Below, one piece after another: positions 1 through 64,000 of a DNA stretch of 64,000 bases; positions within the stretch are counted from its first letter, which is position 1; each line of letters starts with the position of its first letter. Origin of the DNA: Tetraselmis striata (taxonomy: Eukaryota; Chlorophyta; Chlorodendrophyceae; Chlorodendrales; Chlorodendraceae). The notes beneath the pieces are model-generated. The model was not told the origin of the DNA, searched no databases, and saw only the letters and a program-made list of their open reading frames with translations. Location of the stretch: the NCBI GenBank assembly GCA_006384855.1, contig VCJN01003494.1:1-64000 (forward strand), in the 5' to 3' direction. Position numbers and translations under genes: made by a program.

Positions 1-629
1 GAAGAGAGGAAAGAGGAGGCGGGGGGAGAGGAAGAGGAGGAGGAGGAAGGGGAAGAGGGGGAGGAGAATTTGGATGTGAGTAGGGACACAGCTGAGCTGC
101 AGGAAGATGAAGATGGGGCAGGCGCGCCGGTGGAGGGGGTGCAGCAGGCCTGGGCTCCTGTGAAGGGGGAAGATGCTAGTGGCGAGCTGGCGGAGAGCGC
201 GGGTGGAGCCCAGGAGGTGGAGGGGGTGGAGGGAGCTGGCAACGGCAAAACAGCAAAGGACGACGAGGCTGCGGAAGGTGATATGCCGGAAGGGGAGGCC
301 AAGGAGGAGGAGGAGGAGGGGGAGGTGGTGGTCAAGGAGAAGGTGCCGTACGAGCCAGGCGCCATGGCGGCTGAGTTCAAGCAGCTGCTCAAGGCATTTG
401 TGCTCGCGGAGACCAAAAGCATTGACCCCACGGAGCTCGTCAAGGTCATCAAGACCCACCCCCAGGGCGAGGAGTTTTGCGACGGCGGGCAGCACGACTG
501 CCAGGAGATCATGCGCCTGCTCATGGACAGCCTGCACGAGGACCTCAAGGTGGCCACTTCGCAAAAGCTGGAGGAGGAGGTGCGCGCTAACCCCCCCCCC
601 CCCCCCCCCCCCCCGCCCAAACACACACA

Positions 630-683
<54 letters not shown>

Positions 684-2751
684 GAGGCTCGTTATGTAGA
701 GTTTTGTGGAGACTCGTTTTCTAGGGTCTGATGATTAGTCCTTGCATGTGCTAGAAGCCACACCTAATACATGCCAGAAGCATAAGGATCGCCTAGAAAA
801 GCAACAGTCCAAAAGCACTTGCCAGGTAAGAGAACCGGGAATAACCAGTAACCCCATATATATACATACATACATATATACATATATATATATATAACCC
901 CATATATATGTATATATATATTGCTTTAATAGTTCTCTCGTCGGGATTTTCATCTACTTTCAAGTTTCCGATTTCGATACTTCTACGAATATATGAGACA
1001 AAAGCCCTATAAGCTTTTAAAGCGAAAGCCTTTTCTTATCAGCATTTATGTTACAAGCACGATAAGTAACAGTTTATTCAAAATATAATATTGCATTTGT
1101 GTACTCGTGCTCGTACTTGTACTGGTTAATGTACATAAATAATGGTAAGACATTATTGTCGTACCACTAAACCCTAAGGAATAAACCCTAACTATAGAAG
1201 TCGTTCTTGAATTACAGCAGCAAGACAGCCCTCGTCACAACCAACGTTTTGTTCCCCCTTCGTCGAGCGCAGGATCCTGACGAGAAGGACATCCCGGAGC
1301 GCGAGAAGGCGGACCGCGCGTGGCGGCGGTACCTCTCGCGCGACCAGTCGCCCATTACGGACCTGTTTTGCGGGCAGCTGCAGAGCAGCATCACGTGCCA
1401 CAAGTGCGAGACGCGCTGCACCATGTACGAGCCCTTCTGGGACCTCTCCATCCCCATCACCAAGGACGCCATGAACAAGAAGGGCCTCAGCGCCTGGTTC
1501 TCCTCGGAGCCATCGCTGGTGGACTGCCTGCGCGCCTTCACCGCCGACGAGGTCCTCTCGGTACGCGCAGCCGCACCGCTCGGCGCAACTCTCGCAGCAG
1601 CAAGAAACCGCCGCCCAGGCCGGACTGACTATGTCCGCTGTTCGCGTCAGACGTTTTTTTATTTCTGCTCGTTCTTGAAACTACTCCTATTGACGCTGCT
1701 CTTACTCTGATTCTCGAGCTGACGTGGTAGGGTGTGTCATATGTGCCTCCTGTAGATGTGCCTCCTACCGGTTTTTAGTGACTGGATTGGCACAGTGCCG
1801 GAGATGTGTAGTGGGGCGTGACTATGCTGGGGAATTAGATAGCCACATGCACTGCCCAGCATTCGCATGTCTTAACACGTCTCAAACCGCTGAATGGGCC
1901 AGAAAATGATAACGATGTGAACTTATTTCGCAATCACTAGTTGGAATGACGGTGAAATGAAATGACGGTGCAAGATCTTCCACGTGTGAGGTGTCCCATT
2001 GCGGTTTGGGCATTCCCACCCGTGGGCGTGGTTGTCATCCAGCATTCAATCAACTGCGCCACTGTACAAAGTAGTCACCAACCCTTAATGTAGCCCATGT
2101 TGCCTACGGCCCAATGAGTAACCGCCATGGAGAGGCGCTGGGTGGCTGTGATGGGCACCTGACCCCTCTTCCCCCCCTGATGGGCCGCCCACCGCACAGG
2201 GCGACGAGGGCTACAGGTGCGACACGTGCAAGGAGGTCACGACGGCCACCAAGCGGCTGCGCATCCACCGCTTCCCCAACACGCTGATCGTGCACATGAA
2301 GCGCTTCCGCGTGACGATGACGGAGCGCGAGAAGATCAGCCACCTGGTGCAGTACCCCGTCACTGACCTGCGGCTGCACGAGTTTGGCAGCGCGGAGAGC
2401 GGCATGCGCCGGGGCGGCGCGACGTACGACCTCGTGGGGAGCTGCATGCACACGGGCACCATGCTGGGCGGGCACTACACGAGCGCGTGCCGCGTGGAGG
2501 AGGCGCCGAGCGGCGGGTCGCTGCCGTGGCAGCTCTTCAATGACGAGACGGTGGGGCGCATGCACCCCGGCCAGCTCGTCAGCGCGGCGTCGTACATCCT
2601 CTTCTACGCGCTGCGGCCGTTCGAGGAGCAGGAGCCGAGCAAGAAGGAGCGCCGGCGGGCCAAGAAGGAGGCGCAGCAGCAGCGGGAGCGCGGGGAGGCG
2701 GGCAGCAGCCGGCACGGGGAGCCGGTCCTGGAGGCGCCAAAGCCCACCTAG
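1..2751 (+). CDS. Ubiquitin-specific protease (USP/UBP), C-terminal part, 5' end outside window
   Basis: Cysteine deubiquitinase that removes ubiquitin from proteins. Three exons are visible: 1-579, 1273-1560 and 2200-2751, all joined in phase 0, with donors GTGCGC and GTACGC and acceptors GCAG and ACAG. Exon 1 is open from base 1. It starts with an acidic Glu/Gly-rich stretch and ends with the UBP helix segment containing GGQHDCQEIMRLLMDSLHEDL. Exon 2 carries CHKC and exon 3 CDTC, the two halves of the USP zinc knuckle. Exon 3 also carries the catalytic His box (GGHYTSA) and the Asp/Asn box (FNDET), then a basic Lys/Glu/Arg tail ending in TAG. The Cys box must lie upstream of the window. Intron 1 holds a C tract and a (CA)n run. 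The exact USP subfamily is not assigned; the CHKC/CDTC spacing and HMKRF box resemble the USP4/USP8/Doa4 branch. Confidence 0.9.
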
Positions 2752-3204
2752 TCCACCCCCCCACCGCCCGGAGGGCGCGGTTTCTATTAATGTGGGGGTT
2801 GGCGGGGGACTCCGACGTTGTCACGGTGAGTTAAGAAGGGATGTGGGGTGCGCGGCCGCCGGTCCGCCCCTCACCACCGCGATCCGGGTGTTTTATTGTA
2901 ATTTTAAGGAATAATATATAGCTACCCTTTACCGAGCGGCCTCCTCCGCCCCGCCGCAGTCCTTGAGTTGGTTGCGCATGTCTTCTGATGGCAGCCATGC
3001 AGGCGCCATCCCGGCCGGGTCTTGGCGTCTGGCGTGCTGAGGACGCTGTCTGAGCTGCCCGCCCTTTTATTTTGCTCCATTAGATGTGTGCGCACGTAAC
3101 GAGGAAGACACAGCTAGCATGCGGCAGCGCACTTGATCCGCGGCGGGGTGGCGTCCGCAGTCGTCAGCGTAGATGCCTGCATGGGCCGCCCCCCCGGCAA
3201 GGGG
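2752..3204. other. Intergenic, convergent 3' regions of USP and membrane-protein genes
   Basis: The USP gene (+) and the small membrane-protein gene (-) converge here. A TGTAA box, the polyadenylation signal typical of green algae, lies at about 2896-2900 roughly 145 nt after the USP stop. It is followed by an AT-rich stretch. No other gene is seen. Confidence 0.4.
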
Positions 3205-3757
3205 CTACTCCACCAGGTAGCCGGAGCGCGTGCCGGCGACGTAGACCCAGAACGCCGCCACCCCAAACACGGCGCCCCACAGGCTGGACAGCGCCTGGGG
3301 TGCAGCATGTCAATCGAGTCAACAATAAGTAGCGCAGCAGGCGAGACTAGAAGAACAGCGCTTTCCTGCCAAACCGATTTTCAGTCATTATTTTAAATAT
3401 TTGTGTGTATGTGTGTGGGGGGGGGGGGGGGGGGGGGCTGAATGCTACCCTGATTCGCATCGGCTGGGCGAGGATTTTCCTGCAATGCCATTTCCCCTCC
3501 CACCCCTCCCTCCTTCCTCGCTGATGGCCGGTCCGGAGTGTCGAGCGGCGAGCGGGGCGCACCTGTGACTGCCCGACCTTGGCGGACAGGAAGACCAGCG
3601 CGCCCTGCATGTCCAGGTAGCGCCACACTAGCGCCGCCCCCGCGACGGCCACAGGCAGGAAGAAGCTCCACCCGAAGATATGGCAGCCGTTCCGCCAGTT
3701 GAAGCCGCTGGCAGTGTAGCACAGCAGGAAGACGGTGATAGAGAGGCTGAACAGCAT
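3205..3757 (-). CDS. Small multi-pass membrane protein, unidentified
   Basis: Two exons on the minus strand join in phase 0: 3757-3563 (65 codons) and 3294-3205 (29 codons plus TAG). The donor is GTGCGC and the acceptor CCCCAG. The encoded protein is dominated by three hydrophobic spans: near the start (MLFSLSITVFLLCY), after GWSFF (LPVAVAGAALVW), and in the last exon (LWGAVFGVAAFWVYVAG). It looks like a small integral membrane protein of at least 94 residues. The frame stays open upstream of this ATG back to a good acceptor (TTGCACAG, near 3830), so a further 5' exon and a longer N-terminus are likely. The intron holds a long homopolymer at about 3417-3437 that is C on the coding strand. I do not recognise the family. 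Confidence 0.55.
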
Positions 3758-4297
3758 GGCGGCCAGCGCGTGGGGCGCGCGCTGCCCGCCCGTGCCGACT
3801 AAGAGGGCTGGGCCGTGTCGCCTCTGTGCAAGCAGCCTCGAGGCGGCACTTTGCCTGCAGATGCAAGGTCGTGGGGTGAATTGGAGGAACGGCAGGGTGG
3901 GTCAAGGCGGACAAAGTCGTTCGCCACAGGTAATGCCGGTACCGGTAGGATGATTTTGAGGGCCGTTGGTGGGTGATGTCATCCCTCCCAGACGACTACA
4001 GACATCGACGCAGACGTGCCAGGATTTCCACGCGAACGTGTCCTGCTTCATTTCGGTGCGGCAATTGCGGCGGATTTATTACCGGTCATGCGCGCATTGC
4101 GCACTGGGCGAGAACAAGCAATTGAAAATAACCTCGGACATATTTCAGGCATAATCATCATTATATCCTCAATAGTTCCTCGTCGATTATTAGGGTTGTT
4201 AATGGCTAGCGACTATCTCTGGGCAAAGCTAACTTAACCTGACAGTAAATTATAAGGACCGTAAATTCACATAGCGCTGAATTAAGCTTAATTCACA
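3758..4297. other. Intergenic spacer between the membrane-protein gene and the first mobile element
   Basis: Nothing coding is supported here apart from the probable upstream exon of the minus-strand gene near 3758-3830. The part from about 4080 to 4297 is AT-rich and ends at the left boundary of a mobile element. Confidence 0.35.
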
Positions 4298-4603
4298 TTT
4301 CAAAGTTGAGTCTGGTTTTGCCAAAAAGGTCGCGCAGGCTGTTTTACACGGTCAAGAGCCGAAATTGGCAGGAAGGTTTAGCGAAAAGCGTGGAGGGAAA
4401 ACGGAGTCAGGGGGGGCGCTGCGTGGAACGCAGCGAAAACTGGAAGATGGCAGGCTCAGCTGTTCTGGCTGCTTTTATGTCTACTCGTGCTGCACCCAAC
4501 AAGGGCGCAACAACAGTTACTAGTTCCCGTACCACTGCACAGCACTTGTAGCTGAAAAGCGGTTAGGTCAAGGATGGAAACCCCATAAACTAGTTTAGAT
4601 CAT
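4298..4603. mobile_element. Short non-autonomous derivative of the tyrosine-recombinase element
   Basis: This roughly 306-bp segment has the two ends of the 2.9-kb element next to it but no coding sequence. Its first 27 bases or so match the left end of the full element (AGTTGAGTCTGGTTTTGCCA). Its last 187 bases (4417-4603) read identical to the right end of the full element (7333-7519), including the terminal hairpin at 4417-4435 and the boundary word TTTAGATCAT. The middle, about 4325-4416, does not match the full element. It therefore looks like a mobile derivative that keeps only the sequences needed in cis. The full element begins directly at its right boundary, so the two are in tandem. 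Confidence 0.7.
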
Positions 4604-4681
4604 TTCACAGTTGAGTCTGGTTTTGCCAGTCTTGAGCGAACGGAGAGAGCGGTGGATTGACGGAGAAGGGGTAGCGCCAAG

Positions 4682-6343
4682 TCATGAAGGAGGCACTGGG
4701 AAGGCCACCGCTGCGGAGTCTTGTTGGACTTGGAAGTGGCGGAGGGGGGCGATGTGTCCAAAGAAGAACCACGCGCCAGGAAAAGGAAGAACGTTGGGGT
4801 CGATGTAGTCCAGAACGACATCAGAGTTAGTGGCCCAACCGCCTTGGTAGCGGATGTGGGACAGTGGCGCTCCAATGGCGTTTGCTGCAGAGGCTGCGCC
4901 CTTGCGTAGACTGTGTGAAGTCCAGGAAGTGCCAGCAGGGGGGGCAGCGTTGACTAGGTTGACTGCTGTAGACAACCAGTCTGACATCGTAGTAGCAGTC
5001 CAAGGTTTCGACTGCTCAGCCACATTGACAGCCCAGAAATTGGAGGTAGCCAAGCCAACAGTAACCAGGGGGACAGACTGGACGTTGTCGATGAAGTAGC
5101 GCAAGAGACGTGCCACTCGAGGGTGCTCGGACACTGGAAGGAGAAGTACGCGCAGGTCGTCAGGTCCCCGCCGGCCGGCGCGACCCTTCTCGCGGTAGAT
5201 CTGCAAGGTGATGTTGTAGGTGTCGACATGCACATCTTGCACTCGACACGAGACGCCAGTAAGGCCCCTGGCAAAGAACAGGAAGTTGACAACCGAGGCC
5301 AAGAGGGCTCGGTAGTCGAGGTGGGACTCTGGGTAAGGAGCAGACACAATTAGCTCGGCCTTTGAGACGAAGCGGTAAGCCACATCCGCAGGCAGAGGGA
5401 CACGCAAAGGGGCAGCGTCCAGTCGACGCTGACGTAACATTAACCCACGTCTTGCCGAAGTGAGGTGTAGGCTGTCCTTGGCGATCGGGACGAGGTTGTG
5501 CAGCTCGAAGAAGGTGTTGATGGCAGACAGATAGGGCTGCAGCGACTTAGCTGCGATATGCCCTCGCTCCCCGATCCAGGCAACGTACCGAACAACAGTA
5601 GCAGTAGTCGCCTCTAGCGGGCTGATGTTCTCGGAGTCGTGGCAGAACTCAGCGAACTGAGCCAACCTGCCGGCGTAGCTCTTGAGGGTCTGAGCGCTGA
5701 GGGAGCTGGAGAGCAGGTCGAGCGTCCGCTGGCCTAGCTCGTCTGAGCCGAACGCGTCATGTAGTCGGGATCGCAGTGACGCAGCCCACGGAGCGACAGC
5801 TGCGGGCTCGTCGATTACGTAAGTGCGTCGTTTTACTGACAGAGTGCCACCGGCACGGCTACTGTTCGCAAAGTACTCGGCAGCAGCGGTTAGGTTCCCG
5901 GCGGTTGGCCGGTAGTTGCTGGACGGGTTTGCAGTAGCTCCAGTACGGGTTTGCGGGGCTAGGTTCAGGTAGGAGGGCCGCCCCGCGCGCCCTTCGCGCT
6001 CATAGCGCCTGTCCCGTGCGTAACGTACACGCGCGAAACTTGGTCGTTGCGAACCGGTTGTAACTCGTAGTGTAACAACCGACGAACGCAGAGATGGGGT
6101 TGTAAGAAAGGCGGATGGTTGAGCCGCCATGTGCAGGTGTGCGGATGGTTGAGCCGCACTCGGCTGTAGCTGTAAGAAGCGCCGCACCGAGGAAGGTCTA
6201 AATGAAGTCTGTAAGGTGGGGGGGTCAGGTCCTGACACATGGCGCTCATCCCGCCGTTGAGCTGCAAGGGTGCGTCTTGCGGCGGTCACCGAAAGGTGGC
6301 CTCGCAAGGCTCCTGCAGCTCCGACGAACGGCGCCCCACACCG
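4682..6343 (-). CDS. Tyrosine recombinase (phage-integrase fold), probably made by readthrough
   Basis: Cuts and rejoins DNA to excise and integrate the element. The frame runs from just after the gag-like TGA (6346-6344) to the stop at 4682, about 553 codons. The first ATG comes only about 70 codons in, after a conserved in-frame stretch. Counting from the TTG at 6307, a core-binding (SAM-like) helix region lies at about 195-250 (LKSYAGRLAQFAEFC). The catalytic domain follows. The first catalytic Arg is either R347 or R355 in the ARGLTGVSCRVQDV segment. His and Arg of box II are H465/R468 (HSLRKG). GGW is at 489-491 and the nucleophile Tyr501 is in DYID. All these residues are present, so the enzyme looks functional. 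The family (YR superfamily) is secure; placement in Crypton versus DIRS is not. Confidence 0.85.
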   Translation of the reverse strand, partial: RCGAPFVGAAGALRGHLSVTAARRTLAAQRRDERHVSGPDPPTLQTSFRPSSVRRFLQLQPSAAQPSAHLHMAAQPSAFLTTPSLRSSVVTLRVTTGSQRPSFARVRYARDRRYEREGRAGRPSYLNLAPQTRTGATANPSSNYRPTAGNLTAAAEYFANSSRAGGTLSVKRRTYVIDEPAAVAPWAASLRSRLHDAFGSDELGQRTLDLLSSSLSAQTLKSYAGRLAQFAEFCHDSENISPLEATTATVVRYVAWIGERGHIAAKSLQPYLSAINTFFELHNLVPIAKDSLHLTSARRGLMLRQRRLDAAPLRVPLPADVAYRFVSKAELIVSAPYPESHLDYRALLASVVNFLFFARGLTGVSCRVQDVHVDTYNITLQIYREKGRAGRRGPDDLRVLLLPVSEHPRVARLLRYFIDNVQSVPLVTVGLATSNFWAVNVAEQSKPWTATTMSDWLSTAVNLVNAAPPAGTSWTSHSLRKGAASAANAIGAPLSHIRYQGGWATNSDVVLDYIDPNVLPFPGAWFFFGHIAPLRHFQVQQDSAAVAFPVPPS

Positions 6344-7252
6344 TCACTCGTGCTCACCTTCGCGGCCACGTCCACGTCCGCCGCCACGTCCTCGCCCACG
6401 CCCGCGACCTGCAGCTGCAGCCGCCACTCGAGAAGTAGCGGGCGCCTTGGCGCTGCTGGCAACGGTCGCCTCGAAGACACGACGCTCGTAGTCCCGCATG
6501 AGGTCCCCAAAGATCGCGGAACCCAGATGCTCCGAAGCAGGCTGAAAATGCTGGGCTCGCAGCACATCCAGAACACCTTGGTCACCGTGCACACGCTTGA
6601 TTTCATTGAGCTTCCGTAGGAAGGCCAAACGAAACCGAAACGCCTTGTCGATGGCCTCGGCGTGGTTCCGGGCTCTCGCGAGGTAGGGGGTGAAGTCTTG
6701 GTTGTTGGAAGGGACGTAAGGCAGTAGCTCGTCGAGCGCCACGAAAAGGGCGGCCATGTGGGCCCCGAAGCACGACATCCACAAGTACTCCTCCTGGGCC
6801 GGCAGACGCCGGTCATCCTGCTTGAGGTACTCGTTCGTTAGGTCGGTGCTCAAAGGGAAAAGTCCAGGCACTCGGCGGACCGGTCGAACGGCCTCGTAAC
6901 CAGACTCTGCTCTCTGCAGTAGCTCTGGCACCGCGAGGTAATCATCCTCGGCACTCACGGATTTTGCTCCGACACGGCCGCTCTGGGCTAGCTCTAGCAA
7001 GTCGGGGCGCTCTGCGGCTCCCCCGCTGCCTGTCGGCTGTCTCGCGAAGCGCTGCCCTGAGCCGGAGCCATGTGCCCCTTCTCCATCAACAACGCGATCA
7101 CGAGCCGTCAATTGTGCCACAGCTGTAGCCAGCTCTCGCAGTAATGAAGACTGGGCCCTCATATCTGCGTTCAACGACTCCAACGTCGGCTCAGCGACGG
7201 GTTCTTCTCCATCTGACATAGCAACGCACGGACGTACGGACGAGAATATCAC
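6344..7252 (-). CDS. Gag-like / nucleic-acid-binding first ORF of the YR element
   Basis: A 302-residue protein, or about 290 if the second Met (MSDGEE) is used. It has an acidic start, a predicted helical region with repeated Leu (SLLRELATAVAQLTARD), and a conserved core with YLWMSCFGAHMAALFVALD and ARNHAEAIDKAFRFRLAFL. It ends in an alternating Arg-Gly tail ([17 protein letters not shown]), the kind that binds RNA or single-stranded DNA. It lies just upstream of the recombinase and ends GAG TGA CGG, in frame with it. Copies 2 and 3 carry the same protein in decayed form. I call it gag-like from position and architecture only. No zinc knuckle is present, and I do not recognise a named family. 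Confidence 0.6.
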   Translation of the reverse strand: MIFSSVRPCVAMSDGEEPVAEPTLESLNADMRAQSSLLRELATAVAQLTARDRVVDGEGAHGSGSGQRFARQPTGSGGAAERPDLLELAQSGRVGAKSVSAEDDYLAVPELLQRAESGYEAVRPVRRVPGLFPLSTDLTNEYLKQDDRRLPAQEEYLWMSCFGAHMAALFVALDELLPYVPSNNQDFTPYLARARNHAEAIDKAFRFRLAFLRKLNEIKRVHGDQGVLDVLRAQHFQPASEHLGSAIFGDLMRDYERRVFEATVASSAKAPATSRVAAAAAGRGRGRGRGGGRGRGREGEHE

Positions 7253-7332
7253 ACTCGGGTGGCGAGCCGGGTGTGGTCTTGAACAACCTGGGGTGACCTT
7301 GCTCGCAACGGGTTACGAGACAGTTTTTACAT

Positions 7333-7351
7333 CGCTGCGTGGAACGCAGCG
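7333..7351. repeat. Perfect terminal hairpin of the YR element (copy 1)
   Basis: CGCTGCGT GGA ACGCAGCG forms a perfect 8-bp stem with a 3-nt loop. It marks the inner edge of the 187-bp right-end block. The same hairpin occurs at 4417-4435 and 51750-51768 and, altered in both arms, at 20246-20264. Confidence 0.85.
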
Positions 7352-7519
7352 AAAACTGGAAGATGGCAGGCTCAGCTGTTCTGGCTGCTTTTATGTCTAC
7401 TCGTGCTGCACCCAACAAGGGCGCAACAACAGTTACTAGTTCCCGTACCACTGCACAGCACTTGTAGCTGAAAAGCGGTTAGGTCAAGGATGGAAACCCC
7501 ATAAACTAGTTTAGATCAT

Positions 7520-8230
7520 GCTCGCGGTCCGTACATCACCTCTTTCATCAGTCCTGGTTCTGGTCCTTATTTCACCTCCTGCTTCTGCCTCTTATTACTA
7601 CTTCATCAGAACCCGATCCCACCGCCACCCACAACCAGCCAGCCACCGAGCGCCATCAAAGACCGCAGCACCCACTTTACCGCCCTCGCGAGCCATGCCG
7701 AGCCTTATGAGTCAGATCAAAGGGCCGCTGCATGTGTGCGTATATGCTGTTGGCGGCGCTCGGAGTTCGGTGCATTGCTCAGCAAGCGGCGGGCCGACAC
7801 GTTGACGCTCCGAGGCTGCTCTCGGCAGCGCGCTTGCGACATCCATTTATGACCAGGCTGACGTACCCTGACTGGGTCAGACTGGCGATCAAGTTTCCTC
7901 GAATTTGCGATATGCCAACCTCATGTCACAGAGGGCGAGACCCGACAACGAGGTGCGCGGTGTCCCCTCAGCGTGTCGCCCTTCGCCCCCCCCCCCCCCC
8001 CCCCCCCTTCCCTCCTCCGGCCTCCAGCCCCTGCAGCTACACGCATACATACACATGTAGGCGTGATTTGAATAGGTTGATGGTGGAGTCGCCCAGCGAG
8101 GCCCCAGCGGCAGTGGCGCCGGCGCCCAATCAATGTTGGGGGAGCAGCTGGCTCTGCTGGGTTGGAAGGTGGAGGAGCTGCGCGGCTGGCTCACTGACTG
8201 CGCAAAGTGGTGCAGTGCCTGGCCTCATTA
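7520..8230. other. No supported gene
   Basis: A C homopolymer at about 7986-8006 and Ala/Pro-rich shadow frames are present. I see no exon with convincing splice signals or family similarity. The stretch just after the element boundary (7520-7700) is AT-rich, unlike the rest. Confidence 0.3.
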
Positions 8231-10044
8231 GAAAGCAGTACTAGCGCGCCAAGTATGGTCCATATATAATCTTTGGTTTGTAATATATACATTGTACTGT
8301 GGATGCGCTGGATGGGGCTCTAACAGTGAGATGGGTTGGTGGGTGGCTGTGAGAAGGGACCAGTGCATTGCTGCGAGCGTTTGCTGCGGCGTTGGGGCGG
8401 GGGCCTGGTGTAGTGATGGTTGCCGGCAAGAGCCTGATGGTGGGGATACTGTCGGTAGAGGCTGGCTACGCCTGTCGGAGTGGACGCCCCCTACTACATC
8501 CTCAGGAGTATCCAGGCACCTGTGTGTGATTACCCCCAGCGGGCGCTTCGCAGATCCATTGTGTGTCAGCAAGCAGCAATAGAATATGCATAGTCTAGCA
8601 CCATGAGCCTCTGAGCAACATGTGTACGCTACCGGGACGCTGACTAGTGAGGATGCGTGCCCAAATGGTTGGTGATGTGTCATCGAGTGCCGGTTGGAAA
8701 ATTTAAATTCAATATGAAATATACTGCTCACTGCAAAATGAATGGTAATCTGTTGAAGCACAGTGTAAGCATGATCGGTGCCTGTGAACTGCCCCCCCCT
8801 CCCCCCCCCACCCACCCACACCGCGCCCAGACTCCGACTTGTCCATCCATCTCGTTCTGTGCTTGACCTCCATCATCGGCGCCCCCGCCCGTGCCATCGC
8901 CAAGCAGCATGTCTCCACCTCATGCTCCAGCAAGTCTTTGCATTCCTCCCTCGAAACAGCGCCTCCTTAGGCTCCTCCTACCGTGGTGTCACCTGCTCTT
9001 GCTTCTGGGCCAGCAATGGCTGAAAGTCAAATCTCGATGCCCGGTAGACCTCTGAATCACGGGGGGCAAGGCGCGCTTCTTCTGCCTGGGCTGAAGTGGG
9101 ACTAGAGAAGCAATGCCGCTGCGGGACTGGATGAAGTGTTGCAAGCAAGGGAGAGATGGTGAGGTTGCACACACACGCAATAATAAGCACGGAAACATAT
9201 GATAGAGTAGAATTATCAAAAGCACTGCATTCTCCCTGGAATTCACTAGGTAAAGAACTGTTTCTTTTGAGTGCATGTCATTCAGCCCAACATATCAAAA
9301 ACAAGGAATAGCAAAACAAGTAAGAACGACATCCACGTAGGCAGTACTGCAACACGGGGTATGCCTTGCATACTTGACAGGAAGTGTCGTTCTGGCAGCA
9401 AGTCGTGCCACCGGGAGAGGCACGTTGCCGTTTTGCCCCACGATGCATGTAAGGTGAGGCGATCGCTCAGTTGGAACTATCAGCTTTTCCTCTTCCTTCC
9501 GCAGTAGCAAAAAATACAAACTGTCACTGTCCAGGGAAAGAAGCGCAGTGATGTCAAATGGCGCTTCGTCAAATTTGAATCTCTCGTGCAAGGTGATCGA
9601 TGGACCCTCGAGGCGCAGGCTCGAGCGCCAGTTTCTGACATCGGCCATTGCGTGCAACATCAACCACCAGACCATTGCATGCAGCAAACATGCACAGTTC
9701 GTTTTTTGTAGAAAAATAAGGAACCCGCTATGTGAAAGAGCGTGTGAAGGAAGGCGCAGTAAAACGTTCATGACATAGTGGCTGTAATTGCGCATGGAAC
9801 ACGGATCCAGAGATGTTGTGGCTCGCTCCATATGGAATGCTGCTGGGGATCCAGTCTCTCCTCTCTCTCTCTCTCTCTCTGTTTGGGTGCGTTGTCGGTG
9901 CCAACTACCCTTGGCAATTTTATTTGACATCCCCCTCAAAGCAGCCAGCTGTTGATGTAAACATACATTAATGAGTAATATATGTGCTACTGTAGCGGTA
10001 TTGGGCGCTACCATAGTATACGATGAGGATATGCATATCAGCAT
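8231..10044 (-). CDS. Possible multi-exon gene, unidentified
   Basis: Three stretches on the minus strand look exon-like. About 9643-9500 follows the acceptor GATGTCAG and encodes NWRSSLRLEGPSITLHERF and then FDITALLSLDSDSLYFLLL. About 9115-8993 encodes RDSEVYRASRFDFQPLLA and ends at the donor GTGACA. About 8930-8845 encodes EHEVETCCLAMARAGAPMME. Codon use is GC-rich in these stretches and not between them. I could not join them in phase with confidence and do not recognise a family. A (CT)n run at about 9858-9880 interrupts the upstream part. The 197-residue open frame at 8821-8228 is probably not coding. Confidence 0.25.
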
Positions 10045-10625
10045 GTGTTATCGCATTCAACATATCGTTTAATCGGGCTATTCGCGGCTCCCAAAACAAT
10101 GAACGGTTTTGCCACATTGAGTCAGAATACAAGTTCAGCTTTCATGGTGTGTAGAGTTTCCTGTTATGTTTCTTGATATGTATATATGAATATATGTTTA
10201 CTACTTGGGTATCCGTGACCTAGTAGGGTTTTCGTATCCAACGGGGGTTCCCGTATCCTTAGGAAAAAATATAGAACAAGTTCGGTATACGGAAAGATAG
10301 CGAAAGGATTTCTGTTTCAACGCGTACCAGTATAGCGACCATGGTACCGCGATGGTCGCATATGTGGACGGAGATGTGACGAATCGGCGACGGTGCTGCC
10401 CCACCACGCCCCGGACCACGTCAGCCACCCGCCAACGATTGATGTCCGTCACTTCACCGGCGCCGACCCGCTCCATTCTGCGCTTACCCACAACCTCGTG
10501 TAAAGAGCAGTCACGTGGAAGCGGGGCGCTTGCAACTCCAGCACACCGTGCTTTTCTGTCGCCCTCGCACCGCACTATTAACAGCAGGCCCCTCCGGCAT
10601 CACCCGCCCTCTCTCCACCGCAACG
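10045..10625. other. Upstream region of the secreted-protein gene
   Basis: AT-rich to about 10330, then GC-rich up to the start codon at 10626. No gene is supported. The sharp composition change may mark the promoter/5' UTR of the downstream gene. Confidence 0.25.
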
Positions 10626-11635
10626 ATGGTGGCGATGACGACTCAGCGCGCGCTGCTGCAGTTCACCGCATTGGCGGCGCTTGTACTAGCGCCCGTGGCC
10701 GCTGCCCGGCTTATCGCCCCGGAAGGGATGTGGGCCAGCGAGCCGTACTTGGAGCTGGCGCACCGGGACATCCCAGACCTATTGGTGCGCCGGGCGATCC
10801 TAACCCTAACCATTGCACAACCAGCACCGATTTTCCTTGCAAGTGGATTTTCCTTGCGAGTGGATGGCCAACAGGATCCCCGCTAAAAAGCTTAGCCAAC
10901 CACCAGACTTCACATTCGTCCTCTCTCCCAACCGAGCCCGCCCGACTCTTTCGGCGTTGACGTTTTACTTGCCCTTGTGTCGGCGGCATTGCTGATGATC
11001 CCTCCCTGCGCCGCACGTGATGTCAACAGGCTGGCGTGTTCCACGGCGGCTTCAGCCTCAAGACGCCGAAAAACAGCTCCGCCGACAAGTCACAATATAT
11101 CTTCGTCGACTACTTCGCCGTCGATCAAATGGGAAAATTCTGGGGCATGTACAAGCCAATCGTAGGCCCCCACCTTGACTTGGACAGGCGGCCCCGCTCG
11201 GGACGGCCCGTGCGATCGGTGCCGTCGGACACACTTTCGTTGGCGTTTTGAATTCACCCGCCCGTGCAATCCTTTGAAGTATTGCATGTACAACTAATTT
11301 CCGGCGTATTTATATCATTAATTTCGCGCCCCTGGCGGAATGTTTGCCAGATGTCCACGGCATCGGAGGTGTCCGGGTCCTACGGAAATGTCTCGCCGAT
11401 TGTCGAAGGCAAAAACTACACTGTGGTAGCGAAGCTTGAGAGCCCTGAGAAAATGCACATGTGCTGGGTCGTCACCCTCAAGAACCACACCAAGCACAAC
11501 ACCACCTCCCAGGAAGGTTTCGGCTCCTTTGGCAAAGACTGCCCCGAGAACAAGACCATGGCCGAGTTCACTTTCTGGCTCAAGAACTCAAAGACAAAGT
11601 CGGACCCGGAGCTGGTAAAGGAGTACCTGTACTAG
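10626..11635 (+). CDS. Small secreted N-glycosylated protein, unidentified
   Basis: Three phase-0 exons, 10626-10784, 11030-11161 and 11351-11635 (TAG), give a 191-residue protein. Donors are GTGCGC and GTAGGC; acceptors are CAACAG and TGCCAG. The N-terminus is a textbook signal peptide: basic start, then ALLQFTALAALVLAPVAAA, with cleavage after an Ala. The mature part is short, rich in aromatic and beta-forming residues, and holds six N-glycosylation sequons (NSS, NVS, NYT, NHT, NTT, NKT). It has two cysteines (MCWVV and KDCPE) that could form one disulfide. This suggests a small extracellular or cell-surface beta-sandwich protein. I do not recognise the family. Intron 1 contains a CCCTAACCCTAA word at about 10799-10810. 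Confidence 0.55.
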
Positions 11636-13620
11636 AGCCATCTGGGCTGTGCGATGTGCGCACCCACTGCGCCACTGAAACCAAACGCTGATGTCGATCG
11701 CAGCCGTGCTTGCGTTGTTAGCAGGAAGACCGCTCACGTTTACGGTTAGAGTACCCTGTTGCCGTTACATACAGCTGCCGAGCGTTTCTTCCCCATATGT
11801 GGACATTTTTCCATCATTTTCCCATCAGCATCTGCCATCGTCATTATAAATTCATCATCGTTTGAGCGATATCATTCAGCGCATGGGCATATGACATGCA
11901 CGCCATGCTGGGGAGTACCACCCAACTCAACTCGGTGCAAGACGGGTGCTACCGCTTCAGCTCCAGTGATGGCACACTGCTGCTGCTGAATGCGCCATCA
12001 CCTCCAATCAATGGGACAACCCCCCCCCCCCCCCCCCCCCCCCCCTTGCTGCACTATATTAGAGAACTGAAGACACCGCTTTTGGGTCCGGGTGTCTGAC
12101 CGCCCTTGATAACAAAAACATACCTAAATGCAGACGTGTCATTTACCCTACGGATCTGTAACCACTTCATATTTGTATTCCAGATTGTGCTGGACGCCCT
12201 AATGGGTGACGGCGACGGTGACGGCCGATTTGTCATTGGTCCATGCGCATCCGGGCGTGAGGCGTGTCCGCTAATGTGGCTCTTGGGTGTGAACCGGGAA
12301 AGGGGTTGTGCTGAGGGACACCGGCGTGATCAGTGGCGAAGCAGCGATAAGATGGGTACGGGTCGGAGGCCCGCGAGGAAGGGCGTGCTCAGCGGGCGAG
12401 TAGTCAGCGATGTACTAGCTGTCATTGGTTTGCATTGGTTGCGCTAGCTTTGTCAATATCGTTATCTCACCCCAGCCGGAGGCCCGCTCCATGCGTCTCA
12501 TGTCTCCTAGCTGCATTGCATAGATAAGAGATGCGGCAGCAACCCATAAAATTTCAAACCACCTGCGTTGATGGTATGCCATAACCAAGCTTTGGGTTGC
12601 TATTTGTCAGTGTTTTCATTTACCCCCTCACGAAGAGCCAACACCGATATATATTTATATGTTAATAATCGTCCTGAATAATAATAATTTTAAATCCGTG
12701 TATTGGTACCCAGTACTAATGAGGGGTTTGGCTACACGTGGTAGACTGAAACCCTATACTAGCCCTAGTGGAAACCCTGCAGCGGCTACCTGTACATCAG
12801 CCGACTACCCTGTAGTATACAGGTCAACGTGCAACCAGCGCCTCACTACAGGTTCAGCCTGATGCCGTTCAGCCCGCGTGCTGCGGTGCCGCCACGCCGC
12901 CTGCCCGCGCTGAGCCGACGGCGCGCAATCCCCGACGACTCGGGGCAGATTTACTTTAGCCTGTCTTTAATGCGAGCCGAATGAATTATTAATCCTTAGT
13001 TAGGATTTTAAATAAAGGATTATAGGCAGAATTTTCGTGTCCATGGTTCGTATGCCTCGAGGATCTGATGGGATTATTTCCCAGGCGGTTTACGGATAAC
13101 GACCGCGATTTATATGGATATGGCGACAAGGTACGCAAGGACTATAAATAATTACATGAGCTCTAGCAGCAGAAGGCGATATATCAGGAAATCGCCAAAA
13201 AAGGACAATCAGAACGGTCCTCTACAAGGATTATGGATTATGGTACCCGTACCTGCACTACCCAGAACAGCGGCACGATCTGGCGATGCCCCTGTAGGTC
13301 CCGCCGTGCCTACAGGGGCGGCAATAACTGCAGAACGGTCGCGCGCCACCTACTCTGTAGCGATGTGTCATCGCTGCGTGTGCCGCCGCGGCATTGGCCG
13401 TTGTTGAGCTGGTGCTGCTAAGCAGGGAGAAGCACTAGGGAGATGCTGAACGGGTAGAAGTGAGAATTGCCAGGGTCGCTGAGCAGGGAGAAGCAGCATT
13501 GGCGCATTGAGTCGCCGGTCGATGAGCGCGCCACCTTCCGCATTGTAACTGGAACTGGGGAACCCAATACATCCATGAACATAGAAGCACCGACAGACGA
13601 TATCAGCCCTGGTCGCGTCC
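11636..13620. other. Long stretch without a supported gene
   Basis: Contains a C homopolymer at about 12020-12045 and a segment near 11896-12000 that could encode a short exon (NSVQDGCYRFSSSDG) but lacks support. It also holds AT-rich DNA at 12640-12710, CCCTA-like words at 12740-12830, and a perfect inverted repeat at 13288-13319. A near-duplicate of GCAGGGAGAAGCA occurs at about 13423 and 13483. Confidence 0.3.
13288..13319. repeat. Perfect 11-bp inverted repeat, 10-nt loop
   Basis: The arms are GCCCCTGTAGG (13288-13298) and CCTACAGGGGC (13309-13319), exact reverse complements. They could form a GC-rich hairpin in DNA or RNA. No run of T follows, and no gene end is nearby. Confidence 0.7.
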
Positions 13621-14015
13621 CGAGCCACCGCAGCGATGGCGGCTCTGCCAGCGCGGGCGAGTGGCCGCTCGGTGTTCGTCCTCCTCCACGCTATCCGGAG
13701 TGGCAGGCTTTCAGCTGCTGGAGGGGACGCAGGCCACGGGCGCCGACGCAGCCACGCTGGCGGGCCGCACCACGCCCAGTCACGATATCGAGGCGTCAGT
13801 GAGTGGGCGCCGGGGTGGGCGAGCTGCCGGCGACAGGTATGGATGCGCTAAAACTATTTTACATGGTTGACCCGAGGGGGGGGGGGGGGGGGGGGGGGGG
13901 GCAATGCCTAAGTACTAGTGATGAGAGGCAGGGGCCACGATCGCGTCTGCCATGGATTCCCGCAGAATTGATATACCGGCGCCTGCCTCGTGTGTCCGCC
14001 TTCAGGCTTTTGCAG

Positions 14016-15620
14016 TCACAGCGGGCGGGTCGTCTGCTCCAGACGAGATGGAGTCCGCCTGGGCAGCGTGGCTGCAGCAGAACCCGCTGCCCGGCCAAAG
14101 GCTAGCCAGCGAAGCGGTGCAGGGGGAGTCTACTGCCAGGGAACAATCCGAGGTGCGCTCGTACCGGTAGCCATAATCTGTGCGCCCTTGTCTTACCACA
14201 GGGACAAAGTCCCGCTCCACTCAGTACATTTACACACCGAGCTTGGATAAGCGCGTGACTATTCGTTTATAGCCACCACAGCGACGGCAATTTAACATTT
14301 AGCAGTCATGGAAAGGGTCGAGGCATGTTGCATGGCCTCCAGTGACACGGGCACTGCTGTTGCAGGCGGAGAATCCGCTCTGTGAGGGCGCCGGGGCAGG
14401 GGAGCCACGGGCGTCCTTTGCTTTCAGATGGGAGGCGACAGGTGACATCATGTCGCGCGCCCTGGATGCCGGGGCCGACCTCACCTGGGACGCCAGCAAA
14501 CTGGCGTGGAGGGGCCACTGCCCAGCATCGGCGCCCACATGCTCAACTGCCAGCATACGCCTGCCCCGCCTGCTGCCTCCCCCCGCCGGCCCGGACCCCT
14601 GCCCGCAGCTGTACCTCGAGAGGATCTCCGCCGCGCCGGGCGGCGGCGTGGCGTGCAGCCCGTGCCTGATCGTGCTGCTGGCCGCGGACTCGGCGGCGCT
14701 GGGCCTGGTGGATGCGTCGGGCCGGCTGGTCCGGCACAAGGTGCTCACCGGCTACACGGTGCGCGCCAAGCGGGGCAAGTCGCAGCTGTACTACATGCAG
14801 AGGGGCGGAGGCAAGTGGCCGCATCCCGCCCCGGCTCCCAGCTTCCGCCCCGGTTCCACCCACGCCCCCACCCGCCCGCCCTACTGGACTCACCAAGGAG
14901 ACAAGCATGCCACGCACGGCTCCGCCCGCCCGGCAGTCTGAGCCGGCCCGCTGCGCAGGCGCCGGCAGCGTGGGCGGGCGCATCCGGGCGCGGGAGGTCA
15001 AGCGCCTGTTCGCCGCCGTGGGCAGCAAGCTGACGGAGTGGGCGGACGACATCCGGCTGTGCGAGCAGCTCTTCCACAGCGGCGACGTGAGGGTGCGGCC
15101 GGCCGGTGCTCCACAGCGCGGCGGATCCCGGAATACCGGTGTTCCTGCGCTGACGTGGGTAGACGATTCACAACTTGGGCGGCGCGCAGGTGTGGAACGA
15201 GGTGTACTCCCACGGCATGCCGGTGGGGCGGTCCGACATCCGATGGCAGCGGCTGGGTCTCAGGTGCGTCAGCCCCTCCCAGGCAGAGGCAGCCTCTCAC
15301 AACAGGTGTCACACCAGATGTTGTGGCAGTGCCTTGGCGGCCTTTCCCGGCCTGCTGCGCCATATCGCTCGCCGCAGCGCACCGGGTGGAAGAGGCTGCG
15401 TTGCCCTGCCTGAGGCTCGCGATGACTCTCGCATCAATCCACTGCCTGACCCGCACATTGCCGCCATGCGCCGGCACGCGCCGCAACCCTCAGCCTCGGG
15501 AAACCTAGGTTCAAGGAGCTGGAGCGGGCGCTCTACATCCTGGGGCAGGGGCACTGTGACGGGCTCCCGGAAGCGAGCCAGCCCGTTTGCAATTCGCGTG
15601 CAGGGGGGCGTCAACCGTAA
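14016..15620 (+). CDS. VLRF1-domain protein (Vms1/ANKZF1-type peptidyl-tRNA release/hydrolase fold)
   Basis: Vms1/ANKZF1 frees nascent chains from tRNA on stalled 60S ribosomes during ribosome-associated quality control. The visible exons are 14016-14152, 14366-14814, 14969-15086, 15190-15263 and 15509-15620 (TAA), phase-consistent with donors GTGCGC, GTGGCC, GTGAGG and GTGCGT. The diagnostic segment GYTVRAKRGKSQLYY contains the GxxQ loop, whose Gln is catalytic in yeast Vms1. Next come GGRIRAREVKRLF with TEWADDIRLCEQLF, then VWNEVY and RWQRLGLRFKELERAL, matching the C-terminal half of the VLRF1 domain. Exon 14366-14814 may hide a further intron (about 14519-14608). The 5' end is unresolved; the region 13620-13800 ends in a good GTGAGT donor but the phase does not fit. 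No C2H2 finger or ankyrin repeats are seen on this strand, so it may be a compact relative rather than a Vms1 orthologue. Confidence 0.7.
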
Positions 15621-15865
15621 TGCTGGCACATCGGGCAGAGTGGCCACGCTGCTGGTGATTTTGGTACATAGGCACCGTAGACTGGTGCATTTTTCACTAG
15701 CTCGGGACATGGCGGAGGCAGAGGCCTTTGCTGCCGGCGATGAGCGAGCATGATGCCCTTACATATGCATGACTTGATAGTGAGCTGGTGGCCATACTGC
15801 AAGTCAGTCGCAGGTTGACATAATGTCAGAATCAGTTTATGATATTATGTGCAGGATTTTTTCAT

Positions 15866-16146
15866 CCCGCCCCCGGGACAGGACTGGCACCAGTGAAACC
15901 TTTGCTGCGTCTCTACGACGACGGCCTTTCAACGATGAATCGTTTAGGCAGCGATCCAGTTACGGAAGTCCGTTATGGACAAGCGGCTCTCAGTCATAGT
16001 CATCAAGCAAGTTGCCGAAGCATTTCGCAGCCAAGACTTATTGGAGGTCAATGACGGACTTTCGTTCCCAGCTGGGTATTTTCACCGTCTAAAACACTGC
16101 CATCAAACCACCCGGCACTGACCACGGAAGGTCCGCCCTACCCGTC
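15866..16146 (+). repeat. Dispersed repeat R1, copy a
   Basis: About 280 bp beginning CCCCCGGGACAGGACTGGCA and ending GGTCCGCCCTACCCG. Related copies are at 30985-31226 (+), 48953-49027 (+, only the first part) and 52126-52372 (-). No ORF is present. It could be the end of a DNA transposon or a short non-autonomous element. Confidence 0.65.
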
Positions 16147-16832
16147 CGAGCGTCGGCCCATTCGAGTAAATGCGAGTTGGGGCAAGCCCAAAGTTGTCGC
16201 GAAGCATAGCACTTTGGGAGTGTGATACAGGCGCAACAAAGAAGGAAACTCCGTGCAGGTGTTTCCGTTCTGTGCGGCATTTCCGTCAAGTGAGGCGGTA
16301 AGTGGCGTTGGTGGGCCCAACGCCTTTGCGCTTGTGCCGTCCGGCTGGACGCCGGCGGCCAGTCCTCCTTGTGCCTAGGCAGGGGGTGCGGGGCCGTGGC
16401 GGCTGCGCCCTCGCAAAGGGTGCATGCCAGCGAGAAGACGAGAGACATGAGCGACCGGCAAAAGCAGCGGCGGCAGGAAGGCATCCGCCCGCTATTGCTA
16501 ACATACATAGCAAAATACTACTATTGTCCGTGCCGCTGCTGCTGTTGGGGCTACTTTCCATTTGCAGGATACGCCAAGTAAGGCAAAGGAGCATTGGGTG
16601 AGGAGCGCACTTTTTTCCATGGCGGCTATCAAACAGCCATAATCTAAAACGCTCATCTGGCCTCTAGGTGAAAGGCGCTACGGCCGTCCCTATGCGGGTA
16701 CATGCAGCCGGGCTGTAAGACAGCTGGTTTGTGTAGTTACAGAAAAAAGTAGCAACAACAAAGTTGCACGAAATTAAGATTGAAAGGCGGCGTGAGCACT
16801 TGTATGACGTTTGCAGTCACACGCTCATGGGC
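16147..16832. other. No supported gene
   Basis: A spacer between repeat R1 and the 3' end of the ankyrin array. Open frames here lack splice signals or similarity that I can recognise. Confidence 0.3.
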
Positions 16833-18198
16833 TCAGATGCCTGTGCCGTGGACTTCAAGCACCGTCTCGAGTGTCGATCTCTGTTCTGACGGCATGCGAG
16901 CCGTCCGGCAGCAGCCACGCCGTGTCATGGCATCCACCACGGGTCCAAGGCAGCCCCATCTGGCCATCCTCCGGATTCTGGATGCGTCCTCCAGGAGCTG
17001 CGCCACCTCCAGATGGCCTCGCTCAGACGCGTAGTGCAGAGGCCGGCAGCCATCCGCATCCTTGGCGCTGACGTTTGCCGCCCGGCCCTCGACGCCCCCG
17101 AGCAGAAGCCGAACCACCGCCGCTACGTGGCCCTCCAGGGCCGCGCAGTGCAGCGCCGTGTCGCTGTGCTTGTCCTTGGCGCGGATGTCCGCCCTCTGCT
17201 CCCCGACGCCTTCCAGCAGCAGCTGCACCACCGCTGCTTGACCACCCGCAAACGGCATGTGCAGCGCTCCGCCAGACGCGTAGTGCAGCGACGTCCTTCC
17301 ATTCTCATCTCTGGCGTTGACGTCCGCCCACTGGTTCCCGGCGCCCTTGAGCAGCAGCCGCACCATCGCTCCATGGCCTCTGCCAGCCGCCAGGTGCAGG
17401 GCCGTGCAGCCAAAGGTGGTTCGGGCGCTGATGTCCGCCACCTCGCCCTCGACGCCCTTCAGCAGCAGCCGCACCACCTCCGCGTGGCCCCTCCCAGCAG
17501 CCTTGTGGAGCGCTGTCTCGTCATCCTCGTCCTCAGTTGGGACGTCCGCTTTCTGGCCTTGCACACCCCTCAGCAGCAACTGCACAACCTCCTCCCGGCC
17601 AAACAGGGCCGCCCAGTGCAGCGCCGTCCGGCCACGACTGTCCCGTGCATTGATATCCTGCGCCTCGTGCCGTCCGGCGCCCTGCAGCAGCAGCCGCACC
17701 ACCCCAGCGTGGCCCTCCTTGGCCGCGCGGTGCAGCACCATCATGCCAAACAGGGCGCCGTGGGAGTCGATCCCCACTGCCCGCTCTCCAGCGCCCTCCA
17801 GGAGCAGCCGGACCACGGCCACGTGGTCTGTTGCTGCCGCCTTGTGCAGCGCCGTGTCGCCATACTGGTCCGGGGCGACGATGTCCACCACCTGCCCCCC
17901 AACACCCTACAGTAGCAGCCGCACCACGGCTTCGTTGCCTCTTAGTGCCGCCCAGTGCAACGCCGACAAGCCGCGTTCCATGTCCCGGGCCTAAGCGTCC
18001 TGTCTCTGGCCGCCGACGCTCTCCAGCAGCAGCCGCGCCACCGCGTCGTGGCCTTCCTTAGCCGCATAGTGCAGCGCTGTCACGCCAAAATCGTCCACGG
18101 CGTTGATGTCCGTCCTTCGCCCCTGGATGCCCACCAGGCGCAGCCAAACCTCCGCCGCATTGCCGTCCTCAACCGCCTGATGGTCACAATCCTCCTGC
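16833..18198 (-). pseudogene. Ankyrin-repeat protein with two in-frame stops
   Basis: Ten ankyrin repeats are read on the minus strand, each with the TALHxAA and VVRLLL helices. The period is about 37-38 residues instead of the canonical 33, because of a constant GV-G-(Q/E)-x-A-D insert. Ankyrin arrays mediate protein binding. The frame is otherwise open but is broken twice: TAG at 17993-17991, where the repeat expects Asn/Lys, and TAG at 17909-17907, where it expects Gln/Glu/Lys. Downstream of the second stop, 352 residues remain open to 16833. The upstream edge at 18198 looks like an intact acceptor (CACCGCAG) and directly abuts a truncated recombinase copy. TAG is a normal stop in neighbouring genes, so readthrough by code change is unlikely. 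I infer a pseudogene, or a gene restarting after 17907. Confidence 0.75.
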
Positions 18199-20443
18199 GG
18201 TGACCGTCCAGAAGTTAGTCTCGGCCTCGGCCTCAGGGACCAAGGGGCAGACTGGACGTCGTCGATGAAGTGGTGCAGAAGACGGGCGACACAGGGGTGC
18301 TCCGACACGGGAATAAGGCAGCACGCGTAGGTCGCTGGGGCCGCGTTGGCAGGCGCGACCCTTCTCGCAGTACACGTGCAGGGTGATGTTGTAGCGGTCG
18401 AATTGCCCCCGGGGGATATTGTAGCTGGTTGTTGGGGGACGATGTTGTAGCGGGTTAGCCCCAATTTGGCCCCGCTCACCATTCCAAACGACGTACCGAA
18501 AGACGGTAGCAATAGTCGTCTCCCGCGGGCTGCTGTTCTCGGAGTCTCGGCAGAACTCCGCGAACTGAGACAGCTTGCCGGCGTAGCTCTTGAGCGTCTG
18601 GGAGGTGAGGGAGCTCGAGAGGAGGTCAAGTGTGCGTTGCAGCTCATCCGAGCCGAACGCTTCCTGTAGACGGGCCCGGAGTGAAGCCGCCCATGGGGCG
18701 AGAGCCTCGGGCGCGTCAATCGCGTTTGTGCGACGTGCGACCGACGGGGTAACATGAGACCGGGCCATTCCGGCGAAATAATCGGCCGTGGCGGTCAAGT
18801 TACCGGCAGTCGGACGGCAACTGCTAGATAGACGGGTTAGTTTGGGCATATCAGTCTGGGTTTATTTGCGGGGCAGTTTTCAGGTGGACGGGCCGCCTCG
18901 TGCATTTGTCGCGCTCCTAGCGCATGTCTCGCGCATAACGTACACGCGCGAATGTTGGTCGTTGCGAACTATAGCTGTATTTTAAACCCGTAGAGTAACT
19001 ACCGGCGGACGCATTGCTGATGAAATGGTATGGGAGACGGGTTGTTGAACCGTCATGTGCAGGTGTGCGGATGGTTGAGCCGCACTCGGTTGTAGTTGTA
19101 AGAAGCGCCGCACCGAGCAAGAAGGTCTAAGTCAAGTCTGTAGGGTAGGGGGGTAGTCCGGTCCCGACACGGGGCGGTCATCGCGTCGTTGAGCTGCAAG
19201 GTTTACTTAGCGGTCCGGTGGTCACCAAAAGGTGGCCTTGCAAAGCGCCAGCGGCTCCGACGGAAGGCGCCCCACGCCATCACTTTTGCTCACCTTTGCG
19301 GCTACACCCCGGCCGCCACCGTGTCCGCGTTCACGCGAGCGGTAGTGGCGGCAGCCTTGGCACTGCTGGCGACTGTCGCCTCGAATCACGACGCTCGTAG
19401 TCGCGCATCAGGTCGCCGAAAATCGCAGAGCCAAAATGCTCCGCTGCGGGCTGGAAATGTTGAGCCCGCAGTACGTCCAACACAGGTCACTGTGTACACA
19501 CTTGATCTAGTCAAGCCTCAGCAGCCATGAAGGCTAGACGAAAGCAAAACGTATTGTCGATGGCCTCGGCGTGGTTGCGAGTGTGCGCGAGGTAATGGGC
19601 AGAGCTTGATTCGCATCGGGGACATAGGGTAGCAGCTCGTCGAGAGCCACGAAGAGAGCGACTACTATGTGAGCCCCAAAATACGTTATCCAAAATGTAT
19701 AACCGGCTCCTCCTGGGCCGGCAGACGCCGGTGATCCTGCTTGGGGTAGTCGTTTGTCAGGTCCGTACGCAGAGGAGAAAGCACATGGCACATGGCTGAC
19801 CGGTCGAAGGTCCTCGTAACAATGCTCTACTCGTTGTAGTAACACTGGCACCGCGAGGTAGTCGCCCTCGCCCCTCGCGGATTTTACTCCGACATGGTCG
19901 CTATGGGCTAGCTCTAGCAAGTCGGGGCGCACAGCGGCTCCCCCGCTGCATGTCGGTTGTCCCGCAACGCGCTGTCCGGGTTCATAGCCATGTGCTCCGT
20001 CTCCATTGACACTACGTTCAAGAGCCGTCAATTATAGGCCAACGATGATGAGAGCCCGAGCAGCAATGTAGAATGGGCATACATATCATACATAAGCGGT
20101 TCGGGCGTCGGCTCGGCGACGGGGTCTTCTCCATTGGGCATGGTGACGCATGGACGTACAATGAGAATTGCACACGGATGGTGAGCCGGGTGTCGTCTTA
20201 AAACAGCATGTGACTTTGCCCGCAACAGGTTACGGGACAGTTAATCGTTGTGTGCAACACAGCGAAACTGGAAGATGGCGGGCTCAAATGTTACGGCTGC
20301 TTTTATGCCTACTCGTGTTGCACACGAACGGGCGCACCGACGGGTGAACCAGTAATAACCCGTACCACTTAGCAGCACATGCAGACACAAAAACGGATAG
20401 GAAATGAGGAAACCCCATAAACTTATAAACTAGTTTAGATTAT
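18199..20443 (-). mobile_element. YR element copy 2, truncated and decayed
   Basis: Read on the minus strand: right-end block with an altered hairpin (20443-20246), gag-like remnant (about 20150-19285, with frameshifts and stops), the conserved TGA, then a recombinase remnant (to about 18200). The recombinase part keeps the core-binding segment (LKSYAGKLSQFAEFC) but stops within NFWTV, before the HxxR-GGW-Tyr region. The entire catalytic C-terminus and the left end are therefore missing, and ankyrin sequence follows. The gag-like frame ends AAG TGA TGG instead of GAG TGA CGG. At the right edge the core word appears as TTTAGATTAT (20434-20443), with a second copy just outside (20447-20456). 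Many C-to-T type differences from copy 1 suggest it is old. Confidence 0.75.
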
Positions 20444-23400
20444 TAATTTAGATTATATAAGATACCATGGTAGTGGTAGTCTAGAAGTCTACTCGTGTAT
20501 TGGGTCGTAGCCTTGGTTGCCATTGACTAGTGACCACTATGCTCGTGCGACATATGGTCGCCACGTTTTACCACATTGTTGCTTCCGGTAAGTGGGATGT
20601 GATAGGCGGGACCTGGGTAGGTAGGCGCTTGGCTGGGTAGCCGTAGCCGGGGTGCTGATACGCAGACTGCTCGTAGCCGGGCTGCCTGGAGATCCATGCT
20701 GCGATATTGGAAGCGCTCGTATATTGTCCCCTACGCGGTCGGCGAGTGGCCCGCATCACCACAGCGGTCGTCCACTCCGCCGAGTGGCAGACGGGACGTG
20801 ATAGGCGGGACCTGGGTAGGTAGGCGCCTGGGCGGTTCGCGTGTTATTCTCCACGCAAATAAGTGCGTGTTCGAATCTAATGGCTAAGGTTTGAATCTAA
20901 TAGCTAAGCACAGCGGTGGTTCGACAAAATCCCGGAGACTTGTCTATTGAGCGCAGCCCCGGAGGCTGGCTGTCTCGAGCCGGTAGGCGGAACCCCGATA
21001 CGTTATGTTGAGCGCAGCCCCGGAGGCTGGCTCTCTCTGGCCGGTAGGCGGAACCCCGATATGGTGTTGGGAGGGTAGTGTACTAGCCTTGGAGGCTCAG
21101 CGTGCATCCCTCGTTCCTTGTGGGCTTGTTTTCGGCGCCCTTGTGGCAGCCGCCTCAGCCGTTTTTCGAACGATTCCGGACGTGCGCCGGACGCACGGAC
21201 TTCTCCCTACACCCCGCTCGCGCCCACGTGAAGTTTGAGGGCCCATAACCCAAACGGCTGAGCTGCGGAGGTGATGGTGAGTGGAAGTGCTCGGAGCATC
21301 TTACAGTGGGAGCAGCGAGCCGGGCTCGAGCTGCGGGGACTGTGGGCAGGAAGAGAGTGAAAGCAGAGCGCCCGGCGGGCCGGGAGACAGGCACGCGCGC
21401 GCAAAGGCGCGCGGGACATGTGCCCCGCCGGTGCTAGGGTATATCGGCCGGTTCTAGGGTAACATGCAGATTCCAACAGTCCTGAGCTTGGTGATGGCTC
21501 GAGAGCGTGCTCGCCGCCTCATCAGACGGCGCATGTTCGTCCGCCATCCCTGCCGAAGTTGCACAGCATGTCCGTGGATCACCCTTGCACACACGTGCAC
21601 GCTTGGCCCGGACTCTGAACCGTGCGCGCATCACACATCCATCCCGCCTTTTGTGCGGGATGCGGGCCGCTTTTAGGCAGCTTGATGTATTGGTCTTTTA
21701 GTACTGCTTTTATCGGTGCTGGATTTGTTTTTGGCCTTTTTGTAACTCACACCGGCACTGATAGCCGCAACTATTGCGACACTTTTTGGGATGAGGGGCT
21801 GGGCAACTCAATTTCAATTTTATTTGCCTGATATGTAAACACACTACATTACAGTCTTTTTTCGAATAAGTGCCCTTTGCCGCACAATATTCGTTGCCAG
21901 TCTGAGGTGCCGGCTATAGCTTCATCCATATTCGAGATTATCGAAGAGCAGCCAATACTCGAAGACCAGACTCCTACTTCTTTGGCTTAATAGCGCAGGG
22001 CGAGGTGGGCGGGATCAGTTAAAAAGCCAGAAATGGGCCGAATCTTGCAGACCTCTTAACTGCAAGTAGTTGTAGTGGGATTGCCGAGGTTCCTACGACC
22101 CATGAGGGCCACCATTCCCTAACCTAGTGTCACTTTATCTCCTCTTCCGTTGCTCCTGCGGTTGTTGCCGGTTGGAGGGCGACGCTTCTCCTGCTGCTTT
22201 AGCTTTCGCAACAGCTGTCGTTTGGCATAGAATAATTAGCTAAATTATTCGTTGCGCCGTCTGCTTATAAGCGGAGAGCGCGCACGACGCGCAATACGGC
22301 CGGCCGCCCCTTCCAAAAACAACATTTCGCCCTCACTGTCACCACAGTAGCTCCGATGACGAAGGCTGCAAAATACATATGCTCTCCCACCAAATTTTAG
22401 CCCTACACGAATCTGCATGTGGGCGCATCGCTGCGCAATAGCATATAGCCAAAACCACATCTAGTCTTTTACTTATACCGAAGCTTAGCTTCCATGACCT
22501 ATGCTGCAGCACGCCCTCCAAAACGTCGTGCTGATGCACCATTTTCTGTAGTGTTGTTTTGTGCTCACAATGATAACACGCCGCTTTACAACAGAAAATT
22601 ACACAATAATACGGTTGCACGCGTTTCAACTTCATGGGGTTACGCGTGCCCCCAAGCTTTTACGCACAGATAAAATGACAGTGAATGGATAAATTGAGGG
22701 AGTGTCATGCCATTTGGGTGATGACGTAGCATCGCAGCCGTGCACGCGCCACTACCCCTACATTTTTGTCATTGCTCGACAGAGCCTAAAGTTGTAGTCC
22801 AGTGCTAGCATAACAAGCGACGCGCTACATGGCCTAAGCTTCACCAGATGTGGATAGCCCATATTATAGCCTTTCCGATGCACTACATACTACCACGACG
22901 CAGCGCGGGAAGTGTGGGAGGAAAGATAAGCTTCGTGCCATAGCACCGATACCTGCGAAATCGCAGAAATTTCTACGCATTGTGAGCAAAACAATATCTG
23001 CTGATTTGGGGAAACACTAATGAAGAGTTGTTTGTATACTTGAGACCTACCGTGGGCGCGAGGCTGAGGCACCATGGGCAGCACCAAAGTGCCCGATACG
23101 GAGCCTAACATTGGGCTCCAAAGTTGGAATAAAACGTGTTTTTGGGTTTGCAGACCCCTTAAACGTCACCAAATGGCAATTCTGAGCAAAAATCTGACAT
23201 ATATGAGCCCTCTTCACGAAGACATGCCTCTTAACACACCTCCAAAAACTGCAATTGCTACAGTTTTTTTCCAACACTGGCGGCGCTCAGATTCATGTCC
23301 CTCTCTCGTGGAGACTCGTTTTTACTCAATTGAAAAATATGGAGTGGTCATCGTATGACACTATTATCTCGGCGAATTTGGCAGAAAATCGCAATGTACT

Positions 23401-23997
23401 TGCCAAAAACCGTTACCTATATGCTCCGAAAACGCTGACAATGCTAAAAATTGGGCACTGTTGCGGCTATTCTACCGCTTGCTTTATCACAAACTAACAA
23501 ACATTTACCGATTAAAGACATGCACTCAGTGGCTATTGAGTGCACCTGCGGTCTGTTGAATGGCACCCAATAATATTGCCGTATACCCGCGCAACGGTGA
23601 ATTCCCGCGTGTTGTGTGATTTGGGGGGGGGGGGGCAAGACTTTTGTGGACAGGTGTAAACCCTGTAGCGACTCGCGCGCCGCGCGTCGTAGCAGGGGTC
23701 ATCGTCTGCTCCTCGTAGTCATCTGCTGCGGTGGCAGTCGCTAATATAATATTATGCCCGGCGATGGTTGGCCGCCTTATTCGACCAGTCTTCGTCGGCG
23801 CGGCACCCGGCCGACTCTCCTCTAGCACCGTGCTGGCGGCACATTCCAACCGCAACTTGCGTTGCGTCCGTGGCCGATTACGCTTTACGGCGCAGCCCGC
23901 TTCTTTACGGCACGTAGTCGCTCGGGGTGCACGTTGTCATCCAGGGCAGCGCCGGCGCCGCCGAGACGGAAGTCGTCAGGGTCGGCCCGGCATCACC
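20444..23997. other. Long intergenic region
   Basis: No convincing gene. It contains two similar segments sharing GTGATAGGCGGGACCTGGGT (about 20598 and 20798) and a 60-bp tandem duplication at 20949-21066. An AT-rich block follows (about 21830-23520), then a G tract at 23624-23636. The minus frame near 20750-20570 encodes Pro/Gly/Tyr-rich sequence, probably by chance. Confidence 0.3.
20949..21066. repeat. Tandem duplication, about 60-bp unit, two copies
   Basis: GAGCGCAGCCCCGGAGGCTG starts each unit, and GCCGGTAGGCGGAACCCCGA occurs in each at the same offset. The units start at about 20949 and 21010. Confidence 0.75.
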
Positions 23998-26964
23998 ATG
24001 GCGGCGGGCGACGGTGAGGCCAGCCGCGCCATACGCGAGGCCGGCCTTGACAGCCACGCTGTGGTGGACTACAGTGTCGGCACGCCCCCCCCCCCCCCCC
24101 CCCCCCCTCTCCCGACCCGGCAACCCCCAGGCCTGCTGCGGTCGCTTTGCCTGATGCATCCCCCGGCTGCGGTCGGCAGAGTCGTTCGACTTCCGGGGCT
24201 GCCTGCTGGAGCTCCTTGGGCTGCCGGCGGACCTGGAGCTCTCCAGGCTGCACGAGCGGGCGGACATCCCGCCCTGTGGCAAGCTGATCGACAGGGTGCA
24301 GCTCTTCCCCGCCAGCCGCTGCGCGCATGCAGTTCTGGGTGACCAGGATGCTGTAGCACATGCAACGTCCCACACTCCCACTGGCCACCGTCATGGCTTG
24401 GAATGCTGATAACCCGGTGCGATGTTCCCATTTCCGCCGCTCAGTGGAACGCGTCCACGCGTGACAAGTCCTTCCCCGGCAGCAAGTTTGGCCAGGCGCT
24501 GACCCGCTTCGTCCGCGAGGTGGTCTTTGTGGGCATGGCGCCCCGCGGCGGCTGGCCCGCTGGCGCTGGCTCTGCCACAGACCAGCTAGTGTACCAGGCG
24601 CGGCCGTCGCTGCGGGTGCAGGTGCGGCAGCAGGGTACCTGGGCGGGCAAGGCATGGCGTGGCGCCTTCTGCGGCAGTGGGCGGCGGGCGGGGGGTGGGG
24701 GGGGGGGGGGGGGGGGGGGGGGGGGGCTGAGCAGGACTGTAAGAATGTACTTCATATTATTGCGTTACTCAACTGAAGAGTAGTACCATAGGTAAGCCAT
24801 GCTAGTCTTCAAAGTAATTTAAGTAAGTGTTAGGGGACTTAGGTAAAGATAATTTAAGTGGTATTCGAATTTCATGAAACTTTGGGCTTAAGAAAGACGA
24901 ACGCAACTTGATTGCGCCGATTCAAGTACGGCGTGCTATAACTATATACCCCATGGCCTATCACATAACGACCAGGAAATGACATACCAATGATGCCATG
25001 AAGTGACGTAGGTTGCTTTACCTCTAGGTAAGTTTGCTGCGTTGGTGCAGCTCAGTATCTCACGTGAGGGTGGGACAGGAACAGGACTCCCGTTATGTTG
25101 CCACGCCGCACTTCGCTTGAATTGGCGTAATGCAGTTCCGCACAGCCCTGGTGCTGAACCCCCCCCCCCCCCTCTGCCCCTGCAGCCGCCAGGCCAACAC
25201 GGCATCCGCCTCCACACGGACCGGGAGTACCACCACCAGCCCGCGGAGCTCAACTGGTGGGTGCCGCTCACGCCCACAGCTGGCACAAACACCCTCTGGC
25301 TGGAGTCGGAGCCCGGGCGGGGCGACTACGCGCCTGTGGAGCTGCTCCCGGGGCAGGCACGGGTCCCCACGTCGATCACCCCCACAACAAACGCCGTCTT
25401 TTGTGATATGTAGCAGGGATCATGTACCACGCTTTGGGTCTGCGCCTTTTGGTCGTTTCTGACCCCCTGCGCGTAGAGAGAAAGAACTACATGTATCTGG
25501 AAATATGTCAGAATACACCACGAATCGCCCACGATTCTCCCGAGTTGTTGCTACAAACCATTCAGTATTTGTGACCCGCGACCCCAATCAAGTGTTACGG
25601 GATGCGTCCACTATATCACTCGCATAGCATCACGGCAATGCTTACATCAATGGGTGGCACCTATAAGCACCCCTGTTGTTTATATAAGCCTCAAATTGGG
25701 CTTGCATGCGGCCTATAAGAACATTCAATGTAGTTCCGCTATAAGCACGTCTGGATCGGACCCCTGGCCAGGCCATTACTACGCCGTCACCCGTAGCACG
25801 GTACTGATGACAAAAGGCAGGTATTGCTGAATTGCTGACGACAACAATCGGCAGACGAATGCTGCATTATGCGGAAGTACCACATATACGCCGGAGGCAC
25901 GTCACACCCTCGGTACCGTGACCGCGCCTATCCTATGCGGTATCCAGTGTACGATTGGTTTTGGCCCATTTGCGAGGAAGGGCAAGCTGTGTCCATCTGA
26001 AAACAATACCAGAACATACCAGGGGTATATATTAGACATACGCAAATGTGCACGTACGCATGCCTGTATAGGAATCCCAGACTCGAGGTTGCATAACAAT
26101 TGGTGTTGTGTGCGACCCGCGCGCGCACTCAATCGCAACTGTACCGGTGGGCGCATTTGTTGGACCTTTTGTTTAGCGCCCCTGTCTGTTTCCTTTGCCA
26201 GTAAAGGTCCTTGCGCTGACGCATGCCCCTGGCCCCGCTATCACCCCTGGCCCGCCGCTCAGGCGCTGCGCTTCTACGGCAACGCATGCCGCCACTACAC
26301 GCAGGCCAACGGCACGGCCGCCACGCGGGTCTCCTTCGACCTGCGGGTTTGCCGCGGCGACATGTTTGACGCCAACTCGCCCGTGAGCGCGCTGCCCGGG
26401 GGCGGTCAACGCTTCGCCATCGGGGGGTACTACACCCAGCTGGACGCCGACGGCGGGTCTGGCGGATGTGGCGCTGGGGGGGTTGGGGCCATGGCGGCCG
26501 AGCCGCCGGGCGGAGCGGGCGGGCGCGAGGGCGATGACAATAACGAGACCGACCAGCGGAAGCGGCAGCGGCGGCAAGGCGTGGAGAAGCCAAGCAAGGC
26601 GTGGCGCGCGTTCCGGGAGGCGTACCTGCGCCGCGTCATGGATGCGCTGGAGCTGCCCACGCCCGCGGACAGTCGTGCAGCTGCGCAGCTGGAGGTGACG
26701 CCTCGCCTCGCCCCCTGGGCTGCCGCGGTCGCCGAGAATAACCCGCGATACCCTTTCCCGCAGCTGCTCCCCCCCCCCCCCCCCCCTGTCGCTCGCTGCT
26801 TGGCCGTAAGCGGTGGCCACCCTGCCTTCCAGTCCGTGCATATTACTCCCTGCGTCTCTTTCCTCGCCCAGAAATTGCGCAAAATTCTCCGGCATCTTCA
26901 TTTTGTAGAAAGTATCGCTCTTAGGTTTATTGCTTTATATCAAGTAGAAAATGCTTTTATATAA
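23998..26964 (+). CDS. StrG-like 2-oxoglutarate/Fe(II) oxygenase family protein
   Basis: Likely oxidises an unknown substrate using Fe(II), 2-oxoglutarate and O2. Exon-like blocks: about 23998-24080 (MAAGDGEASRAIREAG), 24180-24305 (SFDFRGCLLELLGLPADLEL), 24448-24630 (TRDKSFPGSKFGQALTRFV then LVYQARPSLRV), 25186-25355 (LHTDREYHHQPAELNWWVPL then GTNTLWLESEPGRGDY), and 26261 onward (LRFYGNACRHYTQANGTA then TRVSFDLRV). The metal ligands are H and D of HTD and H of CRHYT; the 2OG-binding Arg is probably in TRVSFDLR. This order matches the family of StrG from streptomycin biosynthesis. After the core comes a Gly-rich, Lys/Arg-rich tail that is open to a TAA at 26962; its last part may be intronic. 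One junction seems to use a GC donor (CAG-GCACGG, near 25356). Exon limits are approximate. Confidence 0.65.
25680..25745 (+). repeat. Dispersed repeat R2, partial copy (inside an intron)
   Basis: Carries AAGCCTCAAATTGGGCTTGC, then CCTATAAGAACATTC and GTAGTTCCGCTA, the first half of the R2 family seen at 27018, 39690, 59340 and 63710. Confidence 0.5.
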
Positions 26965-27668
26965 AAGCATTATAGTTATAATACGGGTGCCGGCGCACCA
27001 ACACGAACCCATGACGCTATAAGCTGCCTCGAATTTGCCTCGCATGCATGCAACCGATAAGTTCATTCCCAATACTTCCGCTATAGCTTCTCCTAGATTT
27101 GACCTCCGGTAGGCAGCACAGGCTCTTATTCACAGCGGTGTTCTCATTGTACAGCGTCGGCACCGTCGTGTATAGTATAACCGGACCTTCCTGGGGAATA
27201 AATGAACAAATGAACAAATCGGAGTCAGTGCTAGTAGTGCTGCAGAGTCCGCCCCCACACTCGAGTATTTTGTCACATGTTTTGCGTCGCTCGGGATTTA
27301 TACACAATGCACGTCATATGCCATAATACTGCCAGGCGCTTCATCGTGCCTGACAACATCGTGATGCAATGCCTTCCGAATTTATTCCGGGTGACTGAGC
27401 GCAGAGCATGGGATGTAGGGCTTGACCTTCCGGTATAGTTCACACATCAATTCAGAAAACCCGTAGAGTTTCAACCGTTCTACGTAGCGTCACCACATAG
27501 ATTACATCGCTCTTAGAGCGGGAATTCCACCCCCCCCCCCCCTCCCTACGTTTCGGCGCCTATTTTAAAGTCCTTCCATTAGATAGAGCGTCTGCGGGTG
27601 GTTTCTTTATTGGATAGGTGTATTGGCACTGACTGACTGATTCCATGCTGCGCGATTCGTGAATTCAG
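26965..27668. other. Intergenic or intronic DNA with repeat R2
   Basis: Holds an R2 repeat (27018-27170) and a C tract at 27530-27542. It ends at the acceptor of the methyltransferase exon. The upstream exon of that gene was not found here. Confidence 0.35.
27018..27170 (+). repeat. Dispersed repeat R2, near full copy
   Basis: Shows the R2 order: GCCTC-AATTTG, CATGCAACC, a TCCGCTA box, then TTTGACCTCCGGTAGGCAG, GGCTCTTATTCACAGCG and CGTCGGCACC. It is about 150 bp, has no ORF, and resembles a short non-autonomous element. Confidence 0.5.
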
Positions 27669-28511
27669 GTGGCGCTTGGCGACGCCGCGCGTGCGGGGGA
27701 GGCGCCGTCTTTCACCGACCCACAAGCTCGATACGGATACACGAGGAGCCACTTTTTGGCGCGCTCCGCTCACATCGCCAACCTGCTTATGCTGCGTAGC
27801 CCCGTGGTTGCGCCCCTGCGTGCCCCGCTTGTCGGCGAGCAGAGCGCCTCGGTGGTCAGCGTTGGCGGTGGCCCCGGCTTTGACGCCGTTGGGATCGCAC
27901 TTGTGGCGGCCTTCGCTGCAAAGGACGCAAAGGCGGCTTCCACGCGCCGAGCGCGCGTGCTTGTGCTCGACAACGAACCGGGGTGGGAACCCTGCGTGGA
28001 CGCTGTTGCCACCGCGCTGAGCCGTGTACGAGACAGCCGCAGCGAGTGGGACATCGTCGGCAGCGCCCGCGCGGATGTGTCCTTCGGCACCGCCGACATA
28101 CTCCGCCCCCTCACCGATCCCGCAAACCACTGCCTCGCGGCCGCCGCACCCTCCGCCGACCTGTTCGTCTTTGCGCACGTGGTCGTCGAGAACGCAAAGG
28201 GGCTGCTAGCGGGCAATCTGGCGCTCCTGCGCGAGCTCTTTACTGTAGCTACCTCCGGCGCGGGCTTCATTTTCACCGACAACACGCACCGCCTGTGGCC
28301 TGCCATCGCCGACGCCGCAAGCGCGTGTGGCCGCTTCTCGGTGGCGCTACCCGCGGTCCATGGGAAGCACGGCTTCTCGCTTTGCCTGCGCAAGACGGGG
28401 GCGGGTATGATCGGGCTGGACTTCTCGGCGGAGCCGACAGGCGAGGCGCTGCTGCAACGATTTCGGAGAGATTTCGAGAGCTGGGCAGCCGGCGCAGGGG
28501 CTGAGAGGTAG
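27669..28511 (+). CDS. Class I SAM-dependent methyltransferase-like protein, terminal exon
   Basis: An uninterrupted 280-residue exon after the acceptor GAATTCAG, ending in TAG; the start lies in an upstream exon not identified. It has the Rossmann methyltransferase order. Motif I is SVGGGPGFDAVG. Motif II is VLVLDNEPGW, with the Asp expected to contact the ribose of S-adenosylmethionine. An acidic segment GTADILRPL follows, then ADLFVFAHVVVEN at the strand-4 position and GAGFIFTDN at strand 5. The N-terminal part (YGYTRSHFLARSAHIANLL) resembles a substrate-side helix. The substrate is unknown. It could act on RNA, protein or a small molecule; the compact length and lack of extra domains do not decide. 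Confidence 0.6.
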   Translation: MALGDAARAGEAPSFTDPQARYGYTRSHFLARSAHIANLLMLRSPVVAPLRAPLVGEQSASVVSVGGGPGFDAVGIALVAAFAAKDAKAASTRRARVLVLDNEPGWEPCVDAVATALSRVRDSRSEWDIVGSARADVSFGTADILRPLTDPANHCLAAAAPSADLFVFAHVVVENAKGLLAGNLALLRELFTVATSGAGFIFTDNTHRLWPAIADAASACGRFSVALPAVHGKHGFSLCLRKTGAGMIGLDFSAEPTGEALLQRFRRDFESWAAGAGAER

Positions 28512-28685
28512 CCGTCATGCTTTTCTACTCATGAGAGGCTATATAGTATGAGTCCGACGGAGGGGAAGGGGCATTGGCGGACAGTCACGGGAAAAGAAGC
28601 AGCCCGGACGGATCAACTCGGCTTGGGCGTCGAAGAGTGTCAGCAATTGGCACGTTGTCAATTTCATTTGTGCCATGATCCCTGG

Positions 28686-30885
28686 CCAACAAGTACCGAG
28701 GAGGCGGGCTCACCTTGTGGGCCCGGGTTCACCTTGTGCCTACCCTGCACAAGCCATATGCCGGTCTTCGGTAATTTTCTAACTAGCAATGGAAGAACCA
28801 TGTTGTATATGGCACAGATCCACACACACACACACACACAGACATGCACATGCCTACAGCACAACAGTATCAGAAGCGTTCTGTAGGGTATGTGTCAACA
28901 TGTTGCGTGTACACTCATCCGGATTGATGCAACGGATTCCATTCATCATCTCTAGTCCGGATTTGCATCATTCGCGCGCGCAAGGTGTGGTTTTGACGGC
29001 ACGTGGATGACAGGTTATAATGGTGCTGCACAGGGCCAACCACTCATAACACCTAAGCGCAATATGCCACGAAAGCAAGAAGCGACACCACAGAGACAAT
29101 AGTGTTTGGTAAGTCCTGCTGATGAATCCATGGTATATACATATAGATACATATGCGCGCACGCACGTGACGGAGTGTGTGTGCGTGTGTGTGGGCTGTT
29201 ATTTTGTAAAGCTGGACAAGAATATTCATGATCGAAAAAGCAGTACGAGTAACCAATAACTATCACTTAATTCCTACGTATTCAAATCACGTTGATCACG
29301 TTGTTTGAACCAGGGTTAATGTGCCAAACTCATATTTGCCGAGCTGGTCTGATTCGGTCCGAACTGTGTTCGGACTGTCTGGGTGAATGGGGACAAGCAC
29401 CGTTTGGGAGTTGTTGTGGGGCGTTTTGCAAGCTCGTATTCAGCACCGGTAAATGGTACGGGATACGAGCCGGATTGGGCTTGGCGACGACATTAGGGTT
29501 GATAATAAGGACGGTACTGAAAGTACTGGTGAGGGAGCAGTAACAAATGTGTGGTGACATCGGCCGAAGCCGAATTCTTGACCCAAAACACCCCCCAGCA
29601 CTTGACCTCGTGCGCCAACTGCAGTCGTAGGTCTGGCATAGCCCATAGACCATTGCCACATGTGTGGTGGTCGGCGCCGTCAGTACCTGTACCCGTATGT
29701 TGTGACAGCAAGGGCCCCACCGGGTCCTGTCCCGGGGGCGGGAAAAAAAAAGGGCCCCACCGCACCCCAGTATGGGTACTCACGTTTCCAACAAGTACCG
29801 AGGAGGCGGGCTCACCTTGTGGGCCCGGGTTCACCTTGTGCCTACCCTGCACAAGCCATATGCCGGTCTTCGGTAATTTTCTAACTAGCAATGGAAGAAC
29901 CATGTTGTATTTGGCACAGATCCACACACACACACACACACATGCCTACAGCACAACAGTATCAGAAGCGTTCTGTAGGGTATGTGTCAACATGTTGCGT
30001 GTACACTCATCTGGAATGATGCAACGGATTCCATTGATCATCGCTAGCCCGGATTTGCATCATCCGCGCGCGCTTTGCAAGGTGTGGCTTTGACGGCACG
30101 TGGGTGACAGGCTATTGTGGTGCTGCACAGGGCCAAACACTCATAACACCTAAGCGCAATAACCCAAGAAAGCAAGAAGCGACACCACAGAGACAATTGT
30201 GTTTTTTTTTTTTGGTAAATCCTGTTGATGAATCCATGGTATTTACATATAGATACAAATGCGCGCACGCACGTGACTGTGTGTTGTGTGTGCGTGTGCG
30301 TGTGTGTGGGCTGTTATTTTGTAAAGCCGGACAAGAATATTGATGATCTAGCAAGCAGTACGAGTAACCAATAACTATCACTTAATTCCTACGTATTCAA
30401 ATCATGTTGTTTGAACCAGGGTTGATGTGCCAAACTCATATTTGCCAAATCTGGTTCGGTCCGAACTGAATTCGGACGGTTTGGGTGAATGGGGACAAGC
30501 ACCGTTTGGGAGTTGTTGTGGGGCGTTTTGCGAGCTCGTATTCAGCACCGGTAAATGGTATGGAATACGAGCCGGATTGGGCTTGGCGACGACATTAGGG
30601 TTAATAATAAGGACGGTACTGAAAGTACTGGTGAGGGAGCAGTAACAAATGTGTGGTAAAGTTCGCCCCGGGACATCGGCCGAAGCCGCCCCAGCACTTG
30701 ACCTCGTGCGCCAACTGCAGTCATAGGTCTGGCACAGCCCATAGACCATTGCCTCATGTGTGGTGGTCGGCGCCGTCAGTACATGTACCCGTATGTTGTG
30801 ACAGCAAGGGCCCCACCGGGTCCTGTCCCGGGGGCGGGAAAAAAAAAGGGCCCCACCGCACGCCAGTATGGGTACTCACGTTTCC
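28686..30885. repeat. Large tandem duplication, two units of about 1.1 kb
   Basis: Unit 1 spans 28686-29787 and unit 2 spans 29788-30885. They share a long run of blocks in the same order: a CCTTGTGGGCCCGGGTTCAC block, a (CA)n run, a GTGTACACTCATC block, a CATATAGATACA block, a TTCGGACNGTNTGGGTGAAT block, and a GTCCCGGGGGCGGGAAAA block. Differences are small: a T run near 30200, indels near 29550-29580, and a shorter CA run in unit 2. I see no gene in either unit. The first unit starts 175 bp after the methyltransferase stop. Confidence 0.85.
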
Positions 30886-30984
30886 CTCAACTGCTCGGCA
30901 TGCACAACCAAAACCCTAAAACCCTGAAACGCCGTCAATCGTCAACTCAACAATTCATGCAGCGCCGTTACAATTTTCCCCCCG

Positions 30985-31226
30985 CCCCCGGGACTGGACT
31001 GGCACCAGTGAAACCCTTGCAGTAGCGTCTCTACGATGGCCGCTTGGGCAACGATCCATTTACGTAAAGCCCTGGGTTAGCGACGCTCTCTTGTAGTCAA
31101 CAGCTAATTGCCGAAGCATTCTGTAAAACTAATTGAAGGCCGTTGATGGAATTTCCAACAGTGTTGGATCACCGTCTAAAACACTGCCATCAGAATTCCC
31201 GGCACGAAAGGTCCGCCGTACCCGTC
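30985..31226 (+). repeat. Dispersed repeat R1, copy b
   Basis: Same order as copy a: the CCCCCGGGACTGGACTGGCA start, the GTCTCTACGATGGCCG box, TTGCCGAAGCATTCTG, and a GGTCCGCCGTACCCG end. It lies about 260 bp upstream of the transposase pseudogene and just after two CCCTAAAA-like words at 30904-30923. Confidence 0.65.
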
Positions 31227-31484
31227 CGCGGGTACCTTACGACCCCGCCCCCCCCCGCCCCCGCCCCCCGCCCCAATTGTTGCTGGTCCTGCGACGACAT
31301 GCGCTGCCACAGCTCCATACTTCCCATAGCCAGGAACCCCTCAGTAACTTTCTTACGACCTACACTCCATCGATTCCATCGCACAGCCGCCGTCTACGAG
31401 GGTCGGTCAATAGCGGAGTTTGTCGTGTGTGCGGCGCAGTGACGAGCGAGCAGGTCGGCCGCTGCGAGATGGGTGGTGAGCAAC

Positions 31485-34400
31485 ATGTCAACTGAAAATA
31501 ACCCTCCTTCCAAAGGCGGAAGGCCGCGAAAACGGCAACGAGGCCGACCTTTACTCAAGAGAGATGCTCCGGACCCGCCGACAGGGCTTCAACAGCACGT
31601 CAAAGTGGGTAGAATCCCTGTGCCAGTGCAGACGCACAACGGCAAGTTCAAGTTGCGGTGTAGCTATCAGCCCAGGAAGGGCGCCAACCTGGAACGAATT
31701 GAGTCTAACACCACCCGTCCTGGGTGGGACGGACCCAAGGTCTTCGATACGAGGGAAGAAGCTCTTCAGTGGGCCGAGAGATTCAGCTTCTGGGTCGCAG
31801 CTCTGATGGGCTCTCGCTCAAAAGAAGGTGTGGCAGACCGCCTGCCCAATAGGCTAACACGTTTGCAACGAGCAAAATTGTCAGCCCTCACCACCACGCA
31901 AGGAGCTGGACTGCTTGATGCTGAGCACCTCGAGGATGGATCTCAGTGAGGGCGCTCTATCCAGGCTTTGCAGGCGACGCTACAAAGACGGCAAGAGAGA
32001 CCGGTCGGAATTCATTGGACAACGGCGCGAAAACGGCAGCGAGGCCACAGTCGACCATTTGCTGGAGCAGCCTTCGGCTCGGCTTGAGGCGGCGGAGTTA
32101 TTGGGGTCGCACGTGGCTAATGGGACTGTCGAGCAACTTATGGACCCCGAGATTGAGGATTGTAGTGCAACATGCGGTTGCATAGATATCAGTGGTGACC
32201 TTGGCAGTGAGCATCGCAAGCGGCAGCCCATCCCATTTATATGAACTCCGTAGATCGGTCAGAAATCAGCTAGGTAGACTCCATCATGCAAGCAACTGCC
32301 GACTCTACATCATGTCATGGGAGAGAGACAGAACTATCTCATATAGAAGGCATCCATGCTTGGGAAGCTCAGGAGCTGCCATGCTTGTACCACCTGCCAT
32401 CTGCTTTCGGCTTGCAGACAGATGCGGAGATTGCAAATAAAGTTCTAAGCCACAACTTGATGCGTCTGAACCAGAATGAGGAAGATGTAGGGCCGCACGA
32501 GACTCAGAGCCCTAACTAAAGAACCTTGTTTCGATGGGTCGCTGACTTTGACAGGAATGACCGGGTGGGCTTCTCGAGTGATGGGCGAGGGCAGGGCCTA
32601 TCGAACTGGATCCTGATGCAAGAAGACCTCAAGCGGAATTTTGTGAGATTCATGCGCAGAGCCGCGCAATCCCAGACATGTTTGTCTGTTGACATTGCGC
32701 ACGAGTACCTGAACTCTGAAATGCTGCCCAAGCTCGAGCCCAAGGTCAGAAAGAAGTACGGCCTTGGCACTGGAATCAGCTGGACAACAGCCTATATTTG
32801 GATGTGGCGCGGTCTGCTTGGCAAAAGAAGGGTTTTACAATGACATGCACGAGCGATTAGACGCCATTGAATACCGACAGAAATTCTACATCCCTACTAC
32901 AAAAGAGCTCGAGCTACGTGAGCCCCTGTGGGTGCGCGTGCCCCTGGAGGATGGCTTCCAGATCCTTGACGGCATGCGCGTTGAGGGCGACAATGACAGA
33001 GATGCGATTATCTGCACTACAATGAAACGCCTCGGGGAGACGTCACCGATTCAAGGCAAAATCATGGTATTCCCCAAAGACCTAATTGGGATTTTGAAGC
33101 CGCCAGCCACCTGGTGCAGCCAACCCCGCGCCCGCCGCCATCCCGCAGCCGCGAGCACCTACCACAGCCGCCTCTTGAGTCTGCCGCCATCCCGCAACCG
33201 GCAGCACCTGCAGCAGCCAATACACTACTACCCAGCACACAGTCCCCACCGGGCGCACAGCCACCAGCAGCGTTGCTACCTAACATTGACGTTGCTCGTG
33301 TCATGCAAAATGTGACTCTTGGGAATTTGAAGCGCATCATCATTGACATCAACAAAGGTTGGACTAGTGACCCGGCTGTCCCTACCCAACCTCTGCAAGG
33401 GCGTGTCCGGGTCTCAGTGTCAGGCTCCAAGCAAGCGCTCATCAATCGGATCACCGTAAGATGGCGGGACCCTCCACATGAGGAATATTGGATCACCCGC
33501 TTCCCAGAGTTCATCACCAAGCCCTCCGAACCCCGCATTGTTTGGGCTCTTCTCGGTCCAGGTCCTCTTTCTAATCATGTAGCTCAAGCAAGAGGCAGCG
33601 ATAAAGAGTCAGGTTGTGATGATGACACGCCCACTGTCATTGGGGAGGTGCTGCCGGAGCGTGAAGCCCGATTGCAAATGATGCTGGATTAATTCTTCGC
33701 TGTCAGCATCGATGGCAATGTGCAAATGGAGGTGCACGTCGGTGTGCTGGAGGCACATGAGACCGCGCAATTACGATCGCGCCTACCGTTTGGCGGCACC
33801 GCGAGCGTCTGCTGGCAACCCATCCTCGCCCCTGATTGCAAGTACCAGCACGGTAACAGCTGCAGGTGCAACATGCCACTGCTGAGAAGTGGGCAAGACA
33901 AGAGCGCTTCAAGGCGTTTGCAAGGATTAAGCGTGTTTGGGTAGTGAACGACAAGATGCCGCTCTACAAGAAGGGCGAGGGCCCTGGCGAGATGGCTTCA
34001 GCGCTCACTGACGAGATACTTGGATGGGGGCTCAAGCTCCCACTTGCTGCACTGGAGAAGATCAATGCCTGGCGTGCTGAGCAAGTCCCGCCATAGCCGC
34101 CCTTGGAGGCGAGTCCAGGTCTCATGTACTTGCGGTACGGCACAGGTGTGTGGTGGACATACGACAGCTTCGCTGAGCAAGTGGAGGCAATGACGGATTG
34201 CTACGAGATACTCTTCCCCGAGTTTCAAATTTGCAGCGAGGTTGATCACAACCATGGCCATGCAAAGAAAAAGGTGGGAGCGCTGTGTGTCACCGACATG
34301 AACTTGAACTGGGGCGGCAAGAAGGATCCATTCCTCCTGGAGAAGGGTCCCTGATGACGAATGATTGCGTCTGCAGTCGGCATGCGATGATGACGGCAAC

Positions 34401-35041
34401 ACGCAAGCGCGCTGCTCCATTGTGTTGTTGTGTTGTTGCATGTATATTGATTCGAGCGAACATGCAAAGCACAATCCTTCATATGAAAAGTGCTGACTAA
34501 CATGACACACAATTGTATGCAGGCCCTGATGGCACTGTCACTCACCACGATTGTTGCGTCTATGCTGGCACTGTTCAACACTTCGTTTTCCCAGAGCCTC
34601 AGCCCGGTGCTCCGCCCCCTCCACCTCCTTGGTACCAGCCCGATGCCCCGCCATTTGACATCACAAATGGATGGACAAGGGGATCAATTAAGTTTTGTGG
34701 GAGCGCGGTCTGTGGGAATTTGGCATGAAGCTGGAGAGCGCTCAGAAGACTAGCTGACCAAACTTGAAGACTTCACGTCGGAGAAGTCTGCCTTGGAGAA
34801 GCTAGTCCACAGCCGAGGGCACATTCTCCTCATGAGTCCGAAAGGTCACCCTGAGCTTGCTGGCAAGGGCGTGGAGTACGCCTGGGGAGCTGCCAAGCTG
34901 CGTTCCCGCAAGATCAATGCTTGCAAGGTGAAGAACATGCTCATCAACATCCTTCGAGTTATGGACTCCGACTACCTCACGCTCGAGAGATGCCGCAAGC
35001 TTGCAAGGAAGGCACGAGACTGCAGGAATGCTTACGAGTAA
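31485..35041 (+). pseudogene. DDE-type transposase, decayed
   Basis: A broken gene for a DDE-superfamily transposase common in protist genomes. Pieces in order: 31485-31949, with an N-terminal AT-hook-like KGGRPRKRQRGRP; 32526-32840 and 32820-33110, with KEGFYNDMHERLDAIEYRQK; 33866-34096, with LYKKGEGPGEMASALTDE; 34097-34354, with GVWWTYDSFAEQVEAM, then EVDHNHGHAKKK and TDMNLNWGGKK; about 34520-34730; and 34793-35041, with SRGHILLMSPKGHPELAGKG and VEYAWGAAKL. The order matches one protein, but it changes frame repeatedly and hits stops (for example 32822, 33690, 34094) without convincing splice sites. A Pro/Ala-rich stretch of about 190 residues (33114-33692) sits where the family is usually continuous. 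Asp of VDHN and Glu of VEYAWG are candidates for catalytic acids. Confidence 0.65.
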
Positions 35042-36705
35042 TGCAACGTGGGGCTCGAGGAGGTGGAAAGGATGAAGAAACACTCGAAGGCTCCTCGTTG
35101 CACGATGCACTAGGACATGGGTTTCTTGATGCGCACCTTGGACATCGGCATCCCACAGGCGGGCGCGGCCGCGCGGACTGCCGTCTGGAGCACCAAAGCC
35201 GCCTTCGATCGCCGAGACCGCGCAGCTGAGGCACCGATGTCCAACGGCTGAGTAGTACCCGTAGGTGACTGACTGCACAGCTCTGGGCTGCGTTCAAGAA
35301 CTGGTGAATGCGCCATCCTGGGCTGGTCCGACCCGCCGAGCTGCGCGGCGACGCGCGCTGCGCGTCCCGGAATTTATTTTCCGGAATTTACATTATATCG
35401 CCCGTATAGTATTCGTATTATATTTTGTAATGAAAGCGACATTGCCGATTAATAACCGCAAAATCGTATTTTCTTTTTTCCTGGGATCGAATGGGGACCA
35501 ATAAACTAGAGAATCCAACGGACACAAGTTGCCGTTCCAGGTGGGCTTTCATGCGCAACTTGTCCGACTCCATTTTGATTGTCGCTAAGTACCGGTGTCA
35601 AAAAAGTCCGGCACAAGAAAAAGTTGATTCGTGTTAGTCAGTGACTTGCGTTAACCTCCCCTGCCCTGAATACGGATTTTTCTAAGGTAAAATGTGCCGC
35701 CGCGGCTTCTGCTCTGCGTCCGCGCCAGCTGCACGCGCGCCGCAGTAGTCAGATTTGTACTGGTAGCCACGAAGACGGATACGGTACCGCCAGGAGTAGA
35801 GCCACCACCTGCCCAGGACTGGTAGCAGTACCTGCCCCACAGCCCCCTCTCTACCCCCATACCATAGCCCATCTTACCCCTGTCCCCTTTCGCCACCTTC
35901 TCTGAGGTAGAGAGCACTCGGGCAAGAGAGCACCATCTCAGGTCCCGGCAGGTACACGTGAGACAGCGGGTGGCGCTTGACAGGGGGTTGAAGAGCGCAG
36001 CGCGGCAGGTGCTCTCCCACCGTCTCGCATGTGGCGGGTCTCTTGATATGGGCGCGGCGTGCAGCAGTACACAAAGGGTTAGCACGCCACTGCCAGCAAC
36101 CACCTCAAGCGCGGTAACATCCTCCGAGGTGGTGCCGAAAGTCCAGGGAACGAAGCATAGGCCCTCATCGGGGGCGCCAGACGCAAACGGGAAGGCAGAA
36201 GGTGCGTGCCACCGCCAGTGCTGCGCGGGACGAGGTAGTGCTAGCGGGTGGTACCGGTACTACGGACTGGTAGCCATACCTATTAGCGACTACCGTTGCT
36301 GGGCGCGGTGGCGTGCTGAGCGGCAGTGGGCACATAAATCATAATATGCCCGGCGGATTATATGAGATTGTGTTCACATGTACCATAATATTTGTGGATT
36401 TGTCAGTCCAACAACCGGTGATTCATATATATAGCGACTATGAGCGCGGTTCGGCTCTGTGGCGCGCCTCGCTTCGTGATCCCCCCCCCCCCCCCCCCCC
36501 GCCTCGTGGCATGCGCCCCCAAATTCAGCAACGCTGCTTCACGGATAGGGCGCCGCATGGCCGCTACTGCTCAGCTGCCGCTTGAACACACCCACGCGCT
36601 GGTCCCTCCACCACCCGCGTCTCAGCCGCCCCCGAAATCTCCGCTAATCAAGCGGCCTCCGTTCCCTCCTCTGTCCCCTCAGCCGCAGAGGGCGCGGGCG
36701 CCGAG
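35042..36705. other. Intergenic region before the nicotinamidase gene
   Basis: No gene supported. AT-rich from about 35370 to 35660 and GC-mixed after. A C tract lies at 36481-36500. The stretch 36588-36705 stays open into the downstream ATG and includes a CCCTCAG-CCGCAG acceptor-like sequence, so a 5' exon of the nicotinamidase gene could lie here. Confidence 0.3.
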
Positions 36706-39113
36706 ATGCCGCCGCCGTTCACGCCCGAGACGGCGCTGCTGGCTGAGCACACCCGGCTGCTCGCGGCCGCCGGCGCAAAGGTGGTGGCTGCGCCGAGGGT
36801 TGGGCCGTCCGCCATCACTGCGGACGACGCGCTCATCGTAGTGGATATGCAGAACGATTTTGTGCCTGCGAAGGACGCACCTCTGGGCGGGCGCTTCGCG
36901 GTGCCGGTGCGCCCCGCTTCTCCCCCTTTTCACGTCAAGAAACGACGACCCGCAACGTAACACTCGTACCGCGTCGCTCGGCGGATAGTCGCCGAGCACT
37001 TAGCGCAGTACGCGCCGGGCTGCATTGTGGGATACTCCGCCAGGCACAGGGCAGGGCTGAGCGCCCGGCAGGCACAGGGCAGGGCTGAGCGCCGCCGCGC
37101 CCGACTACCGCAGGAGGGCGCCACGGCATCCAAGTTGTGCGTGAAGCTAATCGATGCCTTTAGCGCGGCGGGTGCGAAGATCATAGCCTCCAAGGACTAC
37201 CATCCCGACGGGCACTGCTCCTTCATGGAGCGTGGCGGCCCCTTCCCGCCGCACTGTGTGCAGGGCAGCCCCGGCTCACAGGCAAGGCCCCTCCCTTCCC
37301 CCTCCCTGGCCCTGTGCCCCCCCCCCCCCCCCCTTTCCTCTAGCTGTTCACATTCATCCACAAAGACACATATGCGAGGGGAATATGAAAAGAAAGAAAA
37401 GCATGAAGAGAGACGCTAAACCTTGCTGGCCTGCTGCGGTGTGCAGTTCTTCCCGGAGATAGCAGCGGCCATCAAGAAGGCAAAGGAGAAGAGCGGGCAT
37501 GACTTCCACCTCGTCCACAAGGTGCCCCCTCCCACAACACACACACACACACAAGCGCAGGCAGGACTGGCATCGGCACCGTGAGGTGGCAGCCCTCACC
37601 TCCCCCCCCCCCTTCCCCCCCCCCCCTTCCCTTGTCCCGCTCCCTGCCTCGGCGCGCAGGGCTTCCACGAGGACATCGAGTCCTTCGGCAGCTTCCCCTA
37701 CATCGTGGAGCAGATAGAGAGCCGCCCGATCTCGTGCGCCGACAAGGGCTGCTGCCCGCTGTGGACGGGCGGCTTTGAGCTCAAGTGCTCCAACGCCAAG
37801 GCGGACGTCGACGCGCCACCGGACATCCTGTCCATCCTGGAGGAGCGGCGGCGGACCATGCAGGTTCGGCGCCTCGCGCTGCTTGCGTGCAGCTGTGGCC
37901 ATGCAGGTGGCGATGGTTGGGGGGGGGGGGGGGGGGGGCTTGGCACTCAACTGCGGCCTGACTAAGCCACCGCCCTGCAGGTAAAGGTAGAATACTTTAT
38001 ATAAATGTGGAATTTCCGGAATTCAATTGGATTTTGCAGAATTTTCAGGAAATTCCGTTGCATTGTTCAATAAATCACATGCTGCAAACCCATTCCGGAA
38101 ATGCTGTTTTTTCGATCACTTTCATTTGGACAGGATTTCAAGGAACTGAATTCTGATACCCGAGAAATCAAATCAGTTCAGTTTGGACCTTTGCTTTTAT
38201 GGGGTGGAATCAAGTGGAATGTTCAGGTAGAATGATGCCCCCCCCCCCCCCCCCCCCTCCCCCCCTCCCCCCTTTCCCCCTCTGCAGGCGGTGATGGACG
38301 AGGGCTGGAAGAAGGGCGACCCCCTGGAGCGCCGCATCTTTGTGTGCGGCCTGGCCATGGACTTCTGCTGCCTGGACACCCTAGGTGCCGCCCGCCCTCC
38401 GCGCTGCCCTCGCCGGTGATTGACCTCCTGGCCATTGACAGGCCCTAAGACATGACATGCCATCAAGGGTTCCAGGGTTTGAAACCCCCACAACCCGCCT
38501 TGTCACAAATCGCCTGGAAAGCGTCTAAAAGTCGCAAATTACAGAGCCCGTGGTAGTGTGGAGACGGGATCAGGGTATTCGCTTTAGGGTTTGATTTTGT
38601 GTTTACAGCGTGACAGACCCAAACGAGTCACGTGCTTTTTTTAGGGTGTGAGGCTGAGATGTCATGTAGAACCTAGAACGTAACCGTAAACCCCAAAGCC
38701 TAAGCATTGGAAACAATCTAGGGATGGTATGAGGCTTGTTTTTCTAGGATCATTAGTTAGGGTTTATCAAATCCCTAAGTTTAAAAAAAAACCTTCTTTC
38801 ATTTCCACACTTTGTGATGGAAATTTCGCTCAATGATTGGAAGGCCCAGAGCGGGCGCCATAACTCTAGTACCCTACTTGAGCGCTGAACCCCCCCCCCC
38901 CCCCCCATCCGGCCGGCCCCCGGCCCCACAGTCAACGCAGGGCGTGTCGGCTACAAGAACCTGCACCTCGTGATGGATGCCACGCGCCCCGCGCACATCC
39001 CGGGCCTCGGCCAGCACGGCACCGGCTTCCTGACGGATCCCAAGGAGATGATGGAGCTGCTCAACAAGGCGGGCGTGACGCTTGTGAACGCCGCGGCGAT
39101 TGGGCTCAAGTAA
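36706..39113 (+). CDS. Nicotinamidase (isochorismatase-like hydrolase)
   Basis: Converts nicotinamide to nicotinate and ammonia in NAD salvage. Six exons: 36706-36906, 37114-37281, 37447-37521, 37660-37863, 38288-38384 and 38932-39113 (TAA). The first four end in phase 0 and the fifth in phase 1, giving about 308 residues. The catalytic Asp is in IVVDMQNDFVP. Metal ligands are D and H of KDYHPDGHCSF, and the catalytic Lys is expected in the region between. The nucleophilic Cys is in FVCGLAMDFCCLDT, with PFPPHCVQGSPG before it. The third exon (FFPEIAAAIKKAKEK) and fourth (GFHEDIESFGSFPYIVE) form a longer insert than in bacterial PncA (about 210 residues), as in eukaryotic relatives. Intron 2 appears to start GC (CAG-GCAAGG). 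The start could lie further upstream with a targeting extension. No broken features. Confidence 0.88.
38011..38175. repeat. Degenerate GAATTC/ATTCAG-rich intronic block
   Basis: Many imperfect words of the type GGAATT, GAATTC and TTTCAGGAAATTCC within intron 4 of the nicotinamidase gene. A similar block lies at 44015-44335 in the alpha/beta hydrolase gene. Confidence 0.45.
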
Positions 39114-39689
39114 GAGGTTCCGCACGGCACGGAACGCGGGAGGGGTGCTGCACCATGTGACGATTCTGTGTGACCCGCGTGTAGACCCCTGGAACCCCCC
39201 CCCCCCTCTCTCTCTCAAAAGAGGAGCCCCTCTCAATCGTACTGGCTTAGCTTTGATACGTATGTAGTGGCCTCTCAAAAGTGAAGAGCAATGCAAATGA
39301 GGATGCGCCGCCCTGCCCAGAAAAGGGTGCGCGTGGGCGCTGCAACGTATGTGCCGCTGTAGATTGGTAGCTTGCATGCAAGCATGCATCGCCTTGATGT
39401 CCAGGGCTACGCCTCTCAGACAGAAAGGGGGGGGGGGGGGGGAGTATCTGTGGGGGGTAACGAGTTCACGAGAGTTGCCGTTTCCGGCAGATCAGGGGCG
39501 TGCCTGTATTCTGGTCACATGTGCACGCTGACGCTTGTCCCAACGGAAAGAAGCTGTGCACGAGGTTTCGCATTCGCAGCGGCGGTCTCCTTCCAAGGGC
39601 GCAAGGTGTCGGCACTGGCACAGATGCCGCCAGTGGCCTTCTAGGTACCCAGGTACCTGTTTTGGGTGCCGACCCCAACCAGAACCCGG

Positions 39690-39830
39690 GTATTACAGCA
39701 AGCCTCAGATGGAGCCTCCGCGCAACCTATAGTAATAAGAACACTATATAGAGCTCCGCTACACTTTCGCCTATATTTGACCCCCGGCAGGCAGGGCAGG
39801 CTCTTCTTCGCGGAGTTCTGATTCCCGAGT
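39690..39830 (+). repeat. Dispersed repeat R2, near full copy
   Basis: Shows AAGCCTCAGATGGAGCCTCC, AACCTATAGTAATAAGAACA, GAGCTCCGCTACACTTTCGC and TTTGACCCCCGGCAGGCAGG, then GGCTCTTCTTCGCGG and GTCGGCGCC. The last box runs directly into the 21-bp tandem repeat. Confidence 0.5.
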
Positions 39831-39909
39831 CGGCGCCCTGTCGAGTTAGTTCGGCGCTCTGTCGAATTAGTTCGGCGCCCTGTCGAGTTGGTTCGGCGCG
39901 CTGTCGAAT
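39831..39909. repeat. 21-bp tandem repeat, about 3.8 units
   Basis: Units of the form CGGCGCCCTGTCGAGTTAGT plus T start at 39831, 39852, 39873 and 39894 with one to three differences each. Confidence 0.8.
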
Positions 39910-41313
39910 GCCAAGGGGGCTGAGGGCCCTGCAGGGCAGGGCAGGTTACGAGCACTGATCGGGTGACGACACATGATACGCGCCCGATGCCACATTATAG
40001 CACAACCGCGGAAGGGCGTCAGCATGCAGTATCAGCAAGCGCATGGGCGATCTTGCCGGTGCGCCGATGCCATAGCACCACAGAGCCTATCAATACATCT
40101 GGTATCACTGGTGGTATAGCGAGTGATCATCGCCGCCTTTGGCTGGCAAGCTTGAGTGTCGTCATCCGGCAACGAGGAGTCGGTCGCGGGGGCTCTTTTT
40201 CAGCACACCGCCTGCCGTTGCCGCTAAGTAAATGCCGGTTATCAGCAAAACATTGTGCCATTGAATCGGGCGAGCACGTTGCCCCAATCGTTGGTTCGCA
40301 GCATCACACGACCGATAAAGCACACCGGCACATCGGGGGGCTGTGTATTTCAGCTTCATCCAACGGAGCGGAAACGCCGAATGGTCGCGATATCAGCGTA
40401 CGTAATCGGCATATAGACGTACTCTTCATGCTCGCAGCCCCAAGGAATCAACACGACCTGCCCTGTGCAAAACCTGAAGGGTAGCGGTAAGCCTGGATTT
40501 TTGAACGGTATTGTAAACTACCGCGTATTTGAACTAAACGTGTCGATACTCATAATTCTACATGTCGGCAGAAGAAATTTACATTTTCCGAGCATTCACA
40601 AATACTACAAGAACTTGTGGTGGACTTCAAATGTACGCCAATCTGCCCGGTGCGTACGCTGCGATATATCAGCGACAGCTCGCGCAGAAATAATGTCCAG
40701 CCACATGTAATAATGCATCCGTGCGCTCGTCCCAAAGTGTTCCCAAACCTCATCAGTCCTGGCATGATATCGCACACAGCGACGCTGCACCAGCAATGTT
40801 AGTTGCGGTCCACCGATCACTGTGCTCGTGCCAATACTTACCACGGATACACAGGTGCCACACGACGACGGGTAACCAGGTACATTGCAGACACACTCAC
40901 ACGCACACACACACACACACACACGCACCAGATGTTCACATCTGGCACCCAATGAAATGCAGACCCCTAGATAGTTGGGTGTCCGCGCTCCCTCTGCCGT
41001 TCCCTTATAGACATAGCACCCCCTCCCCTCCCCTCCCCGCTCGCTTTCTCTCTCTTGGCTATCCCCCCGTTGTGCTTCCTCCCTTGACTCCCTTGGCTAC
41101 GGAGGGGCTATCGCCTATCATCGGCGCGGCAGCAGGGGCGATGGTCACGCCGACGGTGCGGCTCGCCGCCCCCTTATCGGCCCCTATTCCATTCCATGAC
41201 TTAAGTATCAAAAGTGTGTTTACGCTGCACCGCACGGCACAGAGAGGGCGCGGTGGCGCGTCGTGCCGAACAATGCCCGCCGTACCCCGGCGGCTGCTCG
41301 CCCACGCGTTATT

Positions 41314-44300
41314 TCACTCGTCGGAGCCGGCGGGCTGCTCGGGCCAGGCGATGGCCGCCGAGCGCTGCCGCAGCCGCTCCAGCTCCTCCTCCTCGGCCGA
41401 CGCGCCTGGCGGCGGCCAGGGCTTGTCGAACAGGTCCCCGCAGCTCTTGCTCTTGGACGCCTCCGCGCCCTCCTCTGCGCCCTCCTCCGCGCCCACTCTC
41501 TGCAGGCGGGGCAGCCCGGGATGGGGGAGGGGGGGGCAGGGGTGAGTATTCTGGGAAGGACACACCACGCCAATGCAAAGCCCCCCGCCCCCAGCGCTCC
41601 GCTCATTCACTGAATGCCGCGGAAGATGACACTGTATTGGATGGGCTATTTGATGTTGATGTCAGAGCCCCGGCGCCATCGAGGGTTTCTTCTTAACAAA
41701 AGGCCCACCATTTCACTGCAATATGTTTCACGCATATTCACATATGACCGCATATTCACCAAAAGCTGGCCCACAAACAAGGAACCCCGCACTGACAGGA
41801 AACAACTGGGTTTACCCCCCCCCCCCCCCCCCCCCCCCGCGCCAGGTAATCAAATATTGCCGCCACGCTGCAGAGCGGTACCATTGTGACCCGCCAGTAG
41901 TGCAATAGGGACACACTTCGCCGATAACACCATACCGCCGTTTACACCCAACTTCCACCTTGCACCCCTCGGTTCATAAAACCCCTGTCCAGAATAGTCA
42001 AAGTTGGCACAGTCCCTCGCGGATGCAGCACACAAGCATCGCCACGCCGCTGCGCAACGTAAGTTAAACGATAGTCCATGTTGCATGAGTCCGAGACGGC
42101 TATCGAATGGCACGGCATGGCCCTCTCTTTCGCATATCGTTACTTGTCGGCCTGATGCTCGCTGGACAACATCGCGTTTGACACGCCCCTTCCCCATATG
42201 TTCTGGCCCTGCACCCCTTCCTGGCCTCCGTGGTCTTAATGACGAACTGCATCGCTGCTGCAGTGCCTTGACACATCCGCCGTGTTTTCGGAGGCGTTTC
42301 CGCCACAATTTCGCGGCGTCTTCCGCCGGGGTCAAGATGCTGACCATGCACATCACACAGAGCGCCGATCGATCCGGGCGCTTACGGTAACAATACAACG
42401 ACGGACACGGACAGGGCTCTAGCGATGTTAGGCTCCCCGCTGCTGCGTGGGCCGGTGAGCAGATGAAAAGGGGGAGGGGGGAGGGGCACCTCGGTGAGCG
42501 GCTCCGAGTCCGCGTGCGCCATGGGCCCCGGCGCCTTCGCCTCCGGGCTCGGGGGAGTTTCTTCTTGCGCCCGATAGGGGCCGCACAGCGCCGGCCGGGG
42601 CGCGTCCGCGCCCGAGGTCGGCGGGGCGGCGGAGGAGGGCGCGGCGGGGGCGTCGATCACAAAAAAGGTGGCGCCGTTGTCGCCCGCCGCGCCGCCCTGA
42701 GGCAGCAGCTGTGCCGGGCTGGCCAGGAGGCCCTGGATCACCTCCTGGCTGGCCGCCAGGCTCGCTGTGATGGCCTGCCCGCCCGAGATGGCGGGCAGCA
42801 CCGACAACATTGTCAGCAACGCACCGGGGGAAAGGGGGGAGGGGTCCAGTACGTCATGGGGTGGGACTGCCCATCCTGATGTGGGCTACCCAGAGGTAGG
42901 GCGGCAGGAGGTACCTGTAGGGTGGAATTGAATTAGCATCGGGTAAGATGGGCTAGGGCACCCTAAAACCCTATAAATCCAAAAGGGCAGGTTAGGTCAT
43001 AATAACATAAGCTGGGGCAGATAATCACTAAAACCCTATAGGTAATAGTGGGTTATCATAGGGTAAGATATGGCAGGGTACAACAAAATCGGCGGATGTT
43101 ATGAGACTTTGAGGGTTCAACACTTTGACCCTAAAATTCAACACCCTAAGTCGAGCAACTGACAGCCTCCCGGGACAGCCACATACTCCTGGCGGTGTGA
43201 GCCAGATTAGGGCAGCGTACACTGAGGGCAGCCTCAAAACCTTTACTTTATTTGCTACTTGGATCGTGTCCAGATTAAGGGTTCAGGGTTTTTAACCCTC
43301 ACACCCCACAACCCTAAGCACAGCATACGCCCGAAAATGACCCTATAAATGACTTGTTACCAACCCTAGAATGGTCCTACAACACGGACGGTCCCGCAAC
43401 AATATCCCAGCGGCTTGTCCCGCGCCCCAAGGTCACAAATACACTGCACCATTTATTTACCCCGCAGGCTGTCACGGACCCAAAACCATGCCATGACACC
43501 TATTACCGCGCGACTACTACCACTGTGTTCATGAGTTTCCTAAATAAATGAACCGATTTCACATTTCCTCTCTTCTCAGGCCAGTCCAGCGAGTTGCCTG
43601 TGAATGGCCCCAGAGCGAGTATGTTCGCCGTGGTCAGTCCAGGTTTCCAGGAAGCAATGATTGGGGGGAGGGGGGGCGGGGGAGGAGGGGCACCCGTTCC
43701 AGCATGACCGCCTCCGCCGCGTCGTCGCACGGCAGCAGCGAGAAGGACGCCTCGTCCGCGATGCTGCTACCCCCACCTCCTCCATCTCCACCCTCTCCGC
43801 CGCCGCGGTCGGGGTCCGGCTGCCCGCCCCGGCTGCCCTGCCCCGGCTGCCCTGCCCCCTGGGCCGCCCGCAGCGACATCACCAGCACCCGCTGCATCAC
43901 TACACGTGGGACAGAGACCCAGGGGGGGGGGGGGGGGAGCCGTACTCAGCCACCCAGCGGTTATGCACTGCCCTTCGGGGGCGCCCGCTCACTCCAATCT
44001 GATCAGACATCAGAAAATTCACCCGAAATTCCAGAATTCCACTACCATAGGCTGAAATTCAGGGAAATTCAGCTGGATTCAATACCTCCCACCCCACCAA
44101 TATGAATTATCTCCAGTAATTGCATTGCTGTGAATTCAGTCACTTTAGCTGCATTCAAATTTGAGTTCCATAGTTGGGAAATTGGGGGTGGTCAGCCTAA
44201 TTGCTCCTCGGCAAGTGTGAAACCGAGTGTGTGGGAACACTGGTTTCGTTAAAGTCTGCCACGAATTCAGCTGGATTCCCCAGAATTCAGTCTCATATGC

Positions 44301-47300
44301 TGGAATTCCAGCATATTCAGCTGAATTGCTCAGACGTCGGCCCGATCAGCCCCTGGCCCGGGCGCCCACCTTCGCTGTCGTCGTTGTCGTCCAGGCCGGC
44401 GGTGCTGGGGTCGCGCGAGCCGTCGCTGCCGGCCCACCACTGCGACTGCGCGTACGCGGCCGCGCCCGACGCGTTGGGCTCGCTGCTCGTGGGGCTCCCC
44501 GCGCGGCTGCGGATGTCGCCTGCCTGCGAGCCCGCCGCGAGGCCGGCCGCGGCCGGCTGCAGGCTGACGTCCATGCTGCGCGCTGGGCCCTCGTACCGCG
44601 CGTGCTGTGTGGGCCGAGAGCGCGAGGGAGGGAAGGGGGGGGGGGGGGGGGGGGGGGGGGCGTAATGAGTCCAATGGTGTCCATGCGTCACACAGACAGA
44701 CACACACATGTATATGTATATTGGGTATATCGCGTCTCATATTGTTGCTTGACACATGGCCTGCGCAACCCTACGATGAGTGTAGGGTTTTGGCCTTCGT
44801 GCAGGATAGATGAACTAGGGCTTTATTCGGGGCATGGGTGGTACTGTTGTAATGGGTCCGGGCGCACGTTCGTGGTCTAAATGACAGGAATCGGCTGTTG
44901 GTGATGTTCCGGGGACAGTGGTCCAGAATGGCCGATGGTATTCCGGGATGTTAGGGTTTAGGGCGGATGTGGTGGGGGGGGGGAGGGTGAGGAGGCAGCA
45001 GTGTGCAGGGGAGGCCGCGTTGGCCACGCACCACCCCGGTCATGTTCACCCGGCTCTTCGCCGGCATGTAGTCCGCGGGGTTGAGGGTGCTCGACTCGAT
45101 GCGCAGCACGTTGTGGAAAAAGATGACGACGGAGGTGTAGAAGAAGGAGGGGCGGATGCTGTTGTGGTCGCCGTCAAACCTGAGCGGAACAGCATGACGG
45201 GTGAGAGCGTGCCTCGAAGGTTGAAGGCACCAGGGTCGACATAGGGTTGGAGATGCACTCCTTCGGGTTTTAGGACCTGGGCTTTATACTTTTAGGATTT
45301 TGGTTTTAGGATTTTAGGCTTAGGTTTAGGATTTTACACTCGCTCATGGCTTCCTCTGGTTTAGGGTTTTAACAACAGGTGATCATATCCCTTCCTTCCG
45401 CACGAGGATGTCTGAGGCAATGATGGATAGCGAGCCCAAAGCATGGTCACAGCGCAGGGGGCGGGCTGGCGGGCGCACGAGATGAAGTTCTTCTCGCCCG
45501 CATACTTCTCGTGCAGCGCCTGGGAGTGGTGCTTCAGCACAAAGAGGTCGCCGTCCGCGTGGCCGAAGAGCGCGGGCACAAACGCCTCGCCCACCTTGTC
45601 GATGGGAGCGACCTCCAGGATGTCGAACCCAGCGCGCTTGCGCACCGAGCGCCGCATGAAGCCAATGGCCAGCTTCATGAGGTACTTGGGGATGGGCAGC
45701 CGCTGCTCCTCCACCAGCTCCACCATCAGCTCCGTCAGCTTGGAGAAAGGGCTGTCGCACACGATGCCGGCGATCGAGGGGTCCTGCCGGAGGAGCACAT
45801 CAGGGAATCGAAGCGGAAGGTGAGGAGGCGGCCAGCAGCAGCACAGCGTGGGCCTGATTCATCTCCGCGCAGAGCATACCGCTCAGCGGTGAGGTCCGGG
45901 TGCAGCTGTGGCAGGAAGACTGCGACCTGTGTGCTGTATTGGATACCGCCTTCGCATGCATGCAAAGCGCCTCCCTTGGAAACAGCTAGAGGAAGGACTT
46001 CTACTAGTTCAGCTGATCAGCTGCCTGCTTGTGGATGGCGGCGTGGCGGCAGGTGCCCGCGGCACTCAGCAGCACTAAGCGAACCGGGGCGGCGCCCCGG
46101 GGGGGCGATTGATCACATGTACTGCACCACCCGCTGGTTCAGTTCCATGCGGGAGCATACCCTCCCCCCCCCCACCCCCCCCCACCCCCCACCCCCGTCC
46201 CCCCCTGTCCGCACGTGCAGGAACATTTCGGTGTATCCATGCACACAGATCCACTCCGGCGCACACACAGATGGATGTGCGCGTGTTTGTGCATGTGGGG
46301 GAGGGAAGGGCATCCACAGCGTGCAATGGAAGGTGGTGCTTGGGATGCAGACCTCTGTGCAGTGCGGCATTGGCCATGTGTGGTCATGCAAACACAGATG
46401 CAAGGATGGGGGAGGTGATGCTGGGCGGGGACGCACCCGTTGGGAGCACAGCAGCGCGGTGACTGCCCCCATGGAGCGCCCCCACAGGCCGACCGTGGTG
46501 GCGAGCCCCTGCTCCCGCAGGTGCTCCAGCACCGTCTGTGGCAACCCCAGCCAGGGGAGGGGGGAAGAGGGGGGGGGGGGGGGCGGGGGCGGCAGAGCTC
46601 AGCCCCACTAGCTAGGACAGAGTGCATGGCAGCGGGTGTTGCGGTGGGTGTGATTGTGGCGGGGCGGTGCTGGAGAGCAACAGGGTGCAGCTGTGCGGCC
46701 CAGGGTGACAGCGCAGGCAGGGCAGCCCTCCCTGCCATCCATGCTTGGGGTGCCAGTTGCACACCGCCCTCATCGCGTCGCCAGCCTGCCCACCACGCAG
46801 CCGTTCTCCTGGTGTGTGTGTGTGTGTGTGTGTGCATGGGGAGAGGGGGTGGAGAGAGAGAGAGAGGCGGGCAGGAGGGGGGGGGGGGGGGGGGGGGGGG
46901 GGATGTTGCCGGGCGCCACCTGCACGTCGTCTACCTCGTGCGCGCCCAGCGTGACGTGGTCCCCCTCGCTCAGCCCGGATCCCTGCGCCACCCCAAGCCA
47001 GGGTGGGGGCACGCCGCGCAGCTCCGGTGAGCGCCATCCCGTTCAGATGCTACGCCGGGTGAGCGGTGTATGGTGGACATGCTCATGGGAGCGGAAGGGA
47101 CGCGGGTGAGGGGAGGGAAGGGGGGGGGGGGTGGCAGCCGCGCACTTCGAAGTCCAGCGACACGACCGCGATGCCTTCTGGCAGCAGACGATATATCGCC
47201 TCCTCCGAGTCTCTGCCGGCACGGAGAATGGGGCGTGTGTCCGTGTGGGAAGGGGGAAGGGGTAGGGGGGGGGGGGGGGTTCAGCGCGGTGGGAGTGAGC

Positions 47301-48292
47301 CCGGCGAAGGGAGGGCGCAGCAGCAGCAGCAGGAATGGCACATTGCAGGTGGCGATGATGCTGGTGATGCTGGAGCAGTCGGGAAGGAGGAGGGGCGCAA
47401 GGGGCGGAGGGGGGGGGGGGGGGGGGGGGTTGCGCACCGGCGACTGCCCGAGTTGCAGTGGCAGTAGATGACGGTCGGCAGTGGCCGCTGCGCTACCTCC
47501 GCCGTCGCGGGCACCAGCGTGAAGCGGCTCACCTCCAGCTGTTTTCCGCGCTTGTTGGTCTTTGGGGGGGGGGGGGGGGGGGGGGCTTGGTCAGCCTCGC
47601 CACAGCTGGTGTAATGCCCTGTGCGGAAACTGAGCTGGGATAATGGGCAGGGCGGCACCAGCTGGAAGTCTTTCCGCTGCGCGGCGTAGCGGCCGATGGC
47701 AAAGGAGCCGGAGGCGCCGCCCGGCAGGTCGCGCACCACGTACTCATCCCTGCAGCAGGACAGCGCACTGGGGGCTCAAAAATAACGCACCTCAGCATGA
47801 AGCCCCCCGGGGGCAGCCTCCTCCCCATCTGCCTCCTTATTACCACCGCCAGCCACACAAACACTATCAGTCTGCGGCTAAGTAACATTATTTCTCGTCT
47901 ATTTACACTGACAAACGGAGAAACGATTCAGAATACACGGCGATTAAAAAACGAACATTCAGACGCGAAGGTGCACAACAATGCACTAATATTATTCTTC
48001 GGCCCCGCGGACGACCGCATTTTAATAATCGTACGGAATCGTAGTGCAGCCCGCCGGATTTACCGCCGTAGTGCACCGTCTAATCCGGTGAGCGGCGTGC
48101 CGGAGCCCCCGTCCTATGGTACCTACCATGGCCGACGCGCACCAGCTCTGTCCCCTAAGTAAGCAGGCGTGCATTGGGAGGCAAGGCAGCGGGGCGGGGG
48201 GAGGGGGTGCGGCGAGGGTGCTGAGCGTATACCTGGGCGGGCGGCAGATGCAGTCCACGAGCTGGTCCCACAGCTGCGAGAGGCCGGCCATT
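41314..48292 (-). CDS. Alpha/beta hydrolase (plant-type S33/serine-aminopeptidase-like) with low-complexity C-tail
   Basis: Serine hydrolase fold, substrate unknown. Minus-strand exons: 48306-48233 (ATG at 48292), 47749-47659, 47559-47438, 47212-47146, 46982-46920, 46535-46437, 45783-45479, 45179-about 45035, then tail pieces near 44605-44343, 43900-43700, 42819-42490 and 41520-41314. Phases of the first eight agree. The start matches plant relatives: LWDQLVDCICRPPRDEYVV. Then TVIYCHCNSGSRRDSEEA (oxyanion region), VVSLDFEGSGLSEGDHVTLG, the nucleophile elbow GRSMGA (Ser), SIAGIVCDSPFSKL, an acid in GHADGD, and the catalytic His in FDGDHNSIRPSFF. The tail is rich in Ser, Gly, Pro and Asp, with an acidic-Leu helix near the end (EEEELERLRQRSAAIA) that resembles a ubiquitin-interacting motif. 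Tail exon joins are uncertain; the catalytic part is well supported. Confidence 0.8.
42940..43350. repeat. Degenerate telomere-like CCCTA-rich stretch in an intron
   Basis: Repeated AAAACCCTATAA, GACCCTAAAATTC and AAACCCTAA-like words, in both orientations, scattered over about 400 bp between two tail exons of the hydrolase gene. Similar words occur at 38570-38770, 45260-45375 and 62160-62290. Confidence 0.45.
44015..44335. repeat. Degenerate GAATTC/ATTCAGCTG-rich intronic block
   Basis: Repeated TGAATTC, AATTCAGCTGGATTC and GGAATTCCAGCA-like words in the tail region of the hydrolase gene. Related to the block at 38011-38175. Confidence 0.5.
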
Positions 48293-48306
48293 AGGCCGCC
48301 GCGGGC

Positions 48307-48952
48307 CTGCGAGGAAGCGTGGAGGGGGCAGGGTCAGGGTCAGGAGGTTGGGGTGTCATCGGGGACAAAAAGCGACCGGCGGGGTCGGGGGAGGAGGCGG
48401 GGAACCGGGAAGTGTTTGGGGGGGGGGGGGGGGGGGGGGGGGGGTGCTCACCAGGCAGGGCGGCGAGTGAGCTTTTCAAATTTCCGCCGTAGCGGACCGG
48501 CGGATTGCCGGTGTACCAGTACGAGGATAAGACCCCACGGTGGATCTCTCCCCTTCGCGGCAGTCTGCTGGGACGAGGCGGGGCCAGGGCAAGAGGTATG
48601 AGCCGCTACTGGAGCGAGGGAGACACGTGTACCGAAAGCTCGACTATCGTGCTGCCGGCTTTAATTGCACTGCGAAAGTCGCGGTGACGCAATGCCGAGA
48701 AACGGAGAAGGCGGGCTCCCAGTAGGCGAGGGGCTGTGAGGCGCTGTCTATCGGCTCGCGGGCCGGGCGGCGGGCTGGGAAGCCTAGGATGATCTGAAAC
48801 CGCCGCCGCCCCATACAATCCCTACATACAGCAAATAGGGTACATATAGGGCTGTAGGATTTTAGGGTTTACATTCCTTGCCCGCTCGGTTGAGCGGTCG
48901 TATCATCTGCGAGAGGTCCCGGGTTCGTCTCCTGCTGGTCGATGTTTTTTGG
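48307..48952. other. 5' side of the hydrolase gene and spacer
   Basis: Includes a long homopolymer at 48419-48444 (C on the hydrolase strand), consistent with a 5'-UTR intron. A tRNA-like fragment lies at 48888-48945. No other gene is supported. Confidence 0.35.
48888..48945 (+). other. tRNA-like fragment (possible SINE head or tRNA pseudogene)
   Basis: CTCGGTTGAGCGG resembles an internal A box. About 25 nt later GAGGTCCCGGGTTCGTCTCC resembles the variable-loop/T-arm part with the B box GGTTCG. The A box is shortened and no full cloverleaf can be drawn, so it is not called a functional tRNA. Confidence 0.35.
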
Positions 48953-49027
48953 CCCCCGGGACAGGACTGGCACCAGTGAAACCCTTGCACCGTCTCTACG
49001 ACGGCCGTTTAGGCAGCAATCCAGTTA
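48953..49027 (+). repeat. Dispersed repeat R1, copy c, cut by the YR element
   Basis: Keeps the first 75 bp or so of R1 (CCCCCGGGACAGGACTGGCA to GCAGCAATCCAGTTA) and stops exactly at the TTTAGATCAT boundary of the recombinase element copy 3. Confidence 0.7.
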
Positions 49028-49038
49028 ATTTAGATCAT

Positions 49039-51936
49039 TTCAAGTTGAGTCTGGGTTTGCCAGTCATGAGCGATCGGAGAGAGCGGTGGATTGACGGAGA
49101 AGGGGTAGCGCCAGGTCATGAAGGAGGCACCGGGAAGTAAGGCCACCGCTGCGGAGTCGTGTTGGACTTGGAAGTGGTGCAAGGGGGCGATGTGGCCAAA
49201 GAAGAACCATGCGCCAGGTGAAGGAAGAACGTTGGGGTCGATGTAGTCCAGAACGACGTCAGAATTAGTGGCCCAGCCGCCTTGGTAGCGAATGTGGGAC
49301 AATAGAACTTCAATGGCGTTGGCGGCAGACGCTGCTCCCTTGCGAAGGCTGTGTGAGGTCCAGGAAGTGCCGGCGGGAAGGGCAGCACCAACAAGACGGC
49401 TGAAGACAGCCAGTCCGACATTGTAGCGGCGGTCCAAGGTTTTGACCGCTCGCTTGGGGTGGCCGCCCTGAAGTTTGTTTCAGCCAAGGCAACAGTAACC
49501 AGGGGGACAGACTGTACGTTGTCGATGAAGTGGTTCAGGAGGCGTGCAACTCGGAGGTGTTCTGACACCGGAAGGAGAAGCCCGCACATGTCGTCGGGTC
49601 CCCGTCGGCCAGCGCGACCTTTCTCGCGGTACACCTGCAAGGTAATTTTGCAATCGTCGACATGCACATCCCGCACACGGTAGGAGACGCCAGTAAGTCC
49701 CTTGGCAAAGAACATTAAGTTGACAACCGAGGCAACGAGGGCTCGGAAGTCGTGCTGGTACACTGTGGTGGGAGCAGACATAATTAACTTGGCCTTCTCA
49801 ACGAATATGTAAGCTACATCAGCAGGCAGAGGAACTCGCAAAGGGGCGGCTTCCAGTCGGCGCTTTCGCAGCATCAACCCACGTCTAGCTGCAATAAGGT
49901 GTAGGCTGCTGTCCTTGGCGATTGGGTCGAGGTTGTGCAACTCGAAGAACGTGTTGATTGCAGACAGGTAGGGTTGCAATGACTTAGCTCCAATGTGCCC
50001 TCGCTCACCAATATCCATGCAACGTACCGGACGACAGTAGCATTGGTCGCCTCGAGCGGGCTGATGTTCTCGGAGTCGTGGCAGAACTCCGCCAACTGAG
50101 ACAGTCTGCCGGCGTAGCTCTTGAGTGTCTGAGCGGTGAGGGAGCTGGAGAGCAGGTCGAGCGTCCGCTGTCCTTACTCGTCTGAGCCGAAAGCATCATG
50201 CAGTCGAGATCGCAGTGAAGCAGCCCGGGGAGCGACAGCTTCGGGCTCGTCAATTACGTAAGTGCGTCGTCTTACCGACAGATAGAGTGCCAGGGGGGCG
50301 ACTACTGTTTGCAAAGTACTCGGCAGCTGCGGTTAGGTTTCCGGCGGTTGGCCGGTTGTTGGCGGGGCTAGGTTCAGGTAAGAGGGCCGCCCCGCGCGCC
50401 CTTCGCGCTCGTAGCGCCTGTCACGCGCGCAACGTACACACGCGAAGCTTGGTTGTTGCGAAACAGTTGTAACACGCTGTGTGACAACCGACGGACACAA
50501 TGATGAAATGGTACGGGAGGCGGTTGGTTGAGCCGCCATGTGCAGGTGTGCGGATGGTTGAGCCGCATTCGGCTGTAGCTATAAGAAGCGCCGCACCGAC
50601 GAAGATCTAAATGAAGTCTGTAAGGTGGGGGGGTCAGGTCCGGACACAGGGCGCTCATCCCGCAGTTGAGCTGCAAGGGTGCGCTTTGCGGCGGTCACCG
50701 AAAGGTGGCCGCGCAAAGCTCCAGCAGCTCCGACGAAATGCGCCCCACACCGTCACTCGTGCTCACCTTCGCGGCCACGCCCGCGTCCACCGCCACGCCC
50801 TCGTCCACGCCCGCGACATGCAGCTGCTGCCGCTACCCGAGCAGTAGCGGTTGCTTTGGCGCTGCTGGCCACAGTCGCCTCGAAGACGCGACGCTCGTAG
50901 TCCCTCATGAGGTCCCCAAAAATCGCGGAACCCAGATGCTCAGAAGCAGGCTGAAAGTGTTGAGCTCGCAGCACGTCCAGAACACCTTGGTCACCGTGCA
51001 CTCGCTTGACCTCAATAAGCCTCCGTAGGAAGGCCAAACGAAAGCGAAAAGCCTTGTCGATGGCTTCGGCGTGGTTCCGAGCTCTCGCGAGGTAGGGGGT
51101 GAAGTCCTGACTTGCAGCAGGGACGTAAGGTAGCCACGAGAGCCACGAAAAGTGCGGCCATGTGGGCGCCGAAACACGACATCCATAGATACTCCTCCTG
51201 GGCCGGCAGACGCCGGTCATCCGGCTTGAGGTACTCGTTCGTTAGGTCGGTGCTCAGGGGGAAGAGTCCAGGCACTCGGCTGACCGGTCGAACGGCCTCG
51301 TAACCAGACTCTGCTCTCTGCAATAGTTCTGGCACTGCGAGGTAGTCATCCTCGTCACTCACGGATTTTGCTCCGACACGGCAGCTCTGGGCTAGCTCTA
51401 GCAAGTCGGGGCGCTCTGCGGCTCCCCCGCTGCCTGTCGGCTGTCCCGCGATGCGCTGCACTGATGCGCTGCCCGGAACCGGAACCATGTGCTCCTTCTC
51501 CATCAACAACGCGCTCACGAGCCGTCAATTGGGCCATCGCTGTAGCAAGCTCTCGCAGTAATGTAGACTGGGCCTTCACGTCTGCGTGTAGCGACTCGAG
51601 CGTCAGCTCAATGACGGGTTCTTCTCCATCAGGCATGGTAACGCACGGGCGTACGGATGAGAATATCACACACGGGTGGTGAGCCGGGTGTGGTCTTGAA
51701 CAACATGGGGTGACCTTGCTCGCAACAGGTTACGAGACAGTTTTAACATCGCTGCGTGGAACGCAGCGAAAACTGGAAGATGGCATGCTCAGCTTTTATG
51801 ACTGCTGTTATGTCTACTCGTGCTGCACCCAAAAGGGCGCAACGACAGGTGCCTAGTTCCCGTACCACGGAGCAGCACTTGTAGCTGAAAAGCGGTTAGG
51901 TCAAGGGAGGAAACCCCATAAACTAGTTTAGATCAT
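49039..51936 (-). mobile_element. YR element copy 3, full length but decayed
   Basis: Same layout as copy 1 over 2.9 kb: right end with a perfect hairpin (51750-51768), gag-like region (51669-50753), TGA followed by CGG, then the recombinase (to about 49115). The boundary word TTTAGATCAT is at 49029-49038 and 51927-51936. The gag-like frame is broken by at least two frameshifts (near 51450 and 51130). The recombinase has a stop near 50590 and frameshifts near 50030 and 49400. The box I region reads AKGLTGVSYRV instead of ARGLTGVSCRV. HSLRKG, GGW and DYID are still readable in one frame. It cannot make its own proteins but keeps both ends. Confidence 0.85.
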
Positions 51937-53145
51937 ATCACCGCGCTAGCCTTGTCACCCGGGCGGAGTAAGGCACATATTGTATCCGATAAAATAAATA
52001 TGCCACGCGCCTTTTTTCAACAGACATAGTCGCTAAATAATGTTATATACCGGCAGTATTAGGGGTACCCGTCCCGAACGGTACGTCCATTCCTGGCTCC
52101 CCACCCCAGAAGTTCACCGTGCAAAGGGTAGGGCGGACCTTCCGTGGTCAGTGCCGGGCAGCGTTTTACTACAGGGATCGAACAGTGGTGGAGATTCCAT
52201 CACTGACCTTTAATTAGTTTTGCAGAATGCTTCGGCAATTTGCTTGTTGACTGCATCGGAGCGTCGCCTACTCAGGGCTTTCCGTGGCTGGATCGCTGCC
52301 AAACGGCCGTCCTAGAGACGCTGCAAGGGTTTCCCTGCTGTTGCCTGTCCTGTCCCCGGGGATGGGAAAACCCTGTGTAGACCCATCAACAAGCGGCGCC
52401 CTCGCGCGCGATTTCCGACGACCGCATCGTGTCAGCAGCAGCATCCATCATCAGGAATCAGGATGGCAGCTTCACAGCTCAGTCGCATCAGTCAGGTGGG
52501 CAGCAGTCGCATTTGCCGCTGCGCCCTGACCGAGGGGCCATCGCCTTCACTGCAACACATCGTCGCCGGTCCTGCGCTCGGACGTGCTTGCCCACCCGCC
52601 TCAGGCGCCGTCCGCGAAGTCACTCTCTCCGTCGGGTCATTCCTCCGTACTCGGCAGACCAGTGGGGCTTGGCAGAGGTGTGTGGTGAGGACACGGGGGG
52701 GGTGGGTGGGGGGGGGCGGCGATAAGGCAGTGCAAAGGAGGGGAAAGGGCGGGGGGGGGGGGGGGGGGGGGGGGGGCAGCTCCGGGAGGTGAGATAGGGC
52801 AGCTCTAGCAAACTGAGGGGCGAGCAGGCGGGTTTGGGCTGCGCCGGGGACCAGGTACTGGGCTGCCTGTAGAATCGCACCGACAAAGGGCATGTACCGC
52901 AGCCACAGCCAGGTGGCCGGGACATGATACGGGAAGGCGACCAAAATGGAGGGGGTGGGGTTTGGGTGGGGGAGGGGGGACTACGGAAGAAAAGGGGTGC
53001 ATGTCAATTCGCGTGTAGTACGGGGGCTGTGTGTGGGTGGGTGTGTGTGTGTGGGGGGGGGGGAGGCGCCGCTCCTTTGCTGCCTTTCGGTAATGACTGC
53101 CTGGTTGACCTGATCAACCCACACACCCACCCTTCTCCAGACAAA
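51937..53145. other. Spacer upstream of the TPLATE-like gene
   Basis: An AT-rich part (51937-52080), an inverted R1 repeat (52126-52372), and G tracts near 52696-52720 and 52752-52776. Nothing else is recognised. The 5' UTR of the TPLATE-like gene should lie at the right edge. Confidence 0.35.
52126..52372 (-). repeat. Dispersed repeat R1, copy d, inverted
   Basis: Reverse complement reads CCCCGGGGACAGGACAGGCA, then GTCTCTAGGACGGCCGTTTG and AAATTGCCGAAGCATTCTGC, ending GGAAGGTCCGCCCTACCC. Together with copy c it flanks YR copy 3 in inverted orientation. Confidence 0.65.
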
Positions 53146-56100
53146 ATGGCGAGCATCCCGGACCTGCGCAGCGAGCTCGAGAACGGCGACGCCAGCCACC
53201 AGACGCAGGCGCTCATCGTGCTGCTGAACCACCTGTCCACAGAGCGGGATGTCGGCAACCTGCCGTCCCTCGTGTGCCAGGTGCCTTGCCCTCCCGACTC
53301 CCTCTCTTTCCTAGCTGCCCCAATCAACCCCAACTACCAGCAACCCCCCCCCCCCCCCCCCCCACACCATTGGCATACACCAGTGCCCTCACCCCGGGTC
53401 CAGCTCCTCAGTCCATACCTGCTGCGCCATACCATACCATACGTCCATACCCCTCCTCCCCTCTTCCCATCCCATCCCATGCAGAAGGTGATCGCATCCG
53501 GCGGAACGCCCCCGCCGGTGCGGCGCCTCGCGTATGATGTGGTGCGCCTCGCTACGCTGACCGCTGCGGACTGGGACGCCATGTGCGCGTCTGTCAAGGT
53601 GAGCCTGCCATGCCATGCGCCTGCTTGGCGCGAGGGGGTCTCACGCGGTGCAGGCGGCGCATCGTGGGGAGGGGGTGGAGGGGCAGAGGCTCACCCCCCC
53701 CCCCCCCCCCCCCACCCCCTCTTCCGCCCTCTCCTGCGGGGTGTCGGCGCTAGGCGGACCTCACGGGGCAGATGCCGCCGGAGACGGTGTCAACGGCGCT
53801 GCTGCTGGTGCCCGACAACCCGCCCCTGCACCTCGTGGCGCTGGTGACCCGCGGTGGGAACCCCCTCCCGCCCCTGCCCCCCCCCCCCCCCCCCCCCGAC
53901 CCCCCAACTAACGCACACCCCACCCGGTCCCTGCCCTCCCCCCTCTTTTTCCTGCGCAGAGGACATTGGAGCCTCGCTGGCCAGCTGCCTACGCAGCGAA
54001 TCTGCCGAGGTGACGCGACCTGTGGCGCCAATCTCCTTACCCCCTCCCTCCCCAGCACACACACACCCGTCGCGTGGCATGGATCTACTGCATGTTTCTG
54101 CTTCTCTGCGCCACGTGCGGAGCCGCCTAGCGCCTGATCCCGCCTGACCAGCTGCGCCATGGCATGCCGCAGGTGCGCGCGATGGCCGTCACCGCCATGA
54201 GCTCCGCACTCAACCTGCCTGAAATGATGGAGGCCATCTGCACCTCGCCGGGTGCGCGCCCCCAACACCACTCGTAGGCAGCGAGCACACAGAGGCAGTG
54301 CACAGAGCTCGATGCGTGGCGGGGGGGGAGGGGGGAGGCATCAGCCACCGAGATGGGTCCTCTTGCTGTGGCATGCGGCGGTGCATTCGTTGATTAATCC
54401 CCCCCCCCCCCCCCCCCCCCCCCCCAATCCCCCCGCTCCCCCTTCGCGCGCGTGGTGCTTAACGGCGACCCTGCCACCCTTGCAGGCCTGGTGAGCAGCG
54501 CGACCGAGTGGTGGACCGCGGTGGCCAACGCGCTGCTAGACGGCGACGACGACGTGGTGGCCACCGCCCACGCCGCCCTGCGGCTGCTCTTCCAGGTGCC
54601 CCCCCTCTCCCCCCCTGTCTGCTTCCCTTTTTTTTCCCACTGGTCGCCCCACAGGTACCAATTCCGCACCCGCGTTCCGCCAGCTCCGCTGAACTGGTCG
54701 AATGTTGTTGGGCCCTTGCAGGCGGAGCACGAGGGCGGGCACAGCACAGACGGCCGCCAGCTGCGCCGCCGGCTGGTGCAGCACCTCACGCAGCACATCC
54801 TGTACGGCCTGCCCCCACTGCTGCGCCGCGCCAGCCGCATCCCGCTTGCGTGCCAGGTGCGCACCCCCCTCCCCTTCCCCGACGCCATGCTGCTATCCAC
54901 CTCCACAGCCCACAGAGTGTTGTCGGCATGCAATGTCATGGCACGGTGTGGCCAGCACGCCGTTCCATGCCATGCCATGCCATGCCATGCCATGCCATGC
55001 CATGCCATGCCATGCCATGCCATGCCATGCCATGCCATGCCATGCGTTCTCATGCCATGTCATGTTGTGATGTCATGTCTTGTCATGCCATGTGGTGCTG
55101 TGAGGGCATGGCATGGCATGGCGTGGCATGTGGGGATGCGATGCCTTGCCATGTCACCGGGCCATCACCGTGTCATGTCACGTGGGGATGTGATGCAATG
55201 CTAAATGACATTACATGAAAATGCAATGCATGAGACGTGTCATGTGGCGATGCCAGGTCGTGTCATGGATATGCCCCAGCTGCCCTTCCCACGCACCCTT
55301 GCCGCATAAGATGGCCATCTTGCTTGTGTGCTGCTCTGAGCCCTTCGCCCCCTAAATCCCTGGCGGGGGGGCGTGCCTGCAGGTGCATGTGGTGCAGCTG
55401 CTGGTGCTGGTCCTGCAGCTGCTGAGCCAGGCGGTGGCGAGCAGCGGCGCCCCAGGCAGCTCTCAGGCCTGGGAGGCGCCACCCGGGGGCTTGCATGAGC
55501 TGGAGCTAGGCGCCAGGGAACGTGGCCTTGGCTTGTTTGGCGCCGCCACGCCCGCCGGCGTTGTCCCATCTGGTAACCCCCCCCCCCCCCCCCGCCCCCG
55601 CCCCCTTCCCGGCCACGCCTGACCTGAACAAATGCATGCATCTCTGTACTCACTTGCACAGACGCAGGTTATGCCGGTGTCCGCGTCTCATTCAAATGCG
55701 AGACTTGTCCGTTCAGCCGTGGTTTAGTGTTTTCATCTTTTTTTGAGGGAAGTTAATGCGGGCAATAGCACCCCACTCTCTGCGAGGGCTCATGGTGCCC
55801 GCCCCCGTGTCTGGCAGGTGCGCTGTTGGCGTGGGCGGCGCAGCAGGTCGGACAGTACCTGCACCAGCAGATGGCCATGCCGGACCCCGCGGTGATGGCT
55901 GAGGTGCCCCCCCCCCCTTCCTTCTGGCCATACCATACCATGATGACTCATGCTATCACCGCACCACATGACTTGCCATCGCATCACCTGGCCTGACCAC
56001 ACGAGACATGACACATGGCACCAGGTGCCATGTCATCGCCCACCTAGATATCAGACGGCATGGCATGGCATGTTGGCCGAGAATGCCATGACAGTGCATG

Positions 56101-59100
56101 ACAGCAGCACTCTGTAGGGCTGTGGAGTAGGCGGTTACAAGCAGCATGGCGGGGCGCGGGGGGGCTTACCTGTGTGTCCTCCTTGCATGTACCTGCGCCT
56201 GACTGACAAGCCTCAATCACGCATTGACAGTGAGCCGTGCCGCTGAGCCCACCTTTGTGCACTGCTCCCCCACCTCGGCAGGCGGCGCGCGGGCTGCTGC
56301 AGCTGGCATGCTTGCCGGCGCCGAGCCTGCTGCAGGTGATCTTCCCCTCACACGCCAGTGGTAGAGGCGTACACATCGATAGAGTATTGTGCTGGTGCCT
56401 TTGTGTAGAGTACATGGCCATCCTGTTCGCTTAAACGAGGTGATGTTGTTTGTAAATGGCCTACCTATACGACCGCATCCGACATACTGTAGCGTTCAGT
56501 GCGCATCGCGAGTCGAAAACATCCCTCCTTGTCTTACACTGCCGAGTAGGAGGCTCCTTGCTGTATCCGGGTTGTATTCTGATATGCTTCCAGATACATG
56601 AAGTCTTTCCTTCTCCGGGAATCGAGCCCGGGGGGGGGGGGGGGGGGTGGAGTACATTGTTTTAAATAAGCAACAACAGCATTTAATACATATCAACCGC
56701 AGATGGTGGTAACGCTGCGATTGTGATGGAGGAATGCCAGCCGTGATTTCGAAGCTCCAGCAAGCTAGGGTGATGGCATCTGATAAATCGGGCGATTGGT
56801 AGAAAGGCAGCTGTTGCCCCCCCCCCCCCCCCCCCCCCCCCGGCCCAATGACTAAGGGTCCGCATCAACGGTCGCTCACCAAGAATTACGATAGCTGGGA
56901 ACTTTAAAGATCGAGATCGTGATTGGATTTTGTGGCGTTAAATTCGAGTTCTAGCTAACGATGCATATGATAAATACGCTCTCAACTAACACGATCATGA
57001 TGCGGCATGATTCACCTTCAGTTGATCGCCATCAATCAGGGCTAAATAAATGCCTAATGCGTCAGTCAGTCGATGCTTGATTTCACGCACGGCCTAGAGA
57101 TCGATGCATCTGATATATAGGAACCTAAACACCCAGGTCATGATCGTGACATTTGATCCGTTTTTGGTGCGGACCCTTACCGATGCCGCCGCGCAGGCCT
57201 CCTCATCGCCGGACCCCTCAGCCGCCTTCGTGGCGGCGCTCCCCCCGCCCGTCGAGTGGACCGCAGACGCCATCACCTGCCTGCTGTCGCTGTGGGGCCG
57301 CCCCGACAGCGCCGTCACGCGCCACGACACCATCCTCACCTGCTGCGCCGGCCTCCGCGGCCTGGAGCCCGGCCCGCGCAGTGCCGCACTGCGCAACCTG
57401 CTGCAGATGGCATGCGGGCTGCGGCAGGTCTGCGCCCCCCAATCTCTGCGTCCCTTCCCGGCCCCCAACTCTGCACACTCCTCCTGTGTATTAGTTGGGT
57501 TCCTAGTGGTGCAACCCCCCCCCACCCCCCAACCACCCCCAGGCGGCGCACCGGACGGAGGCTTTTGCGCTGCTGTGGGCCGCTGCGCTGGAACTGGACC
57601 TCGGCGCCCGGCGGCTCGCGTGGGGCCGACGCTACCCGACCCCCGGTGACCCCCCCCCCCCCCCCCCTTTCCCTCAAGCGCTGCCCTGCTCACCGGCCCA
57701 TGGCCATGGTGCTCCCCGCCATGTGCCTCCGAATGGGGATGGGGGGATAACAACAGTTTGGAGAAGAATCCACCCTAATTGTCAGTGTGGCTTGCCCCCT
57801 ACTTGTCAGTATGGACAAACCCACCCTACGTGTTCCTATGGCTTGCATGCAACCCCGATTCAAGGCCTATGTTTCGCATAATAGGGTAATTCCTATGGGT
57901 GCGCTAGGTTCGGGCGCACGCGGCATTGCTTGCCAGCTGCGGGCTGACTGGCCCGCCATGAATGTGTGCGGGCAGCCCTGCTCCTGTCGTCGGTGCTGGA
58001 GGACTCTGTGGTGGAGAGCGTGCTCAAGGCGGCCCCCGCGCCTGGCGCCCCTTCCCACTCCAAGGTGCGCCGCCGCCATCTGGGGCGCCTCCAAGGGGGG
58101 GAGGGGGGGGGGGGGGGGGCAGCCTGGCTGCCGGGTGGATTGTAGTGTGCGCTGCCCGCCGCTAATGGGCGGCCTGGGGCAGCTGTCGTCGCAGGCTGGC
58201 GGCGCCCCGGCGGGGGCATCCTCCAAGGGAGCGCCAACGCTGCCTGGCCCCGCTGGCAAGGAGGCCGGCAAAGACGCCGGCGCAGGAGGTCCGGGCCACG
58301 CGTGCACGTGTGTGTGTGGGTGATCCTCGGACGTGCTGTGCAGCTTCAGCAACGGGATGGCAGACGAATCTGCGACGCCGGCCCCACCACCCGCCTCCCA
58401 TTCGTCAATCTCCTCACCTTGAACCCACCCACGACCCGCTGCTCCCTGGTCCTCCTCCCACGCCCCTGCCCTGCCTGACATCCTGCCACGGTGCGGCTTA
58501 TGCAGGCGCAAAGCCCGCCGGGATCTACCCTGAGGCGCGCGAGGAGATGGTGGCGACGCTGCTGCTCTCGCTGCTAAGCCACCCGCAAGCTGCCAAGCCG
58601 GCGGGCGTCGAGGCGGCTGGGGACGCCAATGTGCAGGCGGCTCACAGGTGGGCGGCGCCGCCGGCGACAGGACGAGGGGGCTCACTATCCCGCCGCCCGC
58701 ACTGCAGCTGTCCACACTGTATAAGTAGGCGGAAGGGTCCTTACGTATCAATACAAATTAATACACGCTATTCAAACTCACAAGGTTGATATAAATAAAG
58801 CGAGGATTACTCACCGTCAATCCTTACTTTCTGTGACGTAAGGATTAGCAGCAACAGTGGGGGTGAAGCTCAGCCAAAAGGCGGCCATCGCCCCCAAACG
58901 CGTACCGATGCATTGCGGTAGATGCTGAATGGTGTGAAAACGTATAGCGATGCGGTACCATGCGGGTCTGGCGGTCCCTGACTCCGCTAGCCTCACAACA
59001 AGCGGCGCCCGCTAGGCATGCATATGCTGTTATATGGTAAGGACATGCACAGCCATATGTTTATGGAGTTACATCAATCTGAGTAAGCCTGCGTCACGCC

Positions 59101-62100
59101 TGGCACGGCTCCGGCAGGCAACGCCTCGCGGAGGCTCTGGACTGGGTGCGTGCCGCACTGGTGGCCCTGCAGGCCCTGGCGCCTGTCCTGAGCTGGGACT
59201 CGGCCCCAACCATGGTGCGCCCCCCCCCCCCCCCCCCCCCCCGGGGTAAGGCATGCACAGGACCTACCATCCATGCAATGCATGTGGCATTCAATTGCGC
59301 GTGAACATACGGGCGCCGACGCACCTAAAAGAGCCCGTATTACAAGCCTCAAATTTGGCTTGCATGCAACCTCTGTGAACATTCGCTGTAGCTCTGCTCC
59401 TGTTGCTGCCATACGTGACCTCTGACACAAAGGGCCGGTTCTGATCGCCAGTGCGCTTCTTGCTGCGGCAGCACCCGTACTATGTGCTTATTGTGCAGAT
59501 GCGGGTGTGTGCCCGCATGCATGCCCACGCGGGCAGGCAACGCGCGTCGTGGTTCGGTCACCCGGATGTTACATCGCGTTGCGGCACCACCTGCGCTTAT
59601 AATAGCCCGGAGTGTGCCCTTGATAGGGTGGCGGTTGGGGACCATTCGCTGAGGGCCCGCTACGGTTTCGCCTCCATTTAACTCCTGACAGGTAGGGCAG
59701 AGTTCGTACCTGCAGAGCTCTTATTACTCGCGTCGGCGCCTGCAATGATCATACTCGGGTAACTAGTAGTCCCGGGCCTGCCTCTCTTTCTTCCTTGATT
59801 TACTCAATTGCTCCGGAGATGCGGTCCAGAAAGCAGACGCTGAAGTCTTCCGGGACGTAATCCAGCGGGGTAACACCTCACACAGGCTTGTTGACAATGA
59901 CGTGGCGCCCACTACCTATCCCGGAACCAAATTAAACCGGAGACGGTTTGTGCATTTCCCAGTCTAGCGCGGGCGCCCCACCCTGCCCCGCTTGCCTGCC
60001 CAGGGCATGCTGGCTGCTGCCGCCGCTCGTCATGATGCTGAGATCACCCCCCCCCCCCCCCCCCCCCCCACCACCAACACACACACACACACACGGACCA
60101 TCCGCCCATGACCGTGGCCACCAGCTGCCGGACCTCTGGCTGCACCTCCTGCAGCGCTGCGCCGCCGTGGTGCGCGCGCTGGTCCAGCAGGGCCCCGCGC
60201 CCGGGCGCAGCAGCCTCATGCGCCGGCGCGCTGCCGCCGCGAACCGGTCGCCCGTGCCGTCGGCGACGGCCGCGGACTCGGTGGAGGACACCCACGAGGA
60301 GCTGGAGGTGCGGACGGGGCGACAGTGCTCGTATGGCGGGGAAAGTGGGGCGGGGGCGGGTGTGCCTTCGTCCTTTCAGAGGCGAATGGCGGGTGTGGGG
60401 CTTGGCAGAGCTGAAGCCTTGTCGTTGAGCCGTTGTTTACCCGTATTTCGCCGGATACTGCTTCTGTGCAGATAAGAGTGTACGCCCTGCGCCACGGCCC
60501 ATCCAAGTATGGCTGATGGACGATGAATGTAATATCCCGGATGATATTATGGACTAACCCTGCTCTCTTGATGTTAAAAGAGGAAGTGTCCACGGACACG
60601 GACATTTTAACGTGGAGTCTGAAAATGTTGATGTTTTTGCCGTGGACTCCGAAAATGTTGATACACCGGCTGACAATGGTGATACTGTATCATAACCTGC
60701 TACCGTGGCTTAAGTAATTGGGAGGATCGTCCCAAGCCATTATTAAATGTTCAAATCAGCCTATGTACTGTTGCTACTGTGAGTGCATTGGCAGGTAATA
60801 CAGCATCACTGCATTTTATTTCCGTGTCATCCTGCCTGCCAGCGATTGCAGCGGCGCAAACGCGCTGCTACAGGGATACCTCGGGTCACGCACCAAGTAC
60901 CGCTCCAAGATTGAGGTCGAACCAAGGGCGTATCATGATTTTCATCATTAGGAGCCGATTCATCAGATTTATGCATCGTTGTGTTTCAAGTGGGATCGAG
61001 CTGTGATTCACCTCGTGCATCAATCAATTGGCCCTGGGCGGTTAGTATGGCGACTGAGACCGGACCATGACGGCGGTCTTTGGCCGATGATTCATAATGT
61101 GCATCGACCTTTACAACTCCGCAAAGCTCATCTCAGATGGCATTCGTGATCTTGAGCTTTGATGTCTCATTTGCTGCGATTTGTCGTACATAGGCCGTGC
61201 CTTTTTATGCGCAAACTTATCGATTTACCGCCCCCTCTCCCCCCCATCCCCTCCAACTCCCCTCTGCACTCCTCCAGGCGGTGCAGAGCCTGCTGGGCCG
61301 GCTGATGGAGGGCCTGGCGGGGCTACGCCTGGCGCTGCGCCCGCGCGCGCTGTGGGTGTTGGTGCACCACCTCAACCTGCACCCCGAGGAGCGCCCCACC
61401 TGGGCGGCGCTCCTGGGCGCGCTGCAGGACATGGCCACTGAGGCGGCGGCGGACCCGCAGCGCAGCCACCGCCTGGCGCACGCCACCTCGCAGGTCCGGC
61501 AGCCGCGCCATCGCCCCCATCCTCCCTCCGAAAGCATGACACCCCTCCTCCTCCCCCAGCGGATTCGCGATTCCCTGAGTGGTGTTAAGAATGGCGCACG
61601 ACCTCGCCTACTGCATTCCCCGGATCCGCAAACCGTAACGAATCGCGAGTTCTTTTTGAGAAGAATTCACCGTACCATTTCTTTATTTGACTTGAGGTTT
61701 GCGGCAATGGTGGACTGTTTGGCGTCATGCTGCGTTCATGATATCTTTTATGATTCGTGTGAACGGACCTGGGTCGCTTTTTGCCTTTTGGGAGGGGTTC
61801 ATCAGCAGTATCGTTTGGCCGACCCTGAGCGTATTTACACTATGCGCGGCTCTTGCCAAGTTCCAAACATGCCAAAGGGGGAGAAGGGGGGGGGGGGGGG
61901 GGGGCATGTCTGAAGCCGACTGAGCCCCCCACCCCCACACCTTGTTCCCCACGTTGCGCCCTCCCTCGCACGCTCACCAGGGGGTGCTCCCAGCCATGGA
62001 CACGCCCCACACCACGGAGCCGCACCCCGGCGGCGATGCCACGCAGCTGCAGGTGCGCGCCAATGTGCCACGCTGGGTGCGTGACCTGTGTATCACCGCC

Positions 62101-63326
62101 CGCTCGGTGCCCGCCACTTTGCCCTGCTTGGCGCCGGCCTGCGGCACGCCTCCCTTTCCAGGGTTTGAAACCCTAGAACCTAAACCAAAAGCTGACCGCC
62201 CGCTGGAACCCCGGAGGATCTATGATTTAAACCCTACATCCGTTAATGAATATCAGATAAACCCTAGCTAAAGCCCTAGAACCTAAACCGCGTGCGCCTT
62301 CACCACGCCAGACGCTGGTGCTGTGCCTGGAGCGCATGGCGGGGCTGCTCAGCCTGGCGCAATACGCGCAGGCAGAGGACGAGGCGCAGGAGGCAGAGGG
62401 TGCGGATGCCCCCCCTCCCCACCCCACCCAGTAATTTCATCCCTATAATAATGGTTGGTATTCCATCGGGTGGAGCCGCCGCCTAATGCAAGCTCGGCCT
62501 TGCCAAAAAGCTTGTCAGCGAGTCCAAGTATTGCAGCACCTAAAGCTCTGTCTCTTAAGTAGTAGAGTGCCCCCCAACGGGCGGCCGACACCGGACGTTT
62601 ATGTGCTAATGTACCGATTCTGAGCTCAACGGGAGCTGCATGTTTGAACTTCGATATAGGCGGCTTTCGCTTCATCAAATCGATGCGGATGTGACTCTGA
62701 TTTCCATTATTCTCGGCGTATTTAGACTCATTTATGCATGAATCAGGGACACAGCAGGACGACAGCACCAAAAGGGGGCAATTCCCTGGTAACCAGACGT
62801 CAACTGTACCCGTGAAACACTCCGCCATGTGCGTCGGTGCGCCGACCCCCGGTGGGCAGGTGGGGTAGGTCGCCGAAGTCTCCACATTTCAGGGGGGCTT
62901 GCGTGTATGTCTTTAAGCCCCCAGCGATCCGACGTTGCTTCATTCGCCGTGGACTGGTACACGCATGCATGCATGGCGGAATAAACGCCAGACAGTGCTA
63001 AATGGTGTGGATATATCGCCGCACGTCAATGGATGCTTGGTTTGATGGCGGCAATGGTGGTGCCTTCAACCACACGATCGCCAGTCTCCGGCTGCTCAAA
63101 TAATGTATATCGCGCGCGCGTGTGTGTGTGTGTGTGTTTGAGGGGGGAGGGGGGGGGGGGGGGGGGGCGTATACACGGGCGAGGGTCGCGGTGCGCATGC
63201 TGGGAGGCAATATGCAGCGGGCTCAGACCACACGGCGCCCGATGCGCCTGGGCGGAAACAAAGTTGCAACGCCAACGGCGGTGGTGCCTATTTGTAGCTT
63301 GATTGGGTCCCATGGTGGTGGTATGT

Positions 63327-63357
<31 letters not shown>

Positions 63358-63595
63358 GGTGCTCTCGCCTGTACTGCGACCGGGACATTGATGGCGGGCG
63401 GGGTTGGTGCCCACAGACGCCAGTGCAGCGCTCGTCTCCACTCTGGACGACGACCAGGCGGCGGACCACGTGCCCCGCACCGCGCAGCAGGTGCGCGCGG
63501 CGGTGGACCGGCTGCTGCAGTCAGGCGCGGCGCTGGGGCCCGACGTCACCGACGTGTGCCACCGCATCCGGCGGCAGCTCGTTACCCTCGAGGTA
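53146..63595 (+). CDS. TPLATE: TPLATE-like subunit of the TSET/TPLATE adaptor complex, 3' end outside window
   Basis: Part of the TSET/TPLATE complex, which acts at the plasma membrane in endocytosis. The ATG at 53146 opens [20 protein letters not shown]. Well-phased exons: 53146-53280, 53485-53598, 53754-53853, 53960-54009, 54173-54251, 54486-54595, 54722-54856, 55383-55572, 55818-55903, 56282-56335, 57137-57427, 57543-57647, about 57975-58063, 58196-58300, 58506-58648 and 59118-59213. Less certain ones are at 60120-60308, 61279-61494, 61981-62052, 62312-62395 and 63417-63592. The N-terminal order follows plant TPLATE closely: [20 protein letters not shown], then [20 protein letters not shown] and [20 protein letters not shown]. 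It is a HEAT-like alpha-solenoid, as in adaptin large chains. Introns hold most of the C tracts and a CCATG satellite. No break was found in the phased part. Confidence 0.75.
54961..55045. repeat. CCATG pentanucleotide satellite, about 16 units, in an intron
   Basis: An almost perfect run of CCATG (with CATGC as an equivalent register) in the intron between the exons at 54722-54856 and 55383-55572. A shorter inverted run (GGCATGGCATGGCATGG) follows at 55108-55130, so the intron RNA could fold back. Confidence 0.9.
59335..59755 (+). repeat. Dispersed repeat R2, split copy
   Basis: The first half (AAGCCTCAAATTTGGCTTGC, GTAGCTCTGCTCC) is at 59343-59400. The second half (CCCGCTACGGTTTCGCCTCC, ACAGGTAGGGCAGAG, CTCTTATTACTCGCGTCGGC) is at 59655-59745. 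About 250 bp of unrelated DNA lies between. It sits inside an intron of the TPLATE-like gene. Confidence 0.45.
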
Positions 63596-63699
63596 CCCCC
63601 CCCCCCCCCCCCCCCCACCCCCTCCGCTCCCTCCCCCAGCCCTCCTTGTTTTCTCAATCCCCCATCATGCCCATGGCCCTGAAATGTGTGCGAGTACGG

Positions 63700-63840
63700 G
63701 CGCGCCCATGACAACCCTAGATACAGCTCAAATTGGGACACAGTTCCACAAGAAACTACTTTTGCCCACATTTCGCCTTTAAACAGGCAGGGCAGGTTCT
63801 TATTCGCAGTGTCCTCAGAACACTGCGCATACTCAGGGGC
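63700..63840 (+). repeat. Dispersed repeat R2, diverged copy
   Basis: Keeps GCTCAAATTGGGAC, ACATTTCGCCTTTAAACAGG, CAGGCAGGGCAGGTTCTTAT and TCGCAG in R2 order. Confidence 0.45.
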
Positions 63841-63892
63841 AACCAGGCCAGGGCGTGCACACGCGCCAGGGCGTGCACGCGTGCGCGCGTAT

Positions 63893-63904
63893 GTGTGTGC
63901 GTGC

Positions 63905-63960
<56 letters not shown>
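63893..63960. repeat. (GT)n microsatellite
   Basis: A near-uninterrupted GT run at the right end of the window, preceded by two copies of a GCCAGGGCGTGCAC word. Confidence 0.9.
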
Positions 63961-63961
<1 letters not shown>

Positions 63962-64000
63962 CTAGGCGGCCACAGGTGAATCTAGCTAGTGAGGATTTCG

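Follow-up and report, generated by a model that had tools for sequence, protein, structure and literature searches.

Organization of the element

The window, a 64,000-nucleotide stretch of Tetraselmis striata DNA (contig VCJN01003494.1), carries on its minus strand a copy (copy 1) of a very abundant, 3.2-kb mobile element with a tyrosine recombinase and split direct repeats, together with two decayed copies (copies 2 and 3). For comparison we used three groups of genomic copies: young rows (98-99% alike; 39 rows, which represent 35 distinct places), 20 mid copies (84-95% identity), and 31 old copies. The copies are related by descent, and so counts across them do not represent independent events.

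Table 1. Positions in the window of the features of copy 1 and of the stop codons of copies 2 and 3
Feature	Position	Strand	Remark
A1 terminal repeat, 187 nt, element 5' end	7333..7519	-	identical to 4417-4603
Gag-like ORF1, first Met to UGA, RG-rich C-terminal tail	6344..7219	-	dN/dS 0.20 mid, 0.24 old
UGA, candidate leaky stop, CGG next	6344..6346	-	copy counts in text
Frame of 553 aa for the tyrosine recombinase (N-terminal SAM-like domain; catalytic domain matched weakly, including HxxR, W, and Y)	4682..6343	-	
ATG-less in-phase coding stretch, 71 codons	6131..6343	-	
Extended RNA stem (predicted), tip hairpin ~6301-6284	6241..6335	-	nt 12-106 counted from U of UGA
Block conserved at the nucleotide level, with C tract, TTACAG, a pair of small hairpins, and the first in-frame ATG	6130..6222	-	
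B1 repeat, 28 nt	4601..4628	-	
A2 repeat, 187 nt	4417..4603	-	
B2 repeat, 28 nt, element 3' end	4296..4323	-	end position backed by 26 rows
Stop codon of decayed copy 3 (TGA, then CGG)	50753..50755	-	
Stop codon of decayed copy 2 (TGA, then TGG; AAG TGA TGG)	19280..19282	-	

In copy 1, as originally predicted, a gag-like frame of 322 codons (7312-6344, first Met at 7219) ends in GAG TGA, and the recombinase frame follows in the same phase, open to a terminal TGA at 4684-4682; no ATG occurs in this frame until codon 72 (6130). The ORF1 product has no Pfam match, and we call it putatively gag-like from its position and RG-rich tail only. The product of the second frame matches the SAM-like domain in Pfam (6.1e-08) and, below the cut-off of that family, Phage_integrase (0.0013), and it can be aligned to Cre over the HxxR, W, and Y motifs (best E 0.0082); a tyrosine recombinase is also the enzyme carried by PAT/Ngaro-type elements.

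The order A1-[ORFs]-B1-A2-B2 is the split direct repeat arrangement of PAT/Ngaro. The two A repeats are identical and the two B repeats are 96% identical, and the A1 end reads ...TGATCT in all 37 near-identical rows examined, some of which represent the same place. Departing from PAT/Ngaro, the ORF1 and recombinase proteins gave no Pfam match to reverse transcriptase or RNase H; the only other frames of at least 150 codons in the element (183 and 165 codons) lay outside that two-protein search. No methyltransferase was found in the 3.2-kb element. The host genome itself is rich in reverse transcriptases (150 of 3001 candidates scored). The inner end of the A repeat occurs at 802 sites, and the roughly 100 that were listed run into the gag-like leader with two exceptions, both resembling the A2 flank; no autonomous partner sharing the A repeat appeared among the listed sites, which were selected by a pattern that leaves out some continuations. 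A scan of viral contigs revealed no relatives outside the host genome, and the interval 4290-7520 has no Rfam match at E values up to 1.

Conservation of the stop codon and of the frame that follows it

A pattern made of the 32 bases around the stop matches 625 genomic sites, of which 615 have TGA; as CGG is part of the pattern, this count tests the TGA only. By age group, 39/39 young rows, 19/20 mid copies, and 22/31 old copies retain TGA, and all young rows and 18/20 mid copies have the full TGA-CGG. Among the 22 old copies that retain it, the TGA is followed by TGG in 11 and by CGG in 8. Copies that would speak against a conserved stop are marginal: a sense codon replaces TGA in one mid copy and six old copies, the site is deleted in one further old copy, and TGA is absent at no more than 10 of the 625 near-identical sites. 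Two sites missed by the exact TGA pattern, and not included in the counts, belong to the same element; TGA-CGG is present in both, and no stop interrupts the recombinase frame as far as the retrieved sequence extends.

The TGA was also said to be followed by a conserved open frame in copies 2 and 3. Both have the TGA, followed by TGG and CGG, respectively, and in neither is the frame open. A net +4 change soon after the TGA disrupts the frame of copy 2, and the recombinase of copy 3 is recovered by tblastn as pieces containing stops, the first of which is seen as TTA TAG. The claim of an open frame therefore holds for copy 1 and the best-scoring copies: 76 of the best 78 recombinase matches are free of inner stops, and the other two each contain a single TAG. 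Because 25 of 26 tubulin matches also lack an inner stop (the remaining one has two TGA codons), we conclude that UGA does not routinely encode an amino acid here.

The proposed purifying selection on the ATG-less codons is borne out. The first 40 codons after the stop (6343-6224) have a dN/dS of 0.24 in mid copies and 0.32 in old copies, as against 0.81-2.81 in the two other frames, and these values are near those of ORF1 and of the recombinase (0.17 mid, 0.21 old). Codons 9-27 (6319-6263) have values of 0.18 and 0.25, and codons 10-12 show third-position changes. The first eight codons do not resemble coding sequence in old copies (dN/dS 0.88). In copy 1, codons 1-12 contain neither an ATG nor a near-cognate start, and the first near-cognate start, judged by eye, is a TTG at 6307. 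In the ATG-less stretch, purifying selection is confined to the readthrough frame and is visible from the ninth codon after the stop, upstream of the first near-cognate start.

Predicted RNA structure 3' of the stop

A short stem (GGCCACC-TTTC-GGTGACC) had been pointed out downstream of the UGA. It is real, and it forms merely the tip of a longer predicted stem (6335-6241) that begins 8 nt 3' of the UGA. When windows were compared with shuffled sequences, the one starting at the UGA had the lowest mean z of 35 windows in both mid copies (-3.50, n = 20) and old copies (-1.87, n = 31). Separate RNAalifold runs on gapless rows gave similar long stems for 19 mid copies (-50.7 kcal/mol) and 14 old copies (-40.5 kcal/mol); the consensus of all 45 rows together was weaker (-25.2 kcal/mol), and a gappy 52-row alignment yielded only 13 pairs with little covariation. 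In the stem, 93.6% of alignment cells are able to pair, compared with 31-49% when the stem is slid. No shuffle of 500 reached its covariation score, whereas 30 of 500 reached its count of pairs changed on both sides (four). Against synonymous recodings, z was -1.77 or lower in 36 of 45 rows. The terminal UGA of the recombinase served as an internal control and had a mean z of +1.01 (n = 18), with third positions that were not more variable.

The signal in copy 1 alone is moderate (z -2.98 over 122 nt). Its stem window falls outside the 12 best of 104 windows, and 4 of the 49 windows used as controls reach its synonymous-recoding z of -1.83. When it is folded within 251 nt, the upper part of the stem is retained and a local hairpin takes the place of its base.

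Probable readthrough, its alternatives, and related systems

The retention of the TGA, the frame-specific selection after it, and the predicted stem 8 nt downstream support the original interpretation, and we think it probable that the recombinase is made by UGA readthrough aided by this stem. Translation of the element transcript would then yield mostly the gag-like ORF1 protein. The extended stem-loop would weaken termination, a minority of ribosomes would read the UGA (GAG-UGA-CGG) as an amino acid, and decoding of the UGA would produce an ORF1-recombinase fusion; this would ration the recombinase and keep it attached to the gag-like protein. If the site behaves like viral leaky sites, readthrough may be at the per cent level.

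If the recombinase instead had its own mRNA, with a promoter in the conserved block and a start at the ATG at 6130, the UGA would be an ordinary stop. By combined rank, synonymous variation is lowest in the block (6222-6130; pS of 0.04-0.05 in mid and 0.09 in old copies, vs means of 0.26 and 0.44), which hence carries a nucleotide-level signal, possibly a promoter or an RNA signal. All 39 young rows and all 20 mid copies have the ATG, as do 24/31 old copies, and single-base changes in the C tract that break the recombinase frame (9/20 mid copies, 0/39 young rows) lie upstream of it and would do no harm. The gag-pol junction of the retroelement Tca2 has a minor promoter, according to the relevant passage of PMC2194720. 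A separate mRNA would explain neither why the 40 codons that separate the UGA from the block are under selection nor why an RNA stem lies at the UGA, and we regard this account as unlikely; a downstream promoter could, however, act alongside readthrough.

Removal of the UGA by splicing is less likely still. A good donor sequence (AAG/GTGAGC) adjoins the UGA, its GGT is kept in 20/20 mid copies, and a 39-nt intron (6357-6319) would be in frame and would fuse the two frames, in keeping with the less coding-like first eight codons of old copies. However, the acceptor of this intron is weak (GTCGGAG), use of the strong acceptor, whose TTACAG ends at 6209, would give a 149-nt intron that is out of frame, and in-frame acceptors at 57 nt or more would delete codons under protein-level selection. 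The donor GT is altered in some old copies, and the conserved stem crosses both the putative intron and the putative exon. A search for spliced genomic copies with a TTACAG or TTTAG acceptor returned 0 places at exact match, using a pattern that does not include the 39-nt junction and without a positive control. Our first idea had been an AAG/GTGAGC-TTACAG intron over the UGA with the recombinase frame not kept, which the C-tract changes in mid copies seemed to support; it was dropped because of the in-frame selection inside the intron, the out-of-frame acceptor, and the absence of junction matches. We give almost no credence to an accidental in-phase frame, in which two separate genes with a plain stop lie in a recently expanded repeat family. 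The young copies are so alike that they carry little information, and a chance match of phase is expected in one case in three, but the frame-specific selection in mid and old copies largely refutes this explanation, and the indels of 10 of 17 altered old rows, which sum to whole codons, and the conserved RNA stem also count against it.

Leaky stops combined with a downstream RNA fold are best known from RNA viruses. Type II readthrough, as described in the relevant passage of PMC3542737, involves UGA-CGG or UGA-CUA and an extended stem-loop about 8 nt 3', and is used by alphavirus, tobravirus, pecluvirus, furovirus, and pomovirus replicases and by coltivirus VP9'. The candidate T. striata site shares the UGA-CGG, the stem at this distance, and the in-frame C-terminal extension, and differs in that it lies in a chromosomal mobile element and would extend a gag-like protein with a tyrosine recombinase. 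Gamma- and epsilonretroviruses likewise append an enzyme through readthrough of the Gag stop, although their stop is UAG, its RNA structure is a pseudoknot or a stem-loop, and the enzyme is reverse transcriptase (same passage). Tca2 of Candida albicans has a UGA between gag and the enzyme ORF and a 3' RNA structure, a pseudoknot; it carries pol and LTRs, unlike the present element, and its junction alone gave no readthrough in an S. cerevisiae reporter, as the passage of PMC2194720 on this junction states.

With PAT, Toc3, and Ngaro the element has in common the A1-[ORFs]-B1A2B2 order, a gag-like ORF in first position, and a recombinase in direct orientation (as outlined in PMC4157794 and PMC8547959), whereas no reverse transcriptase, RNase H, or methyltransferase was found in it and its recombinase is joined to ORF1 via a stop. 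A recombinase without reverse transcriptase recalls Crypton, a DNA element described in the pertinent part of PMC4157794 as having the recombinase domain only; here, in contrast, a second conserved, gag-like ORF precedes the recombinase, and split direct repeats are present. These features raise the question of how such repeats persist in an element with no detected reverse transcriptase. A rather doubtful reading is that the element represents a capsid-plus-recombinase lineage that lacks its own reverse transcriptase, obtains its recombinase in no other way than by readthrough out of a capsid-like protein, and spreads via circular intermediates; readthrough would then both ration the recombinase and load particles with it. 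Readthrough here would extend the virus-type UGA-CGG with stem to a eukaryotic tyrosine-recombinase element, with a DNA recombinase, not a polymerase, as the rationed product. The matches listed in a search of the open-access literature include no account of readthrough in an element with a tyrosine recombinase. With 615 TGA sites in near-identical surroundings, the host transcriptome and proteome should readily reveal whether readthrough works.

Points that qualify the readthrough model are the ATG 71 codons downstream of the UGA, the TGG context in many older copies, and the C-tract changes that disrupt the frame. Six of the nine mid copies with a C-tract change have long sequence, and all six bear other lesions. 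For one copy with a +1 change, 39 other places were listed, and 24 of them match over a length shorter by one base, judged by lengths only. A 92% copy (L090) has one extra codon in the C tract and keeps the frame.

Organization of the element and its junction

Copy 1, the reference copy of the mobile element that occurs three times in the window, has the repeat order A1-ORFs-B1-A2-B2. In this split-direct-repeat layout it is like the PAT, Toc, and Ngaro tyrosine-recombinase retrotransposons (PMC4157794, PMC8547959).

Features of copy 1
Feature	Position	Strand	Remarks
Element	7519 to 4296	minus
A repeat, 187 nt	7333-7519 and 4417-4603		two units 100% identical
B repeat, 28 nt	4601-4628 and 4296-4323		two units 96% identical
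Gag-like frame (ORF1)	7312-6344	minus	322 codons; first Met 7219; ends GAG TGA
Recombinase frame	6343-4682	minus	553 codons; same phase as gag-like frame

A Pfam search with the recombinase protein gave a hit to the phage-integrase SAM-like N-terminal domain (6.1e-08); its catalytic-domain match is weak (0.0013, under the curated cut-off). Its C terminus aligns to Cre (best E 0.0082) across the HxxR, W, and Y positions, which are catalytic in Cre. The ORF1 protein had no match in a Pfam search, and we provisionally call it gag-like from its place and its RG-rich tail. Pfam detected no reverse transcriptase in these two proteins; two further frames of at least 150 codons within the element (183 and 165 codons) lay outside that search.

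The element is very abundant, with 625 genome sites matching the 32 bases surrounding the stop, and it forms head-to-tail arrays with a period of 2916-2923 or 3203 nt on three contigs (G000:C2249, 54044-61534; G000:C764, 26346-34410; G000:C348, 1647-11437), which would be compatible with integration of circular units. At the left ends of near-identical copies (position 7519; 37 rows) variable flanks give way to a shared ...TGATCT, and the right ends (position 4296; 26 rows) have ...CTTTGAAA in common; no target-site duplication could be recognized by eye at these ends.

The original prediction was right that in copy 1 the gag-like frame runs through TGA into the recombinase frame in phase, without an ATG until codon 72 (at 6130); CGG directly follows the stop. 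Its extension to the other copies held for the TGA, which is at the same place in copy 2 (19282-19280, then TGG) and copy 3 (50755-50753, then CGG), but not for the open frame after it: both copies are decayed, their tblastn recombinase pieces contain stops or frame changes, and in copy 2 a net +4 change closely follows the junction. Truncated copy 2 is followed immediately downstream by a long ankyrin-repeat-like frame, read by eye (16833-17906, minus strand).

Conservation of the stop and selection on the codons after it

We compared copies from the same genome in three sets: young (39 rows at least 98% identical to copy 1, from 35 distinct places, the window copy among them), mid (20 copies at 84-95% identity), and old (31 copies below 80%). 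A second fetch of copy 2 (L039) was left out of the counts, which are not counts of independent events because the copies have common ancestry; the old copies are also decayed. TGA occupies the stop site in 39/39 young rows, 19/20 mid copies (TGG in the other), and 22/31 old copies. The old exceptions have TAA (two), AGA, TTA, or a deletion (one each), and TTT in sister copies L075 and L076 (97.8% alike). In the sister copies L073 and L074 (99.3% alike) the TGA is changed and TAG follows one codon later (around element position 1172), so that this diverged pair still has a stop. A genome-wide pattern gave 625 sites with any triplet at the stop, 615 of them with TGA; because it fixes CGG and the remaining flanks, it samples near-identical copies only and is uninformative on the next codon.

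Conservation of the C after TGA was confirmed in part. Every young row (39/39) and 18/20 mid copies continue with CGG after the stop. Of the 22 old copies that have TGA, however, 11 continue with TGG and 8 with CGG, and therefore the strongly leaky UGA-C context is not the sole state.

The ATG-less codons proved to be under purifying selection in the readthrough frame. Relative to copy 1, third codon positions vary most after the stop, in the phase of the gag-like frame. The Nei-Gojobori ratio over the 40 post-stop codons is 0.24 in the mid copies and 0.32 in the old copies, versus 0.81 to 2.81 in the two other frames; the corresponding values are 0.20 and 0.24 for the gag-like frame and 0.17 and 0.21 for the recombinase core. 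By segment, the mid and old ratios are 0.22 and 0.88 (codons 1-8), 0.18 and 0.25 (codons 9-27), and 0.31 and 0.26 (codons 28-40), and the constraint on codons 9-27 therefore extends selection back to about the ninth codon. With the familiar set of near-cognate starts, the first after the stop is TTG at codon 13 (6307), codons 1-12 of copy 1 containing neither ATG nor a near-cognate; codons 9-13 are a short stretch, in which nearly all changes are third-position. Because selection reaches codons ahead of the first near-cognate start, it would imply that ribosomes arrive from upstream.

Among 17 old rows with length changes in the post-stop stretch, 10 have a net multiple of three (sisters counted separately; chance is one in three). 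Counting against selection, single-base changes in a C tract break the frame into the recombinase in 9/20 mid copies (0/39 young rows); all six of these nine with long sequence examined also bear other lesions, and the homopolymer tract is likely a place prone to decay, although intact copies with such a change may also occur.

Predicted RNA structure downstream of the UGA

The 122 nt from the copy 1 UGA are predicted to fold into one extended stem (-59.7 kcal/mol, z -2.98; 2/200 shuffles as good), the main part of which extends from 8 nt past the UGA to nt 106. The hairpin of the original prediction reappears as the tip of this longer stem. When 35 windows were compared, mean z was lowest in both groups for the window starting at the UGA (-3.50 in 20 mid, -1.87 in 31 old copies). 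Consensus structures computed separately for gapless rows, 19 of them mid and 14 old, each contain a similar long stem (-50.7 and -40.5 kcal/mol, respectively); a joint fold of all 45 rows is weaker (-25.2 kcal/mol). In the 45 distinct gapless rows, among which are rows from which the structure was itself derived, 93.6% of cells pair, versus 31-49% with one side slid. Two-sided changes occur in 21 cells (shuffled mean 2.6; reached in 0/500 shuffles) in 4 pairs, a number of pairs only modestly above shuffles (30/500 reach it).

Against synonymous recodings, z is at most -1.77 in 36/45 rows, with near-identical young copies making up 12 of the 45. Copy 1 scores -1.83; its control windows average -0.54 (minimum -3.04), and 4/49 reach -1.83. 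Three results count against the stem: in a 251-nt context of copy 1 a local hairpin replaces its base, the upper stem being kept; a gappy 52-row alignment retains only 13 pairs; and in copy 1 alone the stem region does not rank within the top 12 of 104 windows, the majority of them in terminal repeats. An internal control is in favor: past the recombinase's terminal UGA, 18 rows give a mean z of +1.01, and there third positions vary least rather than most.

Probable readthrough and alternative explanations

A review on non-canonical translation in viruses (PMC3542737) characterizes type II readthrough by a UGA with CGG or CUA as the next codon and, mostly, an extended stem-loop ~8 nt past it; the viruses named are alphaviruses, tobraviruses, pecluviruses, furoviruses, pomoviruses, and coltiviruses. 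The junction fits those features that can be checked from sequence. On this computational evidence, UGA readthrough yielding an ORF1-recombinase fusion is probably the best explanation; the mechanism is already known, and the setting would be new.

A promoter may lie in block 6222-6130 (minus strand), which adjoins the first in-frame recombinase ATG, is conserved at all codon positions, ranks lowest in combined synonymous variation, and contains two small predicted hairpins (one GTGCGG...CCGCAC); such a promoter would explain neither the stem nor the selected codons, both of which lie farther upstream. There is also what looks like an intron across the UGA, with a donor AAG/GTGAGC directly ahead of it and an acceptor CCTTACAG ending at 6209, but its removal (149 nt) would break the frame. 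In-frame introns of 57 nt and longer would cut out codons under selection, and the remaining ones are very short (39-48 nt), with poor or unconserved acceptors. An exact-match pattern search, run without a positive control, matched no spliced element copy joined to the TTACAG or TTTAG acceptor. Nor does UGA look like a general sense codon in this genome: 76 of 78 best recombinase matches lack an inner stop (the other two have one TAG each), as do 25 of 26 tubulin matches (one has two TGA), and the recombinase's own terminal TGA is kept in 16 of 19 rows.

Within the gag-like frame, ~120 nt (7051-6932, minus strand) show strongly lowered synonymous variation (pS 0.03-0.09 in mid, 0.11-0.21 in old copies), perhaps marking another RNA or DNA signal. 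Elsewhere in the window, positions 1-2751 (plus strand) were read by eye as an intron-containing ubiquitin-specific-protease-like gene that also has long simple repeats.
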